DNA from: Acidovorax temperans
Lineage (GTDB): Bacteria; Pseudomonadota; Gammaproteobacteria; Burkholderiales; Burkholderiaceae_C
Direction: 5' to 3'
Assembly: GCF_006716905.1 (NCBI RefSeq)
Contig: NZ_VFPV01000001.1
Span: 1,056,001 to 1,120,000 of the forward strand
DNA length: 64,000 nt
Shown: one piece after another, positions 1 to 64,000 of the stretch
Numbering within the stretch: position 1 is the stretch's first letter
Layout: every line of letters begins with the position of its first letter
Notes under the pieces: generated by a model
Told to the model about the DNA's origin: nothing
Database searches by the model: none
What the model saw: only the letters and a program-made list of their open reading frames with translations
Position numbers and translations under genes: made by a program

Positions 1-1025
1 CCGCCCTGCGCAATCCATTCCAGCAGTTCTTCACGCGTGCGCAACTGCAAATGTTCAGCCAGGTCCGACAGAATCAGCCAGCCTTCGCCGCCGGGCTCCA
101 GGTGGGCTGCCAAACCGGCCAAAAACCCGCGCAGCATGCCGCTGCCCTCGTCGTACACCGCCCGCTCAACGGGCGAGCTGGCCCGTGCGGGCAGCCAGGG
201 CGGGTTGCACACCACCAGCGGGGCCTTGCCCTCGGGGAACAGGTCTTGCTGTTGCAGCTCGACGCGGCTCGTCAGACCCAGGCGCTGCAAATTCTCGCGC
301 GCGCAGGTCAGCGCACGCGGGTCCTGGTCGGTGGCCACCACGCGCTGCACACCACGGCGCGCCAGCACGGCAGACAGCACGCCCGTGCCCACGCCAACAT
401 CAAAGGCGAGAGTCTTACTGGGCAGCGGCGCCTGCGCGACCAGATCCACATATTCCCCACGGACCGGCGAAAAAACGCCGTAGTGCGGGTGAATGCGGTT
501 GCCCGGCGGTGCGCCCAGGGCGGGTATTTCCACGCCCTTCTTGCGCCATTCATGGGCGCCCACCAGGCCCAGCAGCTCACGCAGCGAAGCCACCACGCGA
601 TTCCCGCTGGCGGGGCCCCAGGCCTCAGTGCAGGCCTGGCGCAGGTCGGGCGCGCGGCGCAGCGCAATCGTGTAATCGCCTTCCAGCACGATCAGCACCG
701 ACGACAGCACCCGCGCACGCTGCGCCTGCGCCTGCCGGTGCAGGTGAAAAGCTTCCGCAGGGGTGGCCGCTGCCGCTTTTTGCGCCGCTTTGGCCGCCAC
801 CTTGCGGGGCTTGCGGTCTGCGCGGCGCATCAGCGCCTGCAGCAACATACGCGCGTTCTGGAAATCGCCCGTCCACAACAAGCCCGTGCCTTCACAGGCC
901 ATGCGGTAGGCTGTGTCGGCGGGAAGGGTGTCGTCGGCAGCGATCACGCGGCGCGGAGCCGAAGCGCCACTTTCAGAGCGCCACTGGGCGGTGTGGGACT
1001 GGCCCTGGCTGCTCCATTCGATCAT
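1..1025 (-). CDS. Class I SAM-dependent methyltransferase, C-terminus cut by window edge
   Basis: About 341 residues are visible and the 3' end lies outside the window. The C-terminal half has the methyltransferase-small fold: the SAM-binding loop DVGVGTGVL near residue 209, an acidic residue ending strand 2 (ATDQDP), and the catalytic tetrad NPPW near residue 274, which is typical of enzymes that methylate an exocyclic or amide nitrogen in rRNA or in a protein glutamine (RsmC/PrmC-like). The first 190 residues are a less conserved recognition region with an alanine/lysine-rich linker around 75-90. The ATG lies 8 bases after the stop of the GNAT gene upstream, so the two are probably co-transcribed. 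The exact substrate cannot be told from the motif. Confidence 0.8.
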   Translation of the reverse strand, partial: MIEWSSQGQSHTAQWRSESGASAPRRVIAADDTLPADTAYRMACEGTGLLWTGDFQNARMLLQALMRRADRKPRKVAAKAAQKAAAATPAEAFHLHRQAQAQRARVLSSVLIVLEGDYTIALRRAPDLRQACTEAWGPASGNRVVASLRELLGLVGAHEWRKKGVEIPALGAPPGNRIHPHYGVFSPVRGEYVDLVAQAPLPSKTLAFDVGVGTGVLSAVLARRGVQRVVATDQDPRALTCARENLQRLGLTSRVELQQQDLFPEGKAPLVVCNPPWLPARASSPVERAVYDEGSGMLRGFLAGLAAHLEPGGEGWLILSDLAEHLQLRTREELLEWIAQG

Positions 1026-1033
1026 GGCAGGGC

Positions 1034-1558
1034 TCAGCCGTTGATCGGGCGCTTCAGGCGCACTTCTTCGATCTTGACGCCACCGATGATGGCCGTCTTG
1101 GCGGTAGACAACTCGCGCTTGAAGCCGGCCAGCTCATGGAAACGCAGAGCGCGTTCATTGCGCAGGGGCACCCACGCGGTCACGTTGGTGCAGCCTTCTT
1201 CCTGAAGGCCGTCACGGGCGGCATCCCACAGAGCCAGGCCAACGCCTTGGTTCCAGTGCGTGGGAGCGGCGTAGATGGCCCAGATTTCACCGGTGGTGGG
1301 GCGGGACTTTTCATCGCGCGAGCGGTCGTAGCCGACGAAGCCGACGATCTTCTCGCCGTCAACGGCCACCTGGACTTGGGGCTCGCAATATTCGATGGCC
1401 TCGCGCCAGTAGGCCTGGCGCTTTTCGACCGATGACATGGCTTTCAATTGCTCGTCTGGCACCAGTCCTTTGTAGGCCTCTTGAGCAGAGACGGTGTGGA
1501 TCTGGGCAATGGCTTTTGCATCGCGAAGCGTGGCGGGACGAACCTGGATACTAGACAT
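1034..1558 (-). CDS. GNAT-family N-acetyltransferase
   Basis: 174-residue protein with a complete GNAT fold: an N-terminal strand (SSIQVRPATLRDAKAI) typical of the family start, an acidic middle strand (GEIWAIYAAPTHWNQGVG), the acetyl-CoA pyrophosphate-binding loop in the form WNQGVGLALWDAA, and the ending ALRFHELAGFKRE, where the family usually has a Y/F plus GF signature. It should transfer an acetyl group from acetyl-CoA to an amine, but the substrate is unknown. The ATG at 1558 was chosen because family similarity begins there. A longer in-frame reading to 1711 exists but its extra residues look non-coding. It is the first gene of a two-gene unit with the downstream methyltransferase. Confidence 0.85.
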   Translation of the reverse strand: MSSIQVRPATLRDAKAIAQIHTVSAQEAYKGLVPDEQLKAMSSVEKRQAYWREAIEYCEPQVQVAVDGEKIVGFVGYDRSRDEKSRPTTGEIWAIYAAPTHWNQGVGLALWDAARDGLQEEGCTNVTAWVPLRNERALRFHELAGFKRELSTAKTAIIGGVKIEEVRLKRPING

Positions 1559-2170
1559 GGAAAAACCGAACGAAAACAGGGTGTAAAAAAACGAAAGGAG
1601 CGGCATTGTCGCCGCAAACGGTTTTTCACCCTTTTGTGCTCGGTTACACCATGATGTCAATGCACGGTTTTTCTCGTGGTTTTGGCGCCTTGCAACACCC
1701 TGTTTTTGCACGGCGTATGCCGCAGCCGAGCCCCTTACGCAATGGCCAACGCGTGGCCTGTGGAGGCCGCAGACACCGCCTGCGCAGCGCGCTGCACCGA
1801 GGCCCGCTTGTTGCGCGGACGGGGCACGTGCACCGCAGGCGGCAAGCCATTGTTTTGAAGACGATCAACCTCAACCCTGTGCGCATGGATCAACACCCGC
1901 GAGGCGCTCCTGCGTGCGTTGAACAGGTTCTTGAGGAAAGTCTAGAAACCGCCCCGGCGCGCGTCCATCGCACCAATGGACTAGCCCGGCACGCCGCTTT
2001 GTGCGCAATACTTGCTGTAGGCCTGCCCATCTTTTGCTCGTTGATGACCACAACCTGTTTCGCACACCCGAAGACCACACGACGGTGGTTGGCCCCTGAG
2101 CTTTGAGGCTGCCGCAATGGCAGGGTTGCGGCAGCGAAGCGCTGTCGCCCCAAGCGCTGTGGGCCAGTGG
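1559..2170. other. Gene-poor gap
   Basis: Apart from the doubtful small frame at 1735-1896 I see no convincing gene here. Open frames on the plus strand (for example 1606-2106) have no recognisable motifs. The segment should contain the promoter of the GNAT gene, and an 11-base string GAACAGGTTCT at 1921-1931 that recurs at 57062 and, inverted, near 45839. Confidence 0.5.
1735..1896 (-). CDS. Possible small protein, 53 aa, unknown
   Basis: A GTG-initiated reading frame preceded by AGGAG ten bases upstream. The product is basic and proline/alanine-rich (PPAVHVPRPRNKR in the middle). It has no domain I recognise, no membrane segment and no signal peptide. It lies in the otherwise empty 610-base gap between the GNAT gene and the aldehyde dehydrogenase, on the same strand as both. 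An in-frame TAG stop lies shortly upstream of the proposed start, so it cannot be much longer. It could equally be chance, because long open frames are common in DNA this GC-rich. Confidence 0.3.
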   Translation of the reverse strand: MLIHAHRVEVDRLQNNGLPPAVHVPRPRNKRASVQRAAQAVSAASTGHALAIA

Positions 2171-3610
2171 TCAAAGCAGGCGGCGTATCAACGCCATGAT
2201 GCGTTCCATGCGGGGGCCGTAAGGCGGGTACAACAGCGACCCCATCGACCAGCGCGACTGGACCAGCACCGACTTCTGGTGGCAAAACTGCAAGAAGCCT
2301 TGCTCGCCGTGGTAAGCCCCCCAGCCGCTGTCGCCTACGCCGCCAAACGGCAGGTGATCGTGCGCGATGTGCATGAGGGTGTCATTCACCGTCACACCAC
2401 CACTCACGGTGCGTTGCAGCACGTCGTCACGCACCGCCTCGCTCTGCCCAAACCAGTACAGCGCCAACGGGCGCGGCCCTGCGTTGATGTGGGTGATGGC
2501 ATCGTCCAGCCGCTCGTACGAGACCACCGGCAGGATGGGGCCAAAAATCTCTTCCTGCATCAGCTGCATGGCCGACGTTGCGCCAAACACCAGCGTGGGC
2601 AGCATCTGGCGGCTCACGCCATCGCCCAGCGTGCCAGTGGTGTGCACTACGGGCTTGCCGGCAGTGGGGTCGATGGTCTGCACCTCAGCGCCCTGCGTTT
2701 GGGCCTGCTGCAGCATGGTGCGCAGCCGCGCATGGTGGCGAGCTGTGATGATGGAAGCGTAGTCGCCATTGCCCTCGATGGTAGGAAACAGCCGTGCCAC
2801 TGCTGCGGCATAGGCCTGGGCAAACTCACCTTCACGGCCACGCGGCAGCAGCACATAGTCGGGTGCAATGCAGGTTTGCCCGGCGTTGAGGAGCTTGCCG
2901 TGCGCGATCTTGAGGGCTGCGTCCTTCATGTCGCAGTGGCCGTCGATGATGCATGGCGACTTGCCGCCCAGCTCCAGCGTGGTGGGCGTGAGGTTTTGCG
3001 CCGCAGCCTGGGCCACCTTGCGCCCGACAGCCGTAGAGCCGGTAAAGACCAGGTGATCGAAGGGCAGCGATGCGAACAAGGCTGCCAGGTTGGCATCGCC
3101 TTGCACCACGCAGAACTCGTCGGGGGAGAAAAACTGCGCCACCAGCGCTGCCAGTTGCGCCGAAGTGTGGGGCGTGAGTTCACTGGGTTTGAGCATGACC
3201 CGGTTGCCTGCTGCCAACGCGGTGATGGCCGGGGCCAGCGCCAGCTGCACCGGATAGTTCCACGGAGAAATCACGCCCACCACGCCCAGGGGCTGGCGGG
3301 CAATCCAGGCCGTGGCGGGCTGCAGCACCAGGGGCGTGGACACTTTCTTGGGCTTCATCCAGCGCCCGAGGTGGCGCAGGGTGTGCGACAGCAAGCTGCG
3401 CAGCACAAAAAAGTCTGCCACCTCCGTCAGCAGCGGTGATCGCATTCCGAAGTCTGCCTGCACGGCCGCTGCGAGCACGGGGCCGTGTTCGTCCAGCATT
3501 TTCTGGATGCGCAACAGGCGCTCTCGGCGCACCAAAAGCGGCACATCGACGTGCTCACGACTGGCTTGCCGCTGGAGTTGGAAATGGGCGTGGATTTCGG
3601 CTGGGGTCAT
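2171..3610 (-). CDS. Coniferyl aldehyde dehydrogenase-like NAD(P)-dependent aldehyde dehydrogenase
   Basis: 479 residues, the length of the class 3/coniferyl aldehyde dehydrogenase group, which oxidises aromatic or medium-chain aldehydes to acids. Visible signatures are the cofactor loop FTGSTAVGRKV, the catalytic-glutamate motif LELGGKSPCII, the nucleophile region NAGQTCIAPDYVL with the catalytic Cys, EEIFGPILPV, and the late LPFGGVGDSGWGAYHGEQGF typical of this subfamily. The ATG at 3610 is preferred over a GTG 16 codons upstream because similarity begins at MTPAEIHAHF. It stands alone between two gaps. A role in lignin-type aromatic aldehyde use fits the group and the pca genes elsewhere in the window, but is an inference. 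Confidence 0.85.
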   Translation of the reverse strand: MTPAEIHAHFQLQRQASREHVDVPLLVRRERLLRIQKMLDEHGPVLAAAVQADFGMRSPLLTEVADFFVLRSLLSHTLRHLGRWMKPKKVSTPLVLQPATAWIARQPLGVVGVISPWNYPVQLALAPAITALAAGNRVMLKPSELTPHTSAQLAALVAQFFSPDEFCVVQGDANLAALFASLPFDHLVFTGSTAVGRKVAQAAAQNLTPTTLELGGKSPCIIDGHCDMKDAALKIAHGKLLNAGQTCIAPDYVLLPRGREGEFAQAYAAAVARLFPTIEGNGDYASIITARHHARLRTMLQQAQTQGAEVQTIDPTAGKPVVHTTGTLGDGVSRQMLPTLVFGATSAMQLMQEEIFGPILPVVSYERLDDAITHINAGPRPLALYWFGQSEAVRDDVLQRTVSGGVTVNDTLMHIAHDHLPFGGVGDSGWGAYHGEQGFLQFCHQKSVLVQSRWSMGSLLYPPYGPRMERIMALIRRLL

Positions 3611-3761
3611 GCCAAGATGATAGGAGACCAGGGCCAAGGTCACGTCACCAAAGGGCACATGAGCCCACAGGACTACAGGCCTGCCGTGGCGTTGCGTCCG
3701 CCACCCGACGCAACGCCCGCAGGTGGCCCCACGCCAGGGCCGCCGGGCGGTTCAACAGGCT

Positions 3762-4115
3762 TCAGCGCACTTCGCGCGGGACCACATCGGTGACGTCTTG
3801 GGCACCCGGCAGCATGCCGCCACGGCGCGATGCGGCAGACTCTTCAGGGGCTGCATCCGCTGCAGGAGAGGCACGGCGCGCGGTGGTCCAGCGCTCGGTC
3901 GAACGAAACACGGTGCCGAAGCCGGTACGCGGGTCCATGCGCATCACCCAGGGGGTGACGGGCTTGCCGGTCAAACGTGCCCAACCCGCGCGCAGCGCCC
4001 ACACCAGTGCCAACACCATCACGGCGGCGACGAGGCTCAAAAACAGCACCACGCCCATCGCAACCACCACGACACGCAGCACCAGGCGAAGTACACCTGC
4101 AACAAATTCGTTCAA
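3762..4115 (-). CDS. Small inner-membrane protein of unknown function
   Basis: About 117 residues with one long hydrophobic stretch (roughly residues 5-42, rich in Val, Leu and Ala), enough for one or two membrane passes. A basic, proline-containing cytoplasmic tail follows (MRMDPRTGFGTVFRSTERW). I chose the TTG at 4115 because GAGAGG sits six bases before it; an in-frame GTG at 4133 would add six residues and lie ahead of that site. The gene lies downstream of clpB on the same strand with a 71-base gap, so read-through is possible. No family is recognised. Confidence 0.6.
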   Translation of the reverse strand: MNEFVAGVLRLVLRVVVVAMGVVLFLSLVAAVMVLALVWALRAGWARLTGKPVTPWVMRMDPRTGFGTVFRSTERWTTARRASPAADAAPEESAASRRGGMLPGAQDVTDVVPREVR

Positions 4116-4186
4116 ACAATACCTCTCATTCACAACTGCGATGCGGACAAAGCCTCAAACGAGGCCCTGCCCGCACCGGGGGCGGC

Positions 4187-6793
<2,607 letters not shown>

Positions 6794-6820
6794 GGGTCAA
6801 TATCCTCCGAATTTCAAAGC

Positions 6821-6849
6821 ATTTGGGGCATACACTGCCTCATTTCAAG
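6821..6849 (-). promoter_or_regulatory. Sigma-32 (heat-shock) promoter of clpB
   Basis: Read on the minus strand: CTTGAAA, a 14-base spacer, then CCCCAAAT, starting 56 bases before the clpB ATG. This is close to the RpoH consensus (CTTGAA, 13-15 bases, CCCCATNT). The promoter and the gene agree, as clpB is a classical RpoH target. Confidence 0.85.
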
Positions 6850-6910
6850 GCGCCTTTTGACAGAAGAGATTGACGTGCGTCAGCAAACCAAAATGCAGCA
6901 GACCGCCTGA

Positions 6911-6970
6911 ATTGCTACTTTTTTAATAGCTACTAGCGCTTACCTATCAAGCGCCAGAGCCATTTTTTAC
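6911..6970. repeat. AGCGCTT palindromic repeat, copy 1
   Basis: Imperfect inverted repeat around the core AGCGCTT-n6-AAGCGC, flanked by AT-rich ATAGCT and CATTTTTT pieces. It lies between clpB and moaE. Eight related copies occur elsewhere in the window. Confidence 0.75.
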
Positions 6971-6992
6971 TGATATTCCTGGCCGCAGGGCT

Positions 6993-7469
6993 TCACGCAT
7001 TGCTCGCCGTGATACCCCAGCGCGCCAGCGCCGCATCGTCGCTCACCCGCGCATCCACCCAGCGGGCGCCCTGGGGGGTTTGCTCCTTTTTCCAGAACGG
7101 GGCCTGGGTCTTGAGGTAGTCCATCAAGAACTCGCAGGCCTGAAAGCTCTGGCCCCGGTGGGCGCTGGTCACGGCCACCAGCACGATCTGGTCGAGCGGC
7201 TGCAGCAGGCCCACGCGGTGAATGACGCGGGCGCCCAAGATGTCAAAGCGCCGGAAAGCCTCCTCCACCATGGCTTCGATGGATTTTTCCGTCATGCCGG
7301 GGTAGTGCTCCAGCTCCATCGACGCCACGGCGTCGCCCTCATTGCGGTCGCGCACGGTGCCCACGAAGCTGCACACAGCGCCCACGCCCTTGTCGTTGCG
7401 GCGCAGTTCGGCGATTTCATGTGAGAGGTCAAAGTCCTCGGTCTGGATGGAAACGCGTGCGTAGGTCAT
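6993..7469 (-). CDS. moaE: Molybdopterin synthase catalytic subunit MoaE
   Basis: 158 residues, normal for MoaE, which with the MoaD thiocarboxylate converts cyclic pyranopterin monophosphate into molybdopterin. Family hallmarks seen are GAVCSFVGTVRDRNEG near the N-terminus, LEHYPGMTEKSIE, VIHRVGLLQPLDQIVLVAV, SAHRGQSFQACEFLMD, and the catalytic-lysine region KTQAPFWKKEQTPQG. The true start is ATG 7469, where family similarity begins; upstream in-frame sequence belongs to the neighbouring gene, whose TGA overlaps this ATG by 4 bases (ATGA), implying coupled translation. No moaD or moeA is visible in the window. Confidence 0.95.
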   Translation of the reverse strand: MTYARVSIQTEDFDLSHEIAELRRNDKGVGAVCSFVGTVRDRNEGDAVASMELEHYPGMTEKSIEAMVEEAFRRFDILGARVIHRVGLLQPLDQIVLVAVTSAHRGQSFQACEFLMDYLKTQAPFWKKEQTPQGARWVDARVSDDAALARWGITASNA

Positions 7470-7696
7470 GGTGCGCGGTGCAGGCGGGGCGCGGCCAGCA
7501 GGGCGCGCTCTTCTTCGACAAATTTTTTGAGCTGTTGCAGCGCGGGCGACGGCGGCAGCTTTTCCAGCAAGGTCTGCAGCCGGGTGATATCGCCCACCGT
7601 GGGCGCCACCTTGATTTGCGCCACTGCGGCGGTGTGGTTGCCGGATTGGATCAAGGCCAGTACCTTGTTCGGCCATTCACTTTTGGGTCTTGCCAT
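7466..7696 (-). CDS. Small conserved-looking protein, 76 aa, translationally coupled to moaE
   Basis: A 76-residue, probably cytoplasmic and largely helical protein that begins MARPKSEWPNKVLALIQSG and has two amphipathic helices with an EEER stretch near the end. I do not recognise the family. Its stop codon overlaps the moaE start by four bases, so both are on one message. A regulatory or accessory role in molybdenum cofactor synthesis is possible only by position. Confidence 0.65.
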   Translation of the reverse strand: MARPKSEWPNKVLALIQSGNHTAAVAQIKVAPTVGDITRLQTLLEKLPPSPALQQLKKFVEEERALLAAPRLHRAP

Positions 7697-7795
7697 GGAG
7701 ATGTTGTTGGTAGTTGGGCAGGATTGTCTGTAGCATTCGCCCGCACTTTACCCCCACCGCAGCCCTTGCGCGACCGATCAGCCCCTCATCTGCCC

Positions 7796-8050
7796 ATGGC
7801 CACACAGACCATTACCACCGACCAATACAAGCTCTACCCCTCGCCCCGCAACCAGTACCGCGAGATTTTTGAGCACCAGGTGTTCGTGCCCTACCCCTAC
7901 GCCATCATTGACCTGGAAGTGATGGAGCTGGCGGGCAAAACCACCCTGTACGCTGCCTGCCGCCTGTCGGACATGAAAATGGGCCAGGTGGTGACCTTTG
8001 AGCTGGCGCCCGACCAGGCCAAGTTCGAGCGCCTGTTCACCCCCGATTGA
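7796..8050 (+). CDS. Small unknown protein, 84 aa
   Basis: Starts at ATG 7796 (MATQTITTDQYKLYPSPRN). The product is rich in Tyr, Phe and Pro in its first half (FEHQVFVPYPYAIIDLEVME) and has no membrane segment, signal peptide or cysteine pair. Coding use of codons and the tight 15-base gap to the next plus-strand gene support it as real and probably co-transcribed with 8066-8437. It diverges from the moaE unit across a 99-base gap that should hold both promoters. No family assigned. Confidence 0.65.
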   Translation: MATQTITTDQYKLYPSPRNQYREIFEHQVFVPYPYAIIDLEVMELAGKTTLYAACRLSDMKMGQVVTFELAPDQAKFERLFTPD

Positions 8051-8065
8051 GCCGCCCCACCGCCC

Positions 8066-8437
8066 ATGCACGAAGAAGACAACCAGATCCACGTCCCGCC
8101 CTCATTCCTGGCGGTGTATGCCGACAGCCGCCAGCGCCTGCGCGAACCGGCTTCGGTCGTCCGCAACCGCTACGAGCTGTGCGAAGACCTGGCCGGGCAC
8201 CTGGTGGAGCAAGCGCAAACGCTGTACCACGTGCAAGCCCCGTCGGAAGCCGAGATCTTGCTGCGCATCCACGCGGGGCTGTGCGCGGCCGAGTCCGGCG
8301 TTTCAGTAGGCGAAGCAACCTGGATCACCATCCGGCTGGCAGAGCTGCTGAACTGGCCATGCCCCGTACTCACCCCGCCCACCGCCGAGGATGGGGCCGA
8401 AGGTGATGGCCCGCCCAGCCCACCACAGCAGCCATGA
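8066..8437 (+). CDS. Unknown conserved protein resembling small betaproteobacterial proteins named 'ATPase with chaperone activity'
   Basis: 123 residues. The core IHVPPSFLAVY ... VVRNRYELCEDLAGHLVEQA ... WITIRLAELLNWP resembles a family of about 100-120-residue proteins common in Comamonadaceae, often labelled 'ATPase with chaperone activity'. No Walker motif is present, so that label should not be trusted. The last 25 residues are a Pro/Gly/Glu-rich tail. It is the second gene after 7796-8050 and is closed by a clear terminator three bases beyond the stop. Confidence 0.65.
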   Translation: MHEEDNQIHVPPSFLAVYADSRQRLREPASVVRNRYELCEDLAGHLVEQAQTLYHVQAPSEAEILLRIHAGLCAAESGVSVGEATWITIRLAELLNWPCPVLTPPTAEDGAEGDGPPSPPQQP

Positions 8438-8439
8438 AA

Positions 8440-8475
8440 AAAGGCGCAAACCCTGCAAAGGTTTTGCGCCTTTTT
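8440..8475 (+). terminator. Rho-independent terminator
   Basis: Stem AAAGGCGCAAA / TTTTGCGCCTTT with a short loop, followed by TTTTT, immediately after the stop of 8066-8437. The symmetric sequence (A-run before, T-run after) could also end the convergent ffh transcript. Confidence 0.85.
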
Positions 8476-8525
8476 GGCCTCTAGCGCTTATCCAACAAGC
8501 GCCAGCAGCTATTGATTCAATAGCA
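8476..8525. repeat. AGCGCTT palindromic repeat, copy 2
   Basis: TCTAGCGCTTATCCAACAAGCGCC followed by AGCAGCTATTGATTCAATAGCAG, between the terminator and the ffh stop codon. It is the same family as the copies at 6911 and 63742. Confidence 0.75.
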
Positions 8526-8527
8526 GA

Positions 8528-9910
8528 TCAAGAGCCACCAAACGGCATCTTGGGCATGCCGCCCAGGCCTTTCATGCCGCCCATGCGCTTCATCATCTTC
8601 ATCAGGCCGCCGCCCTTCATCTTCTTCATCATGTCCTGCATCTGCTCAAACTCCTTGAGCAGGCGGTTCACCTCTTGCACATGCACGCCAGCACCGGCCG
8701 CAATGCGCTTTTTGCGGGTGGCCTTGATGAGGTCAGGCTTGCGGCGCTCCAGCGGCGTCATGCTCTGGATGATGCCTTCCTTGCGCTTGATGTCTTTTTC
8801 GGCCTTGTCCATGTCGATGGAGCCCGCCTTGGCCGTGAGCTGAGAGGGCAGCTTGTCCATCAGGCTGGAGAGCCCGCCCATCTGCTTCATCTGCTGGATC
8901 TGCGCCAGGAAGTCATTCAGGTCAAACCCGTCGCCGCTCTTGACCTTGGCCGCCAGCTTCTGCGCGGCTTCCATGTCCACACCCGCCGTGACCTGCTCCA
9001 CCAGCGCCACGATGTCGCCCATGCCCAGGATGCGGCCCGCGTGACGTTCGGCGTCGAACACTTCGAGGCCGTCGATCTTTTCCGACACACCCGCAAACTT
9101 GATGGGCGCGCCGGTGATCTGGCGCACCGACAGCGCCGCGCCACCGCGCGAATCACCGTCCAGCTTGGTCAGCACGATGCCGGTGAGCGGCAGCGCTTCT
9201 TTGAACGCCTTGGCGGTGTTGATGGCGTCCTGGCCCTGCATGGCGTCCACCACAAACAGGGTTTCAACAGGGTTGATGGCGGCGTGCAGGTCCTTGATTT
9301 CCTTCATCAAGGCTTCGTCAATCGCCAGGCGGCCGGCGGTGTCCACCAGCAGCACATCAAAGTAGTGCTTCTTGGCGTAGTCCAGCGCGGCGTTGGCAAT
9401 GTCCAGCGGTTTCTGGTCAGGGGTGCTGGGGAACCACTCGGCACCGGCCTGGGCGGTCACGGTCTTGAGCTGCTCGATGGCCGCGGGGCGGTACACGTCG
9501 CCCGACACCGTCAGCACCTTCTTCTTGCGCTTTTCAATCAGGTGCTTGGCCAGCTTGGCGGTGGTGGTGGTTTTACCGGCACCCTGCAAGCCCGCCATCA
9601 GGATGACGGCGGGCGGCTGGGCGGCCAGGTTGATGTCGGCCACGCCTTCGCCCATGGTGGCGGCCAGCTCGCGGTTGACGATGCTGACCAGCGTTTGCCC
9701 CGGCTTGAGCGAGCCCAGCACCTCCTGCCCCAATGCCTTTTCCTTGACGCGGGCGATGAAGTCGCGCACCACGGGCAGGGCAACGTCGGCCTCCAGCAGC
9801 GCCATGCGCACCTCGCGCAGCATGTCGGTGACGTTGGATTCGGTGATGCGGGCCTGGCCGCGCATCTCCTTGACGAGTCGCGTGAGTTTGTCGGTGAGTG
9901 CGGAGGCCAT
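8528..9910 (-). CDS. ffh: Signal recognition particle protein Ffh (SRP54)
   Basis: 460 residues, normal for Ffh, the GTPase that binds 4.5S RNA and signal sequences and delivers ribosomes to FtsY at the membrane. In order: the helical N domain (1-85, ending with the ALLEADV motif region); the G domain with P-loop GLQGAGKTTT near 107, DTAGR near 190 and TKLDGD near 248; then the methionine-rich M domain, ending MKKMKGGGLMKMMKRMGGM, which holds signal peptides. Start ATG 9910 is where similarity begins; upstream in-frame codons belong to the divergent region shared with ccsA. Confidence 0.98.
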   Translation of the reverse strand: MASALTDKLTRLVKEMRGQARITESNVTDMLREVRMALLEADVALPVVRDFIARVKEKALGQEVLGSLKPGQTLVSIVNRELAATMGEGVADINLAAQPPAVILMAGLQGAGKTTTTAKLAKHLIEKRKKKVLTVSGDVYRPAAIEQLKTVTAQAGAEWFPSTPDQKPLDIANAALDYAKKHYFDVLLVDTAGRLAIDEALMKEIKDLHAAINPVETLFVVDAMQGQDAINTAKAFKEALPLTGIVLTKLDGDSRGGAALSVRQITGAPIKFAGVSEKIDGLEVFDAERHAGRILGMGDIVALVEQVTAGVDMEAAQKLAAKVKSGDGFDLNDFLAQIQQMKQMGGLSSLMDKLPSQLTAKAGSIDMDKAEKDIKRKEGIIQSMTPLERRKPDLIKATRKKRIAAGAGVHVQEVNRLLKEFEQMQDMMKKMKGGGLMKMMKRMGGMKGLGGMPKMPFGGS

Positions 9911-10016
9911 AAGGGGTTCTGGAAAGGTTCCGGTGTGAGCCGCAACCTGCACGCAAGTCAAAAGCAGGCAGGTTTGCCAGGGCGCTGGCAGCGGGCGAAA
10001 GGCTAAACTGTGACCC

Positions 10017-10814
10017 ATGATTTTACCCAGTGCTTCCCCCGTCAGTTGGCTGCTGGCCCTTGCCGCCGCCTTGGCATACGCCGCACCCGCCGCAGCCGCT
10101 TCCCGCCTGGGGGCGGCGGCGTCGCGCAATGCGCTGCTGGCGGCCTGGGTGCTGCACGGCGCCTTGCTGGTGTGGGGGCTGTGGGGCGAGGCGCCGCGCT
10201 TTGGCTTTGCCCCCGCCTTGTCCATGACCGCATGGCTGGTGCTCACGGTGTATGCGGTAGAGCGCCAGTTGTTTCCGCAGATGCGGGCCCGCTGGATGCT
10301 GGCCGCGCTGGGCGCTGCCACCATCGTGCTGGCGCTGCTGTTCCCAGGGCAGCCGCTGCATGTGAAGGCATCGGCCTGGCTGCCGCTGCATCTGGCGCTG
10401 GGCATTGCCTGCTATGGCCTGTTTGCAGCGGCGGTGGTGCACGCCTGGCTGATGACGCGGGCCGAGCGCCACATCCGGCAGGCCGAAGACCCTGACAGCG
10501 GAATCCCCTTGCTGACGCTGGAGCGCCTCACCTTTCGTTTTGTGACGGCCGGTTTTGTGTTGCTCAGCGCCACGCTGCTGGCCGGCTGGCTGTTCAGCGA
10601 CATGCTGTATGGCCGCGCCTGGCGCTGGGACCACAAGGCGGTTTTCTCGTTCCTGTCGTGGCTGGTGTTTGCGGCGCTGCTGCTGGGGCGGGCACGCTTC
10701 GGCTGGCGCGGGCGCAATGCGGTGCGCATCCTCTATGCAGGTTCCGCATTGCTCATGCTGGCGTATGTCGGCTCACGCTTCGTGCTTGAAGTGATTCTGG
10801 GCCGCAGCACATGA
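10017..10814 (+). CDS. CcsA/YpjD-type cytochrome c assembly membrane protein
   Basis: 265 residues with about eight hydrophobic segments, the topology of the YpjD branch of the CcsA/CcmF family, which handles heme at the membrane. The signature WRWDHKAVFSFLSWLVFA near residue 202 is the family's conserved W-D-x-K motif. It is usually found next to ffh in proteobacteria, as here, where the two genes diverge from a 106-base spacer. Its stop overlaps the next start (ATGA), so the unit continues into 10811-11041 and pilSR. The precise role of the YpjD branch is unsettled. Confidence 0.85.
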   Translation: MILPSASPVSWLLALAAALAYAAPAAAASRLGAAASRNALLAAWVLHGALLVWGLWGEAPRFGFAPALSMTAWLVLTVYAVERQLFPQMRARWMLAALGAATIVLALLFPGQPLHVKASAWLPLHLALGIACYGLFAAAVVHAWLMTRAERHIRQAEDPDSGIPLLTLERLTFRFVTAGFVLLSATLLAGWLFSDMLYGRAWRWDHKAVFSFLSWLVFAALLLGRARFGWRGRNAVRILYAGSALLMLAYVGSRFVLEVILGRST

Positions 10815-11041
10815 AGTACCTGGTTTTGCTATTGGTGCTGGTGGTGGCTTTCGGCTTCTGGAAAAGCCGCCGCAACCTTGCGCAACCCAGCCGCCCCCAC
10901 CAACCCAGCCCCCCCACGCCTCAAGACATGGTGGCGTGTGCGCACTGCGGCCTTCACCTGCCGCGCACTGACGCCATCGTCCAGTACGGCGCCCACTACT
11001 GCTGCGCAGACCACCTGCGCGCAGGCCCTTCGCACCGTTGA
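10811..11041 (+). CDS. PP0621-family small protein with Cys-rich knuckle
   Basis: 76 residues: a hydrophobic N-terminal anchor (KYLVLLLVLVVAFGFW), a basic and proline-rich linker, then ACAHCGLHLPRTDAIVQYG followed by HYCCADH, a Cys/His arrangement able to bind zinc. This is the PP0621 family, which sits upstream of pilS in many betaproteobacteria and pseudomonads. It overlaps the preceding ccsA-like gene by ATGA and the following pilS by TTGA, so all are translationally coupled. Function is unknown; the context suggests an accessory role at the membrane near the PilS sensor. Confidence 0.85.
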   Translation: MKYLVLLLVLVVAFGFWKSRRNLAQPSRPHQPSPPTPQDMVACAHCGLHLPRTDAIVQYGAHYCCADHLRAGPSHR

Positions 11042-12747
11042 AAGGCGCCTTCTTGAGCGATAGCCGGCTGTTCCCCACCGAAGCCCCCTTTGTGCGGCTG
11101 TGGCGGGGCTTTCTCACCGGCCGGTTGATGATTGCCGTGGCACTGCTGGTGCTGCAGCTGCTGGGGTACGCCTTCAACCAGACGCAGGCATTCACACCAG
11201 CCGTGCTGGCGGTGTGTGTGGCCTATCTGGTAGCCACCGTGATGCTGCGGATTCTGGGGCGCCACGCCCCACCCTACCCAGGTACCGGACCGCACTGGCT
11301 GCCTTCGATCGGGGTGGACATTCTGGCGGTCTCCGCTCTGCAGCTGCTGCACCCCGGCACCATGAACTACACACCCTTGTTCGGATTGCCCATCCTGATG
11401 GCGGCCGTGCTGGGCACGCTCACACTGGCCCTGGGCACCACGGCAGCGGTCACCTTGCTGCTCTTGCTGTGGGCCTGGTGGACGGGAGATCAATCGTCAA
11501 GCGACGACGCGCAACGTTACCTGCAAAGTGCCCTCACCGGCACAGGCTACTTTGTGGTGAGCTATCTGGTGCATCAACTCTCTGCCAGACTGGTGGGCGA
11601 GCAGGAAGTGGCCGAGCGCAGCCGCATGAAGGCGCAGGTGCAGACGCAGATCAGCACCCTGGTGATCGAACATTTGAACGATGGTGTGCTGGTGGTGGAC
11701 GAGCAAGATACCGTGCGCATGGCCAACCCCGCTGCACAGGCTTTGCTGGGGGATGGGCAGAACACGGCGCTTCCCTTTTCGCTGGGAAACTGTGGAGGCT
11801 GGCAGCCGCTGGTCGCACTGGCCCACCGCACCTTCGACGAAGAGCAGCCCCAAACTGCCGACGTGGCCCTTCTCCATCCTGGCGAAAGCCCCATGGGCCT
11901 GCATGTGCGCACCTGGCTCACCTCCACCCCCAGCGATCAAAACAGCCGCGCAGAGCGGGTGTGCGTGATGTTTCTGCACGACCTGCGCGAAATGGAAGCC
12001 CGGCTGCGCACTGAAAAGCTGGCGGCCATGGGCCGCATGTCTGCGGCCGTGGCGCATGAGATTCGCAACCCCCTGGCGGCCATCGTCCAGGCCAACGCAT
12101 TGCTGGAGGAAGACTTGCAGGACCCTGGCCAGAGGCGGCTGGCGCAAATGGTGCAGCAAAACGCCGACCGGCTGGCCCGCATCGCCGAGGAGGTGCTGGA
12201 CATCGCCCGGGTACAGCACCAGATCAACCATGCGCCAGGTGCCACCCTGGCGCTGGATGCCAGCGTGGCACAGGTGTGGAGCGACTGGAGCAGCCAAGAC
12301 CCGGCGCGGCGGCGCGGGCAGGTGTCGCTGGAAACCTCGATGGTGCAGGTGGAGTTCGACCCCGAGCACCTGCGCCGCGTGCTGGTGAACCTGCTGGACA
12401 ATGCCCTGCGCTACATGGGCCCAGAGGAAGACTCGCTGGTGGTGCAGACGCGCACCAGCCCCGCTGGGCAGACCACACTGCAGGTGTGGAGCGACGGCGC
12501 CCCCATGGACAAATCCGTCGAGCGCCATCTGTTTGAGCCCTTCTTCTCGTCCGAGAGCCGGTCCAGCGGCCTGGGGCTCTATATTTGCCGCGAGCTGTGC
12601 CAAAGGCATGGCGCATCCATCAGCTACCAGCGCACCACACGCGACACCGCGCGTGGAAAAGTCGGTGGCAACGCATTCACCGTCGCGTTTCGCCGCACCA
12701 TACGCCCCGTGGAACCCGCCACGCTTTTCGACTCGATCGTGATCTGA
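11038..12747 (+). CDS. pilS: PilS-type sensor histidine kinase
   Basis: 569 residues. It has an N-terminal block of about six membrane helices (20-190), a PAS-like domain (LVIEHLNDGVLVVDEQDTV, about 203-310), a dimerisation/phosphoacceptor domain with the H-box AVAHEIRNPLAAI around residue 339, and an HATPase domain with N-box LLDNALRYMG and G-box SSGLGLYI. The layout matches PilS, which phosphorylates PilR to control sigma-54-dependent type IV pilin transcription. TTG 11038 overlaps the upstream stop; a second TTG at 11053 is also possible. The partner pilR follows after five bases. Confidence 0.93.
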   Translation: MKGAFLSDSRLFPTEAPFVRLWRGFLTGRLMIAVALLVLQLLGYAFNQTQAFTPAVLAVCVAYLVATVMLRILGRHAPPYPGTGPHWLPSIGVDILAVSALQLLHPGTMNYTPLFGLPILMAAVLGTLTLALGTTAAVTLLLLLWAWWTGDQSSSDDAQRYLQSALTGTGYFVVSYLVHQLSARLVGEQEVAERSRMKAQVQTQISTLVIEHLNDGVLVVDEQDTVRMANPAAQALLGDGQNTALPFSLGNCGGWQPLVALAHRTFDEEQPQTADVALLHPGESPMGLHVRTWLTSTPSDQNSRAERVCVMFLHDLREMEARLRTEKLAAMGRMSAAVAHEIRNPLAAIVQANALLEEDLQDPGQRRLAQMVQQNADRLARIAEEVLDIARVQHQINHAPGATLALDASVAQVWSDWSSQDPARRRGQVSLETSMVQVEFDPEHLRRVLVNLLDNALRYMGPEEDSLVVQTRTSPAGQTTLQVWSDGAPMDKSVERHLFEPFFSSESRSSGLGLYICRELCQRHGASISYQRTTRDTARGKVGGNAFTVAFRRTIRPVEPATLFDSIVI

Positions 12748-12752
12748 GAACC

Positions 12753-14291
12753 ATGAACGCTCCCGCCGCCTCCATCCTGGTCATTGACGACGAGCCCGAC
12801 CTGCGCACCCTGTATGAACTAACCCTGCTGCGCGAGGGCTACCGCGTGGAAACCGCATCCAGCGTGCAGGAAGCACGCGAACAACTCCAGAGCCGCCTCT
12901 TTGATGTGGTCATCTCGGACATGCGCCTGCCCGACGGCTTTGGCATGGAGATCCTGCAAGACCTGCGTGACCAGCAACGCCGCGAACGCTGCGTGGTCAT
13001 GACCGCTTACGGCTCCGCTGAAAATGCCGTTGAAGCCCTGCGGGCGGGGGCATTTGACTACCTGACCAAGCCGGTGGACCTGAAACAGTTTCGTTCAGTG
13101 GTGGCCTCGGCCGTTCAAGGCACCGGAGCAACCCCCGCGCCGCGCGCCCCCCGCGGTGGACCGGCGCCCCGCAATCAGACAGCAGACGCAAGCACTTCCA
13201 CGCTCCATTCATCGCTGGATCGGCTGGTGGGAGATTCGGAAGCCATGCGCAACGTCAAGCAGCGCATTGCCAAGGTGGCCCGGGGCATGGCGCCGGTGCT
13301 GGTGCGTGGCGAATCAGGTACAGGCAAAGAGCTCGTCGCGCAGGCCCTGCATGCCTGCAGCCAGCGCGCAGAAGGCCCGTGCATTGCGGTGAATTGCGGC
13401 GCCATCCCAGAAAACCTGCTCGAAGCCGAATTCTTCGGTGCCCGCAAGGGCTCCTACACCGGCGCGACACAGGACAGGGACGGCTACTTCCAGGCAGCGC
13501 GCGGAGGCACCCTTTTCCTGGATGAGATCGGAGACCTGCCCCTGGCCATGCAATCGAAACTGCTGCGGGCCATCCAGGAACGCAGCGTGCGCCCGCTGGG
13601 CTCCACCCAGGAAGAAACGGTGGACGTGCGGATTGTGAGTGCCACCCACCGCGACCTCGCCGCCGACGTGCAGACGGGCAGATTTCGGCAGGATTTGTAT
13701 TACCGCCTGAACGTCATCGAAATCGTCATCCCACCGCTGCGCGAGCGCAGGGAAGACCTGCCCGCTTTGTGCGCCACGCTGCTGGCGCGCATTGGCCAGG
13801 ACTCGGGCATGCCTGTGCCCCGGCTCACCGAACAAGCCTTGCAGGCGATTGCCACCCAACCGCTCACGGGCAACGTGCGCGAGCTGGAGAACGTGCTGCA
13901 CCGCGCAGTGGCATTGACTGAAGGGGATGAGCTGCAAGTTGAAGCGTTCTCGTCTGGCAGCCCCACCGCCCAGGGCTCTGCGCACCCCGCAGCAACCTCA
14001 CATGCGCTACAGACACCCCGCAAAGCACCCTACGAACCTCCATCCTCGATGACAACCCACACTGGGGCGGAGCAGGATGGCGCTGGCACAGCCCCCCTGC
14101 CCAACGATTTGCAGGCATGGCTGGACCAGCAAGAGCGCGATATTCTGATCCGCGCACTCAAGGAAACAGGCTTCAATCGCACCGCCACGGCGGCGCGCCT
14201 AGGCATCAGCCTGCGCCAGATCCGTTACCGGATTGCACGCCTGAACATCGGTGTGCCCAACGACCAGGATTTTCAAGACGAGATCGGCTGA
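12753..14291 (+). CDS. pilR: PilR-type sigma-54-dependent response regulator
   Basis: 512 residues: a receiver domain with phosphoacceptor Asp in VVISDMRLPDG near residue 56, an AAA+ domain with Walker A GESGTGKE near 186, the sigma-54 contact loop in the variant form GSYTGA near 232 (consensus GAFTGA), Walker B GGTLFLDEIGDLPL, and a Fis-type helix-turn-helix at the end (FNRTATAARLGISLRQIRYR). A Ser/Pro/Thr-rich linker of about 60 residues separates the AAA+ and DNA-binding domains. Phosphorylated PilR activates pilA-type promoters. Directly downstream of pilS. Confidence 0.95.
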   Translation: MNAPAASILVIDDEPDLRTLYELTLLREGYRVETASSVQEAREQLQSRLFDVVISDMRLPDGFGMEILQDLRDQQRRERCVVMTAYGSAENAVEALRAGAFDYLTKPVDLKQFRSVVASAVQGTGATPAPRAPRGGPAPRNQTADASTSTLHSSLDRLVGDSEAMRNVKQRIAKVARGMAPVLVRGESGTGKELVAQALHACSQRAEGPCIAVNCGAIPENLLEAEFFGARKGSYTGATQDRDGYFQAARGGTLFLDEIGDLPLAMQSKLLRAIQERSVRPLGSTQEETVDVRIVSATHRDLAADVQTGRFRQDLYYRLNVIEIVIPPLRERREDLPALCATLLARIGQDSGMPVPRLTEQALQAIATQPLTGNVRELENVLHRAVALTEGDELQVEAFSSGSPTAQGSAHPAATSHALQTPRKAPYEPPSSMTTHTGAEQDGAGTAPLPNDLQAWLDQQERDILIRALKETGFNRTATAARLGISLRQIRYRIARLNIGVPNDQDFQDEIG

Positions 14292-14292
14292 G

Positions 14293-14886
14293 ATGGCCGG
14301 TTTGCAATCCGTATGGGAAGGGGGATGGCATCGCGGCGCGGTGCGCCTACCGTCGCCTAACTTCGGCCCCCGCCCCCTGGGAGCCTTGCAGGTGGTGGAC
14401 TTGGTCGTCGTGCATTCCATCAGCCTGCCGCCCGGGCAATACGGCACTGGCGCTGTGCAGCAGTTGTTCACCAATGCCCTGGATTGGGATGCCCATCCCT
14501 ATTACCAGCAAATCAAAGGCCTGCAAGTGTCTGCGCATTTTTTTATTGAGCGCAACGGTCGGCTCTGGCAATTTGTCGACTGCGACCAGCGCGCCTGGCA
14601 CGCTGGCCAGTCTTTTTATCGCGGCCGGGCCAACTGCAACGACGACTCCATCGGCATTGAGCTGGAAGGCCTGGAGGGTTTCACATTCGAGTCCGCCCAA
14701 TACGAAGCCCTTGGGGAGCTGTGTCGCCATTTGATCGAGCGCTACCCCTTGCACTATGTGGCAGGACACGAACACATCGCCCCAGGCCGCAAACAAGACC
14801 CCGGCCCCGGCTTCGACTGGGCCAAGCTGAGCAGCGAATTGCCTGTAAACATCCTTGAGTTACCGAGTCAAGCGACCCCCAGGTAA
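14293..14886 (+). CDS. ampD: 1,6-anhydro-N-acetylmuramyl-L-alanine amidase AmpD
   Basis: 197 residues, the size of cytoplasmic AmpD, which splits anhydromuramyl peptides during murein recycling and so keeps AmpC induction low. Zinc ligands and catalytic residues visible: the first His in DLVVVHSISLPPGQ, GIELEG with the Glu, and VAGHEHIAPGRKQDPGPGFDW with the last His and the catalytic Lys/Asp. The ATG at 14293 follows the pilR stop by one base, so it is part of the same message. mpl, another murein-recycling gene, occurs at the far end of the window. Confidence 0.95.
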   Translation: MAGLQSVWEGGWHRGAVRLPSPNFGPRPLGALQVVDLVVVHSISLPPGQYGTGAVQQLFTNALDWDAHPYYQQIKGLQVSAHFFIERNGRLWQFVDCDQRAWHAGQSFYRGRANCNDDSIGIELEGLEGFTFESAQYEALGELCRHLIERYPLHYVAGHEHIAPGRKQDPGPGFDWAKLSSELPVNILELPSQATPR

Positions 14887-15256
14887 ACCCGACCTCTTTT
14901 CAGGTTAAAACACAGCGGCAGATTCAGGGTAGGATCGCGCCCCTTCGAAACCTCCATCCAAGCTGTACGCGCCCCTGCGGGGCAAATTCCGCGACAGCCC
15001 GCGCAGCCACAACATTTGACGCGCCAAACCTTGCGATCACGCGGGCTTGACTGCCATGCATTCCTGCGAAGTGGCTCTTGAACCACTGGTTTGGAGCACT
15101 CACCCAGCCAAGGCATTACACTACCGGTAGTGTCTTGAACACGATCGACACACCATATATAGTGTGCAACAACCAAAACGGTTGCACACGCCTAGCCTTT
15201 GCAGCAGCCCCGACCTGCTGCCATTTCTCCCCCGCCAGCCCACAGAGAGGACACCC
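14887..15256 (+). promoter_or_regulatory. nrdAB upstream region with promoter and long leader
   Basis: This 370-base gap has no gene. It holds a sigma-70 promoter TTGAAC (15135-15140), 17 bases, TATAGT (15158-15163), two NrdR boxes, and a leader of about 85 bases with a stem-loop (GTGTGCAAC 15162-15170 / GTTGCACAC 15181-15189, perfect 9-base arms) at or near the transcript's 5' end. GAGAGGA precedes the nrdA ATG. Confidence 0.8.
15118..15165 (+). promoter_or_regulatory. Pair of NrdR boxes controlling nrdAB
   Basis: Box 1 is ACACTACCGGTAGTGT (15118-15133, a perfect palindrome). Box 2 is ACACCATATATAGTGT (15150-15165, 15 of 16 to the consensus ACACWATATATWGTGT). Their starts are 32 bases apart, about three helical turns, as in known NrdR targets. 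Box 1 abuts the -35 hexamer and box 2 covers the -10, so dATP/ATP-bound NrdR should block RNA polymerase. Confidence 0.93.
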
Positions 15257-18163
15257 ATGCAAGCTGCTTTGAACACCCCTGCCACCCCGCACGCGACCCC
15301 TGAAGAGACCGCAGGCGACGCTGCCAACACAGCAGCCAATGCGCAGGGCCACTACCAGATCATTCGGCGCAATGGCGCGGTGGTCCCGTTCGAAGCCCCC
15401 AAGATTGCCATCGCATTGATGAAGGCGTTTCTGGCCGTCCACGGCACCCAGGGCGCTGCTTCGGCCAGCGTGCGTGAAGTGGTGGATGCACTGACCCAGG
15501 GCGTCACCCGCGCGCTGATGCGCTCGCGCCCAGGAGGCGGTACCTTCCACATTGAAGATGTACAAGACCAGGTCGAACTGGGCCTGATGCGCGGCGGCCA
15601 CCACGAAGTGGCGCGTGCTTACGTTTTGTATCGCGAGCGCCGTGCACAAGAACGCGCTAACCAGGTTCAGCAACAGGCCCCAGCGGCCCCCGCGCTGCAT
15701 GTTCTGGAAAATGGCCAGCGGGTTGCCCTGGACCCGCGTCGCCTGCAGTCGCTGATTGAATCGGCCTGTGTGGGACTGGGCCAGGATGTCAAAGCTGACC
15801 CCATCGTGGCAGAAACCATGCGCAACCTGTACGACGGCGTCCCCATGGACGAGGTGTACAAGGCTTCCATCCTCGCAGCCCGCACCCTGATCGAAAAAGA
15901 CCCGGACTACACCTACGCCACCGCACGCCTGCTGCTGCACACCATCGTGCGCGAAGTGCTAGGCCGTGATGTAACCCAGGACCAGATGGCCCAGGCTTAC
16001 ACCGAGTACTTCCCTCAATTCATCCAGAAGGGCGTAGATAACGAACTGCTGGACCCACGCCTGCTCAAGTTCAACCTGGCTCGATTGGCCTCCGCGCTCA
16101 AGCCCCAGCGCGACCTGCAGTTTGACTACCTCGGCCTGCAAACCCTGTACGACCGCTATTTCCTGCACGTCCGCAAGACCCGCATCGAACTGCCACAGGC
16201 TTTCTTCATGCGCGTCGCCATGGGCCTGTCCCTCAACGAGGCGGACCCAGAAGCCCGTGCCATTGAGTTCTATGAAGTGCTCTCCAGCTTCGACTTCATG
16301 TCGAGCACGCCCACGCTCTTCAACAGCGGCACGCTGCGCTCGCAACTGTCCAGTTGCTACCTGACCACCGTGCCTGACGACCTGGACGGCATCTACGAAT
16401 CCATCAAGGAAAACGCCTTGCTGTCCAAGTTTGCGGGCGGCCTGGGCAACGACTGGACGCGCGTGCGCGCCCTGGGCTCGCATATCAAGGGCACCAACGG
16501 CGAATCCCAAGGCGTGGTTCCCTTCCTCAAGGTGGTGAATGACACGGCCGTAGCAGTCAACCAGGGCGGCAAGCGCAAGGGCGCCGTCTGCACGTACCTG
16601 GAAACCTGGCACCTTGACATCGAAGAATTCCTGGAGCTGCGCAAGAACACCGGCGATGACCGCCGCCGCACGCATGACATGAACACGGCCAACTGGATCC
16701 CTGACCTGTTCATGCGCCGCGTGATGGAAAAGGGCACCTGGACTCTGTTCTCGCCTTCCAACGTGCCTGATCTGCACGACCTGTTTGGCGCAGAGTTCGA
16801 GAAGGCCTATGTGGCCTATGAAGCCAAGGCCGCCAGTGGCGAACTCAAGCCCAGCAAGACGGTGCAAGCCACCGACCTGTGGCGCAAGATTCTCACCATG
16901 CTGTTCGAAACTGGCCATCCCTGGATCACGTTCAAGGATGCCTGCAACGTGCGCTCGCCCCAGCAACACGCTGGCGTGGTGCACTCGTCCAACCTGTGCA
17001 CGGAAATCACGCTCAACACCAGCGACACCGAAACAGCGGTGTGCAACCTGGGCTCGGTGAACCTGCGCCAGCACTTGAAGAACGGCCAGATTGACCACGA
17101 GAAGCTGAAGAAAACGATCACGGTGGCCATGCGCATGCTGGACAACGTTATCGACATCAACTACTACGCGGTCAAGAAGGCGCGTGACTCCAACCTGCGC
17201 CACCGCCCTGTGGGCCTGGGCCTGATGGCGTTCCAGGACAGCCTCTATGAATTGCGCATTCCTTACGCGTCGCAAGAAGCTGTCGAGTTTGCCGATCGCT
17301 CGATGGAAGCGATCTGCTACTACGCCTACTGGGCATCGACCGAGCTCGCCAAGGAACGCGGTCAGTACTCCAGCTATAAGGGCTCGCTGTGGGATCGCGG
17401 CATCCTGCCTTTTGACACCCTGGACATGCTGGCGCAAGCCCGTGGTGGCTACGTTGAAGTGGACCGCTCGTCCACCCTCGACTGGGATGCTCTGCGCAAG
17501 AAGATTGCACAAGACGGCATGCGCAACTCCAACTGCGTTGCCATCGCACCCACAGCCACCATCTCCAACATCATTGGTGTGGACGCATCGATCGAACCCT
17601 CGTTCGGTAACCTGTCGGTCAAATCCAACCTTTCCGGCGAGTTCACGGTCATCAACGGAGGTCTGGTGCGCGACCTCAAGCGGCTGGGTCTGTGGGATGA
17701 CGTGATGATCATGGACCTCAAGCACTTCAAGGGTTCGCTGCACCCCATCGACCGTGTGCCTGCAGATATCAAGGCGCTGTATTCCACGGCGTTTGAAGTC
17801 GAACCCAAGTGGCTGGTGGAAGCCGCTTCGCGCCGACAAAAGTGGATCGATCAGGCGCAGAGCCTGAACATCTACATGGCTGGCGCTTCGGGCAAGAAGC
17901 TTGACGACACCTACAAACTGGCATGGGTGCGCGGCCTCAAGACCACGTACTACCTGCGCACACAAAGCGCTACGCACGTGGAAATGAGCACCGTGAACAC
18001 ACGTCAGCTCAACGCCGTGTCGTCGGGGCCAGAAAGCGTATCGGCCCACGCCGCTGAAGGCTCGGCAGCCACGCTGGCCAGTGCAGCGCCTGGTAGCACC
18101 GTGCCTGCCACCGACGTCAAATTCACAGCCATTGACGACGTCGCATGTGAGGCGTGCCAGTAA
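15257..18163 (+). CDS. nrdA: Class Ia ribonucleoside-diphosphate reductase, alpha subunit
   Basis: 968 residues. An ATP-cone for dATP/ATP activity control occupies about 30-130 (IIRRNGAVVPFEAPKIAIALMKAF). The barrel holds the catalytic cysteines: SSCYL near 366, NLCTEI near 580 and VCNLGSVNL near 595. The C-terminal tail ends CEACQ, the redox pair that reloads the active site. The ATG at 15257 with GAGAGG upstream is chosen; upstream in-frame codons to 15164 would overlap the NrdR-controlled promoter and leader. It makes dNDPs with NrdB, 135 bases downstream. The protein is about 200 residues longer than E. coli NrdA, partly from an N-terminal Ala/Thr-rich extension. Confidence 0.97.
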   Translation: MQAALNTPATPHATPEETAGDAANTAANAQGHYQIIRRNGAVVPFEAPKIAIALMKAFLAVHGTQGAASASVREVVDALTQGVTRALMRSRPGGGTFHIEDVQDQVELGLMRGGHHEVARAYVLYRERRAQERANQVQQQAPAAPALHVLENGQRVALDPRRLQSLIESACVGLGQDVKADPIVAETMRNLYDGVPMDEVYKASILAARTLIEKDPDYTYATARLLLHTIVREVLGRDVTQDQMAQAYTEYFPQFIQKGVDNELLDPRLLKFNLARLASALKPQRDLQFDYLGLQTLYDRYFLHVRKTRIELPQAFFMRVAMGLSLNEADPEARAIEFYEVLSSFDFMSSTPTLFNSGTLRSQLSSCYLTTVPDDLDGIYESIKENALLSKFAGGLGNDWTRVRALGSHIKGTNGESQGVVPFLKVVNDTAVAVNQGGKRKGAVCTYLETWHLDIEEFLELRKNTGDDRRRTHDMNTANWIPDLFMRRVMEKGTWTLFSPSNVPDLHDLFGAEFEKAYVAYEAKAASGELKPSKTVQATDLWRKILTMLFETGHPWITFKDACNVRSPQQHAGVVHSSNLCTEITLNTSDTETAVCNLGSVNLRQHLKNGQIDHEKLKKTITVAMRMLDNVIDINYYAVKKARDSNLRHRPVGLGLMAFQDSLYELRIPYASQEAVEFADRSMEAICYYAYWASTELAKERGQYSSYKGSLWDRGILPFDTLDMLAQARGGYVEVDRSSTLDWDALRKKIAQDGMRNSNCVAIAPTATISNIIGVDASIEPSFGNLSVKSNLSGEFTVINGGLVRDLKRLGLWDDVMIMDLKHFKGSLHPIDRVPADIKALYSTAFEVEPKWLVEAASRRQKWIDQAQSLNIYMAGASGKKLDDTYKLAWVRGLKTTYYLRTQSATHVEMSTVNTRQLNAVSSGPESVSAHAAEGSAATLASAAPGSTVPATDVKFTAIDDVACEACQ

Positions 18164-18173
18164 CTCCATGTAG

Positions 18174-18234
18174 GCGGAGTACTCCTGATCCAGAAGTGCT
18201 CCGCGCATGTGCTGTGAAGCAACAAAACGTTGCT
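18174..18234 (+). other. Two stem-loops between nrdA and nrdB
   Basis: Stem 1: GCGGAGTACT (18174-18183) with AGTGCTCCGC (18195-18204), ten pairs including one G-T. Stem 2: AGCAAC (18218-18223) with GTTGCT (18229-18234), loop AAAAC. No T-run follows, so they are not a simple terminator. They could set the nrdA:nrdB mRNA ratio by processing or partial termination. Confidence 0.6.
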
Positions 18235-18298
18235 GCATAACGCTTCAGTGCTTTTCTTTTTGCAGCACTCCTTTCATAATCCGATCACTGGAAAACCT

Positions 18299-19486
18299 AT
18301 GCTGACCTGGGACGAAGAAGTCAAGCCCTCATCGCAAAAACCAACGGACGGTGGCCTGCAAAACGGCCACCAGGCAGCGCAGTCGCCGCTGCCCATCCAG
18401 ACACCTGCATTGCAGCCAACAGCTGCTGCAATTCCCGCGGCCACAGCTGCCGCTCCTGCAGCCACTCATCGCCGAGTGAACGCTGCCGACAAGCGCATCA
18501 TCAACGGCCAGACCGACGTCAACCAGCTCGTGCCCTTCAAGTACAAGTGGGCATGGGAGAAGTACCTTGCGACCTGCGCCAATCACTGGATGCCGCAAGA
18601 GGTGAACATGACGCGTGACATCGCGTTGTGGAAAGACCCCAACGGCCTGACCGAAGACGAGCGCCGCATCGTCAAGCGCAACCTCGGTTTTTTTGTCACT
18701 GCAGATTCGCTGGCCGCCAACAACATCGTGCTGGGCACCTATCGCCATATCACGGCGCCTGAGTGCCGCCAGTTCCTGCTGCGCCAGGCATTCGAAGAAG
18801 CAATTCACACCCATGCGTACCAGTACATCGTGGAGTCGCTGGGCCTGGACGAGAGCGAGATCTTCAACGCTTACAACGAAGTCCAATCCATCCGTGACAA
18901 GGACGAGTTCCTGATCCCCTTCATTGAAGCGATCATGGACCCCAACTTCCACACAGGCACCCCTGAAGCCGATCAGACGCTGCTGAAGTCGTTGATCGTT
19001 TTCGCCTGCCTGATGGAAGGGCTGTTCTTCTACGTAGGCTTCACGCAGATTCTGGCGCTGGGTCGCCAGAACAAGATGACTGGCGCTGCCGAGCAGTACC
19101 AGTACATCCTGCGCGATGAATCGATGCACTGCAACTTCGGCATCGATCTCATCAACCAGCTCAAGCTTGAGAACCCCCACCTGTGGACCGCAGAGTTCAA
19201 GGCAGAGATCAAGGCCTTGTTCATGAAGGCCGTCGAGCTGGAATACCGATACGCCGAAGACACCATGCCCCGCGGCGTGCTGGGCATGAATGCCTCGATG
19301 TTCAAGGGCTACCTGCGCTACATCGCCAACCGCCGCGCAACGCAGATCGGCCTGGAAACCCTCTTCCCCAACGAAGAGAACCCCTTCCCATGGATGAGCG
19401 AGATGATCGACCTGAAGAAGGAACGTAACTTCTTCGAGACCCGCGTCATCGAGTACCAATCGGGCGGCGCCCTTTCTTGGGATTGA
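18299..19486 (+). CDS. nrdB: Class Ia ribonucleoside-diphosphate reductase, beta subunit
   Basis: 395 residues. It carries the di-iron ligands and tyrosyl radical site of R2: [13 protein letters not shown] has Glu and His four apart with the radical Tyr four later, [11 protein letters not shown] gives the next Glu, and [10 protein letters not shown] the last Glu-x-x-His pair. The first 60 residues are an Ala/Pro/Gln-rich, probably disordered extension absent from the E. coli enzyme. ATG 18299 is the start; earlier in-frame codons run into the intercistronic hairpins. It forms the active enzyme with NrdA. Confidence 0.96.
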
Positions 19487-19580
19487 TCCCATCGCGCGCT
19501 TTCTGGCCATGGACGCTTACACCACACCCCGCACACACACCTCGGCGCTGCCTTGGTTTGTGCGGTGGTGTTCCCGTATT

Positions 19581-19616
19581 CATGGTGATGGAGCTACTGC
19601 AGCGTCCATCACCATG
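19581..19616. promoter_or_regulatory. Perfect 12-base inverted repeat upstream of the H1-like gene
   Basis: CATGGTGATGGA (19581-19592) and TCCATCACCATG (19605-19616) are exact complements separated by 12 bases, ending 62 bases before the next ATG. No T-run follows, so an operator or mRNA stem-loop is more likely than a terminator. A weaker hairpin (ACACCAC / GTGGTGT, about 19521-19572) lies just before it. Confidence 0.6.
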
Positions 19617-19678
19617 GATCGCTTCCTGTCCACTGTAGACGGGGAGTGCTCTTTGCTCACTGACCCAAGGAGAACATG

Positions 19679-20299
19679 ATGGCAACTGCGAAAAAACCGG
19701 CCGCCAAGAAAGCCGCCCCAGCAAAAAAAGCGACTCCCGCTAAACCCGTAGCTCCAGCGAAGAAGGCCGCTGCTCCAGCCAAGAAGGCTGCTGCCCCAGC
19801 GAAGAAGGCTGCTGCCCCAGCGAAGAAGGCTGCTGCCCCAGCGAAGAAGGCTGCTGCCCCAGCGAAGAAGGCTGCTGCCCCAGCGAAGAAGGCTGCTGCT
19901 CCAGCCAAGAAGGCTGCTGCTCCAGCCAAGAAGGCTGCTGCTCCAGCCAAGAAGGCTGCTGCTCCAGCCAAGAAGGCTGCTGCTCCAGCGAAGAAGGCTG
20001 CTGCTCCAGCCAAGAAGGCTGCTGCTCCAGCCAAGAAGGCTGCTGCTCCAGCCAAGAAGGCTGCTGCTCCAGCGAAGAAGGCTGCTGCTCCAGCGAAGAA
20101 GGCCGCTGCTCCAGCGAAGAAGGCCGCTGCTCCAGCGAAGAAGGCTGCTACTCCAGCGAAGAAGGCTGCTGCTCCAGCGAAGAAGGCTGCTGCTGCAAAG
20201 AAAGTGGTGAAGGCTCCAACAGCCCCTGCCGCTCCCGCTGCTCAGACCACGCTGAACCCCCAGGCTGCCTGGCCGTTTCCCACAGGCACCAAGCCCTGA
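19679..20299 (+). CDS. Histone H1-like DNA-binding protein (Ala/Lys/Pro repeat)
   Basis: 206 residues, very basic. After a short lead (ATAKKPAAKKAAPAKK) there are 20 consecutive copies of the seven-residue unit AAAPAKK (one is AATPAKK), then a tail ending TTLNPQAAWPFPTGTKP. This is the bacterial H1-like/HC2-like type, a disordered polycation that coats or condenses DNA. ATG 19679 is preferred over ATG 19676 because AAGGAG is seven bases before it. It follows nrdB by 190 bases with its own candidate operator, and a strong terminator closes it. The low-complexity conserved tail may be an anchor for a partner. Confidence 0.88.
   Translation: MATAKKPAAKKAAPAKKATPAKPVAPAKKAAAPAKKAAAPAKKAAAPAKKAAAPAKKAAAPAKKAAAPAKKAAAPAKKAAAPAKKAAAPAKKAAAPAKKAAAPAKKAAAPAKKAAAPAKKAAAPAKKAAAPAKKAAAPAKKAAAPAKKAAAPAKKAATPAKKAAAPAKKAAAAKKVVKAPTAPAAPAAQTTLNPQAAWPFPTGTKP
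19766..20185 (+). repeat. 21-bp minisatellite inside the H1-like gene, 20 units
   Basis: Twenty in-frame 21-base units, consensus GCTGCTGCTCCAGCSAAGAAG, coding AAAPAKK. Runs of units with identical wobble bases (CCCCAGCGAAG early, CTCCAGCCAAG in the middle, CTCCAGCGAAG late) show that blocks expanded by slippage or unequal exchange. Copy number is likely to vary between strains. Confidence 0.93.
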
Positions 20300-20321
20300 G
20301 GAAGCCCAGCGCTCCAAGCCC

Positions 20322-20349
20322 AACCCGGTGCCCTGCACCGGGTTTTTTT
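20322..20349 (+). terminator. Rho-independent terminator after the H1-like gene
   Basis: Stem AACCCGGTGC / GCACCGGGTT with loop CCT, followed by a run of T. It ends the unit that begins at nrdA or at the H1-like gene. Confidence 0.92.
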
Positions 20350-20435
20350 ATGGCTGTACGGGGAGCGCCTTGAGCACAGTGTCAAAGGCCCGCTCTGGAT
20401 GGCAGGCCAAGCCCCTCAGTCCCATCACGCTCCCA

Positions 20436-21332
20436 TCACGCGGGGGTGAAATCCAGGACATAGTTCTGTGGGCCACGCTGCGCAATCTTCAGCGCGCCCA
20501 CCTTGTTGCCCAGTTCAGCACACCGCGCCAAAGGCCAGCCCTGCTCCAGACCAAACAGCAGGGCTCCACGCCAAGCGTCACCGCACCCTGTTGGGTCCAC
20601 CACGGCCGCTGGCTGCACAGCTTGCACTCGCTCACGCTCGCCATCCACCCACACATCACAACCTTCACCGCCCAACGTCACTACCAGGCCCTTCACCTTG
20701 CGCGAGATGTCTGCCAGGCTCAAGCCGGTGCGGTCGCACAGCATCTTGCCTTCGTAGTCGTTCACCGTCACCCAGGTGGCTTGCTCAATGAATTGGGTCA
20801 ACTCAGCGCCATTGAACATGGGCAAGCCCTGGCCCGGATCGAACACGAAAGGGATGCCAGCCGCCACGAACTGCGCTGCATGTTCCAGCATGGCATCGCG
20901 CCCATCTGGCGAGATGATGCCCAGCTTGATATCGGGATGGGATTCGATGCGGGTGATGTGCGCCTGCATCATGGCCCCCGGGTGGAACGCCGTGATCTGG
21001 TTGTTGTCACGGTCGGTCATGATCATGGCCTGCGCCGTGTAAGTGCCGTCCACCTGCTTCACATAGCGGTCACTGATACCCAGCGCAGCCAGGCGCTGCA
21101 GGTACTCGCCACCGTCTGTTCCCAGCGTGGCCATGGGCAGGGGCTCGCCACCCAGCAACTTGAGGCTGTAGGCGATGTTGCCTGCGCAGCCACCGAAATC
21201 ACGACGCAACGATGGCACCAGAAAAGACACGTTGAGGATGTGCAATTGATCCGGGAGGATCTGCTCGGCAAACCGCCCCTCAAAAGTCATGATGGTGTCG
21301 AACGCCAGGGAACCACAGATAAGAGCGGCCAT
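20436..21332 (-). CDS. PfkB-family carbohydrate/nucleoside kinase (adenosine kinase-like)
   Basis: 298 residues with the ribokinase fold. It has an N-terminal strand ALICGSLAFDTIM, the glycine pair FGGCAGNIAYSLKLLGG (PfkB signature 1), GTDGGEYLQRL, and signature 2 with the catalytic Asp in DPTGCGDAWRGALL (246-259). Betaproteobacterial relatives are usually called adenosine kinase or carbohydrate kinase; the substrate cannot be fixed from sequence. ATG 21332 is chosen over an upstream in-frame codon because MAALICGS is the usual family start. The stop of the DUF3426 gene lies 25 bases upstream on the same strand. Confidence 0.88.
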   Translation of the reverse strand: MAALICGSLAFDTIMTFEGRFAEQILPDQLHILNVSFLVPSLRRDFGGCAGNIAYSLKLLGGEPLPMATLGTDGGEYLQRLAALGISDRYVKQVDGTYTAQAMIMTDRDNNQITAFHPGAMMQAHITRIESHPDIKLGIISPDGRDAMLEHAAQFVAAGIPFVFDPGQGLPMFNGAELTQFIEQATWVTVNDYEGKMLCDRTGLSLADISRKVKGLVVTLGGEGCDVWVDGERERVQAVQPAAVVDPTGCGDAWRGALLFGLEQGWPLARCAELGNKVGALKIAQRGPQNYVLDFTPA

Positions 21333-21356
21333 AAAAAGCAATCAATAAAAGAAGAA

Positions 21357-22961
21357 TCAGGGATAAAACGCCAGCAGGCGATAGCCCGCCACGCGGGCGC
21401 CGCCAGTGGTCACCAGCACCGACACGGAAGCACTCCATTCGCCGCCCGCGGCAAGTTCCTGCGGAGCGCCCATGTCAGCAGGCAGCAATACACGACGCAA
21501 AACAGGTTGATCCTGCGCATCGGTCAGCGTCAGCTCCACCGCCGGCATCTCCAGCGCCACGGTGGAACGGCTCTTCATCGTGACGGCGAGCACATAGCTG
21601 TCGCCCCGCGCCTTGTTGAAGGAGGAGCTGTCGATGACCACCTCTGCAATTTGCCGCAGAGGCGCCAGTTCACACCCCAGCGGCTCGCATAAGGCCAGCA
21701 AGAGGGGGCGAAGCTGTGGTGCCACGGCAGCCAGGCGGTTGCGCTCATGCACAGCCACCTGCGCTGCGAGTGCAGTCGCCAAAACCAATCCCAGCACAAC
21801 CAGCCCACTGCGCACCAGGGGCTTGCGCCAAAACGCCCGCCGGCGGGCTGCTTTGACGAAGCTGACATCCTCCGTCGCGTCAGGCGCCTCATCGTCTTCG
21901 CCCTCGCTGCTTTGGTCAGCGCGCAGATCTGGTGTTGCCGACTTCACTTCCTTCACACCAGTGGCTTCGTCGATCGAAGGAAACTCCACCGATGGCAAAG
22001 AGGGCTTTACAGACTCCTCGGCATCGGCAAGAGACTGCACTTCAGCAGGAGGAAGTGCGGGCAAGGATGCCAGAACATCCATGCCATCAGCAGTCATGCC
22101 CTCCACGCCACCGTCGCTCACCACATCTGCCTGCAGCGGCTTGGCAGGCACTGCCTGCTCTGCACTGGTCGCGGTGACACCATCCGCCTGCGAAGCGGTT
22201 GGCGAAGGCTGTGCATCACACTCCAACGTCAGCGGAGTGTCTGCAAAGTCTTCAGCGTAAGGCAGCTCATACCCTCCGGGCTGCGGCACCGGTGCTGCAG
22301 GCGTCTGCGCCACGGCTTCCGAAGAAACCGCCGAGGAATACGTCGCACGAAGAGGTTCCTGCAGCACCAGCTCCAGCATGTCAGGCGACAACACGCGGCT
22401 TTCCTGCCGCCCTGCAAACTCGGGCGGAGGTGGTGGAGGGGGCGGAGCAACCGGAGCCTTGGGCGGCACGCTCGGGGCATCTGCCCCCTTCCAGGCAAAG
22501 GTAGCAGCAGGCTCAAAAATGGGAGGCGGCTCCGCACCGACCAGTGGAGGCTCCGCAGCCAGAAAGGCAGGCGGTACCGGATCGGGCACCGACAAGACTT
22601 CGGCGGGGCGAGCAAAAGGTGCCTCAGCCAAAACACCGGCACCCGACGGGGCTGGCGCATTCCCTGACGGCGCGTCAGGCTCCACAACAACCCGAGAGAA
22701 AGCTTTTTGGACAGGAGCCGGAGGAGCCCCCCATGCGCGCGAAGAATCATCCGCCCGCGCCACTGGCATGGGCGGTGGTCGCACGTCGGTCAGCGATACG
22801 TCGGGCAAAAGCGCTGGTGGGGGCGCTGGCATGAGCGATTCGGACGCATCAAACACCTCGGCGCAGTGACCGCAGCGCACCCAGCCATCAGAAATGCGCA
22901 ACTGGTCCGCGACCACCTTGAATTGGGTCGAACAGGCGGGGCAGCGTGTGATCTGGCTCAT
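21357..22961 (-). CDS. Zinc-ribbon and DUF3426 membrane protein
   Basis: 534 residues. The N-terminus is an MJ0042-type zinc ribbon (TRCPACSTQFKVV ... VRCGHCAEVF). A long Pro/Ala/Glu-rich, low-complexity middle (55-380) follows, then a single membrane helix (SGLVVLGLVLATALAAQVAV, near 395) and a C-terminal DUF3426 domain (about 430-534) facing the periplasm. This architecture sits next to prmA and accCB in many Burkholderiales. The gene lies 52 bases downstream of prmA on the same strand. Function is unknown; the layout suggests linking a cytoplasmic zinc domain to an envelope process. Confidence 0.88.
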   Translation of the reverse strand: MSQITRCPACSTQFKVVADQLRISDGWVRCGHCAEVFDASESLMPAPPPALLPDVSLTDVRPPPMPVARADDSSRAWGAPPAPVQKAFSRVVVEPDAPSGNAPAPSGAGVLAEAPFARPAEVLSVPDPVPPAFLAAEPPLVGAEPPPIFEPAATFAWKGADAPSVPPKAPVAPPPPPPPPEFAGRQESRVLSPDMLELVLQEPLRATYSSAVSSEAVAQTPAAPVPQPGGYELPYAEDFADTPLTLECDAQPSPTASQADGVTATSAEQAVPAKPLQADVVSDGGVEGMTADGMDVLASLPALPPAEVQSLADAEESVKPSLPSVEFPSIDEATGVKEVKSATPDLRADQSSEGEDDEAPDATEDVSFVKAARRRAFWRKPLVRSGLVVLGLVLATALAAQVAVHERNRLAAVAPQLRPLLLALCEPLGCELAPLRQIAEVVIDSSSFNKARGDSYVLAVTMKSRSTVALEMPAVELTLTDAQDQPVLRRVLLPADMGAPQELAAGGEWSASVSVLVTTGGARVAGYRLLAFYP

Positions 22962-23013
22962 CTGCAATGGATTGTAGAGCGCAGGCCCCACAGCCCGCGG
23001 GGCCTCGCAAGGC

Positions 23014-23916
23014 TCAACGGCTGGCGGTCATCAAAATCCAGCCGTCTTCCGAATCGGCCACTTGCAGTGGCAGCCAGGGGGCATAGGCCTCCTTCAGCTC
23101 GTCTGCCTGCCGCTCCAGAATGCCGGCCAGCACCAGGTGTCCGCCAGCCGCTACATGGCTGCACAGCAAGGGGGCCAGCACGCGCAGTGGCGTCGCCAGG
23201 ATGTTGGCCAGTACCGTCTGGTATTCACCCTGGGCCTTGTCGGGCAGGCCCGCCTTGAGCTGCACGCCATTGGCCTGCGCGTTTTGCAGGGTGGACTCCA
23301 CCGCCGCGGGGTCAATATCCACCGCATCAATATCCACCGCACCGAACTTGGCAGCACCAATGGCCAGGATGCCCGAGCCGCAACCATAGTCAAGCACACG
23401 CCCCAGGGTACTGGAGCCATCGGCAGCCACCGTGCCGTTGCGCGCAATCCAGCGCAGGCACATACGGGTCGTGGGGTGCGTGCCCGTGCCAAAAGCCAGG
23501 CCGGGGTCCAGGCGGATGCTGCGCACAGCCTGCGGTGGCAACTCATGCCAGGTCGGCACGATCCAGAAATCGGGGGTGATGTCCACTGGCGCAAATTGCG
23601 ATTGGGTCAGCCGCACCCAGTCTTGCTCAGGCACTTCGGCAACGCCCAGCACCTGGCAGCCTTCAAAAAAGTCTTGTACGGTCAGCAGTTGCTGCGCCTC
23701 TTGGGCAGCATCGGCCGTGGGGAACAGTGCCACCACGCGGCTGCGCTGCCATCCATCCTTGGGCGGGGGCATGCCGGGCTCGCCAAACAGGGCCTGCTCG
23801 GCATCGGTCTGCGCATCGGCGTCTTCCACCGAGACGCTCAAGGCGTCCAGCGCATCCAGCGCGTCGCTCACCGCTTCAATGCGGTCTTCAGGGCACATCA
23901 GGCTCAGCTCAAACAT
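23014..23916 (-). CDS. prmA: Ribosomal protein L11 methyltransferase PrmA
   Basis: 300 residues, standard for PrmA, which trimethylates several amines of ribosomal protein L11 in the cytoplasm. The N-terminal substrate-binding domain begins FELSLMCPEDRIEAV. Motifs of the methyltransferase domain are LAFGTGTHPTTRMCL, VLDYGCGSGILAIGA and VLANILATPLRVLAP (the N-I-L-A motif). The ATG at 23916 was chosen because upstream in-frame codons have no family similarity. It lies downstream of accC across the two-hairpin repeat at 24071. Confidence 0.96.
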   Translation of the reverse strand: MFELSLMCPEDRIEAVSDALDALDALSVSVEDADAQTDAEQALFGEPGMPPPKDGWQRSRVVALFPTADAAQEAQQLLTVQDFFEGCQVLGVAEVPEQDWVRLTQSQFAPVDITPDFWIVPTWHELPPQAVRSIRLDPGLAFGTGTHPTTRMCLRWIARNGTVAADGSSTLGRVLDYGCGSGILAIGAAKFGAVDIDAVDIDPAAVESTLQNAQANGVQLKAGLPDKAQGEYQTVLANILATPLRVLAPLLCSHVAAGGHLVLAGILERQADELKEAYAPWLPLQVADSEDGWILMTASR

Positions 23917-24070
23917 GAAAAACGCCTCTTTGCAAAAATGAAATGCTGGCACCCGTTTCCGGGAGCCAGCATGTGAACCCACTGTGGCCGCACCAGCCCA
24001 AGACTGGAATCAGCCTAACAAACACCAGACGCCCGCAGCCCCCCGCAAGCCACCGCCGCGCTGGCGGTGT

Positions 24071-24135
24071 CTCCCTTCCCGAATGGCGCAGCCATTCGGG
24101 AGAAAGGGGAAGGCGCGAAGCGCCTCAGGGGTTTG
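24071..24135. repeat. Two-hairpin repeat element, copy A
   Basis: Hairpin 1 is CCCGAATGGC-GCA-GCCATTCGGG. Hairpin 2 is GGCGC-GAA-GCGCC, followed by CTCAGGGGTTTG. It lies just after the accC stop on the minus strand. A related copy lies at 28612 just after a dehydrogenase gene, also on the minus strand, so it may serve as a 3'-end signal. Confidence 0.7.
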
Positions 24136-24143
24136 TACGCAGC

Positions 24144-25493
24144 CTAGCGTTTGTGTTGCGACAGCCACTCTTCCAGATAGTGGATGTTGGTGCCGCCCGC
24201 CATGAACTTGGCATCCACCATCAGCTCGCGGTGCAGCGGCACATTGGTGTTGATGCCTTCGATCACCGTCTCGGACAGCGCCGTGCGCATGCGGGCCAGG
24301 GCCTGCTCGCGCGTGTCGCCGTGCACAATGATCTTGCCGATCATCGAGTCGTAGTTGGGCGGCACAAAGTAGTTGGTGTACGCGTGCGAATCCACACGCA
24401 CACCGGGGCCGCCTGGCGCGTGCCAGGTGGTGATGCGACCGGGGGACGGAATGAACTTGTAGGGGTCTTCCGCGTTCACCCGGCACTCGATGGCGTGGCC
24501 ACGGATCTCGATCTGGCGCTGGGTGAAGGGCAGCTTCTCGCCAGCCGCCACCATGATCTGCGTCTTCACGATGTCCACGCCCGTGATCAACTCGGTCACC
24601 GGGTGCTCCACCTGCACGCGGGTGTTCATTTCAATGAAATAGAACTCGCCGTTTTCGTACAGAAACTCGAACGTGCCCGCGCCGCGGTAGCCGATCTTCT
24701 TGCAGGCCGCGACGCAGCGCTCGCCGATCTTCTCGATCAGCTTGCGCGGAATGCCGGGAGCAGGCGCCTCTTCAATAACCTTCTGGTGGCGGCGCTGCAT
24801 GGAGCAGTCGCGCTCACCCAGGTACACCGCGTTGCGGTGCTTGTCGGCCAGCACCTGGATTTCGATGTGGCGGGGGTTCTGGAGGAACTTCTCCATGTAC
24901 ACCGCAGGATTGCCAAACGCAGCACCCGCTTCGGCCTTGGTCATCTGCACCGCATTGACCAGGGCAGCTTCGGTGTGCACCACGCGCATGCCGCGGCCAC
25001 CGCCGCCGCCAGCGGCCTTGATGATGACCGGGTAGCCGATGGCCTTTGCGATACGGCGAATCTGCACCGGGTCGTCGGGCAACTCGCCTTCAGAGCCGGG
25101 CACGCAGGGCACGCCAGCACGGATCATGGCCTGCTTGGCCGACACCTTGTCACCCATGATGCGGATGGACTCGGGCGTGGGGCCGATGAACTGGAAACCG
25201 CTCTTTTCCACGCGCTCGGCGAAGTCGGCGTTTTCGCTCAGAAAGCCGTAGCCAGGGTGGATGGCTTCAGCATCGGTCACCTCGGCGGCCGAGATGATGG
25301 CCGGCATGTTGAGGTAGCTCAGGGGCGACGGGGCGGGCCCGATGCACACGGCCTCTTCGGCCAGCTTGACGTATTTCGCATCGCGGTCGGCTTCGGAATA
25401 GACCATGACGGCCTTGACTCCCAGCTCGCGGCATGCGCGTTGGATACGCAGAGCGATCTCTCCGCGGTTCGCAACCAGAATTTTCTTGAACAT
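24144..25493 (-). CDS. accC: Acetyl-CoA carboxylase, biotin carboxylase subunit
   Basis: 449 residues, the full AccC length; it carboxylates biotin on AccB with bicarbonate and ATP in the first step of fatty acid synthesis. Motifs: [20 protein letters not shown] at the start; the glycine-rich ATP-grasp loop [49 protein letters not shown] with the metal-binding Glu and catalytic Arg; and [13 protein letters not shown]. It follows accB by seven bases, so they form an operon. Confidence 0.98.
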
Positions 25494-25500
25494 GAGCGCC

Positions 25501-25953
25501 TTATTCGATGACGAACAGCGGCTGTCCGTATTCCACGGCCTGGCCGTTTTCGCCCAGGATACGGGTCACGGTGCCCGACTTGTCGGCCTCGATCTCGTTG
25601 AGGATCTTCATGGCCTCGATGATGCAGAGGGTCTCGCCTTCTTTGACCTGGCTGCCCACTTCCACGAAGGGCTTGGCGCCGGGACTGGACGAACGGTAGA
25701 ACGTGCCCACCATCGGCGACTTGACCACATGGCCCGTGGGGGCTGCGGCGGCAGGACTGGGCAGTTCGGCCACAGGGGCCGCAACGGGCGCTGGCGCCAC
25801 GGGGGCTTGCATGGGCGCTGCCACATATTGCTGAACCACGGCGCCGCCGCTCTTGACGATACGGACTTTGCCTTCGGCCTCGGTGATTTCGAGTTCGGAA
25901 ACGTTTGACTCGGAGACGAGGTCGATCAAGGTTTTGAGTTTTCGCAGATCCAT
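25501..25953 (-). CDS. accB: Acetyl-CoA carboxylase, biotin carboxyl carrier protein
   Basis: 150 residues. The N-terminal helix ([18 protein letters not shown]) is typical of BCCP. A Pro/Ala-rich swivel linker (about 45-75) follows, then the biotinyl domain with the biotinylated Lys in [12 protein letters not shown]. It carries carboxybiotin from AccC to the AccA/AccD transferase, neither of which is in the window. First gene of the accBC pair; about 145 bases of leader separate it from the tlpA-like gene and its terminator. Confidence 0.98.
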
Positions 25954-26072
25954 GGAAGCTCCAACGGCTATAAAACTAAATAGGGCGCGAATTTACTCTA
26001 ATTTCGGACTACCTCAGCGATTGAGAGGTAATTTTCATCAACATCGAGGCTGATGGAGCGCATCAAACGCTG

Positions 26073-26096
26073 AAAAAGCCCCATGAAGGGGCTTGG
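26073..26096 (-). terminator. Rho-independent terminator of the TlpA-like gene
   Basis: On the minus strand: AAGCCCC-TTCA-TGGGGCTT followed by TTT, two bases after the stop of 26098-26688. It insulates the downstream accBC promoter. Confidence 0.88.
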
Positions 26097-26097
26097 C

Positions 26098-26688
26098 TTA
26101 CCGCAGATGGACCCACTGCTGGAGGTCATCGGGCGTCACTTGCCCCATTTTACGATGCAGCACCCGGCCCCCCTGCCCCAGCACCACGGTGAAAGGCAGG
26201 CCACCGGTGAGGTTACCCAGCGACCGGCCCAGCTCCGTGCCGCCCAGGCCCGCCAACCCCACGGGAAAGTCCAGCGGCAGCCGGTCCAGAAACTTGCGCA
26301 CAGACGAAGGCTGGTCGATCGCCAGGCCCACCACCTGCCAGCCCTTGGACACGTTTTCCCGGTAAAACGCGTTCAGCATGGGCAGCTCTTCCACGCAGGG
26401 CGGGCACCAGGTGGCCCAGAAATTCAGCAGCACGGGGCGGCCCTGCAGGGCTTTCATGGCCAGCGGGGCACCGCCTGTGGGGGTGTCAAACTCCATGCTC
26501 CACAGGGCTGCCTCGGCGCCATCTTGCATGGCGTGGGGCTGAAAGCGCCACCAAGCCAACCCTGCCCCGCCCAGCGCGGCAGCCCCGGCCACGGCGCCAT
26601 ACAGCCAGCGCCTGCGCGATGTGGGGGCAGGCTGGGCGGCGGGTTCAGCAGCGCTGGCGCTGCGGGAAACGTCGGGCGGCAAACTCAT
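26098..26688 (-). CDS. TlpA-family membrane-anchored thiol:disulfide oxidoreductase
   Basis: 196 residues. A cytoplasmic tail of about 25 residues is followed by a membrane anchor (WLYGAVAGAAALGGAGLAWW), then a periplasmic thioredoxin-like domain with the active site WATWCPPCVEELP and a cis-proline segment near GLPFTVVLG. Proteins of this kind reduce periplasmic cysteines, for example apocytochrome c or CuA centres. The start overlaps the stop of the upstream gene by four bases (ATGA). Its specific partner is unknown. Confidence 0.9.
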   Translation of the reverse strand: MSLPPDVSRSASAAEPAAQPAPTSRRRWLYGAVAGAAALGGAGLAWWRFQPHAMQDGAEAALWSMEFDTPTGGAPLAMKALQGRPVLLNFWATWCPPCVEELPMLNAFYRENVSKGWQVVGLAIDQPSSVRKFLDRLPLDFPVGLAGLGGTELGRSLGNLTGGLPFTVVLGQGGRVLHRKMGQVTPDDLQQWVHLR

Positions 26689-27287
26689 GGGGCAGTCTCT
26701 TCCAGAACACGGCGCACGGCCGTCACATCGCCACGGGGGGTGCGTCCCTTGGCATCGGGTTTCAAGGCGCCACGCAGGTCGTCCAGGTCGTAAATCATCA
26801 GGTGCACGCCGATCATCTCCTGGAGTTCAGGGCACTTGCTGCCCAGGCTCAGGGCCTCGACCGATTCCCCATGAAAGCCCGTCACCGTGCGCGGCTCGTA
26901 GTCCACATGGTGGTCGATCAGGGCAATCTCTGCCGACTTGGGGTCATCGCAGAACAGCTGGATATAGATATCAGACAGGCGCGTGGCCGTGCCATGCCAG
27001 ACCGAGCCCGCCAGATGCGGCCGAAACTCGGCCATGCGCACCATCCACACCAGCGCCAACTGGCGCAGGGCGCGCAGTTCGCGTGGCTGGGTGTCAGCAC
27101 AGAAAATGTCGAGGTATTCGCGCACCGCGTCTTCCACCTGGTCGTTGTCAGGCAGCGGGGTGCGGGCGGGCAGACCCATTTCGCGCACGGCGCGGCGCTT
27201 GGCGGGGCCCCATTCGAGTCCCTCTTCCACAACGATGCGGGCCGTGGTGGCGGCAATTTCGGCAGTCAGGGGGTTGGAAACAGGCAT
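26685..27287 (-). CDS. Conserved unknown protein, 200 aa
   Basis: A soluble, mainly helical protein beginning MPVSNPLTAEIAATTARIVVEEGLEWGPAKRRAV. The segment WHGTATRLSDIYIQLFCDDPKSAEIALIDHHVDY is the best conserved-looking part and resembles a betaproteobacterial family of unknown role, sometimes mislabelled as a Mur ligase. I see no catalytic motif that I can name. It is translationally coupled to the downstream TlpA-like gene and has an AGCGCTT repeat upstream. Confidence 0.7.
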   Translation of the reverse strand: MPVSNPLTAEIAATTARIVVEEGLEWGPAKRRAVREMGLPARTPLPDNDQVEDAVREYLDIFCADTQPRELRALRQLALVWMVRMAEFRPHLAGSVWHGTATRLSDIYIQLFCDDPKSAEIALIDHHVDYEPRTVTGFHGESVEALSLGSKCPELQEMIGVHLMIYDLDDLRGALKPDAKGRTPRGDVTAVRRVLEETAP

Positions 27288-27390
27288 GGAGGAACCCTCG
27301 CAGCATCAGCAGCCGACATTGTCGCGTGAACGCAAACAGGCACCGATCGTGCGCCCGTATGGCACCGAGGGTTTCTCAGGCTGTCAGCAT

Positions 27391-27448
27391 TTGCTATCTT
27401 TATGATAGCTGCTGGCGCTTACCCAGTAAGCGCTAGCATGCTTTTTTC
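27391..27448. repeat. AGCGCTT palindromic repeat, copy 3
   Basis: GATAGCTGCTGGCGCTTACC, then CAGTAAGCGCTAGCATGC and a T-run, between the gene ending at 27496 and the one starting at 27287. It sits where a terminator of the Bug receptor gene would be expected. Confidence 0.75.
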
Positions 27449-27495
27449 CTTAAACCCAGGCATTCACCTGGGCCAGGCCCGGCAGGCGGGGGAAA

Positions 27496-28497
27496 TCAGT
27501 CCAGGCTGGCGCCGGACTCTTTCACCACCTTGCCCCACTTCACGCTTTCGGCCTGGATGAAGGCTGCGAACTGCTCAGGCGTTTCGCTGTAAACCTCGGC
27601 GCCCTGCTCGTTGATCTTCTTCTTCACATCAGGCTGGGCCAGCACCTTGACGATGGCGGCGTTCAGCTTGGCCAGCACGGGTGCGGGCGTGCCTGCGGGG
27701 GCAAACATGCCAAACCACGACGTGGCCTCGTAGCCGGGCACGCCCGCCTCAGCGATGGTGGGCACGTTGGGCAGCTCGGGCGAGCGCTTGGCCGTGGTCA
27801 CCGCCAGGGGCACCAGGCTGCCGCTGCGCACATGCTGGATAGCCGACGGCATGTTGTCGAACATGATGCCGATCTGGTTGCCCATCAGGTCCGTCACCGC
27901 AGGGGCACTGCCCTTGTAGGGCACGTGCTGCATATCCACCTTGGCCAGGCTCTTGAACAGTTCGCCCGACAGGTGGATGGAGCTGCCATTGCCCGAAGAG
28001 CCGAAGTTCACTTTGCCGGGGTTGGCCTTGGCGTAGGCGATGAGGTCCTTCACGCTCTTGTAGGGCTGGGCGGGGTTGGCCACCAGCAGGTTGGGCACAT
28101 TGGCCACGCGGGTCAGCGGTGCGAAGTCCTTCACGGGGTCGAAAGGCATCTTCTTGTACAGGCTGGCGTTGATGGCGTGGGTGCCCACGGTGCCCATGAA
28201 CAGAGTGTGGCCGTCCGGAGCAGCCTTGGCGGCCGCCTGGCCACCGATGTTGCCGCCTGCGCCCGCGCGGTTGTCCACCACGACGGATTGGCCCAGCTCA
28301 GCCGTCAGCGCCTGGCCGATGATGCGGGCCAGGATGTCGGTGGTGCCGCCTGCGGCGAAGGGCATGATGATGGTGACGGGCTTGGTGGGGTAAGCCTGGG
28401 CCAGGGCGGACGTACCGCCGAGCAGACCAGCGCCCAAAACGACGGCCGAAGCGATGGAACCCAGGGCGAAGCGGCGGGTGGCGTGGGAATGTTGCAT
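27496..28497 (-). CDS. Bug-family tripartite tricarboxylate transporter receptor (periplasmic)
   Basis: 333 residues. A clear signal peptide (basic RRFALG, hydrophobic core, ALAQA cleavage at about residue 35) is followed by YPTKPVTIIMPFAAGGTTDILAR, the invariant Bug/TctC start. Other hallmarks are VVVDNRAGAGGNIGGQAAAKAAPDGHT and NVPTIAEAGVPGYEA. Bug proteins bind small organic acids in the periplasm. ATG 28497 has GGAGACC upstream. No TctA/TctB membrane genes are nearby, as is usual for orphan Bug proteins. Position after the pca operon hints at an aromatic or dicarboxylic acid ligand. Confidence 0.95.
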   Translation of the reverse strand: MQHSHATRRFALGSIASAVVLGAGLLGGTSALAQAYPTKPVTIIMPFAAGGTTDILARIIGQALTAELGQSVVVDNRAGAGGNIGGQAAAKAAPDGHTLFMGTVGTHAINASLYKKMPFDPVKDFAPLTRVANVPNLLVANPAQPYKSVKDLIAYAKANPGKVNFGSSGNGSSIHLSGELFKSLAKVDMQHVPYKGSAPAVTDLMGNQIGIMFDNMPSAIQHVRSGSLVPLAVTTAKRSPELPNVPTIAEAGVPGYEATSWFGMFAPAGTPAPVLAKLNAAIVKVLAQPDVKKKINEQGAEVYSETPEQFAAFIQAESVKWGKVVKESGASLD

Positions 28498-28611
28498 GGA
28501 GGTCTCCTTCAAAGAAGCTGGTGGACAAAAATAGCGTTTGGTGGGCCACGTCCCAATCGCCACAGCGTTTGAGACTGGCACGGCGCAGGCACGGGACGCC
28601 GAGGAAGGGCT

Positions 28612-28683
28612 GCCCCCTTCCCGAATGGCGAAGCCGTTCGAGATAAGAGGGAAGAGGGAAGGAGCGAAGCGACTCAGGGGTTG
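28612..28683. repeat. Two-hairpin repeat element, copy B
   Basis: Shares CCCTTCCCGAATGGCG, then a diverged arm (AAGCCGTTCGAGA), and GGAAGGAGCGAAGCGACTCA plus GGGGTTG with copy A at 24071. It lies immediately after the dehydrogenase stop at 28689. Confidence 0.7.
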
Positions 28684-28688
28684 TCACT

Positions 28689-29429
28689 TCACACCGGCGC
28701 CACGCCCAGCGTGGTGCCGCCGCAGACGTACAGCACCTGACCGGTGATGAAGCCGTTGTCGGGCGAGAGGAAAAACATCGCCGTGCGCGCCACGTCTTCG
28801 GGCGTGCCCATGCGGCCCACGGCAATGCTCTTGAGGATGCGCTCGGTCTGCGGCGCGCCCTCGGGGTTGCTCTGGCGGAACAGCTCGGTGGCGATGGGGC
28901 CAGGGCCGATGGCGTTGACGGTGATGCCGTCGCGCCCCAGTTCCATGGCCAGCGTGCGGGTCATGCCGATCATTCCGGCCTTGGTGGCCGAGTAGACGAT
29001 GCGGTCGCCCTTGCCCAAAGCGGCGCGGGACGACATGTTGACGATGCGGCCCTGCCCGCTGGCACGCAGCGTGGGCAAAAAGGCCTGCACCAGCAGCATG
29101 GGCGCACGCAGGTGCAGGCCCACCACATCGTCCAGCTGCTGCGTGGTGGCGGTGTCGATGGTGCCGGGGCGGGTGGCGCCCGCGTTGTTCACCAGTGCTG
29201 TCACGTTGTGCTGGGCAGCCATCTCGGCCGCGCGTTCGCGGGTGGAGGCCTCGTCCGTCAGGTCGCCCTGGTACGAGGTGAGCAGCGGGTGGCTCCAGGT
29301 GGGCAGCACGTAGTCGAGGTTGACCACGGCCCGGCCCTGGGCCAGCACGGCTTCGGCAATCGCACGGCCAATGCCGTTGCTGGCGCCGGTAACGACGGTG
29401 ACGGGGGTGCGGGTATCAGCCACGCTCAC
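28689..29429 (-). CDS. Short-chain dehydrogenase/reductase (SDR)
   Basis: 246 residues with the classical SDR pattern: cofactor loop [15 protein letters not shown] in [10 protein letters not shown], catalytic Ser in MSSRAALG and the Y-x-x-x-K pair in [13 protein letters not shown]. The C-terminus ([17 protein letters not shown]) is typical of FabG-like enzymes. The GTG at 29429 overlaps the thiolase TGA by four bases, so the SDR is the fourth gene of the pcaIJF operon. The usual pca operons do not carry an SDR, so it may act on a ring-derived alcohol or ketone; the substrate is unknown. Confidence 0.88.
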
Positions 29430-30655
29430 ACCCGCTCGATGATCAAGGCAATGCCCTGGCCCACGCCAATGCACATAGTGCACAGCGCGTACTGGCCCGC
29501 GTGCTCGTGCAGGCGGTTCACGGCCGTGGTGACCAGGCGGGCGCCGCTGGCACCCAGCGGGTGGCCCAGGGCAATGGCACCGCCCCAGGCGTTCACACGG
29601 GCGTCATCGTCCTTCAGGCCCAGGGCGCGCAGCACGGCCAGGCCTTGGGCGGCGAAGGCTTCGTTCAGCTCGATCACGTCCATGTGATCCAAGGTCAGGC
29701 CAGTTTGCGCCAGCACCTTCTGCGTGGCGGGCGTGGGGCCAAAGCCCATGATGCGCGGGGCCACGCCCGCGGTGGCCATGCCCACCACGCGGGCGCGGGG
29801 CTTGAGGCCGTACTTGGCGGCATGGGCCTCGTCGGCCAGCAGCAAGGCGCAGGCGCCATCGTTCACGCCAGATGCGTTGCCCGCCGTCACCGTGCCATCA
29901 GGCCGCACCACGCCCTTGAGCTTGGCCAGCGCTTCCAGGCTGGTTTCGCGGGGGTGCTCGTCCTGGCTGACGATGATGGCGTCGCCCTCGCTACCGGAGG
30001 GGCCTTTCTTCTTCTGCGGGATGGTGACGGGCACGATTTCGCGCGCCAAGTGACCGGCCTTGATGGCGGCCACGGCGTTGAGCTGGCTGCGCAGGGCCAT
30101 CTGGTCTTGCGCCTCGCGCTCGATCTGGAAGTCCACCGCCACGTTCTCGGCGGTTTCTGGCATGGAGTCCACACCGTACTTTTCCTTCATCAGCTTGTTG
30201 ATGAAGCGCCAGCCAATCGTCGTGTCGTACACGGCGTTGTTGCGGCTGAAGGCGGTTTCGGCCTTGGGCATGACGAAGGGGGCGCGGCTCATGCTTTCCA
30301 CACCACCGGCAATCATCAGGCCGGCTTCGCCAGACTTGATGGCGCGCGCGGCGCTGCCCACGGCGTCCAGGCCGGAGCCGCACAGGCGGTTGATGGTGGC
30401 ACCGGGCACTTCAACGGGCAGGCCCGCCAGCAGGCTGCTCATGTGGGCCACGTTGCGGTTGTCTTCGCCAGCCTGGTTGGCGCAGCCATAGAGCACATCG
30501 GTCACGGCGGCCCAGTCCACACCGGGGTTGCGCTCCATCAGCGCCTTGATGGGGATGGCCCCCAGGTCGTCAGCGCGCACGCTGGAGAGGGCGCCGCCGT
30601 AGCGGCCAAAGGGGGTGCGGATGGCGTCGCAGATGTAGGCTTGGGATTGGCTCAT
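29426..30655 (-). CDS. pcaF: 3-oxoadipyl-CoA thiolase
   Basis: 409 residues, a type II thiolase that splits 3-oxoadipyl-CoA into succinyl-CoA and acetyl-CoA. The nucleophilic Cys is in [18 protein letters not shown], the catalytic His in [11 protein letters not shown], and the second Cys in [10 protein letters not shown]. The opening [20 protein letters not shown] matches PcaF/PaaJ-type thiolases. Context (downstream of pcaIJ, next to an IclR regulator) favours beta-ketoadipate rather than acetoacetyl-CoA metabolism. ATG 30655 follows GGAGACA. Confidence 0.9.
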
Positions 30656-30690
30656 GGAAGATGTCTCCTTGTTAGCGGCTCAGGGTTCAG

Positions 30691-31341
30691 TCAGGCTGCG
30701 GGGCGAATGGGCAGGCCCACCAGTTGTTCCAGCTCGGGCAGGGTCAGGCCGGGCACCATGTCGATGAGCTGCAGCCCGGTGGGCGTGCAGGCCAGCGTGC
30801 ACAGGTCGGTATAGATGCGCTTGACGCAGCCCACGCCCGTGAGCGGGTAAGTGCATTGCTGCACCACCTTGCTGGCGCCTTGCTTGGTCAGCAAATCCAT
30901 CATCACCCAGGTCTGCTTGGCACCAATGGCCAGGTCCATCGCACCGCCCACGGCCGGAATGGCGCCGGGCTCGCCCGTGCTCCAGTTGGCGAGGTCGCCC
31001 GTGGCCGACACCTGGAAGGCGCCCAGCACACAAATATCCAGATGGCCGCCGCGCATCATGGCGAAGCTGTCGGCGTGGTGGAAATACGCGCCACCGGGCA
31101 GCAGCGTCACGGGCTGCTTGCCGGCGTTGATCAGGTCGTAGTCTTCATTGCCTGCGGCGGGCGCGGGGCCCATGCCCAGAATGCCGTTCTCGCTTTGCAG
31201 GATGACTTCACGCCCTTCAGGGATGTGGTTGGCCACCAGGGTGGGCTGGCCGATGCCCAGGTTCACATAGGCACCGTCGTGGATGTCCTGCGCCACACGG
31301 CGAGCCAGGTCGTCTTTGCTTCGTTTTTGATAGCTGCTCAC
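30691..31341 (-). CDS. pcaJ: 3-oxoadipate CoA-transferase, subunit B
   Basis: 216 residues. It is the beta subunit of a succinyl-CoA:3-oxoacid CoA-transferase, with VNLGIGQPTLVANHIPEG and the catalytic Glu in SENGILGMGP. It works with the alpha subunit just upstream to activate 3-oxoadipate. The proposed GTG start (31341) lies inside a diverged AGCGCTT-type repeat, so the first few residues (SSYQKRS) come from repeat sequence. Acetoacetate is the alternative substrate. Confidence 0.9.
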   Translation of the reverse strand: MSSYQKRSKDDLARRVAQDIHDGAYVNLGIGQPTLVANHIPEGREVILQSENGILGMGPAPAAGNEDYDLINAGKQPVTLLPGGAYFHHADSFAMMRGGHLDICVLGAFQVSATGDLANWSTGEPGAIPAVGGAMDLAIGAKQTWVMMDLLTKQGASKVVQQCTYPLTGVGCVKRIYTDLCTLACTPTGLQLIDMVPGLTLPELEQLVGLPIRPAA

Positions 31342-31372
31342 GCTTGTTCCTTCTGCGCTAAGGGCGCTTTTT
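31325..31372. repeat. AGCGCTT-type repeat, diverged copy 4
   Basis: GATAGCTGCTCACGCTTG ... TGCGCTAAGGGCGCTTTTTA keeps the outer ATAGCTGCT and a GCGCT core but has lost symmetry. It spans the short gap between the pcaI stop and the pcaJ start and supplies the first codons of pcaJ. Confidence 0.45.
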
Positions 31373-32087
31373 ATGCAGACTTCTTGAAACCACCGGCCTG
31401 GGTGGCGGTGCGCTCGATCTTCACCACATGGCTCACGTAGATGCCGGGGGTGACGATGGCTTCGGGGTCGAGTGCGCCCAGTTCCACCACGTCGTGCACG
31501 GTGGCGATGGTGGTCTTGGCAGCGGTGGCCATCACGGGGCCAAAGTTGCGGGCCGACATGCGATAGGTCAGGTTGCCCCAGCGGTCGCCCTTCTCGGCCT
31601 TGATCAGGGCCACGTCGCCGTAGATGGGGTACTCCAGCACGTACTGCTTGCCGTTGATTTCGCGGGTTTCCTTGGGCGAGCCGTCGGCGTTGAGCGCCAG
31701 TTCGGTGCCGTAACCCGTGGGGCAGAAGAAGGCGCCAATGCCCGCACCGGCAGCGCGCAGGCGCTCGGCCAGGTTGCCCTGGGGCACCAGTTCCAGCTCG
31801 ACCTTGCCGCTGCGGTACAGCTCGTCAAACACGTAGCTGTCCACCTGGCGTGGAAAGCTGCAGATGATCTTGCGCACCTGCCCGGCCTTGAGCAGCGCGG
31901 CCAGGCCGTGGTCGGCATTGCCAGCGTTGTTGTTCACCACCGTCAGGTCGCGCGCGCCCTGCGCAATCAGCGCCTCAATCAGTTCGCCAGGAATACCGGC
32001 GGTACCAAAGCCCCCGATGAGCACCGTGGCGCCATCGCGCACACCGGCCATCGCCTGGGCCGCCGAGTCAGCTATCTTGTTGATCAT
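31371..32087 (-). CDS. pcaI: 3-oxoadipate CoA-transferase, subunit A
   Basis: 238 residues, the alpha subunit of the CoA-transferase. It has the family's glycine-rich start (VRDGATVLIGGFGTAGIPGELIEAL) and GIGAFFCPTGYGTELA. The subunit pair moves CoA from succinyl-CoA to 3-oxoadipate in protocatechuate/catechol breakdown. ATG 32087 is the first gene after the divergent operator region shared with the IclR regulator at 32219. Confidence 0.92.
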   Translation of the reverse strand: MINKIADSAAQAMAGVRDGATVLIGGFGTAGIPGELIEALIAQGARDLTVVNNNAGNADHGLAALLKAGQVRKIICSFPRQVDSYVFDELYRSGKVELELVPQGNLAERLRAAGAGIGAFFCPTGYGTELALNADGSPKETREINGKQYVLEYPIYGDVALIKAEKGDRWGNLTYRMSARNFGPVMATAAKTTIATVHDVVELGALDPEAIVTPGIYVSHVVKIERTATQAGGFKKSA

Positions 32088-32169
32088 GAAACTGTGTCCC
32101 CACAAAAAAGAACTTCAGGAATGGGCCAAAACACGAACCCGAAGCCGCACCCGGCAAAGCATGAGATTT

Positions 32170-32203
32170 GTTCATATAGCGAACTTTTGTTCGTATAATG
32201 AAT
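32170..32203. promoter_or_regulatory. Tandem IclR-type operator between pcaI and the regulator
   Basis: Two 15-base inverted repeats in tandem: GTTCATATAGCGAAC (32170-32184) and GTTCGTATAATGAAT (32189-32203), 19 bases centre to centre. The pattern TTCN7GAA is that of IclR-family PcaR/PobR operators. The second site contains TATAAT (32194-32199), a likely -10 for the regulator gene, which argues for autorepression. Confidence 0.8.
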
Positions 32204-32218
32204 TATAAAGAAGTCCCG

Positions 32219-33046
32219 ATGACAACGCCTGAAAACCACGACGCCCCCTCGGGCTTGCCCGCGCCCGCCTCCACCCCCAAGCCGGGCGACAGCTATGTGC
32301 AGTCGTTCGCGCGTGGGCTGGAAGTGATCCGCTCCTTCAGCGCCAGCGCACCCCAGCAGACCCTGAGCGAGGTGGCCGCGCACACCGGCCTGACCCGCGC
32401 CGGGGCGCGCCGCATCCTGCTCACGCTGCAAACGCTGGGTTATGTGGAAAGTGACGGCAAGCTCTTTCGCCTCACGCCGCGCATCCTCGACCTGGGCTTT
32501 GCCTACCTGTCGTCACTGCCCCTCTGGAACCTAGCCGAGCCGCTGATGGAAGACCTGGTGGAGGAAGTGCGCGAGTCGTCTTCGGCCGCCGTGCTCGATG
32601 GCCTGGACATCGTCTACGTGCTGCGCGTACCCACCCACAAGATCATGCGCACCAGCCTGGGCGTGGGCTCGCGCCTGCCTGCAGCCTGGACTTCCATGGG
32701 CCGAGTGCTGCTGGCCAGCCTGCCCGAAGACGAGCTGCAAAGCCGCCTCGCCACACTGCCCCTGCAGCGCCACACCGCCCACACCGCCACCGACCTGCCC
32801 ACCCTGCTGGAACGCATTCGCCAGGCGCGCACGCAGGGCTGGTGCCTGGTGAACCAGGAGCTGGAAGAAGGCCTCATCTCCATCGCCGCACCGCTCACCA
32901 ACCGCTTGGGGCAAACCGTGGCCGCTCTCAACATCAGCGGCCAGGCCAACCGCACCAGCGCCGAGCTGATGCAGCAAACCCTGCTGCCGCCGCTGCTGCG
33001 CGCGGCGCAAACCATCTCGCGGCTGATGGGCGCACCGCGCCGCTGA
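32219..33046 (+). CDS. pcaR: IclR-family regulator of the pca operon (PcaR-like)
   Basis: 275 residues. The winged helix-turn-helix lies at about 28-90 (YVQSFARGLEVIRSFSA ... LSEVAAHTGLTRAGARRILLTLQTLGYV), followed by the IclR effector domain (LWNLAEPLMEDLVEEVRESSSAAVLDG ... LEEGLISIAAPL). PcaR-type proteins bind 3-oxoadipate and switch on pcaIJF. ATG 32219 was chosen because an earlier in-frame ATG at 32198 lies inside the operator and the presumed -10 box. It is divergent from pcaI across about 130 bases. Confidence 0.85.
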   Translation: MTTPENHDAPSGLPAPASTPKPGDSYVQSFARGLEVIRSFSASAPQQTLSEVAAHTGLTRAGARRILLTLQTLGYVESDGKLFRLTPRILDLGFAYLSSLPLWNLAEPLMEDLVEEVRESSSAAVLDGLDIVYVLRVPTHKIMRTSLGVGSRLPAAWTSMGRVLLASLPEDELQSRLATLPLQRHTAHTATDLPTLLERIRQARTQGWCLVNQELEEGLISIAAPLTNRLGQTVAALNISGQANRTSAELMQQTLLPPLLRAAQTISRLMGAPRR

Positions 33047-33108
33047 ACCAGCGCCATCCAAGCCCCCGGCCCCGCCAGGGCTGGGCGTGCGTGCTACCCT
33101 CCCGCCCC

Positions 33109-33543
33109 ATGTTCAACCCTACCCAAGCCGATGTGCGCCGCTTTCTGTGCGGCGTGCACGCCAAAGCCCAAAGCGGCGCGCCCATGGAAGCCATCGAAAC
33201 GCTGGCCAGCCTGTGGATTGCCGAGCACCCCGAATACCACGCCGACCTGGCCGACGTAGATGCCGCCATCGCCCGCAACTACGACGAAACGCCCGCACAG
33301 ACCAACCCCTTCCTGCACCTGTCAATGCACCTGTCGATCAGTGAGCAATGCAGCATTGACCAGCCGCGCGGCATCCGCCAGGCAGTCGAATTGCTGGCCA
33401 AGCGGCTCGATTCGCTGCACGACGCCCACCACGCCGCCATGGAATGCCTGGGCGAGATGCTGTGGGAAAGCCAGCGCTCCGGCCGCCCGCCCGACGGCAA
33501 TGCCTACATCGCCGCCGTGCAGCGCCGCGCTACGCGGGACTGA
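33109..33543 (+). CDS. DUF1841-family protein
   Basis: 144 residues. It matches the DUF1841 pattern throughout: FNPTQADVRRF at the start, WIAEHPEYHADL, QTNPFLHLSMHLSISEQ, HDAHHAAMECLGEMLWE and SGRPPDGNAYI at the end. It is a soluble, helical, His-rich protein. The family is widespread in beta- and gammaproteobacteria but has no known function. It stands alone, 62 bases after pcaR, and is followed by an AGCGCTT-type repeat. Confidence 0.92.
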   Translation: MFNPTQADVRRFLCGVHAKAQSGAPMEAIETLASLWIAEHPEYHADLADVDAAIARNYDETPAQTNPFLHLSMHLSISEQCSIDQPRGIRQAVELLAKRLDSLHDAHHAAMECLGEMLWESQRSGRPPDGNAYIAAVQRRATRD

Positions 33544-33585
33544 TTTCGCGCAGCGCATCGTGCCATGAATTCGCGCTATGAATAA

Positions 33586-33636
33586 ATGAGCACCTTGCGC
33601 TTATTACAAAAGCGCTAGCGGCATATTTGGCTTAAA
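33586..33636. repeat. AGCGCTT palindromic repeat, copy 5
   Basis: Core GCGCTTATTACAAAAGCGC with CTAGCGG after it, between the DUF1841 gene and the DUF3429 gene. The flanks are more diverged than in other copies. Confidence 0.65.
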
Positions 33637-33736
33637 TACTGACACCACTGCACAGGCTGCAACTGCGCCACACAAGCATGCAGCCCACTCGGGAGTCGTG
33701 CTTTCCCGACAATGGCCCCATTGACCTGGAGGCCCC

Positions 33737-34219
33737 ATGCAAAGCACCCACCCCACCCCATCGTCTTCACCCGCCTTGCCCACAGCGCTGCCCACCTCCG
33801 TGGCCTGGCTGGGCTATGGCGGGCTGCTGCCATTTGCTGCACTGGCGGGCATCGGCTGGTGGGCGCCGGGCACACCGCTGTGGGGCACGGCGCTGCTGGC
33901 CTACGGCGCGGTCATTCTGAGTTTTGTGGGCGCGCTGCACTGGGGCTTTGCGATGGTGCTGGGCGAGCTGAGCGACCGCGAACGCACGCACCGCTTTGTG
34001 TGGAGCGTGGTGCCATCGCTGCTGGCCTGGCCTGCCGTGCTGCTGCCCATGGCAGGCGGGGCGGCCTTGCTCATCGTGGGGTTTGCTGCGCACCTGGTGC
34101 AAGACCTGCGCCTGGCATCCCGCGCGGCACTGCCCGCCTGGTACCTGCCGCTGCGCTGGCGCCTCACGGTCACCGCCTGCGTTTGCCTGGCCCTGGGCGC
34201 GGTGGCTGCCCATGGATGA
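33737..34219 (+). CDS. DUF3429-family inner-membrane protein
   Basis: 160 residues with about five hydrophobic helices. Family features are a start around VAWLGYGGLLPFAALAG, ILSFVGALHWGFAM in the second helix, and WYLPLRWRLTVTACVCL near the end. Function is unknown. The stop overlaps the next start by eight bases (ATGGATGA), coupling it to the kinase-like gene downstream, which suggests a shared role, perhaps in quinone or lipid metabolism. Confidence 0.85.
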   Translation: MQSTHPTPSSSPALPTALPTSVAWLGYGGLLPFAALAGIGWWAPGTPLWGTALLAYGAVILSFVGALHWGFAMVLGELSDRERTHRFVWSVVPSLLAWPAVLLPMAGGAALLIVGFAAHLVQDLRLASRAALPAWYLPLRWRLTVTACVCLALGAVAAHG

Positions 34220-35564
34220 ACGCCCAGACCCACAGCCCGCCGCTGCCCCGCCCAGCGCCACAGCATCTGTACCCAGCGGCCGCTGGAGTCGCATGGCGCG
34301 CATGGGCACCCTGGCCACCGGGCTGGCCGGCGGCATGCTGGCCGAAGGCGCGCGCCAATGGGCGCAAGGCAAGCGCCGCAGCGCCCGCGACTTGCTGCTC
34401 ACCCCCGCCAACGCCCGCCGCGTAGCCGACCAGCTCGCACAGTTGCGCGGCGCGGCCATGAAGGTGGGGCAACTGCTATCGATGGATGCAGGTGAGCTGC
34501 TGCCGCCCGAGCTGGGCGAAATCCTGGCACGCCTGCGCTCAGACGCCAAACCCATGCCCATCGGGCAGATGGACGATGTGCTGACGGCCGCCTGGGGCGC
34601 GGGCTGGGACGCGCGCTTTGCGCAGTTCGGCTTCACGCCCATCGCGGCGGCCTCCATCGGCCAGGTGCACCGCGCCACCACCAAGGATGGGCGGCAACTG
34701 GCCATCAAGGTGCAGTACCCCGGCATACGCCAGAGCATTGCCAGCGACGTGGACAACGTGGGCACGCTGCTACGCGTCTCGGGCCTGCTGCCCGCCCACC
34801 TGGATGTGGCGCCACTTTTGGCCGAGGCCAAAAGGCAGCTGCACGAAGAAGCCGACTATCTGCGCGAAGCCCGCTGCCAAGCGCAGTTTGCAGCCCTGCT
34901 GGCCGACGTGCCGAACCTGCGCATTCCCACCGTGCACGCCGACTGGACCACCGAGAACGTGCTGGCGATGGACTACGTGGAATGCGTGCCCATCGAATCC
35001 CTGCAGCGCGCACCCCAGGCGCAGCGCGACGAGGTGGCCAGCACCCTGATGGGCCTGCTGTTCCGGGAGCTGTTCGAATTCCGCCTGGTGCAGACGGACC
35101 CCAACTTCGCCAACTACCGCTACGACAAGGCCAGTGGCCGCACCGTGCTGCTCGACTTTGGCGCCACCCGCGCCTACGGCAGTGAAGTGGTGGAAGCCTA
35201 CCGGCGGCTCATGCGCGCTGCCATGCACGGCCACCGCGAGGGCATGGACGAAGCGGCCCAGGCCATTGGCTACTTCGGCCACCACATCCAGCCCCACCAG
35301 CGCAACGCGGTGATTGATCTGTTCGCGCTGGCCTGCGAGCCCCTGCGCCATGCCGATGGCTACGACTTTGGCACCAGCGACCTAGCCCAGCGCATCCGCA
35401 CGGCGGGCATGGCGCTGAGCACCGAAAAAGACTTCTGGCACACCCCACCAGCCGATGCGCTGTTCTTGCACCGCAAGCTGGGCGGGCTGTACCTGCTGGC
35501 TGCCAGGCTCAAGGCCCAGGTACCGGTGCAGGCGCTGGCACGGCCGTATCTGGAGCAAGGCTGA
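34212..35564 (+). CDS. ABC1/UbiB-family atypical kinase (Coq8-like)
   Basis: 450 residues. ABC1/ADCK signatures are the KxGQ motif in AMKVGQLLSMDAGELLP near residue 87, the Ala-rich loop AAASIGQVHRATTKDGRQLAIKVQYPG, EEADYLREA, the catalytic loop QTDPNFANYRY, and the metal-binding LLDFGATRAYG. The catalytic loop reads DPNFAN as in mitochondrial Coq8 rather than DPHPGN of classic UbiB. Such proteins bind ATP and promote ubiquinone synthesis. There is no membrane helix at the C-terminus, unlike UbiB. It is translationally coupled to the DUF3429 gene. Confidence 0.88.
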   Translation: MDERPDPQPAAAPPSATASVPSGRWSRMARMGTLATGLAGGMLAEGARQWAQGKRRSARDLLLTPANARRVADQLAQLRGAAMKVGQLLSMDAGELLPPELGEILARLRSDAKPMPIGQMDDVLTAAWGAGWDARFAQFGFTPIAAASIGQVHRATTKDGRQLAIKVQYPGIRQSIASDVDNVGTLLRVSGLLPAHLDVAPLLAEAKRQLHEEADYLREARCQAQFAALLADVPNLRIPTVHADWTTENVLAMDYVECVPIESLQRAPQAQRDEVASTLMGLLFRELFEFRLVQTDPNFANYRYDKASGRTVLLDFGATRAYGSEVVEAYRRLMRAAMHGHREGMDEAAQAIGYFGHHIQPHQRNAVIDLFALACEPLRHADGYDFGTSDLAQRIRTAGMALSTEKDFWHTPPADALFLHRKLGGLYLLAARLKAQVPVQALARPYLEQG

Positions 35565-35611
35565 CTCGCGTCATCAGCGTTGCGCCTCAAACTGCAAATC
35601 CGCCAGACAAC

Positions 35612-35637
35612 AAAAAGCCCGCCGAAGCGGGCTTCTT
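35612..35637 (-). terminator. Bidirectional terminator between kinase and cytochrome genes
   Basis: AAAAAGCCCGC-CGAA-GCGGGCTT. On the minus strand it is followed by TTTTTG and lies 18 bases past the cytochrome c stop; on the plus strand it follows the UbiB-like gene. Confidence 0.85.
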
Positions 35638-35655
35638 GGTGAACCGAAGAATGGC

Positions 35656-36321
35656 TCAGCGAAAGCGCGACTGGGGCACCACCTGCAGATCACCTTCCAC
35701 AGAAGCCAGGTAGTTGGCCAGGGCCTTGAGTTCGGCGTTCGAGAACTGCTTGGCAATGCCGCCCATGATGGCGTTGTTGCGGCCCACGTTGGCGTTGCGT
35801 GCGTCAGCCTTGTAGGACTTCAGCGCTACAAAGAGGTAGTCGGCGTGCTGACCAGCGATCTTGGGGTAAGAAGGATCGATGGGCTTGGCGAAGTTGTCGC
35901 CGTGGCAGGACACGCAAGCGCCCTTCTTCAGCAGCTCAGCCACTTGCACGCTGGGTTCGCGGCCGGGCTTGGCGGGCAGCTCGGTGCCCTTCTTACCGTG
36001 TTGTTCGTAGTAGGCCGACACGTCGGCGATGTCTTGTTCAGACAGCGAATCGGCAATACCGCGCATGGTGGGGTGCTTGCGGTCGCCCTTCTTGTAGGCA
36101 TCAAGTGCCGAGGCGATGTACTTGCCGCTCTGGCCCGAAATCATGGGCACCTTGTGCACTTCAGGGAAGCTGGATTGGTAGCCAGGAATGCCGTGGCAGC
36201 CAATGCACATGGCGATTTTCTTTTCGCCGGCCTTCACGTCTCCCTTGGCTTCCTGGGCGTGAGAAAAAGCGGTCACAGAAGCGACAGCCAAGGCAAATAT
36301 CGTGGTCAACGTCTTGTTCAT
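35656..36321 (-). CDS. Cytochrome c4-type periplasmic di-heme protein
   Basis: 221 residues with a signal peptide (MNKTLTTIFALAVASVTAFSHA). Two cytochrome c folds follow, each with a heme-binding CxxCH (CIGCH near 39, CVSCH near 137) and a later Met ligand (HPTMRGIA; NNAIMGGIA). The duplication and spacing identify cytochrome c4, an electron carrier to cytochrome oxidases. It is monocistronic with its own terminator and diverges from the MoxR gene across about 110 bases. Confidence 0.93.
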   Translation of the reverse strand: MNKTLTTIFALAVASVTAFSHAQEAKGDVKAGEKKIAMCIGCHGIPGYQSSFPEVHKVPMISGQSGKYIASALDAYKKGDRKHPTMRGIADSLSEQDIADVSAYYEQHGKKGTELPAKPGREPSVQVAELLKKGACVSCHGDNFAKPIDPSYPKIAGQHADYLFVALKSYKADARNANVGRNNAIMGGIAKQFSNAELKALANYLASVEGDLQVVPQSRFR

Positions 36322-36432
36322 TTTGCGCGCACAATCTCGTGGAGGTTCAGCTTCAGCTCTGGGCCCAGATCAGCGGCTGATTATAGCCAGCGCTTGTCAA
36401 GCCCATTCATCAACGATTCGGTGATTTCCCTT

Positions 36433-37287
36433 ATGAAATTTCGCGGTTCCCAGAATTACGTCGCTACCCAAGATTTGATGTTGGCGGTGAATGCAGCCAT
36501 CACCCTGCAGCGGCCGCTGCTCATCAAGGGCGAACCCGGCACCGGCAAGACCATGCTGGCCGAAGAAGTGGCCCAGGCCCTGGGCATGCCACTGTTGCAG
36601 TGGCACATCAAGTCCACCACCAAGGCGCAACAGGGCCTGTACGAATACGACGCGGTGAGCCGCCTGCGCGACAGCCAACTCAACGATGGCGACAGCGCCG
36701 AGCGGGTCAAGGACATTCGCAACTACATCGTGCAAGGTGTGCTGTGGCAGGCCTTCACGGCCGACCAGCCCGTGGCGCTGCTGATCGACGAGATTGACAA
36801 GGCCGACATTGAATTCCCGAACGACCTGCTGCGCGAAATCGACCGCATGGAGTTTTACTGCTACGAAACGCGCGAACTCATACGTGCCAAGCACCGGCCG
36901 CTGGTGTTCATCACCTCCAACAACGAAAAAGAGCTGCCCGACGCGTTCTTGCGCCGCTGCTTCTTCCACTTCATCAAGTTCCCTGAAGCCGACACGATGC
37001 GCCAGATCGTGAACGTGCACTTCCCCACGCTCAAGAGCGAGCTGCTCACCGTGGCGATGAAGACGTTCTACGACGTGCGCAACCTGCCGGGCCTGAAGAA
37101 GAAGCCTTCCACCAGCGAGCTGATCGACTGGCTCAAGTTGCTGGTGGCTGAAGACATTCCGCTTGAAGCCCTGCAAAGCGCCGACAACAAGGTGGCCGTG
37201 CCCCCGCTGGTGGGCGCGCTGCTCAAGAACGAGCAGGACGTGAGCCTGTTCGAAAAGCTGGTCTTCATGAACCAGAGGAACCGCTAA
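36433..37287 (+). CDS. MoxR-family AAA+ ATPase
   Basis: 284 residues. Walker A is GEPGTGKT near residue 37, Walker B is ALLIDEIDKAD, sensor 1 is FITSNNEKELPDAFLRRCFFHFI, and there is a C-terminal lid. The MoxR group acts as a chaperone-like ATPase paired with VWA-domain proteins, and here a VWA gene lies three genes downstream. ATG 36433 is chosen as the first codon with family similarity (KFRGSQNYVATQDLMLAV). The next gene starts right after the stop. Confidence 0.93.
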   Translation: MKFRGSQNYVATQDLMLAVNAAITLQRPLLIKGEPGTGKTMLAEEVAQALGMPLLQWHIKSTTKAQQGLYEYDAVSRLRDSQLNDGDSAERVKDIRNYIVQGVLWQAFTADQPVALLIDEIDKADIEFPNDLLREIDRMEFYCYETRELIRAKHRPLVFITSNNEKELPDAFLRRCFFHFIKFPEADTMRQIVNVHFPTLKSELLTVAMKTFYDVRNLPGLKKKPSTSELIDWLKLLVAEDIPLEALQSADNKVAVPPLVGALLKNEQDVSLFEKLVFMNQRNR

Positions 37288-37530
37288 GTGAGCGACATCA
37301 CCACCGGAAAACTGCTGGCCAACGGCGTGGCCGATGCCGTTGGCTTTGTGGGCGGGGCACTGCTGGGCTTTTGGGCCGGCCAGTGGCTGGGCGTGGACAT
37401 TTTTGCGCCCGGCTACGGCACCGGCAGCCTGATTGGCATTGCCCTCGTGGGCCTGGGCGGCGGCCTGGGCCTGCACGCAGCGCGGCGCTGGCAAACGCGC
37501 CGCCAAGACAAAACCGCAGGCAAGGAGTAG
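37288..37530 (+). CDS. Small two-helix membrane protein between MoxR and GNAT genes
   Basis: 80 residues. GTG start directly after the MoxR stop (no gap). Two glycine-rich hydrophobic helices (about 13-32 and 45-63), a basic tail (RRWQTRRQDK), no signal peptide. It is unknown, but its wedged position implies co-expression with MoxR and perhaps a membrane docking role for the MoxR-VWA pair. Confidence 0.75.
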   Translation: MSDITTGKLLANGVADAVGFVGGALLGFWAGQWLGVDIFAPGYGTGSLIGIALVGLGGGLGLHAARRWQTRRQDKTAGKE

Positions 37531-37534
37531 CGCG

Positions 37535-38134
37535 ATGGCTTTTGTGGAACCCGCGACCCTGCGCGAACGCGGCGTGCGCCTGGAGCCGCTGGCCGCATCG
37601 CACGAGGCGGGCCTGCGCGCGGCCGCAGCCGATGGCGAGCTGTGGAAGCTGCGCATCACCTCGGTGCCCGAGCCCGAAAACACCGGCAAATACATCGACG
37701 ATGCACTGCGCATGCGCGCCGAAGGCAACCGCTTTGCCTTCGCCGTGGTGGACGACACCACCGGCACAGTGCTGGGTACCACCAGCTACCACGACATCCT
37801 GCCCGCCGTGAAGCGCGTGGAAATTGGCTACACCTGGTATGCCAAGAGCGTGCAGCGCACCCATGTGAACACCACGGCCAAGCTCTTGATGATGGGCCAC
37901 GCCTTCGACACCCTGGGCTGCCATGTGGTGGGCTGGCGCACCGACAACTTCAACTTCGCATCGCAGCGCGCCATCGAGCGGCTGGGGGCCAAGAAAGACG
38001 GCGTGATTCGCGGCCACGCGCTGCGCCGCGACGGCACCATCCGCGACACGGTGATGTACAGCATGCGCGCGGGCGAATGGCCCGAGGCCAAAGCACAATT
38101 GCTATACCTTTTAGAGCGGCACGCGCTTGCCTAG
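37535..38134 (+). CDS. GNAT acetyltransferase (RimJ/RimL-like)
   Basis: 199 residues. Its start TLRERGVRLEPLAASHEAGLRAAAADGELW and the segments EIGYTWYAKSVQRTHVNTTAKLLMMGHAFD and VGWRTDNFNFASQRAIERLGAKKDGVIRGH are those of the RimJ/RimL group, which acetylates protein N-termini or small amines. The last codons (LLYLLERHALA) lie inside an AGCGCTT-type repeat (38096-38152), so the C-terminus is repeat-derived. It sits inside the MoxR-VWA operon. Confidence 0.9.
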   Translation: MAFVEPATLRERGVRLEPLAASHEAGLRAAAADGELWKLRITSVPEPENTGKYIDDALRMRAEGNRFAFAVVDDTTGTVLGTTSYHDILPAVKRVEIGYTWYAKSVQRTHVNTTAKLLMMGHAFDTLGCHVVGWRTDNFNFASQRAIERLGAKKDGVIRGHALRRDGTIRDTVMYSMRAGEWPEAKAQLLYLLERHALA

Positions 38135-38152
38135 CAAGCGCTGGAGGGCAAA
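38096..38152. repeat. AGCGCTT palindromic repeat, copy 6 (overlaps a gene end)
   Basis: AATTGCTATACC ... CACGCGCTTGCCTAGCAAGCGCTGGAGG. The core GCGCTTGCCTAGCAAGCGC is a 19-base palindrome. It overlaps the final 13 codons of the GNAT gene and supplies the GGAGG ribosome-binding site of the VWA gene downstream. Confidence 0.75.
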
Positions 38153-38155
38153 ATC

Positions 38156-39343
38156 ATGTTGATTGACTTTTTCTACACCCTGCGCGCGGCCAAGCTGCCC
38201 GTGTCTGTGAAGGAATACCTCACCCTGCTCGAAGCCCTGCAAGCCGGTGTGGTGGGCCCCAAGTCAGACGATGCCTGGGCGCTGGACGATTTCTACAACC
38301 TCTCGCGCCTGACCTTGGTGAAGGACGAGAAGCACTACGACAAGTTTGACCGCGCCTTTGGTGCGTACTTCAAAGGCGTCGAATTGGTGGCCGATTTCAC
38401 CAAGGAGATCCCTGCCGACTGGCTGCGCAAGATTCTGGAAAACGAGCTGACGCCCGAGCAGAAGGCCGCCATCGAGAAGATGGGCTGGGACGAGCTGATG
38501 GAGACGCTAAAGAAGCGCCTCGAAGAACAGAAAGAGCGCCACGAAGGCGGCAACAAGTGGATTGGCACCGGCGGCACCAGCCCGTTTGGCCACGGCGGCT
38601 ACAACCCGCAAGGCGTGCGCATTGGCGGCGCGGGCAAGAACAAGAGCGCCGTGAAGGTGTGGGAACAGCGCGCCTACCGCGACTACGACGACACGCAAGA
38701 GCTGGGCACGCGCAATATCAAGGTGGCGCTGCGCCGCCTGCGCAAGTTTGCGCGCGAAGGGCATGAACTGGAGCTGGACCTGCCCGACACCATCCGCAGC
38801 ACGGCGGCCAACGCGGGCTACCTCGACATCAAGATGGTGCCCGAGCGCCACAACAACGTGAAGGTGCTGCTGCTGATGGACGTGGGCGGCACGATGGACG
38901 AGCACATCCAGCGGGTGGAGGAACTCTTCAGCGCCGTGAAGACGGAGTTCAAGCACCTGGAGTTCTACTACTTCCACAACTGCGTGTACGACTTCATGTG
39001 GAAGAACAACCGCCGCCGCTTTGCCGAGAAGTTTCCGACCTGGGACATCATCCGCAAGTACAACAAAGACTACAAACTGATCTTTGTGGGCGATGCGACC
39101 ATGAGCCCTTACGAAATCCTGCAGCCCGGCGGCAGCGTGGAATACAACAACGAGGAGCCGGGGGCGGAGTGGATTCAGCGCCTCACCCACGCCTTCCCGA
39201 AGTTTGCGTGGATCAACCCCGAGCCCCAGGGCGTGTGGCAGTACCGCCAGAGCATCAGCATCATCCAGCAGCTCATTGGCAACCGCATGTTCCCGCTGTC
39301 ACTCAAGGGGCTGGAAGACACCATGCGCCTGCTGTCGAAGTAG
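38156..39343 (+). CDS. VWA-domain protein (CoxE-like) paired with MoxR
   Basis: 395 residues. A helical N-terminal region (MLIDFFYTLRAAKLPVSVKEYL) is followed by a Glu/Lys-rich segment near 115-130, a Gly-rich linker, and a von Willebrand A domain from about 235 (VKVLLLMDVGGTMDEHI). The metal-ion site is Asp-x-Gly-x-Thr rather than Asp-x-Ser-x-Ser. The downstream Asp is in IFVGDATMSPYEI. CoxE-like proteins work with MoxR ATPases to mature or load metal enzymes; the client here is not apparent. A repeat-derived GGAGG serves as its ribosome-binding site. Confidence 0.9.
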   Translation: MLIDFFYTLRAAKLPVSVKEYLTLLEALQAGVVGPKSDDAWALDDFYNLSRLTLVKDEKHYDKFDRAFGAYFKGVELVADFTKEIPADWLRKILENELTPEQKAAIEKMGWDELMETLKKRLEEQKERHEGGNKWIGTGGTSPFGHGGYNPQGVRIGGAGKNKSAVKVWEQRAYRDYDDTQELGTRNIKVALRRLRKFAREGHELELDLPDTIRSTAANAGYLDIKMVPERHNNVKVLLLMDVGGTMDEHIQRVEELFSAVKTEFKHLEFYYFHNCVYDFMWKNNRRRFAEKFPTWDIIRKYNKDYKLIFVGDATMSPYEILQPGGSVEYNNEEPGAEWIQRLTHAFPKFAWINPEPQGVWQYRQSISIIQQLIGNRMFPLSLKGLEDTMRLLSK

Positions 39344-39472
39344 CGCTGCGCCAGCGCGTGCTGCCACGGCCGCGCGGCCGAAGCTGTCCTACACCGGGCG
39401 CCTGTTTTTGCAGGCATAGTGCGGGCCAGTTGCCGCCATACTTGCGCATTGCTGCGGCATTGCCTCCGTTCC

Positions 39473-41383
39473 ATGATTTCTTCTTCGTCCGTTTTTACTT
39501 CTCGGGTGCACGCACCGTGCAAGGCGCAGCCTCATCCAACGCCGACTCTGTGGTCGGCGTTGCTGCTATGTGGAGCGCTGGTTTTGCAGGGGTGCAGCGT
39601 GCTGTCGCCCCGGCCAGGGGCTGAACCCGCCGCTGCGGTCACCACCGAAGACCAGCCCGCCTTCAGCCTGGAAGTGAAGGCCCCCGACTCGGTGCGCGAC
39701 ACGCTGGAGCGCCACCTGGAACTGCAGCGCTTTCGCCTGTTGCCCGATCTGCAAAACGAAGAACTGCGCCGCCTGTTGCACGCCGCCGACGCCAACGCCC
39801 GCGAACTGCTGGGCACGCTGGGGTACTTCGCGCCCACCATTGCGATTGAGCTGCGCGAAGCCGCAGCGCCACAGCCGCCGTACGCCGTCACCTTCACCGT
39901 GGAGCCCGGCCCGCAGACGCGCGTCACGCAGGCCGACATCCGCCTGACCGAAGGGGCTGAAACCGAGCCCGGTGCCCGCGTGCGCCAATTGCAACGGGTT
40001 GAAAGCAACTGGGCGCTGCCCGCAGGCAGCCCCTTCACGCAAGGCGCCTGGTCAGGCGCGAAAAGCAGCGGTCTGCGCCAACTGCAAGTGCGCAGCTACC
40101 CCACCGCCAGCATTGCCAGCAGCCGCGCCGAGGTGGATGCCGACACCCACGAAGCCAAGCTGGCCGTGACCTACGACCCCGGCCCGCCCTACCGCTTTGG
40201 CCCGCTGCAAGTGCGCGGCAGCCAGCGCTACGACCCCGATGGCGCGCGCCGCCTGGCCCGCCTGCCCACTGGCAGCGTGTACGACGAAGCAGAAATGCTC
40301 GATGCCCAGCAACGCCTGGCCAACAGCGGCTACTACGACGCGGTGTTCCTCACGCTGGACACCGAGAGCCCCGACCCGCAGGCAGCCCCCGTGATTGCCC
40401 AGGTGCGTGAAGCCAAGCTGCAAAAACTGGTGTTTGGTGCTGGCCTGTCCACCGACAGCGGGCCGCGCCTGTCGGTGGACCACAGCCACAACCAGTGGCC
40501 CACGCACGGCTGGCGCGCGGTGAACAAACTGTCGCTCGACAAGAAAGCCCAGCAACTGGGCACGGGCTGGACCGCCCTGCCCAACGACAACGGCTGGCGC
40601 TGGTTCACATCGGCCCTGGCACAGCGCCAGCAGACGGGCGACTACGACGTCAACAGCGTGGAGGTGCTGGGCGGGCGCAGCAAAAGCACCAAGAACATCG
40701 ACCGCACCTACTTTCTGCGCTACGACGCCACCCGCCCCCAGGGGCTGAACGCCCCCGCCGACAGCGCTGCGCTGAGCGCCAACTATGGCTGGACGGGCCG
40801 CTATTTCAACAGCAAAACGGCACCCACCCGCGGCTGGGGCATTGCCGTGGAACTGGGCGCTGGCATGACCTTGCGGCCCGAACGCAACCCGTTCACCCGC
40901 ACCCTGGTGCGCTGGCAGTCGTTCTTCCCCGCAGGGCGGGTGGAGGCAGACAACGGCGAGGCCCGCGCCGCACGCATTTCGGTGCGCACCGAGGTAGGCG
41001 CCGTGCTGGCGCGTGGCAGCGCAGAAATCCCGGTCACACAACTGTTCCTGACCGGTGGAGACACCACCGTGCGGGGCTACAGCTACCGCAGCATCGGTGC
41101 GCGCACGCAAAACAACCAGCTCTACGGTGGCCGCTACATGGGCGTGGCCAGCGTGGAATGGCAACGCCCCATCACCTACCGCGGCAACATGACCGATTGG
41201 GAAAACACCCTGTTTGTGGATGCAGGGGCCGTGGCCGACCGCGCCGGAGACCTGGACCCGCGCGTGGGCGTGGGCACCGGCGTGCGTTGGCGCAGCCCCG
41301 TGGGGCCGCTGCAGGCCGACCTGGCCTGGGGCGTGCAATCCAAACAACTGCGGCTGCACTTGCGCCTGGGGTTCACTTTCTGA
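39473..41383 (+). CDS. tamA: Outer-membrane translocation protein TamA
   Basis: 636 residues. The start resembles a lipoprotein signal (WSALLLCGALVLQGCS). POTRA repeats cover about 60-315, followed by a beta-barrel of the Omp85 family from about 330, with VRGYSYRSIG (the conserved loop-6 VRGY motif) and the last strand ending in LRLGFTF with aromatic C-terminus. TamA with TamB inserts or moves outer-membrane proteins and lipids. ATG 39473 is the start. tamB begins within its stop codon (TGATG). Confidence 0.93.
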   Translation: MISSSSVFTSRVHAPCKAQPHPTPTLWSALLLCGALVLQGCSVLSPRPGAEPAAAVTTEDQPAFSLEVKAPDSVRDTLERHLELQRFRLLPDLQNEELRRLLHAADANARELLGTLGYFAPTIAIELREAAAPQPPYAVTFTVEPGPQTRVTQADIRLTEGAETEPGARVRQLQRVESNWALPAGSPFTQGAWSGAKSSGLRQLQVRSYPTASIASSRAEVDADTHEAKLAVTYDPGPPYRFGPLQVRGSQRYDPDGARRLARLPTGSVYDEAEMLDAQQRLANSGYYDAVFLTLDTESPDPQAAPVIAQVREAKLQKLVFGAGLSTDSGPRLSVDHSHNQWPTHGWRAVNKLSLDKKAQQLGTGWTALPNDNGWRWFTSALAQRQQTGDYDVNSVEVLGGRSKSTKNIDRTYFLRYDATRPQGLNAPADSAALSANYGWTGRYFNSKTAPTRGWGIAVELGAGMTLRPERNPFTRTLVRWQSFFPAGRVEADNGEARAARISVRTEVGAVLARGSAEIPVTQLFLTGGDTTVRGYSYRSIGARTQNNQLYGGRYMGVASVEWQRPITYRGNMTDWENTLFVDAGAVADRAGDLDPRVGVGTGVRWRSPVGPLQADLAWGVQSKQLRLHLRLGFTF

Positions 41384-44300
41384 TGCCAACGTTCAACGAG
41401 CCCACTGGCCCCGCTAGCCCGCCCAGCCCGCCCAGCCCCACCGAGCCTGCCCGTACTACCGCACCGCCACCGCGCCGCCGCAGTGCGCTGCGTTGGCTGG
41501 GGTGGGCGGTAGCCGCACTGCTCCTGGCCATTGCGCTCGCAGGCGCAGGGCTGTGGTGGTGGGCTGGCCAGGCCACTTCACTGGCCACGGTGCTGCAGCG
41601 GACAGCGCAGTGGCTGCCCGCCGGGCAAAGCCTGCAAAGCCGCGATGTGACAGGGTCGCTGCGCAGCGGCGGGCGCATTGGCTGGCTGCGCTGGAGCAGC
41701 CCAAGCCTGGTGGTAGACGTGACCGACGCCCAGGTGGGTTGGCAACTGCCCCTGCTGCTGCAGCGGCGGCTGGAGCTGCGCGACATCCGCGCGGCGCGCA
41801 TCCACGTCACCCCGCTGGAACATGACCAGCCCGCCGCCCCACCCCAGCCGCTGCAAGAGCTGGTGCTGCCGCTGGCGGTGGAGCTGGGCTTCCAGGTAGA
41901 CCAATTGCAGTGGGGCGACAACCCGGCCTTGCAAGCCCAGGGGCTGGCGGGCACCTACCGCTTTGACGGGCAGGACCACCGGCTGACCATCAGCAACCTG
42001 GCGCTGGCACAAGGCCGCTACACCGCCAGCGCCGTGCTGCAAGCCCGCGCCCCCATGGCCCTGCAGGCCACGGTGGACGGTACCGTCACCACACCCCTAC
42101 CGGGCCGCACGGAGGCATTCACCGCTGCTGCACAGGTGCGTGCCGATGGCACCCTGGCCACCGAGGCGGCGCGGCTGAACCTGGAAGCCAACCTGCAGCC
42201 AGAGGGCGCCACGCCAGCCCCAGGCACCGCCCCCAAAGCGCGCGTCCTGGCCGTCACCCCGGCAGCCATGCGCGCCACGGCCCAGGCCACCGTGCGGCCC
42301 TGGGCCCCACAGCCGCTGGAGCAAGCGCGTGCCACCCTCCAAGCCGTGAACCTGGCGGCCCTGTGGCCCCAGGCGCCCACCACCGATCTGCACGGCACGC
42401 TGACGGCAGGGCCCGACGCCAGTACTGGCACCAGCACCCAAGCCCCGGCCCAGGCGGGCGCCTGGAACCTGACCGCAGACCTCACCAACCGCGCGCCCGG
42501 CCCCTGGGATACCCAGCGCCTGCCGCTGGCAGGGCTGCAGGCCCAGGCCCGCTACGCGGCGGGCGGCTGGACGGTGAACCAGGCCACGGCCACCGTGGGC
42601 CAAGCGCCCCGCGCGGGCAGCCTGGACCTGCAAGGCAGCTTTGCGCCCGCCACCGGGGCCTTGCAAGGCTCGATCCGCCTGCGCAACCTGTCGCCCGCTG
42701 CCCTGCACTCCGCACTGGCGGCGTCGCCCCTGTCGGGCAGCGTGCAGGCCCAGATGCCGTCGCAGGCCAGCCCACTGACCAGCACAGTGGTGCGCTTGAC
42801 GGCAGACATTCGCTCAGCCGCGCCCACTGGCACCGCACCGGCGAGTGCGACAGACCTGCGCATTGACGCCTTCACCGCCCAGGGCCAATGGAACCCCGAG
42901 GACAACGGGGGCACGGTGCACATCGAACGGCTGGCCCTGGATGCGTTGCGCGCCCGGTTGCAGGCGACGGATCTGCGCGTCAGCCGGGGCGCGCCGCCCA
43001 GTGCGACACCTGCTGCGGGCAATGCCACCGCAGCTTCCGCCGTCGCAGGCCAGGGGCTGGTGCAGCTCACCCTCCCCGGCTCGCAAGTGCGCGTGCAGGG
43101 CAATATCGCCCCCCGCACTGGCCAGGGCGAAGGCAGCTGGAGCCTGACCGATGCCGACCAAACCCTGCGCTGGCTAGGCCGCTTGCCCTGGCTGGGCAAA
43201 GACCTGCAAGGCACGCTGCGCACCGCCTCGGCCAAAGGCCAGGCACAGCTAGAGCTGCAATGGAAGGGCGGCTGGAGCACTCTGCAGCAGCAACTGCACA
43301 CGGCAGCCCAGGGCCTGCCCCCCAGTGCTGGCGCCAAAGCCCCGCCCTTTCAGATACAGACCTCACTGACCAGCCCGCAATTGGACCTGGTGCTCCCCCC
43401 CCAGGCCAGCGGCACCGCAGACGCCACCAACGTGGCGACATTGTTGCAACTGCGCGCCCTGAAAGCGGAGCTGAACGGGCAACTGACGCAAGCCACGCTG
43501 CGCCTGGAAAGCGAAGCACGCACGGGCACCCAACGCCTGTCGCTGCAGACCCAAGCCACCGGCGGGCTCAGCGGCGCTGGGCAATGGCAGGCCCAGTGGA
43601 GCCAACTGCGTGCACAGTGGCAAGACACGCGCCGCCCTGGGGTGTGGACGGCTCAACTCACGCAGCCCTTGGCCATGTCGCTGCGCACTGGCGCCAGCCC
43701 TGGCACCGCCGTGGCGCCGTCTGCGCGGGCCTCATCCACAGCAAGCGCTGCGCCCGCCAGCAAACCCCAGGGGCTCACCCTGCAAGCCAGCGCCGGGCAG
43801 GCGCAAATCACCGGTCCCGTGCCGGGCACCGTGGCACTGCGCTGGCAACCCGTGCGGCTGACTACGGTGGCGGGCGGCCTGCCACGCCTGCAAACACAAG
43901 GCACGCTGCAAGGCCTGCCCCTGGCCTGGGTGGATGCGTTCGGCATGGACGCCGCCCCCACGGCCGCGCCCAGCACCGCCGTGCCCGGCGCCGCCTCCAC
44001 GTCGCCCACCGCGCCCACGCTGGCGCCGCAACCCCTGCTGGCCCGACTGGGCCTGGCTACCGATCTGCTGCTGGAAGGCCAGTGGAACGTGGACACCACC
44101 GAATCCCTGCGCGCCACGGCCAGCCTGCGCCGCACCCAGGGCGACTTGCGCATCTTGAGCGCAGAGCCACCGGCACAAACCACCAGCGTCAGCACCGGCC
44201 AGGGGCTGGGGCCGGGCAGCGTGACCACCATCACGCCAGCATCCACCGCTGCCACCAGCCGGGGCACACCCGCTGGCGTGCGGCAGGCAGAGCTGAGCGT

Positions 44301-45840
44301 GCAGCTGGACGCAGACACCCTGAACGCCCGCCTGCAGTGGGCCAGCGCACGCGCTGGCGAGATTGACGCCACCGCCAGCACCCGCCTGCAGTGGGGCAAA
44401 GACACCGCCCCCTGGCCTGCAGACGCACCGCTGGCCGGCAGCGTGCGCGCCCGTCTGCCCGACGTGGGTGTGTGGTCTGCCCTGGCACCCCCCGGCTGGC
44501 GCGTGCGCGGCACGCTGGATGCCAACGCCACGTTGTCGGGCACGCGCAACGCCCCGCGCTGGTCTGGCACGCTGGCGGCCGATGAGCTGGCGGTGCGCTC
44601 ACTCATCGATGGCGTGGACCTGCAAGGCGGCCGCCTGCGGGCCAGCCTGCGCGGCAACCAGCTGGAGCTGACCGAGTTCCAGCTGCAAGGCGGGCGCGGC
44701 AGCAAGGCCCGCATTGCCGGGCAAAGCGGCAACCGCACCCAGACCCCCACCGACCGGGGCAGCCTCTCGGCCACGGGCCGCCTGACCTGGAGCGATGCCG
44801 ACACCACCAGCGGCACCCCACCGCGCATTGCCATGGACCTGCAAGCCCAGGCCCAGGCGCTGCAGGTGCTGGTGCGGGCCGACCGGCAGGTGAGCGTGTC
44901 GGGCAACCTGCGGGCGCAGCTGCAAGAAGGCCAGTTCAGCCTGACCGGCAAACTCACCACCGACCGCGCCACCATCATCCTGCCCGACGAAACAGCCCCC
45001 ACGCTGGACTCTGACGTGGTCATCCGCTCTGCCGCGCGCGACCGCGAAGCCCAGGCCCGCGCCCAGGCCGCCGCCCAAGCCCACCAAAAGGCCGAGCAAG
45101 CGCCCCAGCTGGTGCCCGCCAAGCCAGCGGTCATCGCCATCACGCTGAACCTGGGCAACGACTTTGCCCTGCAGGGCCGGGGCATCACCACCCGGCTCAC
45201 GGGCGAGGTGGATGTGCGCAGCGCCGCCACCGCAGGCGCCCCACCCCGCGTGACGGGCGAGGTGCGCACCGAAGAGGGACGCTACCGCGCCTGGGGCCAG
45301 ATGCTGGACGTGGAGACCGGGTTGATCCGCTTCAACGGGCCGTACAACAACCCTTCGCTCGACATCCTGGCGCTGCGCCCCAACATCAGTGTGCGGGCGG
45401 GCGTGCAGGTCAGCGGCTCAGCCCTGGCCCCGCGCGTGCGCCTGTATTCCGACCCCGAGCTGCCCGACGCTGAAAAACTCGCCTGGGTGGTGCTGGGCCG
45501 CGATGCCACCGCCGGCGGTGCCCAGGCCGCCGTGCTGCAACAAGCCGCCCTGGTTCTGCTGGGCCGCCGCGGGCAATCGCCCACCGGCAACCTCGCCAGC
45601 CGCGTGGGTCTGGACGAAATCGGCTTCAAAGGCGCGGCCCCCGGCGAAGACGCCAACACCGCCGCCCTCACCTTCGGCAAGCGCATTTCCAAAGACCTGT
45701 ACCTGACGTACGAACGCACGCTGTCGGGCACCCTGGGCGCGCTCTACATCTTCTACGACCTCTCGCGCAACCTCACCCTGCGGGGCCAGGCGGGCAGCAA
45801 CAGCGCGGTAGACCTGATCTACACGATGAAGTACGACTGA
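41383..45840 (+). CDS. tamB: Translocation and assembly module protein TamB
   Basis: 1485 residues. A basic, proline-rich cytoplasmic tail is followed by one membrane helix (WLGWAVAALLLAIALAGAGLWWW), then a long beta-rich, Ala/Gln/Pro-biased periplasmic bridge, and the C-terminal TamB (DUF490) domain with ITLNLGNDFALQGRGITTRL, LRPNISVRAGVQVSG, PELPDAEKLAWVVLGRD and LTYERTLSGTLGALY. It spans the periplasm and probably carries lipids to the outer membrane. The true ATG overlaps the tamA stop by one base; an open frame continues upstream inside tamA but is not coding. Confidence 0.95.
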   Translation: MPTFNEPTGPASPPSPPSPTEPARTTAPPPRRRSALRWLGWAVAALLLAIALAGAGLWWWAGQATSLATVLQRTAQWLPAGQSLQSRDVTGSLRSGGRIGWLRWSSPSLVVDVTDAQVGWQLPLLLQRRLELRDIRAARIHVTPLEHDQPAAPPQPLQELVLPLAVELGFQVDQLQWGDNPALQAQGLAGTYRFDGQDHRLTISNLALAQGRYTASAVLQARAPMALQATVDGTVTTPLPGRTEAFTAAAQVRADGTLATEAARLNLEANLQPEGATPAPGTAPKARVLAVTPAAMRATAQATVRPWAPQPLEQARATLQAVNLAALWPQAPTTDLHGTLTAGPDASTGTSTQAPAQAGAWNLTADLTNRAPGPWDTQRLPLAGLQAQARYAAGGWTVNQATATVGQAPRAGSLDLQGSFAPATGALQGSIRLRNLSPAALHSALAASPLSGSVQAQMPSQASPLTSTVVRLTADIRSAAPTGTAPASATDLRIDAFTAQGQWNPEDNGGTVHIERLALDALRARLQATDLRVSRGAPPSATPAAGNATAASAVAGQGLVQLTLPGSQVRVQGNIAPRTGQGEGSWSLTDADQTLRWLGRLPWLGKDLQGTLRTASAKGQAQLELQWKGGWSTLQQQLHTAAQGLPPSAGAKAPPFQIQTSLTSPQLDLVLPPQASGTADATNVATLLQLRALKAELNGQLTQATLRLESEARTGTQRLSLQTQATGGLSGAGQWQAQWSQLRAQWQDTRRPGVWTAQLTQPLAMSLRTGASPGTAVAPSARASSTASAAPASKPQGLTLQASAGQAQITGPVPGTVALRWQPVRLTTVAGGLPRLQTQGTLQGLPLAWVDAFGMDAAPTAAPSTAVPGAASTSPTAPTLAPQPLLARLGLATDLLLEGQWNVDTTESLRATASLRRTQGDLRILSAEPPAQTTSVSTGQGLGPGSVTTITPASTAATSRGTPAGVRQAELSVQLDADTLNARLQWASARAGEIDATASTRLQWGKDTAPWPADAPLAGSVRARLPDVGVWSALAPPGWRVRGTLDANATLSGTRNAPRWSGTLAADELAVRSLIDGVDLQGGRLRASLRGNQLELTEFQLQGGRGSKARIAGQSGNRTQTPTDRGSLSATGRLTWSDADTTSGTPPRIAMDLQAQAQALQVLVRADRQVSVSGNLRAQLQEGQFSLTGKLTTDRATIILPDETAPTLDSDVVIRSAARDREAQARAQAAAQAHQKAEQAPQLVPAKPAVIAITLNLGNDFALQGRGITTRLTGEVDVRSAATAGAPPRVTGEVRTEEGRYRAWGQMLDVETGLIRFNGPYNNPSLDILALRPNISVRAGVQVSGSALAPRVRLYSDPELPDAEKLAWVVLGRDATAGGAQAAVLQQAALVLLGRRGQSPTGNLASRVGLDEIGFKGAAPGEDANTAALTFGKRISKDLYLTYERTLSGTLGALYIFYDLSRNLTLRGQAGSNSAVDLIYTMKYD

Positions 45841-45894
45841 GAACCTGTTCCAAGCCCCGCCCCCCCGCCCGCAGCCTCTACAATCCCGCCCTGT

Positions 45895-45969
45895 CTCCTC
45901 GTAGTTCAATGGATAGAACGAGTGCCTCCTAAGCGCTAGATACAGGTTCGATTCCTGTCGAGGAGACCA
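45895..45969 (+). tRNA. tRNA-Arg (anticodon CCU)
   Basis: A cloverleaf can be drawn: acceptor CTCCTCG / CGAGGAG, D-stem GTTC / GAAC with GGAT loop, anticodon stem AGTGC / GCGCT with loop CTCCTAA (anticodon CCT), T-stem ACAGG / CCTGT with TTCGATT, then discriminator A and an encoded CCA at 45967-45969. It reads AGG codons. The integrated element starts within its T-arm/acceptor sequence. Confidence 0.96.
45947..45962 (+). repeat. attL: direct repeat within the tRNA 3' end
   Basis: TTCGATTCCTGTCGAG, covering the T-loop and the start of the acceptor 3' strand of tRNA-Arg. The functional tRNA 3' end (GAGACCA after it) is kept at this side. Confidence 0.8.
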
Positions 45970-46003
45970 AGTGACCGAATCGCACTGTCTCACAACAGCT
46001 CAG

Positions 46004-46037
46004 AAACCCGCATGTTTCCTAGCATCGCGGGTTTTTT
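46004..46037 (+). terminator. Terminator after tRNA-Arg, at the left edge of the element
   Basis: AAACCCGC ... GCGGGTTT with a 15-base loop, followed by TTTC. A sequence-related hairpin (GAAACCC ... GGGTTTC, 52758-52782) lies at the right edge. Confidence 0.75.
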
Positions 46038-46071
46038 CTTGTCTCAGGCCATATCACCCCGTAACATGACA

Positions 46072-46132
46072 TACCGCCAAAACGGCGGTACTTTTGACGG
46101 TATCTTGAAATACCGCCAAACGACATACCGCC
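46072..46132 (+). repeat. Cluster of TACCGCC inverted/direct repeats before the integrase
   Basis: TACCGCC-AAAAC-GGCGGTA (46072-46090, perfect 7-base arms), then GGTAT ... ATACC (46099-46114) and a further ATACCGCCAAACG near 46125. It contains GGTACTTTTGACGGTA (46087-46102), repeated at the right end (52721-52736). These are candidate arm-type binding sites for the integrase or an excisionase, and may double as operators of the int promoter. Confidence 0.65.
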
Positions 46133-46147
46133 AAACGGGAGGAACTC

Positions 46148-47365
46148 ATGGCGCTGACAGATACCTTCACCAAAAACGCAAAACACAGCGGCAAACCTGC
46201 TGGCGACAAGCACCGCGATGGCAACGGCATGTACTTGCTGGTGACTGCGGGCGGCAAGTACTGGCGCATGGACTACCGCTTTGCCGAAAAACGCAAAACA
46301 CTTGCGCTGGGCGTGTACCCCGAGGTCTCACTGGCGAAGGCCAGACAGCGACGCGAAAAAGCACGCGAGCTGCTGGCGGACGGAATCGACCCCGGCATTG
46401 CCAAGCGCGAGGAAAAGCAAGCCAAGGCGGCAGCGGCAGGAAACACCTTTGAGGCGGTGGCAGAGCAATGGCTCAAAGCCACGGCAGCAAAGCGGGCCGC
46501 CATCACGCAGGACAAGGTTTCGACGTGGCTGCGCAAAGACGTGTTCCCCTACATCGGCAAGATGCCTATCACCACCATCGGGCCGCGTGACGTGTTGGCC
46601 GTGGTGCGCAAGATGGAAGCGCGGGGCGTGATCGACAGCGCAAAGCGCATCGGCCAGATATGCGGGCAGGTGTTCCGCTACGCGGTAGCCGAGGGCACGG
46701 CAGAGCGGGACGTGACCACCGACCTGCGCGGCGCATTCCAGCACGCAGAGAAAAAGCACTATGCCGCCATCACCGACCCGGCAAAGCTGGGCGGTCTGCT
46801 GCGCTCCATCCATGCCTACACCGGGCACCCCTACAGCGTGGCGGCACTGAAGCTGTCCCCGCTGGTGTTCCTGCGTCCCGGCGAACTGCGCACCGGCGAA
46901 TGGGCCGAGATTGATCTGGAGGCGGCAGAGTGGCGCATTCCCGGCAGCAAGATGAAGATGAAGAATGACCACATCGTCCCGCTGTCGCGGCAGGCCGTGG
47001 AGATTTTGCAAAGCCTGCACCCCATCACCGGGCATGGCCGCTATGTGTTCCCCAGCCTGCGCACAGGCGAACGCCCCATGAGCGAGAACACGGTGAATGC
47101 GGCGCTGCGCGGCATGGGCTACAGCAACGAGGTGCATACCGCTCACGGGTTCCGGGCCACGGCGCGCACCATCATGGATGAGGTGCTGGGCGAGCGGGTG
47201 GACCTGATCGAGCACCAACTGGCCCATGCGGTGAAGGATGCCAATGGGCGGGCCTACAACCGCACCGCGCACCTGCCAGCGAGGCGGGAAATGATGCAGC
47301 GGTGGGCGGACTACCTGGACAAGCTGCGCATTGGCGCGGATGTGATCCAGTTCAAAGCAGCTTGA
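46148..47365 (+). CDS. int: Tyrosine recombinase/integrase
   Basis: 405 residues. The N-terminal arm-binding domain (DUF4102 type; ALTDTFTKNAKHSGKPAGDK ... LALGVYPEVSLAKARQRR) is followed by a core-binding domain (about 95-190) and the catalytic domain. Catalytic residues are Arg in LRPGELRTGEW near 244, His-x-x-Arg in HTAHGFRATART near 332, a second His in IEHQLAH near 357 and the nucleophilic Tyr in GRAYNRT near 369. P4-type integrases of this kind use tRNA 3' ends as targets. GGAGG lies seven bases before the ATG at 46148. Confidence 0.97.
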   Translation: MALTDTFTKNAKHSGKPAGDKHRDGNGMYLLVTAGGKYWRMDYRFAEKRKTLALGVYPEVSLAKARQRREKARELLADGIDPGIAKREEKQAKAAAAGNTFEAVAEQWLKATAAKRAAITQDKVSTWLRKDVFPYIGKMPITTIGPRDVLAVVRKMEARGVIDSAKRIGQICGQVFRYAVAEGTAERDVTTDLRGAFQHAEKKHYAAITDPAKLGGLLRSIHAYTGHPYSVAALKLSPLVFLRPGELRTGEWAEIDLEAAEWRIPGSKMKMKNDHIVPLSRQAVEILQSLHPITGHGRYVFPSLRTGERPMSENTVNAALRGMGYSNEVHTAHGFRATARTIMDEVLGERVDLIEHQLAHAVKDANGRAYNRTAHLPARREMMQRWADYLDKLRIGADVIQFKAA

Positions 47366-47411
47366 ATACCTACATGCACAGCATGACCCTTCAGAGCCTT
47401 TTTCACAAAAA

Positions 47412-47487
47412 ACACTACCTATAGCGCCTTACCCCCCTAAAAAACACTACAGATAGTGTTGCACGACTATGAACTACGAGATATTAT
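47412..47487 (+). promoter_or_regulatory. Promoter region of the element's replication operon with two NrdR-like boxes
   Basis: Box A is ACACTACCTATAGCGC (47412-47427, 12 of 16 to the NrdR consensus). Box B is ACACTACAGATAGTGT (47444-47459, 14 of 16, and 14 of 16 identical to the host nrdA box 1). Starts are 32 bases apart, exactly as at nrdA. In the host-equivalent positions lie TTACCC (47429-47434), 17 bases, GATAGT (47452-47457). A better promoter TTGCAC (47459-47464), 17 bases, TATTAT (47482-47487) begins at the edge of box B. Confidence 0.65.
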
Positions 47488-47554
47488 CCGGCCGCCTACA
47501 TAGACGAGGCTGGACAAAACCACAGTACCCACACAGTCGGGCGGAAAGTGAAAA

Positions 47555-48031
47555 ATGGCATCCATAAACAAACTCATCATCATCGGTAATCTGGGCCGAG
47601 ACCCTTATTGCGACATCGTAAATACCGCCATTGCTGGCATGGTTCACCGTCACTTGACTGGCAATGACCATGCTCCAACGCTGAGCATTTCCGACGACAT
47701 GCCAGCAACCGGTGGCGGTGGAGAGAGCGCACCGGGCGCCCCGGAGGTGGCTGCATCGGACGACGATAGCGGCGATGGTGACGGCGACCCCGACTCAGAC
47801 CGACGAAGCCGCCCACGTTCCAAATCATCACACCCATCTTTCCCGCCCGCGCTACTCGCGTTTGAGCCTCTCTCGCACTACGTCGGTTTTGGCCGTAGTC
47901 GCATCTACCAGCTAATCGCCGCTGGTGAATTTCCCCAACCAATCAAAGTCGGTAAGTCGTCCCGCTGGGTGAAAGCGGAAGTTGACGCATGGATCAGCAA
48001 GCAAGCCACATCGCAACGAGTGGGGGGCTAA
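47555..48031 (+). CDS. AlpA-like regulator with an SSB N-terminal fragment (chimera)
   Basis: 158 residues. The first 17 (MASINKLIIIGNLGRDP) are those of a betaproteobacterial single-stranded DNA-binding protein, but the OB-fold then stops. A disordered Gly/Asp/Ser-rich stretch follows (45-95), and the C-terminal 60 residues are an AlpA/MerR-type winged helix (SHYVGFGRSRIYQLIAAGEFPQPIKV, then SSRWVKAEVDAWI). AlpA proteins activate integrase or excisionase genes of P4-like elements. GGAAAG lies before the ATG; an internal ATG at 47699 would skip the SSB piece. Confidence 0.75.
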   Translation: MASINKLIIIGNLGRDPYCDIVNTAIAGMVHRHLTGNDHAPTLSISDDMPATGGGGESAPGAPEVAASDDDSGDGDGDPDSDRRSRPRSKSSHPSFPPALLAFEPLSHYVGFGRSRIYQLIAAGEFPQPIKVGKSSRWVKAEVDAWISKQATSQRVGG

Positions 48032-48034
48032 GAC

Positions 48035-48361
48035 ATGCTGACAGCACGACAACATGCCGCAACGGCAGGACAAGTCACGTCCCACGCAGCCGCTACCAAC
48101 TTTGACACGTTGCCTGACAGCGCATTTATTCGCGAAGCGCAACTGGTGCAGAGCCCCAAACGACCGGACACCCCGGCCCCCCTGCCCTTCAGCGCGCCGA
48201 CCCTGTGGCGCAAGGTGAAGGCGGGCACATTCCCCGCACCCGTCAAATTGTCTGAGCGCGTGACCGCTTGGAATGTAGGCGCTGTGCGGGCTTGGATCGC
48301 CAGCCATTGCGCAACGCAACAGACAGGGACGCAAGCAAAGAGCCGGGAGGGTGAGCAATGA
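48035..48361 (+). CDS. Second AlpA-family regulator
   Basis: 108 residues. The core LPFSAPTLWRKVKAGTFPAPVKLSERVTAWNVGAVRAWIASH is a complete AlpA-type DNA-binding fold (recognition helix, then wing with W-x-x-x-x-V). It differs from the upstream copy in sequence, so it is not a recent duplication. It starts three bases after the upstream stop and overlaps the next gene by four bases (ATGA). It probably controls excision or the operon itself. Confidence 0.82.
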   Translation: MLTARQHAATAGQVTSHAAATNFDTLPDSAFIREAQLVQSPKRPDTPAPLPFSAPTLWRKVKAGTFPAPVKLSERVTAWNVGAVRAWIASHCATQQTGTQAKSREGEQ

Positions 48362-48609
48362 CCCAAAAGAAAACGCCCGACCCCACCAAAGCAGAATCGA
48401 GCGCGCCGAACACCGCGCAGTCTATCGCTACCGGCAAGGATTTTCACGCCCTGCGCAGTGCCTTTGCCCAGCAGGGGCACCACCTGCACAGCATTGCAGC
48501 GCCGAACGGCACAACCACCTATTGGGCCGAGCGCTGGGGGTTGGTGCGCTACCTGCCCAGCCTGCACGATGCCGCGCTGTTTCTGGCGCAGATTGGGGGG
48601 CGGCTGTGA
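48358..48609 (+). CDS. Small unknown protein of the element, 83 aa
   Basis: A Lys/Thr/Ser-rich N-terminus, then a compact region with FHALRSAFAQQGHHLHSIAAPNGTTTYWAERWGLVRYLPSLHDAALFLAQIG. It resembles small genes that often precede DUF3987 primase genes in integrated elements. Coupled on both sides (ATGA with alpA, GTGA with the primase). No function assigned. Confidence 0.7.
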   Translation: MTQKKTPDPTKAESSAPNTAQSIATGKDFHALRSAFAQQGHHLHSIAAPNGTTTYWAERWGLVRYLPSLHDAALFLAQIGGRL

Positions 48610-51062
48610 TCGCATCCGAACAATTCCAACAAGCCATTGCAGGTGCTGGCCTGCCCGTGCCCGAGGTGATCCACGGCGACGGCACGCTGTACCGATTCAG
48701 CACCAACGGCAAGCGCATGGATCAATCGGGCTGGTATGTCTTGCACGACGATGGCGACGTTCCGGCGGGTGCTTTTGGCTGCTGGCGCAGCGGTCTATCT
48801 CAGACCTGGTGCAGCAAGGACACCCAGGCAATGACCCAGGCCGAGCGCAGCGCCCACCAGCAGCGCATGCAGGCCATTGCCCAGCAGCGCGAAGCAGACA
48901 AGGCCCAGCGCCAGCACGATGCAGCGACGGCGGCGGCGCAGCGCTGGGAAGCTGCTGAACCTGCCCCAGCGGAACATCTCTATCTGGTGCGCAAAGGCAT
49001 CCAACCCCACGGCATCAAGGCCGAGGGCGAGGCGCTGCTGATCCCGCTGCGCGATGCATCGACCACCTTGCACAGCCTGCAAGCCATCGGCCCCGAGGGG
49101 GATAAACGCTTTCAACCGGGCGGGCGCATCAAGGGCTGCTACTTTGGCATTGGCAAGCCCAAGGGCGTGCTGATCGTGTGCGAGGGTTTCGCCACCGGGG
49201 CCAGCATCCATGAGGCTACCGGCCATGCCGTAGCGTGCGCAATGAACGCGGGCAATCTGCTGGAGGTGGCCCAGGCACTGCACAGCAAGTATCCCAAGCT
49301 GCGCCTGATCCTGGCAGCGGACGATGATGCGTTTACCGACGGCAATCCGGGTATCACCAAGGCCACCGAGGCGGCAAAGGCCGTAGGTGGCTACCTCACA
49401 AAACCTGACTTTGGCGAGCAGCGCAGCGCGGCAGAAACCGACTTCAACGACTTGCACCAGCAGGCCGGATTGGACGCTGTGAAGGCATGTATTGAAGCGG
49501 CTGCGCCCGTGGCGCAAGAGCCTGCATTCCCGCCATTGGAGGGTGCGGGCGACGGCGGCGCATGGCCTGACCCCACGCCCCTGCCCGACGCCCTGCCACC
49601 CGTGGCCCCGTTTGATGCCGAGCTGTTGCCCCACGCGCTGCGCGGCTGGATCGTGGACATTGCCGAGCGCATGCAGTGCCCGCCGGATTTTCCGGCTGTA
49701 GGTGTCATCACGGCGCTGTCTGGCCTGATCGGTGCGCGTGCCGTGGTGGCGCCCAAGCAGCACGATGATTGGCGCGTAGTGCCCAACCTGTGGGGGCTGA
49801 TCGTGGGCCGCCCAGGCGTGATGAAGTCCCCGGCGCTGGGTGAAGTCCTGAAGCCGCTGCACCGGCTGGAATCGACCGAGCGCGAGCAATGGCAGGCCGC
49901 GCATGAAGCATGGGAACTCGACACCAAGGTGGCCGAACTGGCAGGCAAGGCGAACGAGAAGCAAGCAGCGGCTGTTGCGGCAAAAGACCCCGATAAGGCA
50001 CGGGCGCTGCTGGCCCCCACCGAACAGCCCACCGAGCCGACGATGCGGCGCTACGTGGTCAACGACAGCACGGTGGAGGCACTGGCCGACCTGTTGGTAG
50101 AAAACCCATGGGGCCTGCTGGTATACCGCGATGAAGTCCACGGCCTGCTGTGCAGCATGGATCGGCAGGGGCAGGAAGGCGCACGCGGTTTCTACCTGAC
50201 AGGCTACGACGGCAATCAAGGCCATGCGGTGGATCGGATCGGGCGCGGGCACAGCTATGTGCCCCGTGTCTGCATGGCGATGCTGGGCGGCATTCAACCG
50301 GGCAAGGTGCAGAGCTATGTGCGCGAAGCCGTGAACGGCGGCGCGGGCGACGATGGCCTGTTGCAGCGCTTTGGCCTGGCGGTATGGCCCGACATTCAGC
50401 AGGAATTCAAGCTGGTAGATCGGTGGCCCGACACACCGGCGAAGCAAGCGGCATGGGCCGTGTTCGAGCGCCTGAATGGACTGCTGCCAGCCACCGACGA
50501 TGATCCCCAGGAATGGCGATTCAGTCCCGAGGCGCAGGCCATTTTTTATGAATGGCTGATCCCGTTCGAGACCGGCATCCGGGGGGATGATTTGCATCCG
50601 GCGCTGGTGTCGCACCTTGCCAAGTGGCGCAAGCTGATTCCGGCGCTGGCGCTGATCTTTGCATTGGTGGACACACCCGACACCAACGGCGTGATCCATG
50701 AGGGCGAGTTGATCCGGGCACTGGCGTGGGCCGAGTACCTGCGCACCCATGCCGAGCGGCTGTATGCGGCGGCACTGATCCCGGAGACCACGGGGGCGCA
50801 TGCGCTGCTGGTGAAGATCAAGGGCGGCAAGCTGTGCGACGGCGACGGGGTGCTGTGGGAGTCGTTCACACCCCGGCTGGTAGCCGTCAAAAGCTGGGCC
50901 GGATTGAATTCAGTGGACAGCGTGCGCAAGGCGGCGGAACTGCTGGCCGATTACGGCTGGCTGGCACGGGAGACCGTTCCATCGGGCGACACCATGGGCA
51001 GGGGCAGGCCCAGCGACCGCTACATGATCCATCCGGCGCTGCTGGCAGGGGGGCAAGCATGA
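48606..51062 (+). CDS. TOPRIM/DUF3987 primase-helicase of the element
   Basis: 818 residues. N-terminal part: a DNA-binding/primase-like region with WYVLHDDGDVPAGAFGCWRSG, then a TOPRIM domain with KGVLIVCEGFATGASIHEATG near 187 and LRLILAADDDAFTDGNPG near 235, holding the metal-binding Glu and Asp residues. C-terminal part: DUF3987 helicase with the nucleotide-binding loop GRPGVMKSPALGE near 400, and LLVYRDEVHGLLCSMDRQG. It should prime and unwind DNA to replicate the excised element. GTG 48606 overlaps the upstream stop (GTGA); the frame is open further upstream but that part is antisense-free shadow of the 83-aa gene. Confidence 0.88.
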   Translation: MIASEQFQQAIAGAGLPVPEVIHGDGTLYRFSTNGKRMDQSGWYVLHDDGDVPAGAFGCWRSGLSQTWCSKDTQAMTQAERSAHQQRMQAIAQQREADKAQRQHDAATAAAQRWEAAEPAPAEHLYLVRKGIQPHGIKAEGEALLIPLRDASTTLHSLQAIGPEGDKRFQPGGRIKGCYFGIGKPKGVLIVCEGFATGASIHEATGHAVACAMNAGNLLEVAQALHSKYPKLRLILAADDDAFTDGNPGITKATEAAKAVGGYLTKPDFGEQRSAAETDFNDLHQQAGLDAVKACIEAAAPVAQEPAFPPLEGAGDGGAWPDPTPLPDALPPVAPFDAELLPHALRGWIVDIAERMQCPPDFPAVGVITALSGLIGARAVVAPKQHDDWRVVPNLWGLIVGRPGVMKSPALGEVLKPLHRLESTEREQWQAAHEAWELDTKVAELAGKANEKQAAAVAAKDPDKARALLAPTEQPTEPTMRRYVVNDSTVEALADLLVENPWGLLVYRDEVHGLLCSMDRQGQEGARGFYLTGYDGNQGHAVDRIGRGHSYVPRVCMAMLGGIQPGKVQSYVREAVNGGAGDDGLLQRFGLAVWPDIQQEFKLVDRWPDTPAKQAAWAVFERLNGLLPATDDDPQEWRFSPEAQAIFYEWLIPFETGIRGDDLHPALVSHLAKWRKLIPALALIFALVDTPDTNGVIHEGELIRALAWAEYLRTHAERLYAAALIPETTGAHALLVKIKGGKLCDGDGVLWESFTPRLVAVKSWAGLNSVDSVRKAAELLADYGWLARETVPSGDTMGRGRPSDRYMIHPALLAGGQA

Positions 51063-51787
51063 GCACCTGGCTTGCACTGCTAAAAAATAAAAACACCCCA
51101 GGAGCAGGGGCTACAAAACCTACGAAACCCACCCAACACACCCATGCAGGGGGTTTTGTAGGTTTCGTAGCCTACCCCCAGGGGCATATTCAGAAATTCG
51201 ACGGGGCTGTGGCGAACCCCGAAACCCCGGCTGCGAACGCACCCACCACCGACCCCGACCGCTGGGCCTGGCCGCACAGCAGCGCCATGAACGGGCAGGA
51301 ACTCGACACCTTCATGGCGCGGCAGGCCCTGTTCTGCCAGCGTGGTGCAGCGCCCCAAGATGCCGAGCGCCTGGCCGACAGTCTGGTGAACCGGGATCGT
51401 GACGACGACGACCGGCGGCTGTGCCTGGAGTGCCGACACCTGCACGGTGCTGGCCCCTACCGCTGCGGCAATGCACGGGCGGCTGGCGTGCATGCTGACC
51501 TGGCCCGTGGCCTGGTGCTGATATTGCAGCGCTGCCATGGGTATGACGATGCACGCTTGCCCATGGGGGTGATGGTTGACGCGGCACCACCGACAGCAGC
51601 GCCAGCGACCGAACCACCCCGCACGCCATCCGGCCCATCCTGGCGGGAACTGGATCGCGCCTATCTGGCGCACCACCAGCAATGCAGTGTCTGCCAGTGT
51701 GCAGGCCGGGGCTACGGGCAGCGCTGCGCTACGGGCTTTGAGCTTTGGGCGGCGTACAGCAACATGAATTCAGACTTGAAGGAATAA
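51059..51787 (+). CDS. Unknown protein with two Cys clusters
   Basis: 242 residues, coupled to the primase gene (ATGA). The N-terminal 45 residues carry the mirrored peptides TKPTKPT and GFVGFVA, encoded by an imperfect DNA inverted repeat. The middle has a cysteine cluster CLECRHLHGAGPYRCG (150-165), and the end a second one, CSVCQCAGRGYGQRC, both possible zinc sites. Proteins of this build accompany DUF3987 primases in other integrated elements. A DNA- or RNA-binding accessory to replication is plausible but not shown. Confidence 0.7.
   Translation: MSTWLALLKNKNTPGAGATKPTKPTQHTHAGGFVGFVAYPQGHIQKFDGAVANPETPAANAPTTDPDRWAWPHSSAMNGQELDTFMARQALFCQRGAAPQDAERLADSLVNRDRDDDDRRLCLECRHLHGAGPYRCGNARAAGVHADLARGLVLILQRCHGYDDARLPMGVMVDAAPPTAAPATEPPRTPSGPSWRELDRAYLAHHQQCSVCQCAGRGYGQRCATGFELWAAYSNMNSDLKE
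51109..51172 (+). repeat. 22-base inverted repeat inside the Cys-cluster gene
   Basis: Arms 51109-51130 and 51151-51172 are complementary at 20 of 22 positions, with a 20-base loop. Each arm contains two tandem CTACRAAACC units. An AT-rich patch (TAAAAAATAAAAAC, 51081-51094) lies just upstream. Candidate origin/iteron or mRNA hairpin. Confidence 0.75.
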
Positions 51788-51790
51788 ACC

Positions 51791-52429
51791 ATGGCAACCA
51801 CCAAAAACACCAAGGGCAAGGACAAGACCCCGCCTGATCCCAATGCATTGCGGGTTGAAGTGCAGCCGGATGACAACCGTTCCGAAAAGCTGGCCGCGAT
51901 GGCAACCGCTGGCGCATTCACTGCGGCAACGATGCACACCTACACAGACGCAGGCGAAGCGCTGGGAGTGACGGAGCTATTGGCCGCCATGCGCAAGGCC
52001 GGGGACGAGACCGTGGCCGGAGACATGGGCCGGTTTGAGCGCGTACTGACGAACCAGTTTCTGACCCTGGACGCGCTGTTCAACAACCTGGCGCAACGCT
52101 CAGGGCGGCAGGAATCTTTCAAGGGCATTGAGGTGCTGATGCGGCTGGCCCTGAAGGCGCAGTCCCAGGCACGCGCAACGGCGGAGACCCTGGCACTGAT
52201 GAAGAACCCCATGCCCTACATCCGGCAAGCCAACATTGCCCATGGCCCCCAGCAGGTCAACAACGGCACTCCCACGAGCGCGGGGAAAAATCAAAGTCCA
52301 CCAAACGAACTATTGGAGCACCAGCATGGCAACACCCTGGACATTGGAGCGACGGCAACGGCAGGCCGAGCTGATCCGGCAATGGCAACCGTGGAAGCAA
52401 AGCACCGGCCCACGAACACCCGAGGGTAA
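51791..52429 (+). CDS. Unknown protein of the element, 212 aa
   Basis: Good ribosome-binding site (GAAGGA) before ATG 51791. A charged N-terminus (TKNTKGKDKTPPDPNAL) is followed by a helical domain (about 35-140) with LTNQFLTLDALFNNLAQRSG and IRQANIAHGPQQVNNGT, a segment also seen in phage and satellite proteins of unknown role. The last 35 residues overlap the next gene in another frame and look like low-quality coding sequence. No enzyme motif. Confidence 0.7.
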   Translation: MATTKNTKGKDKTPPDPNALRVEVQPDDNRSEKLAAMATAGAFTAATMHTYTDAGEALGVTELLAAMRKAGDETVAGDMGRFERVLTNQFLTLDALFNNLAQRSGRQESFKGIEVLMRLALKAQSQARATAETLALMKNPMPYIRQANIAHGPQQVNNGTPTSAGKNQSPPNELLEHQHGNTLDIGATATAGRADPAMATVEAKHRPTNTRG

Positions 52430-52550
52430 GGCCGCGTCATCACGCAACGCCTGGCAGGGTGGGCACCGGGCGCAACTGCGGGAGCTGACCCAGGCGCTGA
52501 ATGCCGAGCTGGCAGAGATGCGACGGATTAACAAGCTGGCGCGGGGTTGA
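52326..52550 (+). CDS. Small conserved element protein, 74 aa
   Basis: TPWTLERRQRQAELIRQW followed by QPWKQSTGPRTPEGKAASSRNA is a recurring signature in phages and integrated elements (Lys/Arg-rich, with S-TGP-TPEGK). A second helix (LTQALNAELAEMRRI) ends it. GGAGCACC precedes the ATG. It overlaps the end of 51791-52429 by 104 bases in a different frame. Function unknown; it may bind nucleic acid. Confidence 0.75.
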   Translation: MATPWTLERRQRQAELIRQWQPWKQSTGPRTPEGKAASSRNAWQGGHRAQLRELTQALNAELAEMRRINKLARG

Positions 52551-52791
52551 TAGAGGGCGGGCGCTGGCATGCTGGGGGTAGGGGAAAAGTCTAGGCCTGC
52601 GACGTGGGAGACACCCCGTAGTTCCGCACGCGCAGAAAAAATCCCCGTCTGAAAACAATCAAACGCGTAGCCGAACAGACGTGTGGGGAGTGTGCGACAT
52701 GGGGAGACTTTTACAAATGACGGTACTTTTGACGGTACTTTTCTAAATCGAAAACATGAAACCCAGCATTCATGCGGGTTTCAAGCCATCA
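52551..52791 (+). other. Right-end noncoding region of the element
   Basis: No gene seen. It holds two tandem copies of GACGGTACTTTT (52718-52729 and 52730-52741), matching the left-end arm sequence, and a hairpin GAAACCC-A-GCAT-TC-ATGC-GGGTTTC (52758-52782) just before attR. Confidence 0.6.
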
Positions 52792-52807
52792 TTCGATTCC
52801 TGTCGAG
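52792..52807 (+). repeat. attR: direct repeat at the right end
   Basis: TTCGATTCCTGTCGAG, followed by CCATCACC. Aligning CGAG-CCA with CGAGGAGACCA of the tRNA shows a four-base gap (GAGA), so this copy can no longer rebuild a working tRNA 3' end. Confidence 0.75.
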
Positions 52808-52824
52808 CCATCACCATACAAGCC

Positions 52825-52880
52825 AAATTGGCCTCCAGCGCTTGATATATAAGCGCTAGCAGCTACGAAATATGTAGCAA
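52825..52880. repeat. AGCGCTT palindromic repeat, copy 7
   Basis: CCAGCGCTTGATATATAAGCGCTAGCAGCTA, 18 bases past attR and before the rhtA stop. This is host sequence, which helps to place the right border of the element. Confidence 0.8.
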
Positions 52881-52892
52881 ACATCCATCCCA

Positions 52893-53774
52893 TCAAGCAG
52901 GCTGCGCCTGCACCGCAGGCAGCCTGCGCGCCGTTGCGGCGCTGCCCATCGACGCCGCCACGATGCAGCCAATGGCGAGCCACTGCACGGTGTCCAGCCG
53001 CTCGCCCAGCAACGCCAGGGCCAGCAGGGCCGCCACGGCGGGCTCCATGCTGATCATGATGCCGAAGGCCTCTTTGGGCAGGCGCTTCAGGGCCATCATC
53101 TCCAGCGAGATGGGCAGCGCGCTGGAGATGGCCGCCACAGCCACCCCCACCAGCAGCACCGAGGGCGACAGCAGCGCAGCGCCTGCGTGGGCCACGCCCA
53201 CCGGCACCACCACCAGCGCCGCCACCAGCAGGCCCAGCGACACCGACTGCCCGGCATGCAGGTGCCCGGCCCGTTTGCCAAACACGATGTACAGCGCCCA
53301 GAACACGGCCGCCCCCACGGCATACAGCACGCCCAACGGATCCAGCGTGCTGCCACTCAGCCCCAGCGGCAGCAGCAGGGCCAGGCCCACGATGGCGAGA
53401 GCCACCCACACAAAATCCACGGCGCGGCGCGATGACCAGATGGCCACGGCCAGCGGCCCCGCAAACTCGATGGCCACCGCCAGGCCAAAAGGCAGGGTCT
53501 GGAGTGACAGATAGAACATGAGGTTCATGGCGCCCAGCGCTGCGCCATACAGCGCCACTGCTTGGGCATCGGCCCGCGACAGGCGCCAGCGCCAGGGGCG
53601 CCACAACATCAGCATCAACAGCGCCGACAACCCCACCCGCACGGCGGTGGTGCCCTGCGCGCCCACCACCGGAAACAGGGCCTGCTTAGCCCACGAGGTG
53701 CCCACCCCCAGGGCGGTGACGGAGCCAAGGACGGCAAGAAAAGGAATAAACCGTTGAAAAGGGGATGCGCTCAT
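52893..53774 (-). CDS. rhtA: EamA-family exporter (RhtA-like, threonine/homoserine type)
   Basis: 293 residues with ten hydrophobic helices arranged as two EamA halves. The RhtA-type signatures are FGLAVAIEFAGPLAVAIW in the first half and ISSALPISLEMMALKRLPKEAFGIMISMEPAVAAL in the second, with LLGERL near the end. It lies in the inner membrane and probably exports amino acids such as threonine or homoserine. ATG 53774 is the start. Monocistronic, with AGCGCTT repeats on both sides. Confidence 0.85.
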   Translation of the reverse strand: MSASPFQRFIPFLAVLGSVTALGVGTSWAKQALFPVVGAQGTTAVRVGLSALLMLMLWRPWRWRLSRADAQAVALYGAALGAMNLMFYLSLQTLPFGLAVAIEFAGPLAVAIWSSRRAVDFVWVALAIVGLALLLPLGLSGSTLDPLGVLYAVGAAVFWALYIVFGKRAGHLHAGQSVSLGLLVAALVVVPVGVAHAGAALLSPSVLLVGVAVAAISSALPISLEMMALKRLPKEAFGIMISMEPAVAALLALALLGERLDTVQWLAIGCIVAASMGSAATARRLPAVQAQPA

Positions 53775-53877
53775 TGGCAAAAATGTAGTGCGTTTGGCAG
53801 GCGCCGGGGCGGGCTGACCGCACCAACACCGAGAAGGGGGTGCAGTGTTGCGGGGCCGGGGTGGGCACTACAAGGCT

Positions 53878-53937
53878 TATTGGCCTCAGGCGCTTTACCA
53901 GCAAGCGGCAGAAGCTATTTATTTAATAGCAAAATGT
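53878..53937. repeat. AGCGCTT palindromic repeat, copy 8
   Basis: CTCAGGCGCTTTACCAGCAAGCGGCAGAAGCTATTTATTTAATAGC, between rhtA start and galM stop. The core is changed (GGCGCTT / AAGCGGC), but the 3' flank ATTTAATAG matches copy 2. Confidence 0.65.
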
Positions 53938-53948
53938 CCTGGCACCGC

Positions 53949-55052
53949 TCAAGGGCCTGTGAACCGGTACACGATGCTGCCGCGCACCACGTCGCCGGGC
54001 AGCCACCAGCGCACCGGGAATGCCAGGTGGTTGGGCGCGTCGGGGTACTCCATGGGCTCCAGGCAGATGCCGTCGCCGGGCTGCCACAGCCAGGTGCCCT
54101 GCCCCGGCCCACGGCCCAGGTCGCGGGCCGGGTCACCTTTGAGGCCGTGGCCTGCGTACACCTGCACGCCGGGGGCGGTGCTCCAGACCTGCATGGCGCG
54201 GCCCGAGGCGGGGTCGGCCAGTTGGGCGGCCAGGCGCAGACCGGGGGTGGCAGCGGGGGCTACAGAGACTGGGGAGGCATCGTCCAGCACCAGGTAGTGG
54301 TCCAGCCCGCCGGCCCGTGCCAACTGCTCGTGCGGTGTGGCCGTGGCATCGGCCACACTGCGCGGCTGGCGAAAGTCGAATGGCGTGCCCTGCACCGAAT
54401 CGACGGTGCCCGTGGGGCACACATCGGGGGCCAACGGCACGTAGCGGCTGGCGGGCACCTGCAGCGTGTGGCCCAGGGTGCTGCCCGCACCGGCCAGGTT
54501 GAAGAAGGCGTGGCCCGTGGGGTTGAACACGGTGGCGGCGTCGGCCACCTCGGCCATCCAGTCCATGTGCAGCGCGTTGTCAGGGGTGACCTGCAAATAC
54601 AGCGTCAGGCGCACGGTGCCGGGCACGGCGTCGTCTTCGGTGCGGAAGGTGTGGGTGAGCACCATGGCATCGGGCTGCACTTCGGTGACGCCAAACACCT
54701 GAAAGCGGCTGCCCAGCGGCCCGCCGTGGTGGTGGTGTGGGCCGCTGTTGGTGGGCAACTGCAGCGTGCAGCCGCCGGGCAGATGCAACTTGCCACCCCG
54801 CAGCCGCCCCGCCCAGCGGCCAATGAAGGCGCCCATGGAGAGTTGTCCCTCAAGGTAGCCCTGCAAGGAGTCGTAACCAAGGGCCACATCCACCAGGCCG
54901 CCCTGCCCGTCTGGCACGGCCACTTGAACCAGGCGCCCGCCATAGTTGCTCACCGCCACCTGCAGGCCACCCGCACCGCGCAGGGTGAACAGGTCGGTGG
55001 GCTGGCCGTGCAGCTCTTGTTGAAACGCTTCGCGTGAAAGGGTGTATGCCAT
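53949..55052 (-). CDS. galM: Aldose 1-epimerase (galactose mutarotase)
   Basis: 367 residues. It interconverts alpha and beta anomers of hexoses. Motifs: VSNYGGRLVQVAVPD near the start, YLEGQLSMGAFIGRWAGRL, FNPTGHAFFNLAG with the catalytic His, GLDHYLVLDD, GLKGD, and the catalytic Glu in CLEPMEYPDAPNH. There is no signal peptide, so it is cytoplasmic. No galactose genes are close by; the hexuronate/aldarate operon at 57-62 kb is the nearest sugar-related unit. Confidence 0.92.
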   Translation of the reverse strand: MAYTLSREAFQQELHGQPTDLFTLRGAGGLQVAVSNYGGRLVQVAVPDGQGGLVDVALGYDSLQGYLEGQLSMGAFIGRWAGRLRGGKLHLPGGCTLQLPTNSGPHHHHGGPLGSRFQVFGVTEVQPDAMVLTHTFRTEDDAVPGTVRLTLYLQVTPDNALHMDWMAEVADAATVFNPTGHAFFNLAGAGSTLGHTLQVPASRYVPLAPDVCPTGTVDSVQGTPFDFRQPRSVADATATPHEQLARAGGLDHYLVLDDASPVSVAPAATPGLRLAAQLADPASGRAMQVWSTAPGVQVYAGHGLKGDPARDLGRGPGQGTWLWQPGDGICLEPMEYPDAPNHLAFPVRWWLPGDVVRGSIVYRFTGP

Positions 55053-55065
55053 GTGCCCGAGTTTA

Positions 55066-55178
55066 GAGCGACCAACAAAACGCAGCGCAGCGGCCCTGGC
55101 TAGGCGTTTCGCCGCAGGCAGTACAAACAGTACGACAAGGCGAAACAACGACGCCAGGGGCGTTTTGTTCGCCGCTCT
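55066..55178. repeat. 113-base imperfect palindrome
   Basis: Outer arms AGAGCG-ACC-AACAAAACGC (55066-55083) and GCGTTTTGTT-CGC-CGCTCT (55160-55178), middle arms GGCCCTGGC / GCCAGGGGC and GGCGTTTCGCC / GGCGAAAC, and a centre AGTAC-AAAC-AGTAC. It lies between galM and the small gene whose TAA begins at its edge, so it may end that transcript. I recall similar sequences in other Comamonadaceae genomes. Confidence 0.75.
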
Positions 55179-55330
55179 TATTTGGCTGGCGTGGCAGAGG
55201 GGGCGGATTCCTTGGGGGCCGGGGCATCGCGCGTTACCAGCCAGATGCCCACGCACACCAGCACCAGGGCGAGCAGGTTCTTCCACTCCAGCAGCGCCTC
55301 GCCCAGGTCAGCAATGACCGACAGCCGCAC
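55178..55330 (-). CDS. Small membrane protein, 50 aa, possibly truncated by the IS
   Basis: RLSVIADLGEALLEW followed by NLLALVLVCVGIWLVTR is an amphipathic stretch leading into one membrane helix, then a proline-rich tail (PAPKESAPSATPAK). GTG 55330 is the best start available; the frame continues upstream through about 17 codons to the IS edge near 55382, so the original N-terminus may have been lost. The low GC use and codon pattern fit a real gene. Unknown function. Confidence 0.5.
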   Translation of the reverse strand: MRLSVIADLGEALLEWKNLLALVLVCVGIWLVTRDAPAPKESAPSATPAK

Positions 55331-55381
55331 GGTGGTGCAATATGCTTTCAGGCGGGCGCGCAGCTTGCGCCCTAAGAACCT

Positions 55382-56798
55382 TATATGGACGCCCCGAATA
55401 AGCCAAGCCCTCACTCACTGCTGCCAAGAAGGTAAAGATTGCACCCGTATATCCGGACTTGTTGTGGCGCGAGCCACGGTCCCTGATGGGAATCGCTGGT
55501 GGAGGTCCTATCGGTTCAACGCACTCCAAGTGCCACGTTCTTATCGGATTTCATCCACCACGGTCTGACCTGTCTTGCCATCACTTCATGATTGCTTGAG
55601 CAATCGGTTGGTTTTCTCCCGCTCCTCGTTCTTGTCGTGCCGGCGCTAGTTGCTCAGACCGACTCTCGTACGTAGCCCGGCTCGTAGCTCCTGTCATGCG
55701 CGAGCAACGCCCACACGATGCGGGCATTCTTGTTGGCCAGCGCCACCGCCGCTACGTTCTTGTTGCGCCGCTGCAGCACACCATTGAGCCAGCCACACTG
55801 CGCGCTGCCCTGGCCTTGGTGCTGGTCTTTTTTCTGGGCGTGATAGATCACCGAGCGCGCTCCGTGAATCAGCAAGGTGCGCAAATACGTGTCGCCCCGT
55901 TTGCTGATACCCAGCAGGTTTTGTTTGCCCCCGCTGGAGTGTTGGCGTGGCACCAGCCCTAGCCAGGCTGCCACCTGCCTGCCATCCTTGAAGTTCTTTG
56001 CATCCCCCAGAGATGCCACCAATGCGCAGGCCGTGATGGGGCCAATGCCGGGGATCTGCCCGAGTTTGCGACTCAAGTCGCTTTGGCGGTGCCAGGCCAC
56101 GATTTGTGCCTCCAGCTCCTGCACCTGGCAGTCAAGCTCCTTGAGGTGCTCGAGCAGACGTTGTATCAACAGTCTAAACACGCCGGGCAACTCGTTGGCT
56201 GCATCCTCAATGAGCATTGGCACCCGTTGGGTAATGTGGCCTATGCCTTGGGGAACGATCACCCCAAACTCGGCCAGCAGGCCCCGGATCTGGTTGGCCT
56301 GTGCAGTGCGGGCCTTGACAAAGCCCTGGCGCACCCGGTGCAGGGCCAGCACGCCTTGCTGCTCCACGTTCTTGATCGGTACGAAGCGCATGCTCGGGCG
56401 GGTGACGGCTTCGCAGATGGCAGCCGAATCGGCTGCATCGTTCTTGTTGGTCTTGACGTAGGGCTTGACGAACTGGGGTGCCATCAGGCGCACGGTGTGG
56501 CCCATGCCCTGAAGCTTGCGCGCCCAGTGGTGGGCGCTGCCGCAGGCTTCCATGCCAATCAGGCAGGGCGGCAGGTTCACGAAGAAGGCAGCCATCTGTT
56601 CGCGCTTGAGCGGCTTGTTGAACACGGCTTTGCCGTGCTCATCCACGCCGTGGACCTGGAACACATTCTTGGCCAAATCGATGCCAATGGTTGTAATCTT
56701 CATGGTGGACGCTCCTGCTCGTTGAGGTGGAAAAACTGACATCTCCACTGTGGCACTTTCGATGCCGTTTAGGGTGGGGGCGTCCATCCCATTGGGTC
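55382..56798 (-). mobile_element. IS110-family (IS1111-type) insertion sequence
   Basis: About 1.4 kb. Subterminal inverted repeats ATGGACGCCCC lie at 55385-55395 and, reversed, at 56777-56787, the short subterminal type used by the IS1111 group. One transposase gene lies inside, with about 260 untranslated bases at its 3' side (55396-55653). Boundaries are approximate because this family leaves no target duplication. Confidence 0.8.
55654..56703 (-). CDS. IS110-family transposase
   Basis: 349 residues, the full family length. The N-terminal DEDD (RuvC-like) domain shows ITTIGIDLAKNVFQVHG with the first Asp, GMEACGSAHHW with the Glu, and KTNKNDAADSAAI with the Asp pair. The C-terminal transposase_20 domain shows IPGIGPITACALVASLG and GRQVAAWLGLVP, with the catalytic Ser in HSSGGKQNLLGISKRGD. 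It appears intact. ATG 56703 follows a purine-rich stretch; an earlier in-frame ATG at 56787 lies in the terminal inverted repeat and is unlikely. Confidence 0.96.
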   Translation of the reverse strand: MKITTIGIDLAKNVFQVHGVDEHGKAVFNKPLKREQMAAFFVNLPPCLIGMEACGSAHHWARKLQGMGHTVRLMAPQFVKPYVKTNKNDAADSAAICEAVTRPSMRFVPIKNVEQQGVLALHRVRQGFVKARTAQANQIRGLLAEFGVIVPQGIGHITQRVPMLIEDAANELPGVFRLLIQRLLEHLKELDCQVQELEAQIVAWHRQSDLSRKLGQIPGIGPITACALVASLGDAKNFKDGRQVAAWLGLVPRQHSSGGKQNLLGISKRGDTYLRTLLIHGARSVIYHAQKKDQHQGQGSAQCGWLNGVLQRRNKNVAAVALANKNARIVWALLAHDRSYEPGYVRESV

Positions 56799-57076
56799 AA
56801 AATCTTTTTGGAGTTGCACAAGTGCCTTGCCGGGCGCCCGGCTAGGGGATGGGCTGCTAGGCGCAGCGCGCCGCCAATAGCCCGTGCTATTGGCAAGCGG
56901 TGCAACAACGCAGACCGCCCGGCAAGGCACTTGCCCGAAGGGTTGGAGTGAAATCGGGCGATTGGACGCCTCGGCTGCTTGCATGGGCACCAGCCCATGC
57001 GGCGCACCCGAAGCATCCACTCGTCCCGATTGCACTCCAATGCAATCTCCAAAAAGATATTGAACAGGTTCTAAGC
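56799..57076. repeat. Nested palindromic repeat adjoining the IS
   Basis: Outer arms ATCTTTTTGGAG (56802-56813) and CTCCAAAAAGAT (57047-57058). Middle arms AAGTGCCTTGCCGGGCG (56820-56836) and CGCCCGGCAAGGCACTT (56916-56932) are perfect over 17 bases. An inner hairpin GCCAATAGC-CCGT-GCTATTGGC lies at 56873-56894. No convincing gene inside. The right arm continues TTGAACAGGTTCTAAGCC; the matching left arm seems to be split by the IS. Confidence 0.75.
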
Positions 57077-57192
57077 CACCAGCAGCGCCAGTGAGCAAGA
57101 TACGGTTGAATCGGATCGGCGTCGGGTGACTAGGCATGGCAATTCGGCAGGTTCTTGGTACAGTGGCACTGCGCGATAGTTGAACGTCATCA

Positions 57193-57234
57193 GTTGTCGT
57201 ACAACAGAAATGCAATGTACTACGCAGTACTACG
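57193..57234 (+). promoter_or_regulatory. Candidate operator for the GntR/FadR regulator gene
   Basis: GTTGT-CGT-ACAAC (57193-57205) fits the FadR-subfamily pattern TNGTN3ACNA. It is followed by two GTACTACG units (57217-57224, 57227-57234) ten bases apart. It lies 27-68 bases before the regulator ATG, which suggests autoregulation. Confidence 0.65.
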
Positions 57235-57260
57235 AATCGACATAGGGATAACACCGAGAA

Positions 57261-57989
57261 ATGAACACAGAAACCACTCTCCGCCGCAAACCCCGCACGT
57301 TGGCCCTGGAGCTGGTGGATTCCCTGGGCGACCGCATTCGCGATGGACGCCTGGCCGTGGGCGACAAGCTGCCCACCGAGGCGGCCATCATGGCCGAGTT
57401 CGACGTCAGCCGCACCGTGGTGCGCGAGGCGATTTCCAAGCTGCAGGCCTCGGGGCTGGTCGAAACCCGCCACGGCATTGGCACGTTTGTGCTGGGCATG
57501 GGACAAAACCCCGGCTTCAAGATCACCCCCGAGCAATTCAGCACCCTGCGCGACGTGATTGCGGTGCTGGAGCTGCGCATTGGCGTGGAGACCGAAGCCG
57601 CCGCCCTGGCCGCGCAACGCCGCACCGACGCCAACCTCGCCACCATGCGCCAGGCACTGAACGCGGTGGCTCAAGCCGTGGACGAAGGCCGGGATGCCGT
57701 GGCGGCCGACTTCCAGTTCCATCTGGAGATTGCACGCGCCACCCAGAACAGCCATTTCACCGAGCTGATGAGCACGCTGGGCAGCATGATCATTCCGCGC
57801 GCACGTCTGCAAAGCAGCGACGACCAGAGCGATGAGCGCCGGCAGTACCTGCGCCGCGTCAATGGCGAGCACGAGAACATTTTTGACGCCATCGTGGGGC
57901 AAGACCCCGACGCCGCCCGCGCCGCCATGCGCACCCACCTGGCCAACAGCCGCGAGCGCCGCCGCCGCGCTCAGGCAGAAGCCAGCTGA
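57261..57989 (+). CDS. GntR-family regulator, FadR subfamily, of sugar-acid catabolism
   Basis: 242 residues. The N-terminal winged helix (about 12-80: LPTEAAIMAEFDVSRTVVREAISKLQASGLVETRHGIGTF) is followed by an all-helical FCD effector domain (95-225), with metal-binding residues of the type D-x-x-FH (DFQFHLEIARATQN) and EHENIFDAI. FCD regulators bind carboxylic acids. It sits directly upstream of the 5-dehydro-4-deoxyglucarate dehydratase operon, same strand, with related TTGT...ACAA sites before both genes. The probable inducer is an aldarate intermediate. Confidence 0.92.
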   Translation: MNTETTLRRKPRTLALELVDSLGDRIRDGRLAVGDKLPTEAAIMAEFDVSRTVVREAISKLQASGLVETRHGIGTFVLGMGQNPGFKITPEQFSTLRDVIAVLELRIGVETEAAALAAQRRTDANLATMRQALNAVAQAVDEGRDAVAADFQFHLEIARATQNSHFTELMSTLGSMIIPRARLQSSDDQSDERRQYLRRVNGEHENIFDAIVGQDPDAARAAMRTHLANSRERRRRAQAEAS

Positions 57990-58058
57990 CCCACCCAGGC
58001 CACATTCGCCCAGTGAAGAGCGGATGTGGCATTCGTGTTAACCCGTACGCTTTTTTTT

Positions 58059-58092
58059 GATTCATGTTGTACGATGACATACAACATGAATC
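58059..58092 (+). promoter_or_regulatory. Operator of the kdgD operon
   Basis: GATTCATGTTGT (58059-58070) and ACAACATGAATC (58081-58092) are perfect 12-base arms with a 10-base spacer. The inner TTGT ... ACAA is shared with the site at 57193. It lies 78 bases before the kdgD ATG, well placed for repression by the GntR regulator next door. Confidence 0.8.
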
Positions 58093-58169
58093 ACTCGTGT
58101 TCCTGGTGCCCGGCCTTGACGGGCTGGAAGCAGGACTCTTCCACTTTTCTCACCCAACGGAGCCTGAAC

Positions 58170-59081
58170 ATGTCCCCACAAGACCTCAAAAGCGTATTGC
58201 AAGCCGGCTTGCTGTCCTTTCCTCTGACCGACTTCGACAGCGAACTGCGCTTTGCTCCCAAGCCCTATGCCGATCGCCTGGAGTGGCTGCAGCCCTACGG
58301 CGCATCGGCACTGTTTGCCGCAGGTGGCACGGGTGAGTTCTTCTCGCTGGAGCCCGGCGAATACAGCGAAGTGATCAAGGTCGCCCTGGCCACCTGCAAG
58401 AACCGCACGCCCATCATTGCGGGCGCTGGCGGTGGCACCACACTGGCCATCAAGTACGCACAAGAGGCCGAGCGCCTGGGCGCCCAGGGCATTTTGCTGC
58501 TGCCCCACTATCTGACCGAAGCCAGCCAGGAAGGCCTGATTGCCCACGTGCAAGCCGTGTGCAAGAGCGTGAAGTTTGGCGTGGTGGTCTACAACCGTGG
58601 CGGCTGCCGCCTGACGCCTGCCAGCCTGCAAGTGCTGGCCGACACCTGCCCCAACCTGATCGGCTTCAAGGACGGCTTTGGCGACATCGAGAAGTTCGTC
58701 AGCATCCGCCAGACCTTGGGCGACCGCTTCGCCTACCTGGGCGGCCTGCCCACGGCTGAGCTGTTTGCCGGTGCCTACAAGGCCATGGGCTGCCCCGTGT
58801 ACTCGTCGGCCGTGTTCAATTTCATCCCCAAGACGGCGATGGAGTTCTACAACGCCCATGCTGCCAACGACACCGAAACCTGCAACCGCCTGATCCGCGA
58901 CTTCTTCATTCCCTACATCGCGCTGCGCAACCAGGGTGAAGGCTACGCCGTGTCGATCGTGAAGGCCGGCGCCACCATCAGCGGCCACAGCGCAGGCCCT
59001 GTGCGCCCACCCCTGTCGGACCTGAAGCCCGAGGAATTCGAGCAACTGCGCGCACTGATGGCCCCCCTGGGCCCCCAGTAA
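58170..59081 (+). CDS. kdgD: 5-dehydro-4-deoxyglucarate dehydratase
   Basis: 303 residues, DapA-type barrel. It dehydrates and decarboxylates 5-dehydro-4-deoxyglucarate to 2-oxoglutarate semialdehyde. It starts [22 protein letters not shown] as family members do. The Schiff-base Lys is in [14 protein letters not shown], the catalytic Tyr in [10 protein letters not shown], and [15 protein letters not shown] is the substrate loop. ATG 58170 follows CGGAG. It is the first enzyme of the operon; its product feeds the dehydrogenase at 60696. Confidence 0.95.
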
Positions 59082-59206
59082 GTCGCCCCACGCAGAACGC
59101 ATAACCACAAAAGGCGCACGAACTTGCCCGCAGGTTCAAAGCGCCATCCCGGCCCCAGCCCTCTGGGGCTTTCTGCTTTTCCAACCACCATCCTGAGGAG
59201 ACACCC

Positions 59207-59674
59207 ATGAACCCCTTCCATTCCTGCTGGACGCTGCACTGCGCACAAGGCGTGACCCTTGCCGCTGCGCTGGTCACCGCGCCCCTGGTGGCTCACGCCC
59301 AGGTCTCTGCCGAAGAGCAAGCCGTGGCTTCGGTGGTAGAAAAGCTGCGCGTCGCCATGGTGGACCCTGACCAGGCCACTCTCACCAGCCTGACCAGCCC
59401 CTTGCTCAGCTACGGGCACTCTGGCGGCAAGGTGGACACGCAAGCGAGCTTCATCGGCGCGCTGATGGACAAGTCTTCGGACTTTGTTTCCATCTCCTTG
59501 TCCGACCAGACCATCAGCATCTCTGGCAACGTGGCCGTGGTGCGCCACACCCTGGCCGGCGCCACCAATGACCGTGGCACTCCCGGCAACGTCACCATCA
59601 AGGTGCTGACCATCTGGCAAAAAGATGGCGGCCAATGGCGCCTGCTGGCACGCCAGGCCGTGCGCCCCGCCTGA
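59207..59674 (+). CDS. Secreted NTF2-like (DUF4440-type) protein
   Basis: 155 residues. A signal peptide (about 1-32, ending PLVAHAQ) is followed by a SnoaL/DUF4440-like fold: EEQAVASVVEKLRVAMVDPD, LLSYGHSGGKVDTQASFIGAL, VAVVRHTLAGATND, VLTIWQKDGGQWRLLARQAVRP. These domains form small cone-shaped pockets that bind or isomerise small ligands. It has GGAG before the ATG and lies between two catabolic enzyme genes, so a periplasmic role with the sugar-acid substrate is possible. Confidence 0.85.
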   Translation: MNPFHSCWTLHCAQGVTLAAALVTAPLVAHAQVSAEEQAVASVVEKLRVAMVDPDQATLTSLTSPLLSYGHSGGKVDTQASFIGALMDKSSDFVSISLSDQTISISGNVAVVRHTLAGATNDRGTPGNVTIKVLTIWQKDGGQWRLLARQAVRPA

Positions 59675-59708
59675 CGCGACCCTCCCCACCCTCGTACGAA
59701 CCCACCCC

Positions 59709-60662
59709 ATGCACACCTTGAACCGCATCCTCCAGGCTGGCAAATTGGTACCCGCGCTGGAACAAGCCCTGCACGCCCGCTACAACGTGCACCGCCTGAC
59801 CGACGAGTCCGATCCAGCCGCCTTCCTGGCAGAGCATGGGGCACAGTTTGATGCGGTGGTGACCAGCGCAGCGATTGGCTTGTCGGCCCAGCACTTGGCG
59901 GCACTGCCCTCGGTCAAGGTGATCTCCAGCTTTGGGGTGGGCCTGGACAAGGTGCCGGTCGAAGAAGCCAAGGCCCGGAGCATTGCCGTGGGTTACACCC
60001 CTGATGTGCTCAACGACTGTGTGGCCGATACGGCCTTTGCGCTGTTGCTGGACGTGGCCCGCCGCACGGCCGAGGCCGACCGCTTTGTACGCGCCGGGCA
60101 GTGGGCCCGCCTGGGCGGCAACAGCTTTGGGCTGGGCCGCAAGGTCAGCGGCGCCCGCATGGGCGTGGTAGGGCTGGGCCGCATCGGGCAGACCATTGCG
60201 CGCCGGGGCCTGGGCTTTGACATGGAAGTGCGCTACCACACGCGTCGCCCCGTGGCTGGTGTGCCCTGGGCGCACGAGCCCTCGCTGACGGAGCTGGCCA
60301 CTTGGTGCGACTTCCTGGTCGTCATCACGTCCGGTGGCCCATCCACGCGCCATCTCATCAACGAAGAAGTGCTCAACGCACTGGGGCCACGGGGCTTCCT
60401 CATCAATGTGGCGCGCGGCACCGTGGTCGATGAAGCTGCGCTGATTCGCGCCCTGCAAGACGGTCGCATCGCCGGGGCCGGGCTCGACGTGTTCGAGAGC
60501 GAGCCCCAGGTGCCCGACGCCCTGACGGGCATGGACAACGTGGTGCTGCTGCCGCACATTGCCAGCGCCACCCACGAAACCCGGCAGGCCATGGGCCAGC
60601 GCGTCATGGACAACCTGGGCGCCTTCGAGCACACGGGGCAGCTGATCTCTGCCGCTTACTGA
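59709..60662 (+). CDS. D-2-hydroxyacid dehydrogenase (glyoxylate/hydroxypyruvate reductase-like)
   Basis: 317 residues. The NAD(P)-binding loop is GVVGLGRIGQTIARRG. The catalytic triad is Arg in INVARGTVVDEAAL, Glu in DVFESEPQVP and His in LLPHIASATHETR, the standard order for the D-isomer family. Its position between kdgD and the semialdehyde dehydrogenase suggests it reduces a 2-oxoacid side product such as tartronate semialdehyde-derived or hydroxypyruvate. The exact substrate is not evident. Confidence 0.9.
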   Translation: MHTLNRILQAGKLVPALEQALHARYNVHRLTDESDPAAFLAEHGAQFDAVVTSAAIGLSAQHLAALPSVKVISSFGVGLDKVPVEEAKARSIAVGYTPDVLNDCVADTAFALLLDVARRTAEADRFVRAGQWARLGGNSFGLGRKVSGARMGVVGLGRIGQTIARRGLGFDMEVRYHTRRPVAGVPWAHEPSLTELATWCDFLVVITSGGPSTRHLINEEVLNALGPRGFLINVARGTVVDEAALIRALQDGRIAGAGLDVFESEPQVPDALTGMDNVVLLPHIASATHETRQAMGQRVMDNLGAFEHTGQLISAAY

Positions 60663-60695
60663 ACACCTCCCTTTTTCTCTTTGCAAACCACTCAC

Positions 60696-62138
60696 ATGAC
60701 CATGAAACACAACCTCATCGGCGGCCAATGGACCGAAGGCGTCCGCACTTACCAAAACACCAACCCGTCCGACATCAGGGACATCATCGGCGACTACGCG
60801 GTGGCCAGCCGAGAGCAGGCGCTGGAAGCCGTGGCAGCCGCCCACGCCGCCTTCCCGGCCTGGAGCCTGTCCACCCCCCAGCAGCGCTTTGACATCCTGG
60901 ACGCCGTGGGCAACGAAATCATTGCCCGCAAGGCCGAGCTGGGCGACCTGCTGGCCCGCGAAGAAGGCAAAACCCTGCCCGAAGCCATCGGCGAAGTGGG
61001 CCGCGCTGCCGCCATCTTCAAGTTCTTTGCGGGCGAAGCCCTGCGCCCCGGTGGCGAAGTGTTGCCCTCGGTGCGTCCCGGCGTGGGCGTGGAAATCACC
61101 CGCGAGCCTTTGGGCGTGATCGGTCTGATCACCCCCTGGAACTTCCCCATCGCCATCCCCGCCTGGAAAATTGCCCCAGCCCTGGCCTACGGCAACACCG
61201 TGGTGTTCAAGCCCGCTGAAGTGGTGCCAGGCTCTGCCTGGGCGCTGGCCGACATCCTGCACCGCGCAGGCCTGCCTGCGGGCGTGTTCAACCTAGTGAT
61301 GGGCCGTGGCTCTGAAGTGGGCGCTGTGCTGCTCGAAGACGAGCGCATCGCAGGCGTGAGCTTCACCGGATCCGTCGGCACCGGCCAGCGCGTGGCCGCT
61401 GCCTGCGTGGGCCGTGGCGCCAAGGTGCAGCTGGAGATGGGGGGCAAAAACCCGTTTGTGGTGCTGGACGATGCCGACCTGAACGTGGCCGTGGGCGCGG
61501 CCATCAACAGCGGTTTCTTCTCCACCGGCCAGCGCTGTACCGCCAGCAGCCGCGTGATCGTGACCGAAGGCATCCACGACCGCTTCGTGGCCGCCATGGT
61601 CGAGAAGATGAAGACCCTGAAGGTGGATGACGCCCGCAAGGCCGGCACCGACATCGGCCCCGTGGTGGACGACCGCCAGCTGGCGCAAGACCTGGAGTAC
61701 ATCGCCATCGGCCAAAAGGAAGGTGCCAAGCTGCACGGCGGCGAAGCACTGGCCACCAATGCCGACGGCGCCCCCGGCTTCTACCTGCGCCCCGCCCTGT
61801 TCACCGAAACCACGCCCGAGATGCGCATCAACCGCGAAGAAATCTTTGGCCCCGTGGTCAGCATCCAGCGTGTGAAGAGCTACGACGAAGCCCTGGCCCT
61901 GGCCAACGACACGCCGTTTGGCCTGGCCAGCGGCATTGCCACCACCAGCCTCAAGCACGCCACGCACTTCAAGCGCCACGCCCAGGCGGGCATGGTGATG
62001 GTGAACCTGCCCACCGCCGGGGTGGACTACCACGTGCCGTTTGGCGGCCGCAAGGGCAGCAGCTATGGCTCGCGCGAGCAAGGCCGCTACGCCGCCGAGT
62101 TCTACACCACGGTGAAGACCGCTTACATCCAGGCCTGA
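60696..62138 (+). CDS. 2-oxoglutarate semialdehyde dehydrogenase (aldehyde dehydrogenase family)
   Basis: 480 residues. ALDH signatures: ITPWNFPIAIPAWKIAPALAYGN, the cofactor loop FTGSVGTGQRV, catalytic Glu in VQLEMGGKNPFVV, nucleophilic Cys in FFSTGQRCTASSRVIV, and EEIFGPVVSI. The final VPFGGRKGSSYGSREQGRYAAEFYTTVKTAY is typical of alpha-ketoglutaric semialdehyde dehydrogenases. It oxidises the KdgD product to 2-oxoglutarate, completing the aldarate route into the TCA cycle. Start at ATG 60696; ATG 60702 is possible. Confidence 0.92.
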   Translation: MTMKHNLIGGQWTEGVRTYQNTNPSDIRDIIGDYAVASREQALEAVAAAHAAFPAWSLSTPQQRFDILDAVGNEIIARKAELGDLLAREEGKTLPEAIGEVGRAAAIFKFFAGEALRPGGEVLPSVRPGVGVEITREPLGVIGLITPWNFPIAIPAWKIAPALAYGNTVVFKPAEVVPGSAWALADILHRAGLPAGVFNLVMGRGSEVGAVLLEDERIAGVSFTGSVGTGQRVAAACVGRGAKVQLEMGGKNPFVVLDDADLNVAVGAAINSGFFSTGQRCTASSRVIVTEGIHDRFVAAMVEKMKTLKVDDARKAGTDIGPVVDDRQLAQDLEYIAIGQKEGAKLHGGEALATNADGAPGFYLRPALFTETTPEMRINREEIFGPVVSIQRVKSYDEALALANDTPFGLASGIATTSLKHATHFKRHAQAGMVMVNLPTAGVDYHVPFGGRKGSSYGSREQGRYAAEFYTTVKTAYIQA

Positions 62139-62305
62139 TGGCGTGATGACCCACTGGGGGTGCAATGCCCCCAGCAGATTTCCGCCCCCCTGCGACCTCT
62201 TCAGAGGGACATCGGCAACGCAGGGGTGCGGGCTCTTAGGCCGAGCGCATAAACCCGCAGAGTGCAGCCCAAGAGCCGCACAGGCCCTCATTAGAATCCC
62301 CGGCC

Positions 62306-63736
62306 ATGCACATACACATACTCGGAATTTGCGGAACCTTCATGGGTGGCCTGGCGGCCCTGGCCCGCGAGGCGGGGCACAAGGTCACGGGCTGCGATGC
62401 CGGTGTGTACCCGCCCATGAGCGACCAGCTGCGCGCCCTGGGCATTGAGCTGATCGAAGGCTTTGGCGCCGACCAGCTCGCGCTGCAACCGGATATGTTT
62501 GTGGTGGGCAACGTGGTCAGCCGTGCGCGGCTGGCCGATGGCAGCCCCAAGTTCCCGCTGATGGAAGCCATTCTGGATGCGGGCCTGCCCTACACCAGCG
62601 GCCCCCAATGGCTGGCCGAGCATGTGCTGCAAGGCCGCCATGTGCTGGCGGTGGCGGGCACGCACGGCAAGACGACCACCACGTCGATGCTGACCTGGAT
62701 TCTGGAGAGCGCCGGGTTGCAGCCTGGCTTTTTGATCGGCGGCGTGCCGCTGAACTTTGGCATCTCTGCCCGGCTCGGTGCAGACCAGCGACCCGTTCCC
62801 GGCCCTGGCACGCAAGCGCAGCGCCCACTGTTTGTGATTGAGGCCGACGAATACGACACCGCCTTCTTCGACAAGCGCAGCAAGTTTGTGCACTACCGCC
62901 CCCGCACGGCGGTGCTGAACAACCTGGAGTTTGACCACGCCGACATCTTTGACGACCTGGCCGCCATCGAGCGCCAGTTCCACCACCTGGTGCGCACCGT
63001 GCCGCCCTCGGGCCGCGTGGTGACCAATGGGCTGGAAGAAAGCCTGACCCGCGTGCTGAACACCGGCTGCTGGAGCCAGGTGAGCAGCTTTGGCGCAGCG
63101 GTGAGCGACTTCAGCGCCGAGGGCGATCCGCAAGCCTTTGATGTGCTGCACCAGGGCCGCAAGGTGGCGCGGGTGGAATGGGCGCTGACGGGCGTGCACA
63201 ACCAACTCAACGCACTGGCCGCCATTGCCGCTGCGCACGACGTGGGCGTGGAACCCGCCGTGGCGGCTGCCGCGCTGGGCCAGTTTCAGAACGTGAAGCG
63301 CCGCATGGAGCTGCGTGGCACGGTGCGCGGCATTGCCGTGTATGACGACTTTGCCCACCACCCCACGGCGCTGCGCACCACGCTCGACGGCCTGCGCCGC
63401 AGCCTGGGAGCCAAGGCGCGCATCCTTGCGGTGTTCGAGCCCCGCAGTAACACGATGAAACTGGGCGCCATGAAAAGCCAGCTGCCCTGGGCGCTGGAAC
63501 CCGCCGACCTGGTGTTCTGCCACACCGCCGGCCTGGACTGGGACGCCGCTGACGCCCTGGCCCCGCTGGGCGTCGGCCCAGGCCAACGCGCCCAAACGGC
63601 CCCCGACATTGCCACGCTGGTGGACCAGATCACCCAGGCCGCTCAGCCCGGCGACCATGTGGTGTGCATGAGCAACGGCGGCTTCGGCGGCATCCACACC
63701 CGCCTGCTTGAAACACTGGCCAACCAACCGCTATAA
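62306..63736 (+). CDS. mpl: Murein peptide ligase (UDP-N-acetylmuramate:tripeptide ligase)
   Basis: 476 residues. Mpl joins recycled murein tripeptide to UDP-MurNAc in the cytoplasm. Sequence signs: HIHILGICGTFMGGLAALARE (nucleotide-binding start), ATP loop AGTHGKTTTTSMLTWILE, FVIEADEYDTAFFDKRSKF, NNLEFDHADIFDDL, and DDFAHHPTALRTTLDGLR. These distinguish Mpl from MurC. It starts at ATG 62306 after a 167-base gap and ends inside an AGCGCTT repeat. It belongs to the same recycling pathway as AmpD. Confidence 0.96.
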   Translation: MHIHILGICGTFMGGLAALAREAGHKVTGCDAGVYPPMSDQLRALGIELIEGFGADQLALQPDMFVVGNVVSRARLADGSPKFPLMEAILDAGLPYTSGPQWLAEHVLQGRHVLAVAGTHGKTTTTSMLTWILESAGLQPGFLIGGVPLNFGISARLGADQRPVPGPGTQAQRPLFVIEADEYDTAFFDKRSKFVHYRPRTAVLNNLEFDHADIFDDLAAIERQFHHLVRTVPPSGRVVTNGLEESLTRVLNTGCWSQVSSFGAAVSDFSAEGDPQAFDVLHQGRKVARVEWALTGVHNQLNALAAIAAAHDVGVEPAVAAAALGQFQNVKRRMELRGTVRGIAVYDDFAHHPTALRTTLDGLRRSLGAKARILAVFEPRSNTMKLGAMKSQLPWALEPADLVFCHTAGLDWDAADALAPLGVGPGQRAQTAPDIATLVDQITQAAQPGDHVVCMSNGGFGGIHTRLLETLANQPL

Positions 63737-63741
63737 AAACA

Positions 63742-63780
63742 ATAGCTGCTAGCGCTTTACGGATAAGCGCTAGCAGCTAT
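63742..63780. repeat. AGCGCTT palindromic repeat, copy 9 (perfect)
   Basis: ATAGCTGCTAGCGCTT (63742-63757) and AAGCGCTAGCAGCTAT (63765-63780): 16-base perfect arms and a 7-base loop TACGGAT, followed by TTTTG. The best-preserved copy, ending the mpl transcript. Confidence 0.93.
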
Positions 63781-63847
63781 TTTGATCTCAAACCCCGAAG
63801 GCACTGCACAGGGGCATATGCCCTGCCCAGCACGCTTGGGGCTGCGT

Positions 63848-64000
63848 TCAGTACGTGACGGCCATGGCGGGCACATCGACCCGAATCACCTTCCTGGCCA
63901 AGGCGGCACTGGCAGCGCGGGCAAATGCCTGGCCCCACTCGGGCTGTGCAAGCAGGTGGGCACCGGCGGCCTGCGCGACGGTCAGCACCTTGTCGGCCAG
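63848..64000 (-). CDS. C-terminus of an unidentified protein, cut by window edge
   Basis: The last 50 codons of a minus-strand gene, ending VIRVDVPAMAVTY then TGA. The visible part (LADKVLTVAQAAGAHLL, EWGQAFARAASAALARK) is helical, with a final basic beta strand. Too little is present to name a family. No stop codon interrupts it up to the window edge, and its codon use is like that of its neighbours, so it is probably a real gene convergent with mpl. Confidence 0.55.
   Translation of the reverse strand: MADKVLTVAQAAGAHLLAQPEWGQAFARAASAALARKVIRVDVPAMAVTY

Follow-up and report, generated by a model that had tools for sequence, protein, structure and literature searches.

A candidate NrdR operator in front of the alpA–primase operon of a tRNA-integrated element of Acidovorax temperans

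What wakes a small integrated element when its alpA–primase operon is preceded by what looks like a regulatory site of its host? The question is raised by a locus in Acidovorax temperans, where an element inserted in a tRNA gene carries a pair of NrdR-type boxes upstream of alpA. NrdR operators at ribonucleotide reductase (RNR) genes are already known, and no satellite under NrdR control was found in the open (non-subscription) PMC literature. The window analysed here is the whole stretch of 64,000 nucleotides, to which the coordinates in Table 1 refer.

The element measures about 6.85 kb and is flanked by a 16-bp repeat, TTCGATTCCTGTCGAG, which lies inside tRNA-Arg at 45947 and occurs again at 52792. 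Its right arm is packed, with alpA1 ending 3 bases before alpA2 and the downstream genes overlapping at ATGA, GTGA and ATGA. The primase-helicase, which also matches phage primase and helicase families, was first thought to start at 48351 and most likely starts at GTG 48606 instead. Family scans found no capsid, portal or terminase gene in the element, and in an Rfam scan of 45700-53000 the tRNA alone reached the gathering score. We class it as a small element of the int-alpA-primase kind that has its alpA module in common with satellites resembling capsid-forming PICIs (cfPICI); it was not filed as a cfPICI itself because no capsid genes were found. The phage-inducible chromosomal minimalist islands (PICMI) of Vibrionaceae, described as islands of ~6 kb with int, alpA, a DUF3987 primase, short att repeats and no capsid genes (PMC10803314), resemble it in size, in int plus alpA plus a DUF3987/DUF5906-type primase, in the short att repeats and in the absence of a capsid. 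However, PICMI insert at fis, whereas the att cores of the window element lie in tRNA-Arg, and because it is not at fis the element was not filed as a PICMI either.

At the start of alpA1 (47555-47602), 43 of 48 bases are identical to the start of a host open reading frame that we take to be ssb. The same type of fusion (Pfam SSB plus AlpA) exists in a related element (L122:678-757), where 80 bases are 84% identical to another site in its genome, and in the other alpA1 siblings the acidic linker is the same but the N-termini in front of it are unrelated. This acidic segment, DMPxxGGGGESA...PEVAASDDDGGDGDGDPD (47681-47810 of the window), precedes the AlpA domain in eight aligned elements. An origin of the boxes from the ssb promoter was considered and rejected, since the 592 bases before host ssb contain neither a similar stretch (by eye) nor a box pair (locus L078 scanned).

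Table 1. Features of the element and of its host used for comparison (window coordinates)
Feature	Coordinates	Strand	Sequence or remark
Host nrdA NrdR box pair (comparison)	15118..15165		boxes start at 15118 and 15150
tRNA-Arg (CCT), target gene	45895..45969	+	
attL core	45947..45962		TTCGATTCCTGTCGAG
Tyrosine integrase	46148..47365	+	
NrdR-type box A	47412..47427		ACACTACCTATAGCGC; 18.3 bits
Promoter proposed at first, TTACCC-17-GATAGT	47429..47457	+	nrdA-promoter offset; weak; possibly a decayed nrdA-like promoter
NrdR-type box B	47444..47459		ACACTACAGATAGTGT; 26.2 bits
Likely promoter, TTGCAC-17-TATTAT	47459..47487	+	conserved in siblings; first T of the -35 is the last T of box B
alpA1	47555..48031	+	ssb-like first codons, acidic linker, C-terminal AlpA domain (PF05930)
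alpA2 (PF05930)	48035..48361	+	
83-aa ORF	48358..48609	+	overlaps both neighbours (ATGA, GTGA); no family match
Primase-helicase (Toprim + DUF3987)	48606..51062	+	likely start GTG 48606
242-aa ORF	51059..51787	+	overlaps the primase stop (ATGA); no family match
212-aa ORF	51791..52429	+	no family match
attR core	52792..52807		TTCGATTCCTGTCGAG

As the first-pass annotation had stated, two 16-base sites with starts 32 bases apart lie upstream of the AlpA/primase operon, at 47412 and 47444. They stand in the intergenic region 47366-47554, between the integrase and alpA1, with a 16-bp spacer between them, and reading of the letters confirmed that box B agrees with nrdA box 1 at 14 of 16 positions and box A at 12 of 16. 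The identical spacing of the host pair (15118/15150), upstream of nrdA, which starts at 15257, was likewise borne out. In a PWM built from 29 of the 30 family pair loci described below (own nrdA excluded, L195 and L198 retained), the element's pair scores 44.5 bits, the host nrdA pair 50.1 and the host nrdD pair 42.8, whereas the best pair in 20,000 mononucleotide shuffles of 47366-47554 reached 12.3 bits. With at most 3 mismatches over 24 positions, the whole 4.65-Mb genome contains exactly three 32-spaced pairs (those of nrdA, nrdD and the element's alpA1), and the reversed-pattern control found none. Within the window, the single-box pattern at up to 3 mismatches was matched in 8 rows, which are four sites each counted on both strands, versus a shuffle mean of 1.43. 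In a further single-box search, the reversed control gave 59 matches, exceeding the 16 of the real pattern on the forward strand. The reversed single-box pattern resembles a CRP site (TGTGA-N6-TCACA); therefore the pair, and not single boxes, was used as evidence. Chance palindromes in an AT-rich intergenic stretch are an extremely improbable explanation: box A does carry two mismatches to the core pattern and is off consensus at its 3′ edge (AGCGC), but the shuffles, the reversed-pattern controls and the conservation in several elements speak against chance, which was rejected on the shuffles and reversed controls. The suggestion that the pair is a copy of the host pair is not supported, as its spacer is no closer to the family spacers than shuffles are (best 9/16 against 30 family spacers, with 623 of 2,000 shuffles equally good).

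NrdR boxes with 14-17 bp spacers function (PMC12051234), and two boxes three helix turns apart suit the NrdR tetramer (PMC9110341). The element offers two NrdR-consensus palindromes, a spacer in the 14-17 bp range and a host nrdR; absent is the ribonucleotide reductase gene, as the downstream operon is alpA-alpA-primase. Judged from its sequence, the pair is a strong candidate for an NrdR operator on a non-RNR operon. The known operators of the NrdR regulon (nrdAB, nrdHIEF, nrdDG) resemble it in consisting of a pair of 16-base palindromes spaced by about three helix turns, in the consensus and in the presence of the host repressor, and they lie at a promoter, which in the element is a probable one; the element's pair differs in preceding the alpA-primase genes of a mobile element and not an RNR gene. 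A paper dealing with NrdR boxes and prophage has the nrd operons of L. reuteri as its subject (PMC4667477).

The host nrdR is intact, and its protein matches solved NrdR structures (E 2e-41) and keeps R17, R26, R28 and R37; its position 15 is Glu, where the published specificity residue is Asp (D15). Host nrdD is a 683-codon open frame, with an ATP-cone match that starts 61 bases past box B. Across the family, the pair is present in 79 of 150 genomes, versus 2 matches of the reversed pattern in all 150. Loci were obtained for 30 of the family pair matches, not for every match, of which 25 lie before nrdA and 3 before nrdD; one (L195) runs off a contig end. Another of them, L198 (genome G022), has no NrdA or NrdD relative within 1.5 kb.

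The promoter at the boxes probably has to be placed differently than was first done. TTACCC-17-GATAGT had been proposed, with an offset from the boxes equal to that of the nrdA promoter, and the offset stands, since host TTGAAC-17-TATAGT sits in the same way relative to its own boxes. As a promoter, however, it is poor and not conserved among siblings, which conserve TTGCAC-17-TATTAT instead, in the form of TTGCAC or TTGCAG, 17 bases, and then TATTAT, AATAAT, TAAAAT or TAGAAT. In the window this conserved promoter abuts box B and falls below the threshold of a consensus sigma-70 scanner, which returned nothing over 47340-47600. Two alpA1 relatives without boxes (L122 and L138) retain a similar promoter (by eye), and it is not evident in L099. 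Box B of the element touches the likely -35, whereas box B at the host nrdA covers the -10.

The pair precedes alpA in eight elements, namely the window element, L212, L213, L214, L310, L055, L126 and L099, and four of the seven boxed relatives (L212, L213, L214 and L310) have capsid genes of their own and are cfPICI-like. L212-L214 are whole IMG/VR contigs, from which the loci L149-L151 were taken, and L290 is the same contig as L214. In L149-L151, alpA1 is 69-78% identical to that of the window and the box starts are 31 apart (15-bp spacer). By PHROGs, L212 encodes integrase, alpA1, prim-pol, major head protein, head protease, portal, HNH, TerS, TerL and connector; for L213 and L214 the genes confirmed are those of the head protein, the portal and TerL, the remaining ones being read from open reading frames. 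The primase of L213 is of the DUF3987 kind and those of L212 and L214 are of the prim-pol type. The integrase of L212 shares 90% identity with that of L213, whereas those of L214 and the window gave no match to either of these or to each other at E 1e-3. L212, L213 and L214 (int, alpA, primase, head, portal, terminase) have the same boxed alpA module as the window element, which differs from them in having no capsid or packaging gene by family scans. The gene content of such relatives suggests that a helper phage may mobilise the window element.

L310, likewise cfPICI-like and with a boxed alpA (int, alpA, primase genes, head protein and portal), encodes more specifically an integrase, replication ORFs, AlpA, a CHC2 zinc-finger protein, a head protein and a portal. 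Its pair and spacer share 39 of 48 bases with the promoter of nrdA in genome G142, TTGAAC-17-TATAGT is retained, and its spacer agrees with the nrdA spacer at 12/16 (2 of 2,000 shuffles equally good), so that, by these likenesses, the site is apparently a captured nrdA promoter; its box B is decayed (11.2 bits). Weaker, degenerate pairs of 27-28 bits precede alpA in L055 (a MAG), L126 (genome G270) and L099 (genome G226), all with AlpA by Pfam; L055 and L126 form one lineage with a related module. In G270 the host's own nrdA pair is degenerate as well, scoring 30.2 bits, not far from the 27.2 of its element L126. Spacers measure 16 bp in L055, L126 and L310 and 17 bp in L099 (starts 33 apart).

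How specific the motif is can be read from scans of loci chosen by other means. The unselected scan covered 298 loci (2.24 Mb, best match per locus), with 59 viral and 30 family loci chosen by motif left out and its RNR loci fetched by ATP-cone, not by motif; a repeat scan, with contained loci removed and all matches counted, covered 243 loci (1.99 Mb). In the 243 loci, all pairs of at least 20 bits are followed by an RNR gene or by the alpA of an element, and the reversed sequences of the same 1.99 Mb gave no pair. At the same time, most alpA elements looked at have none. A portal bait yielded 57 loci, of which 29 contained alpA (27 distinct upstream regions) and the remaining 28 showed no AlpA; the pair is present in 4 of the 29 (L290, L212, L213 and L310) and missing in 25. 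Among the aligned alpA1-type elements 6 of 8 have it, the two without (L122, L138) being in hosts (G291, G337) with nrdR and a boxed nrdA. The first-pass annotation had named related elements with the operon but without both boxes as evidence that would refute its proposal; this evidence is found in part, in these two and in L081, whereas the siblings L149-L151 keep the boxes. The primase siblings L081 (93%, from this genome) and L045 (Acidovorax) differ from the window element in their alpA and in their upstream region, which has no boxes, so a linkage of boxes to primase was rejected: the boxes go with the alpA side. In genome G235, an ATP-cone search matched nrdA alone and therefore found no nrdR, and both nrdA and an alpA1-like element have no pair; this single case fits the NrdR reading.

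A plasmid search with the promoter DNA gave no match, and in plasmid and phage searches with AlpA1 the matches listed covered the AlpA domain alone at <60% identity. Across 399 genomes of the order, most matches of an HMM search were to the AlpA domain; among the 30 loci obtained from it, the window's own is the sole one with a boxed promoter. The L055/L126 module pattern was not found in IMG/VR.

Other patterns were noticed on the way. Repeated CTACCGGCA-like units, perhaps iterons or another operator, stand upstream of alpA in L081:5300-5400 (minus strand) and L045:5280-5380 (by eye). Five of the 29 elements (L300, L324/L378, which are alike, L328 and L381) have exact DnaA boxes, TTATCCACA, in the 300 bases before alpA; the boxes may be origins or another sensor of host replication, and none of the five has an NrdR pair. 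IMG/VR viral contigs (L152-L181, L260-L288) contain 61 stretches with NrdR-type pairs versus 2 for the reversed pattern. Of the 61, 31 share terminase, portal or primase-helicase with L155, whose pair lies in the long stretch that separates its primase-helicase side from its terminase side. An NrdA/NrdD relative was found in L280 only among 59 viral pair loci tested, and the contigs also contain Fur-like (3) or DnaA (21) sites somewhere along their length; possibly they are phages regulated by, or titrating, host regulators. In L262 (2984-3375), two NrdR-like pairs with A-rich cores stand 343 bases apart in a phage-like context, the second ending ~34 bases before a ParE-type toxin-antitoxin ORF.

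At a probability of roughly 0.7, we read the pair as a host NrdR operator that would control the right-arm operon (alpA1, alpA2, the 83-aa gene, the primase-helicase and two further ORFs), with falling dATP releasing alpA and primase. Specifically, dATP-loaded NrdR would repress the operon; when dATP falls relative to ATP, because RNR activity is lost or because much DNA is being made, for example by a phage during infection, NrdR would leave the operator, AlpA and primase would be made, and the element would excise and replicate as the host RNR genes are also released. It would follow from such a mechanism that dATP-rich cells keep the operon off and that a fall in dATP releases it together with RNR synthesis. 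The first-pass annotation had likewise proposed an NrdR operator, and its interpretation is supported in part: consensus, three-turn spacing, third place among only three genome pairs, an intact nrdR and a satellite-type operon promoter speak for it, while the promoter that it named and the description of the pair as a copy are not supported. NrdR binding, repression rather than activation, and the phage trigger are what we infer.

The direction of control is where a possible, if doubtful, alternative lies, namely that NrdR binds but activates or weakly tunes the operon, induction depending mainly on a helper-phage protein or on AlpA. The boxes do lie upstream of the conserved -35 and not across the -10, P. 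aeruginosa topA is reportedly activated by NrdR from a single box (PMC4409342), and in the E. coli element EcCICFT073, where AlpA is an activator and the global repressor is unclear, helper phages induce alpA independently of SOS (PMC6092414). Two boxes at repressor-type spacing, with the -35 touching box B, are nevertheless consistent with repression, and the topA mechanism has been called questionable (PMC12051234). AlpA could also be the protein that binds: in E. coli PICIs the alpA promoter is activated by AlpA itself (PMC6092414, PMC11773190), and the pair precedes alpA in the elements scanned. However, an operator of an element-encoded protein, most plausibly for AlpA autoregulation, with a convergent likeness to NrdR boxes, is unlikely when quite different AlpA proteins (window, L055/L126, L099, L310) have the motif in common, elements of the same alpA1 type (L122, L138) do without it, the motif and its three-turn spacing are the same as at host RNR promoters and a recognisable nrdA promoter is present in L310.

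That same L310, with its captured-looking promoter and decayed box B, together with the degenerate boxes of L099, L055 and L126 and the many relatives without a pair, would suit a relic of a captured nrdA promoter that no longer functions. We consider this quite unlikely for the window element, since a relic would decay evenly, whereas the window and L149-L151 keep both palindromes while the intervening spacer changes, and each box of L212, L213 and L290 holds 5/6 outer complementary pairs.

Control by host NrdR would also bear on what is known of other satellites. The Gram-negative PICIs (EcCICFT073, EcCIMP1) resemble the element in having alpA before a replication gene as the induction switch; their global repressor is called 'unclear' and their helper inducer is under study (PMC6092414), whereas the window element has a predicted host-repressor site. 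In PICMI the early regulon is alpA-up1-prim, with its activation by the helper left open (PMC10803314), and for cfPICIs no host-regulator operator at alpA came up in the open PMC literature searched. One promoter makes two questions testable, namely how alpA is silenced in Gram-negative PICIs (PMC6092414) and by what means the early genes of PICMI are turned on by a helper phage (PMC10803314). We infer that NrdR may fill the global-repressor gap of PICIs in the lineage of the window element. More tentatively, and short of an even chance, a group of Gram-negative phage satellites may have given the missing role of master repressor to host NrdR by acquiring operators at alpA, apparently through capture of the nrdA promoter in at least the case of L310, such that a fall of dATP driven by any kind of replicating phage would induce them with no helper-specific protein.

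The box pair before alpA is a simple marker to seek in other satellites. If the NrdR reading is true, the NrdR regulon extends past RNR genes, and a nucleotide-sensing host repressor would act as a general infection sensor, hard for a phage to mutate away from. Since the pair is of the type found at host genes and occupies the same place in capsid-bearing relatives, the boxed alpA of these elements suggests that a nucleotide sensor of the host decides when such parasites wake.
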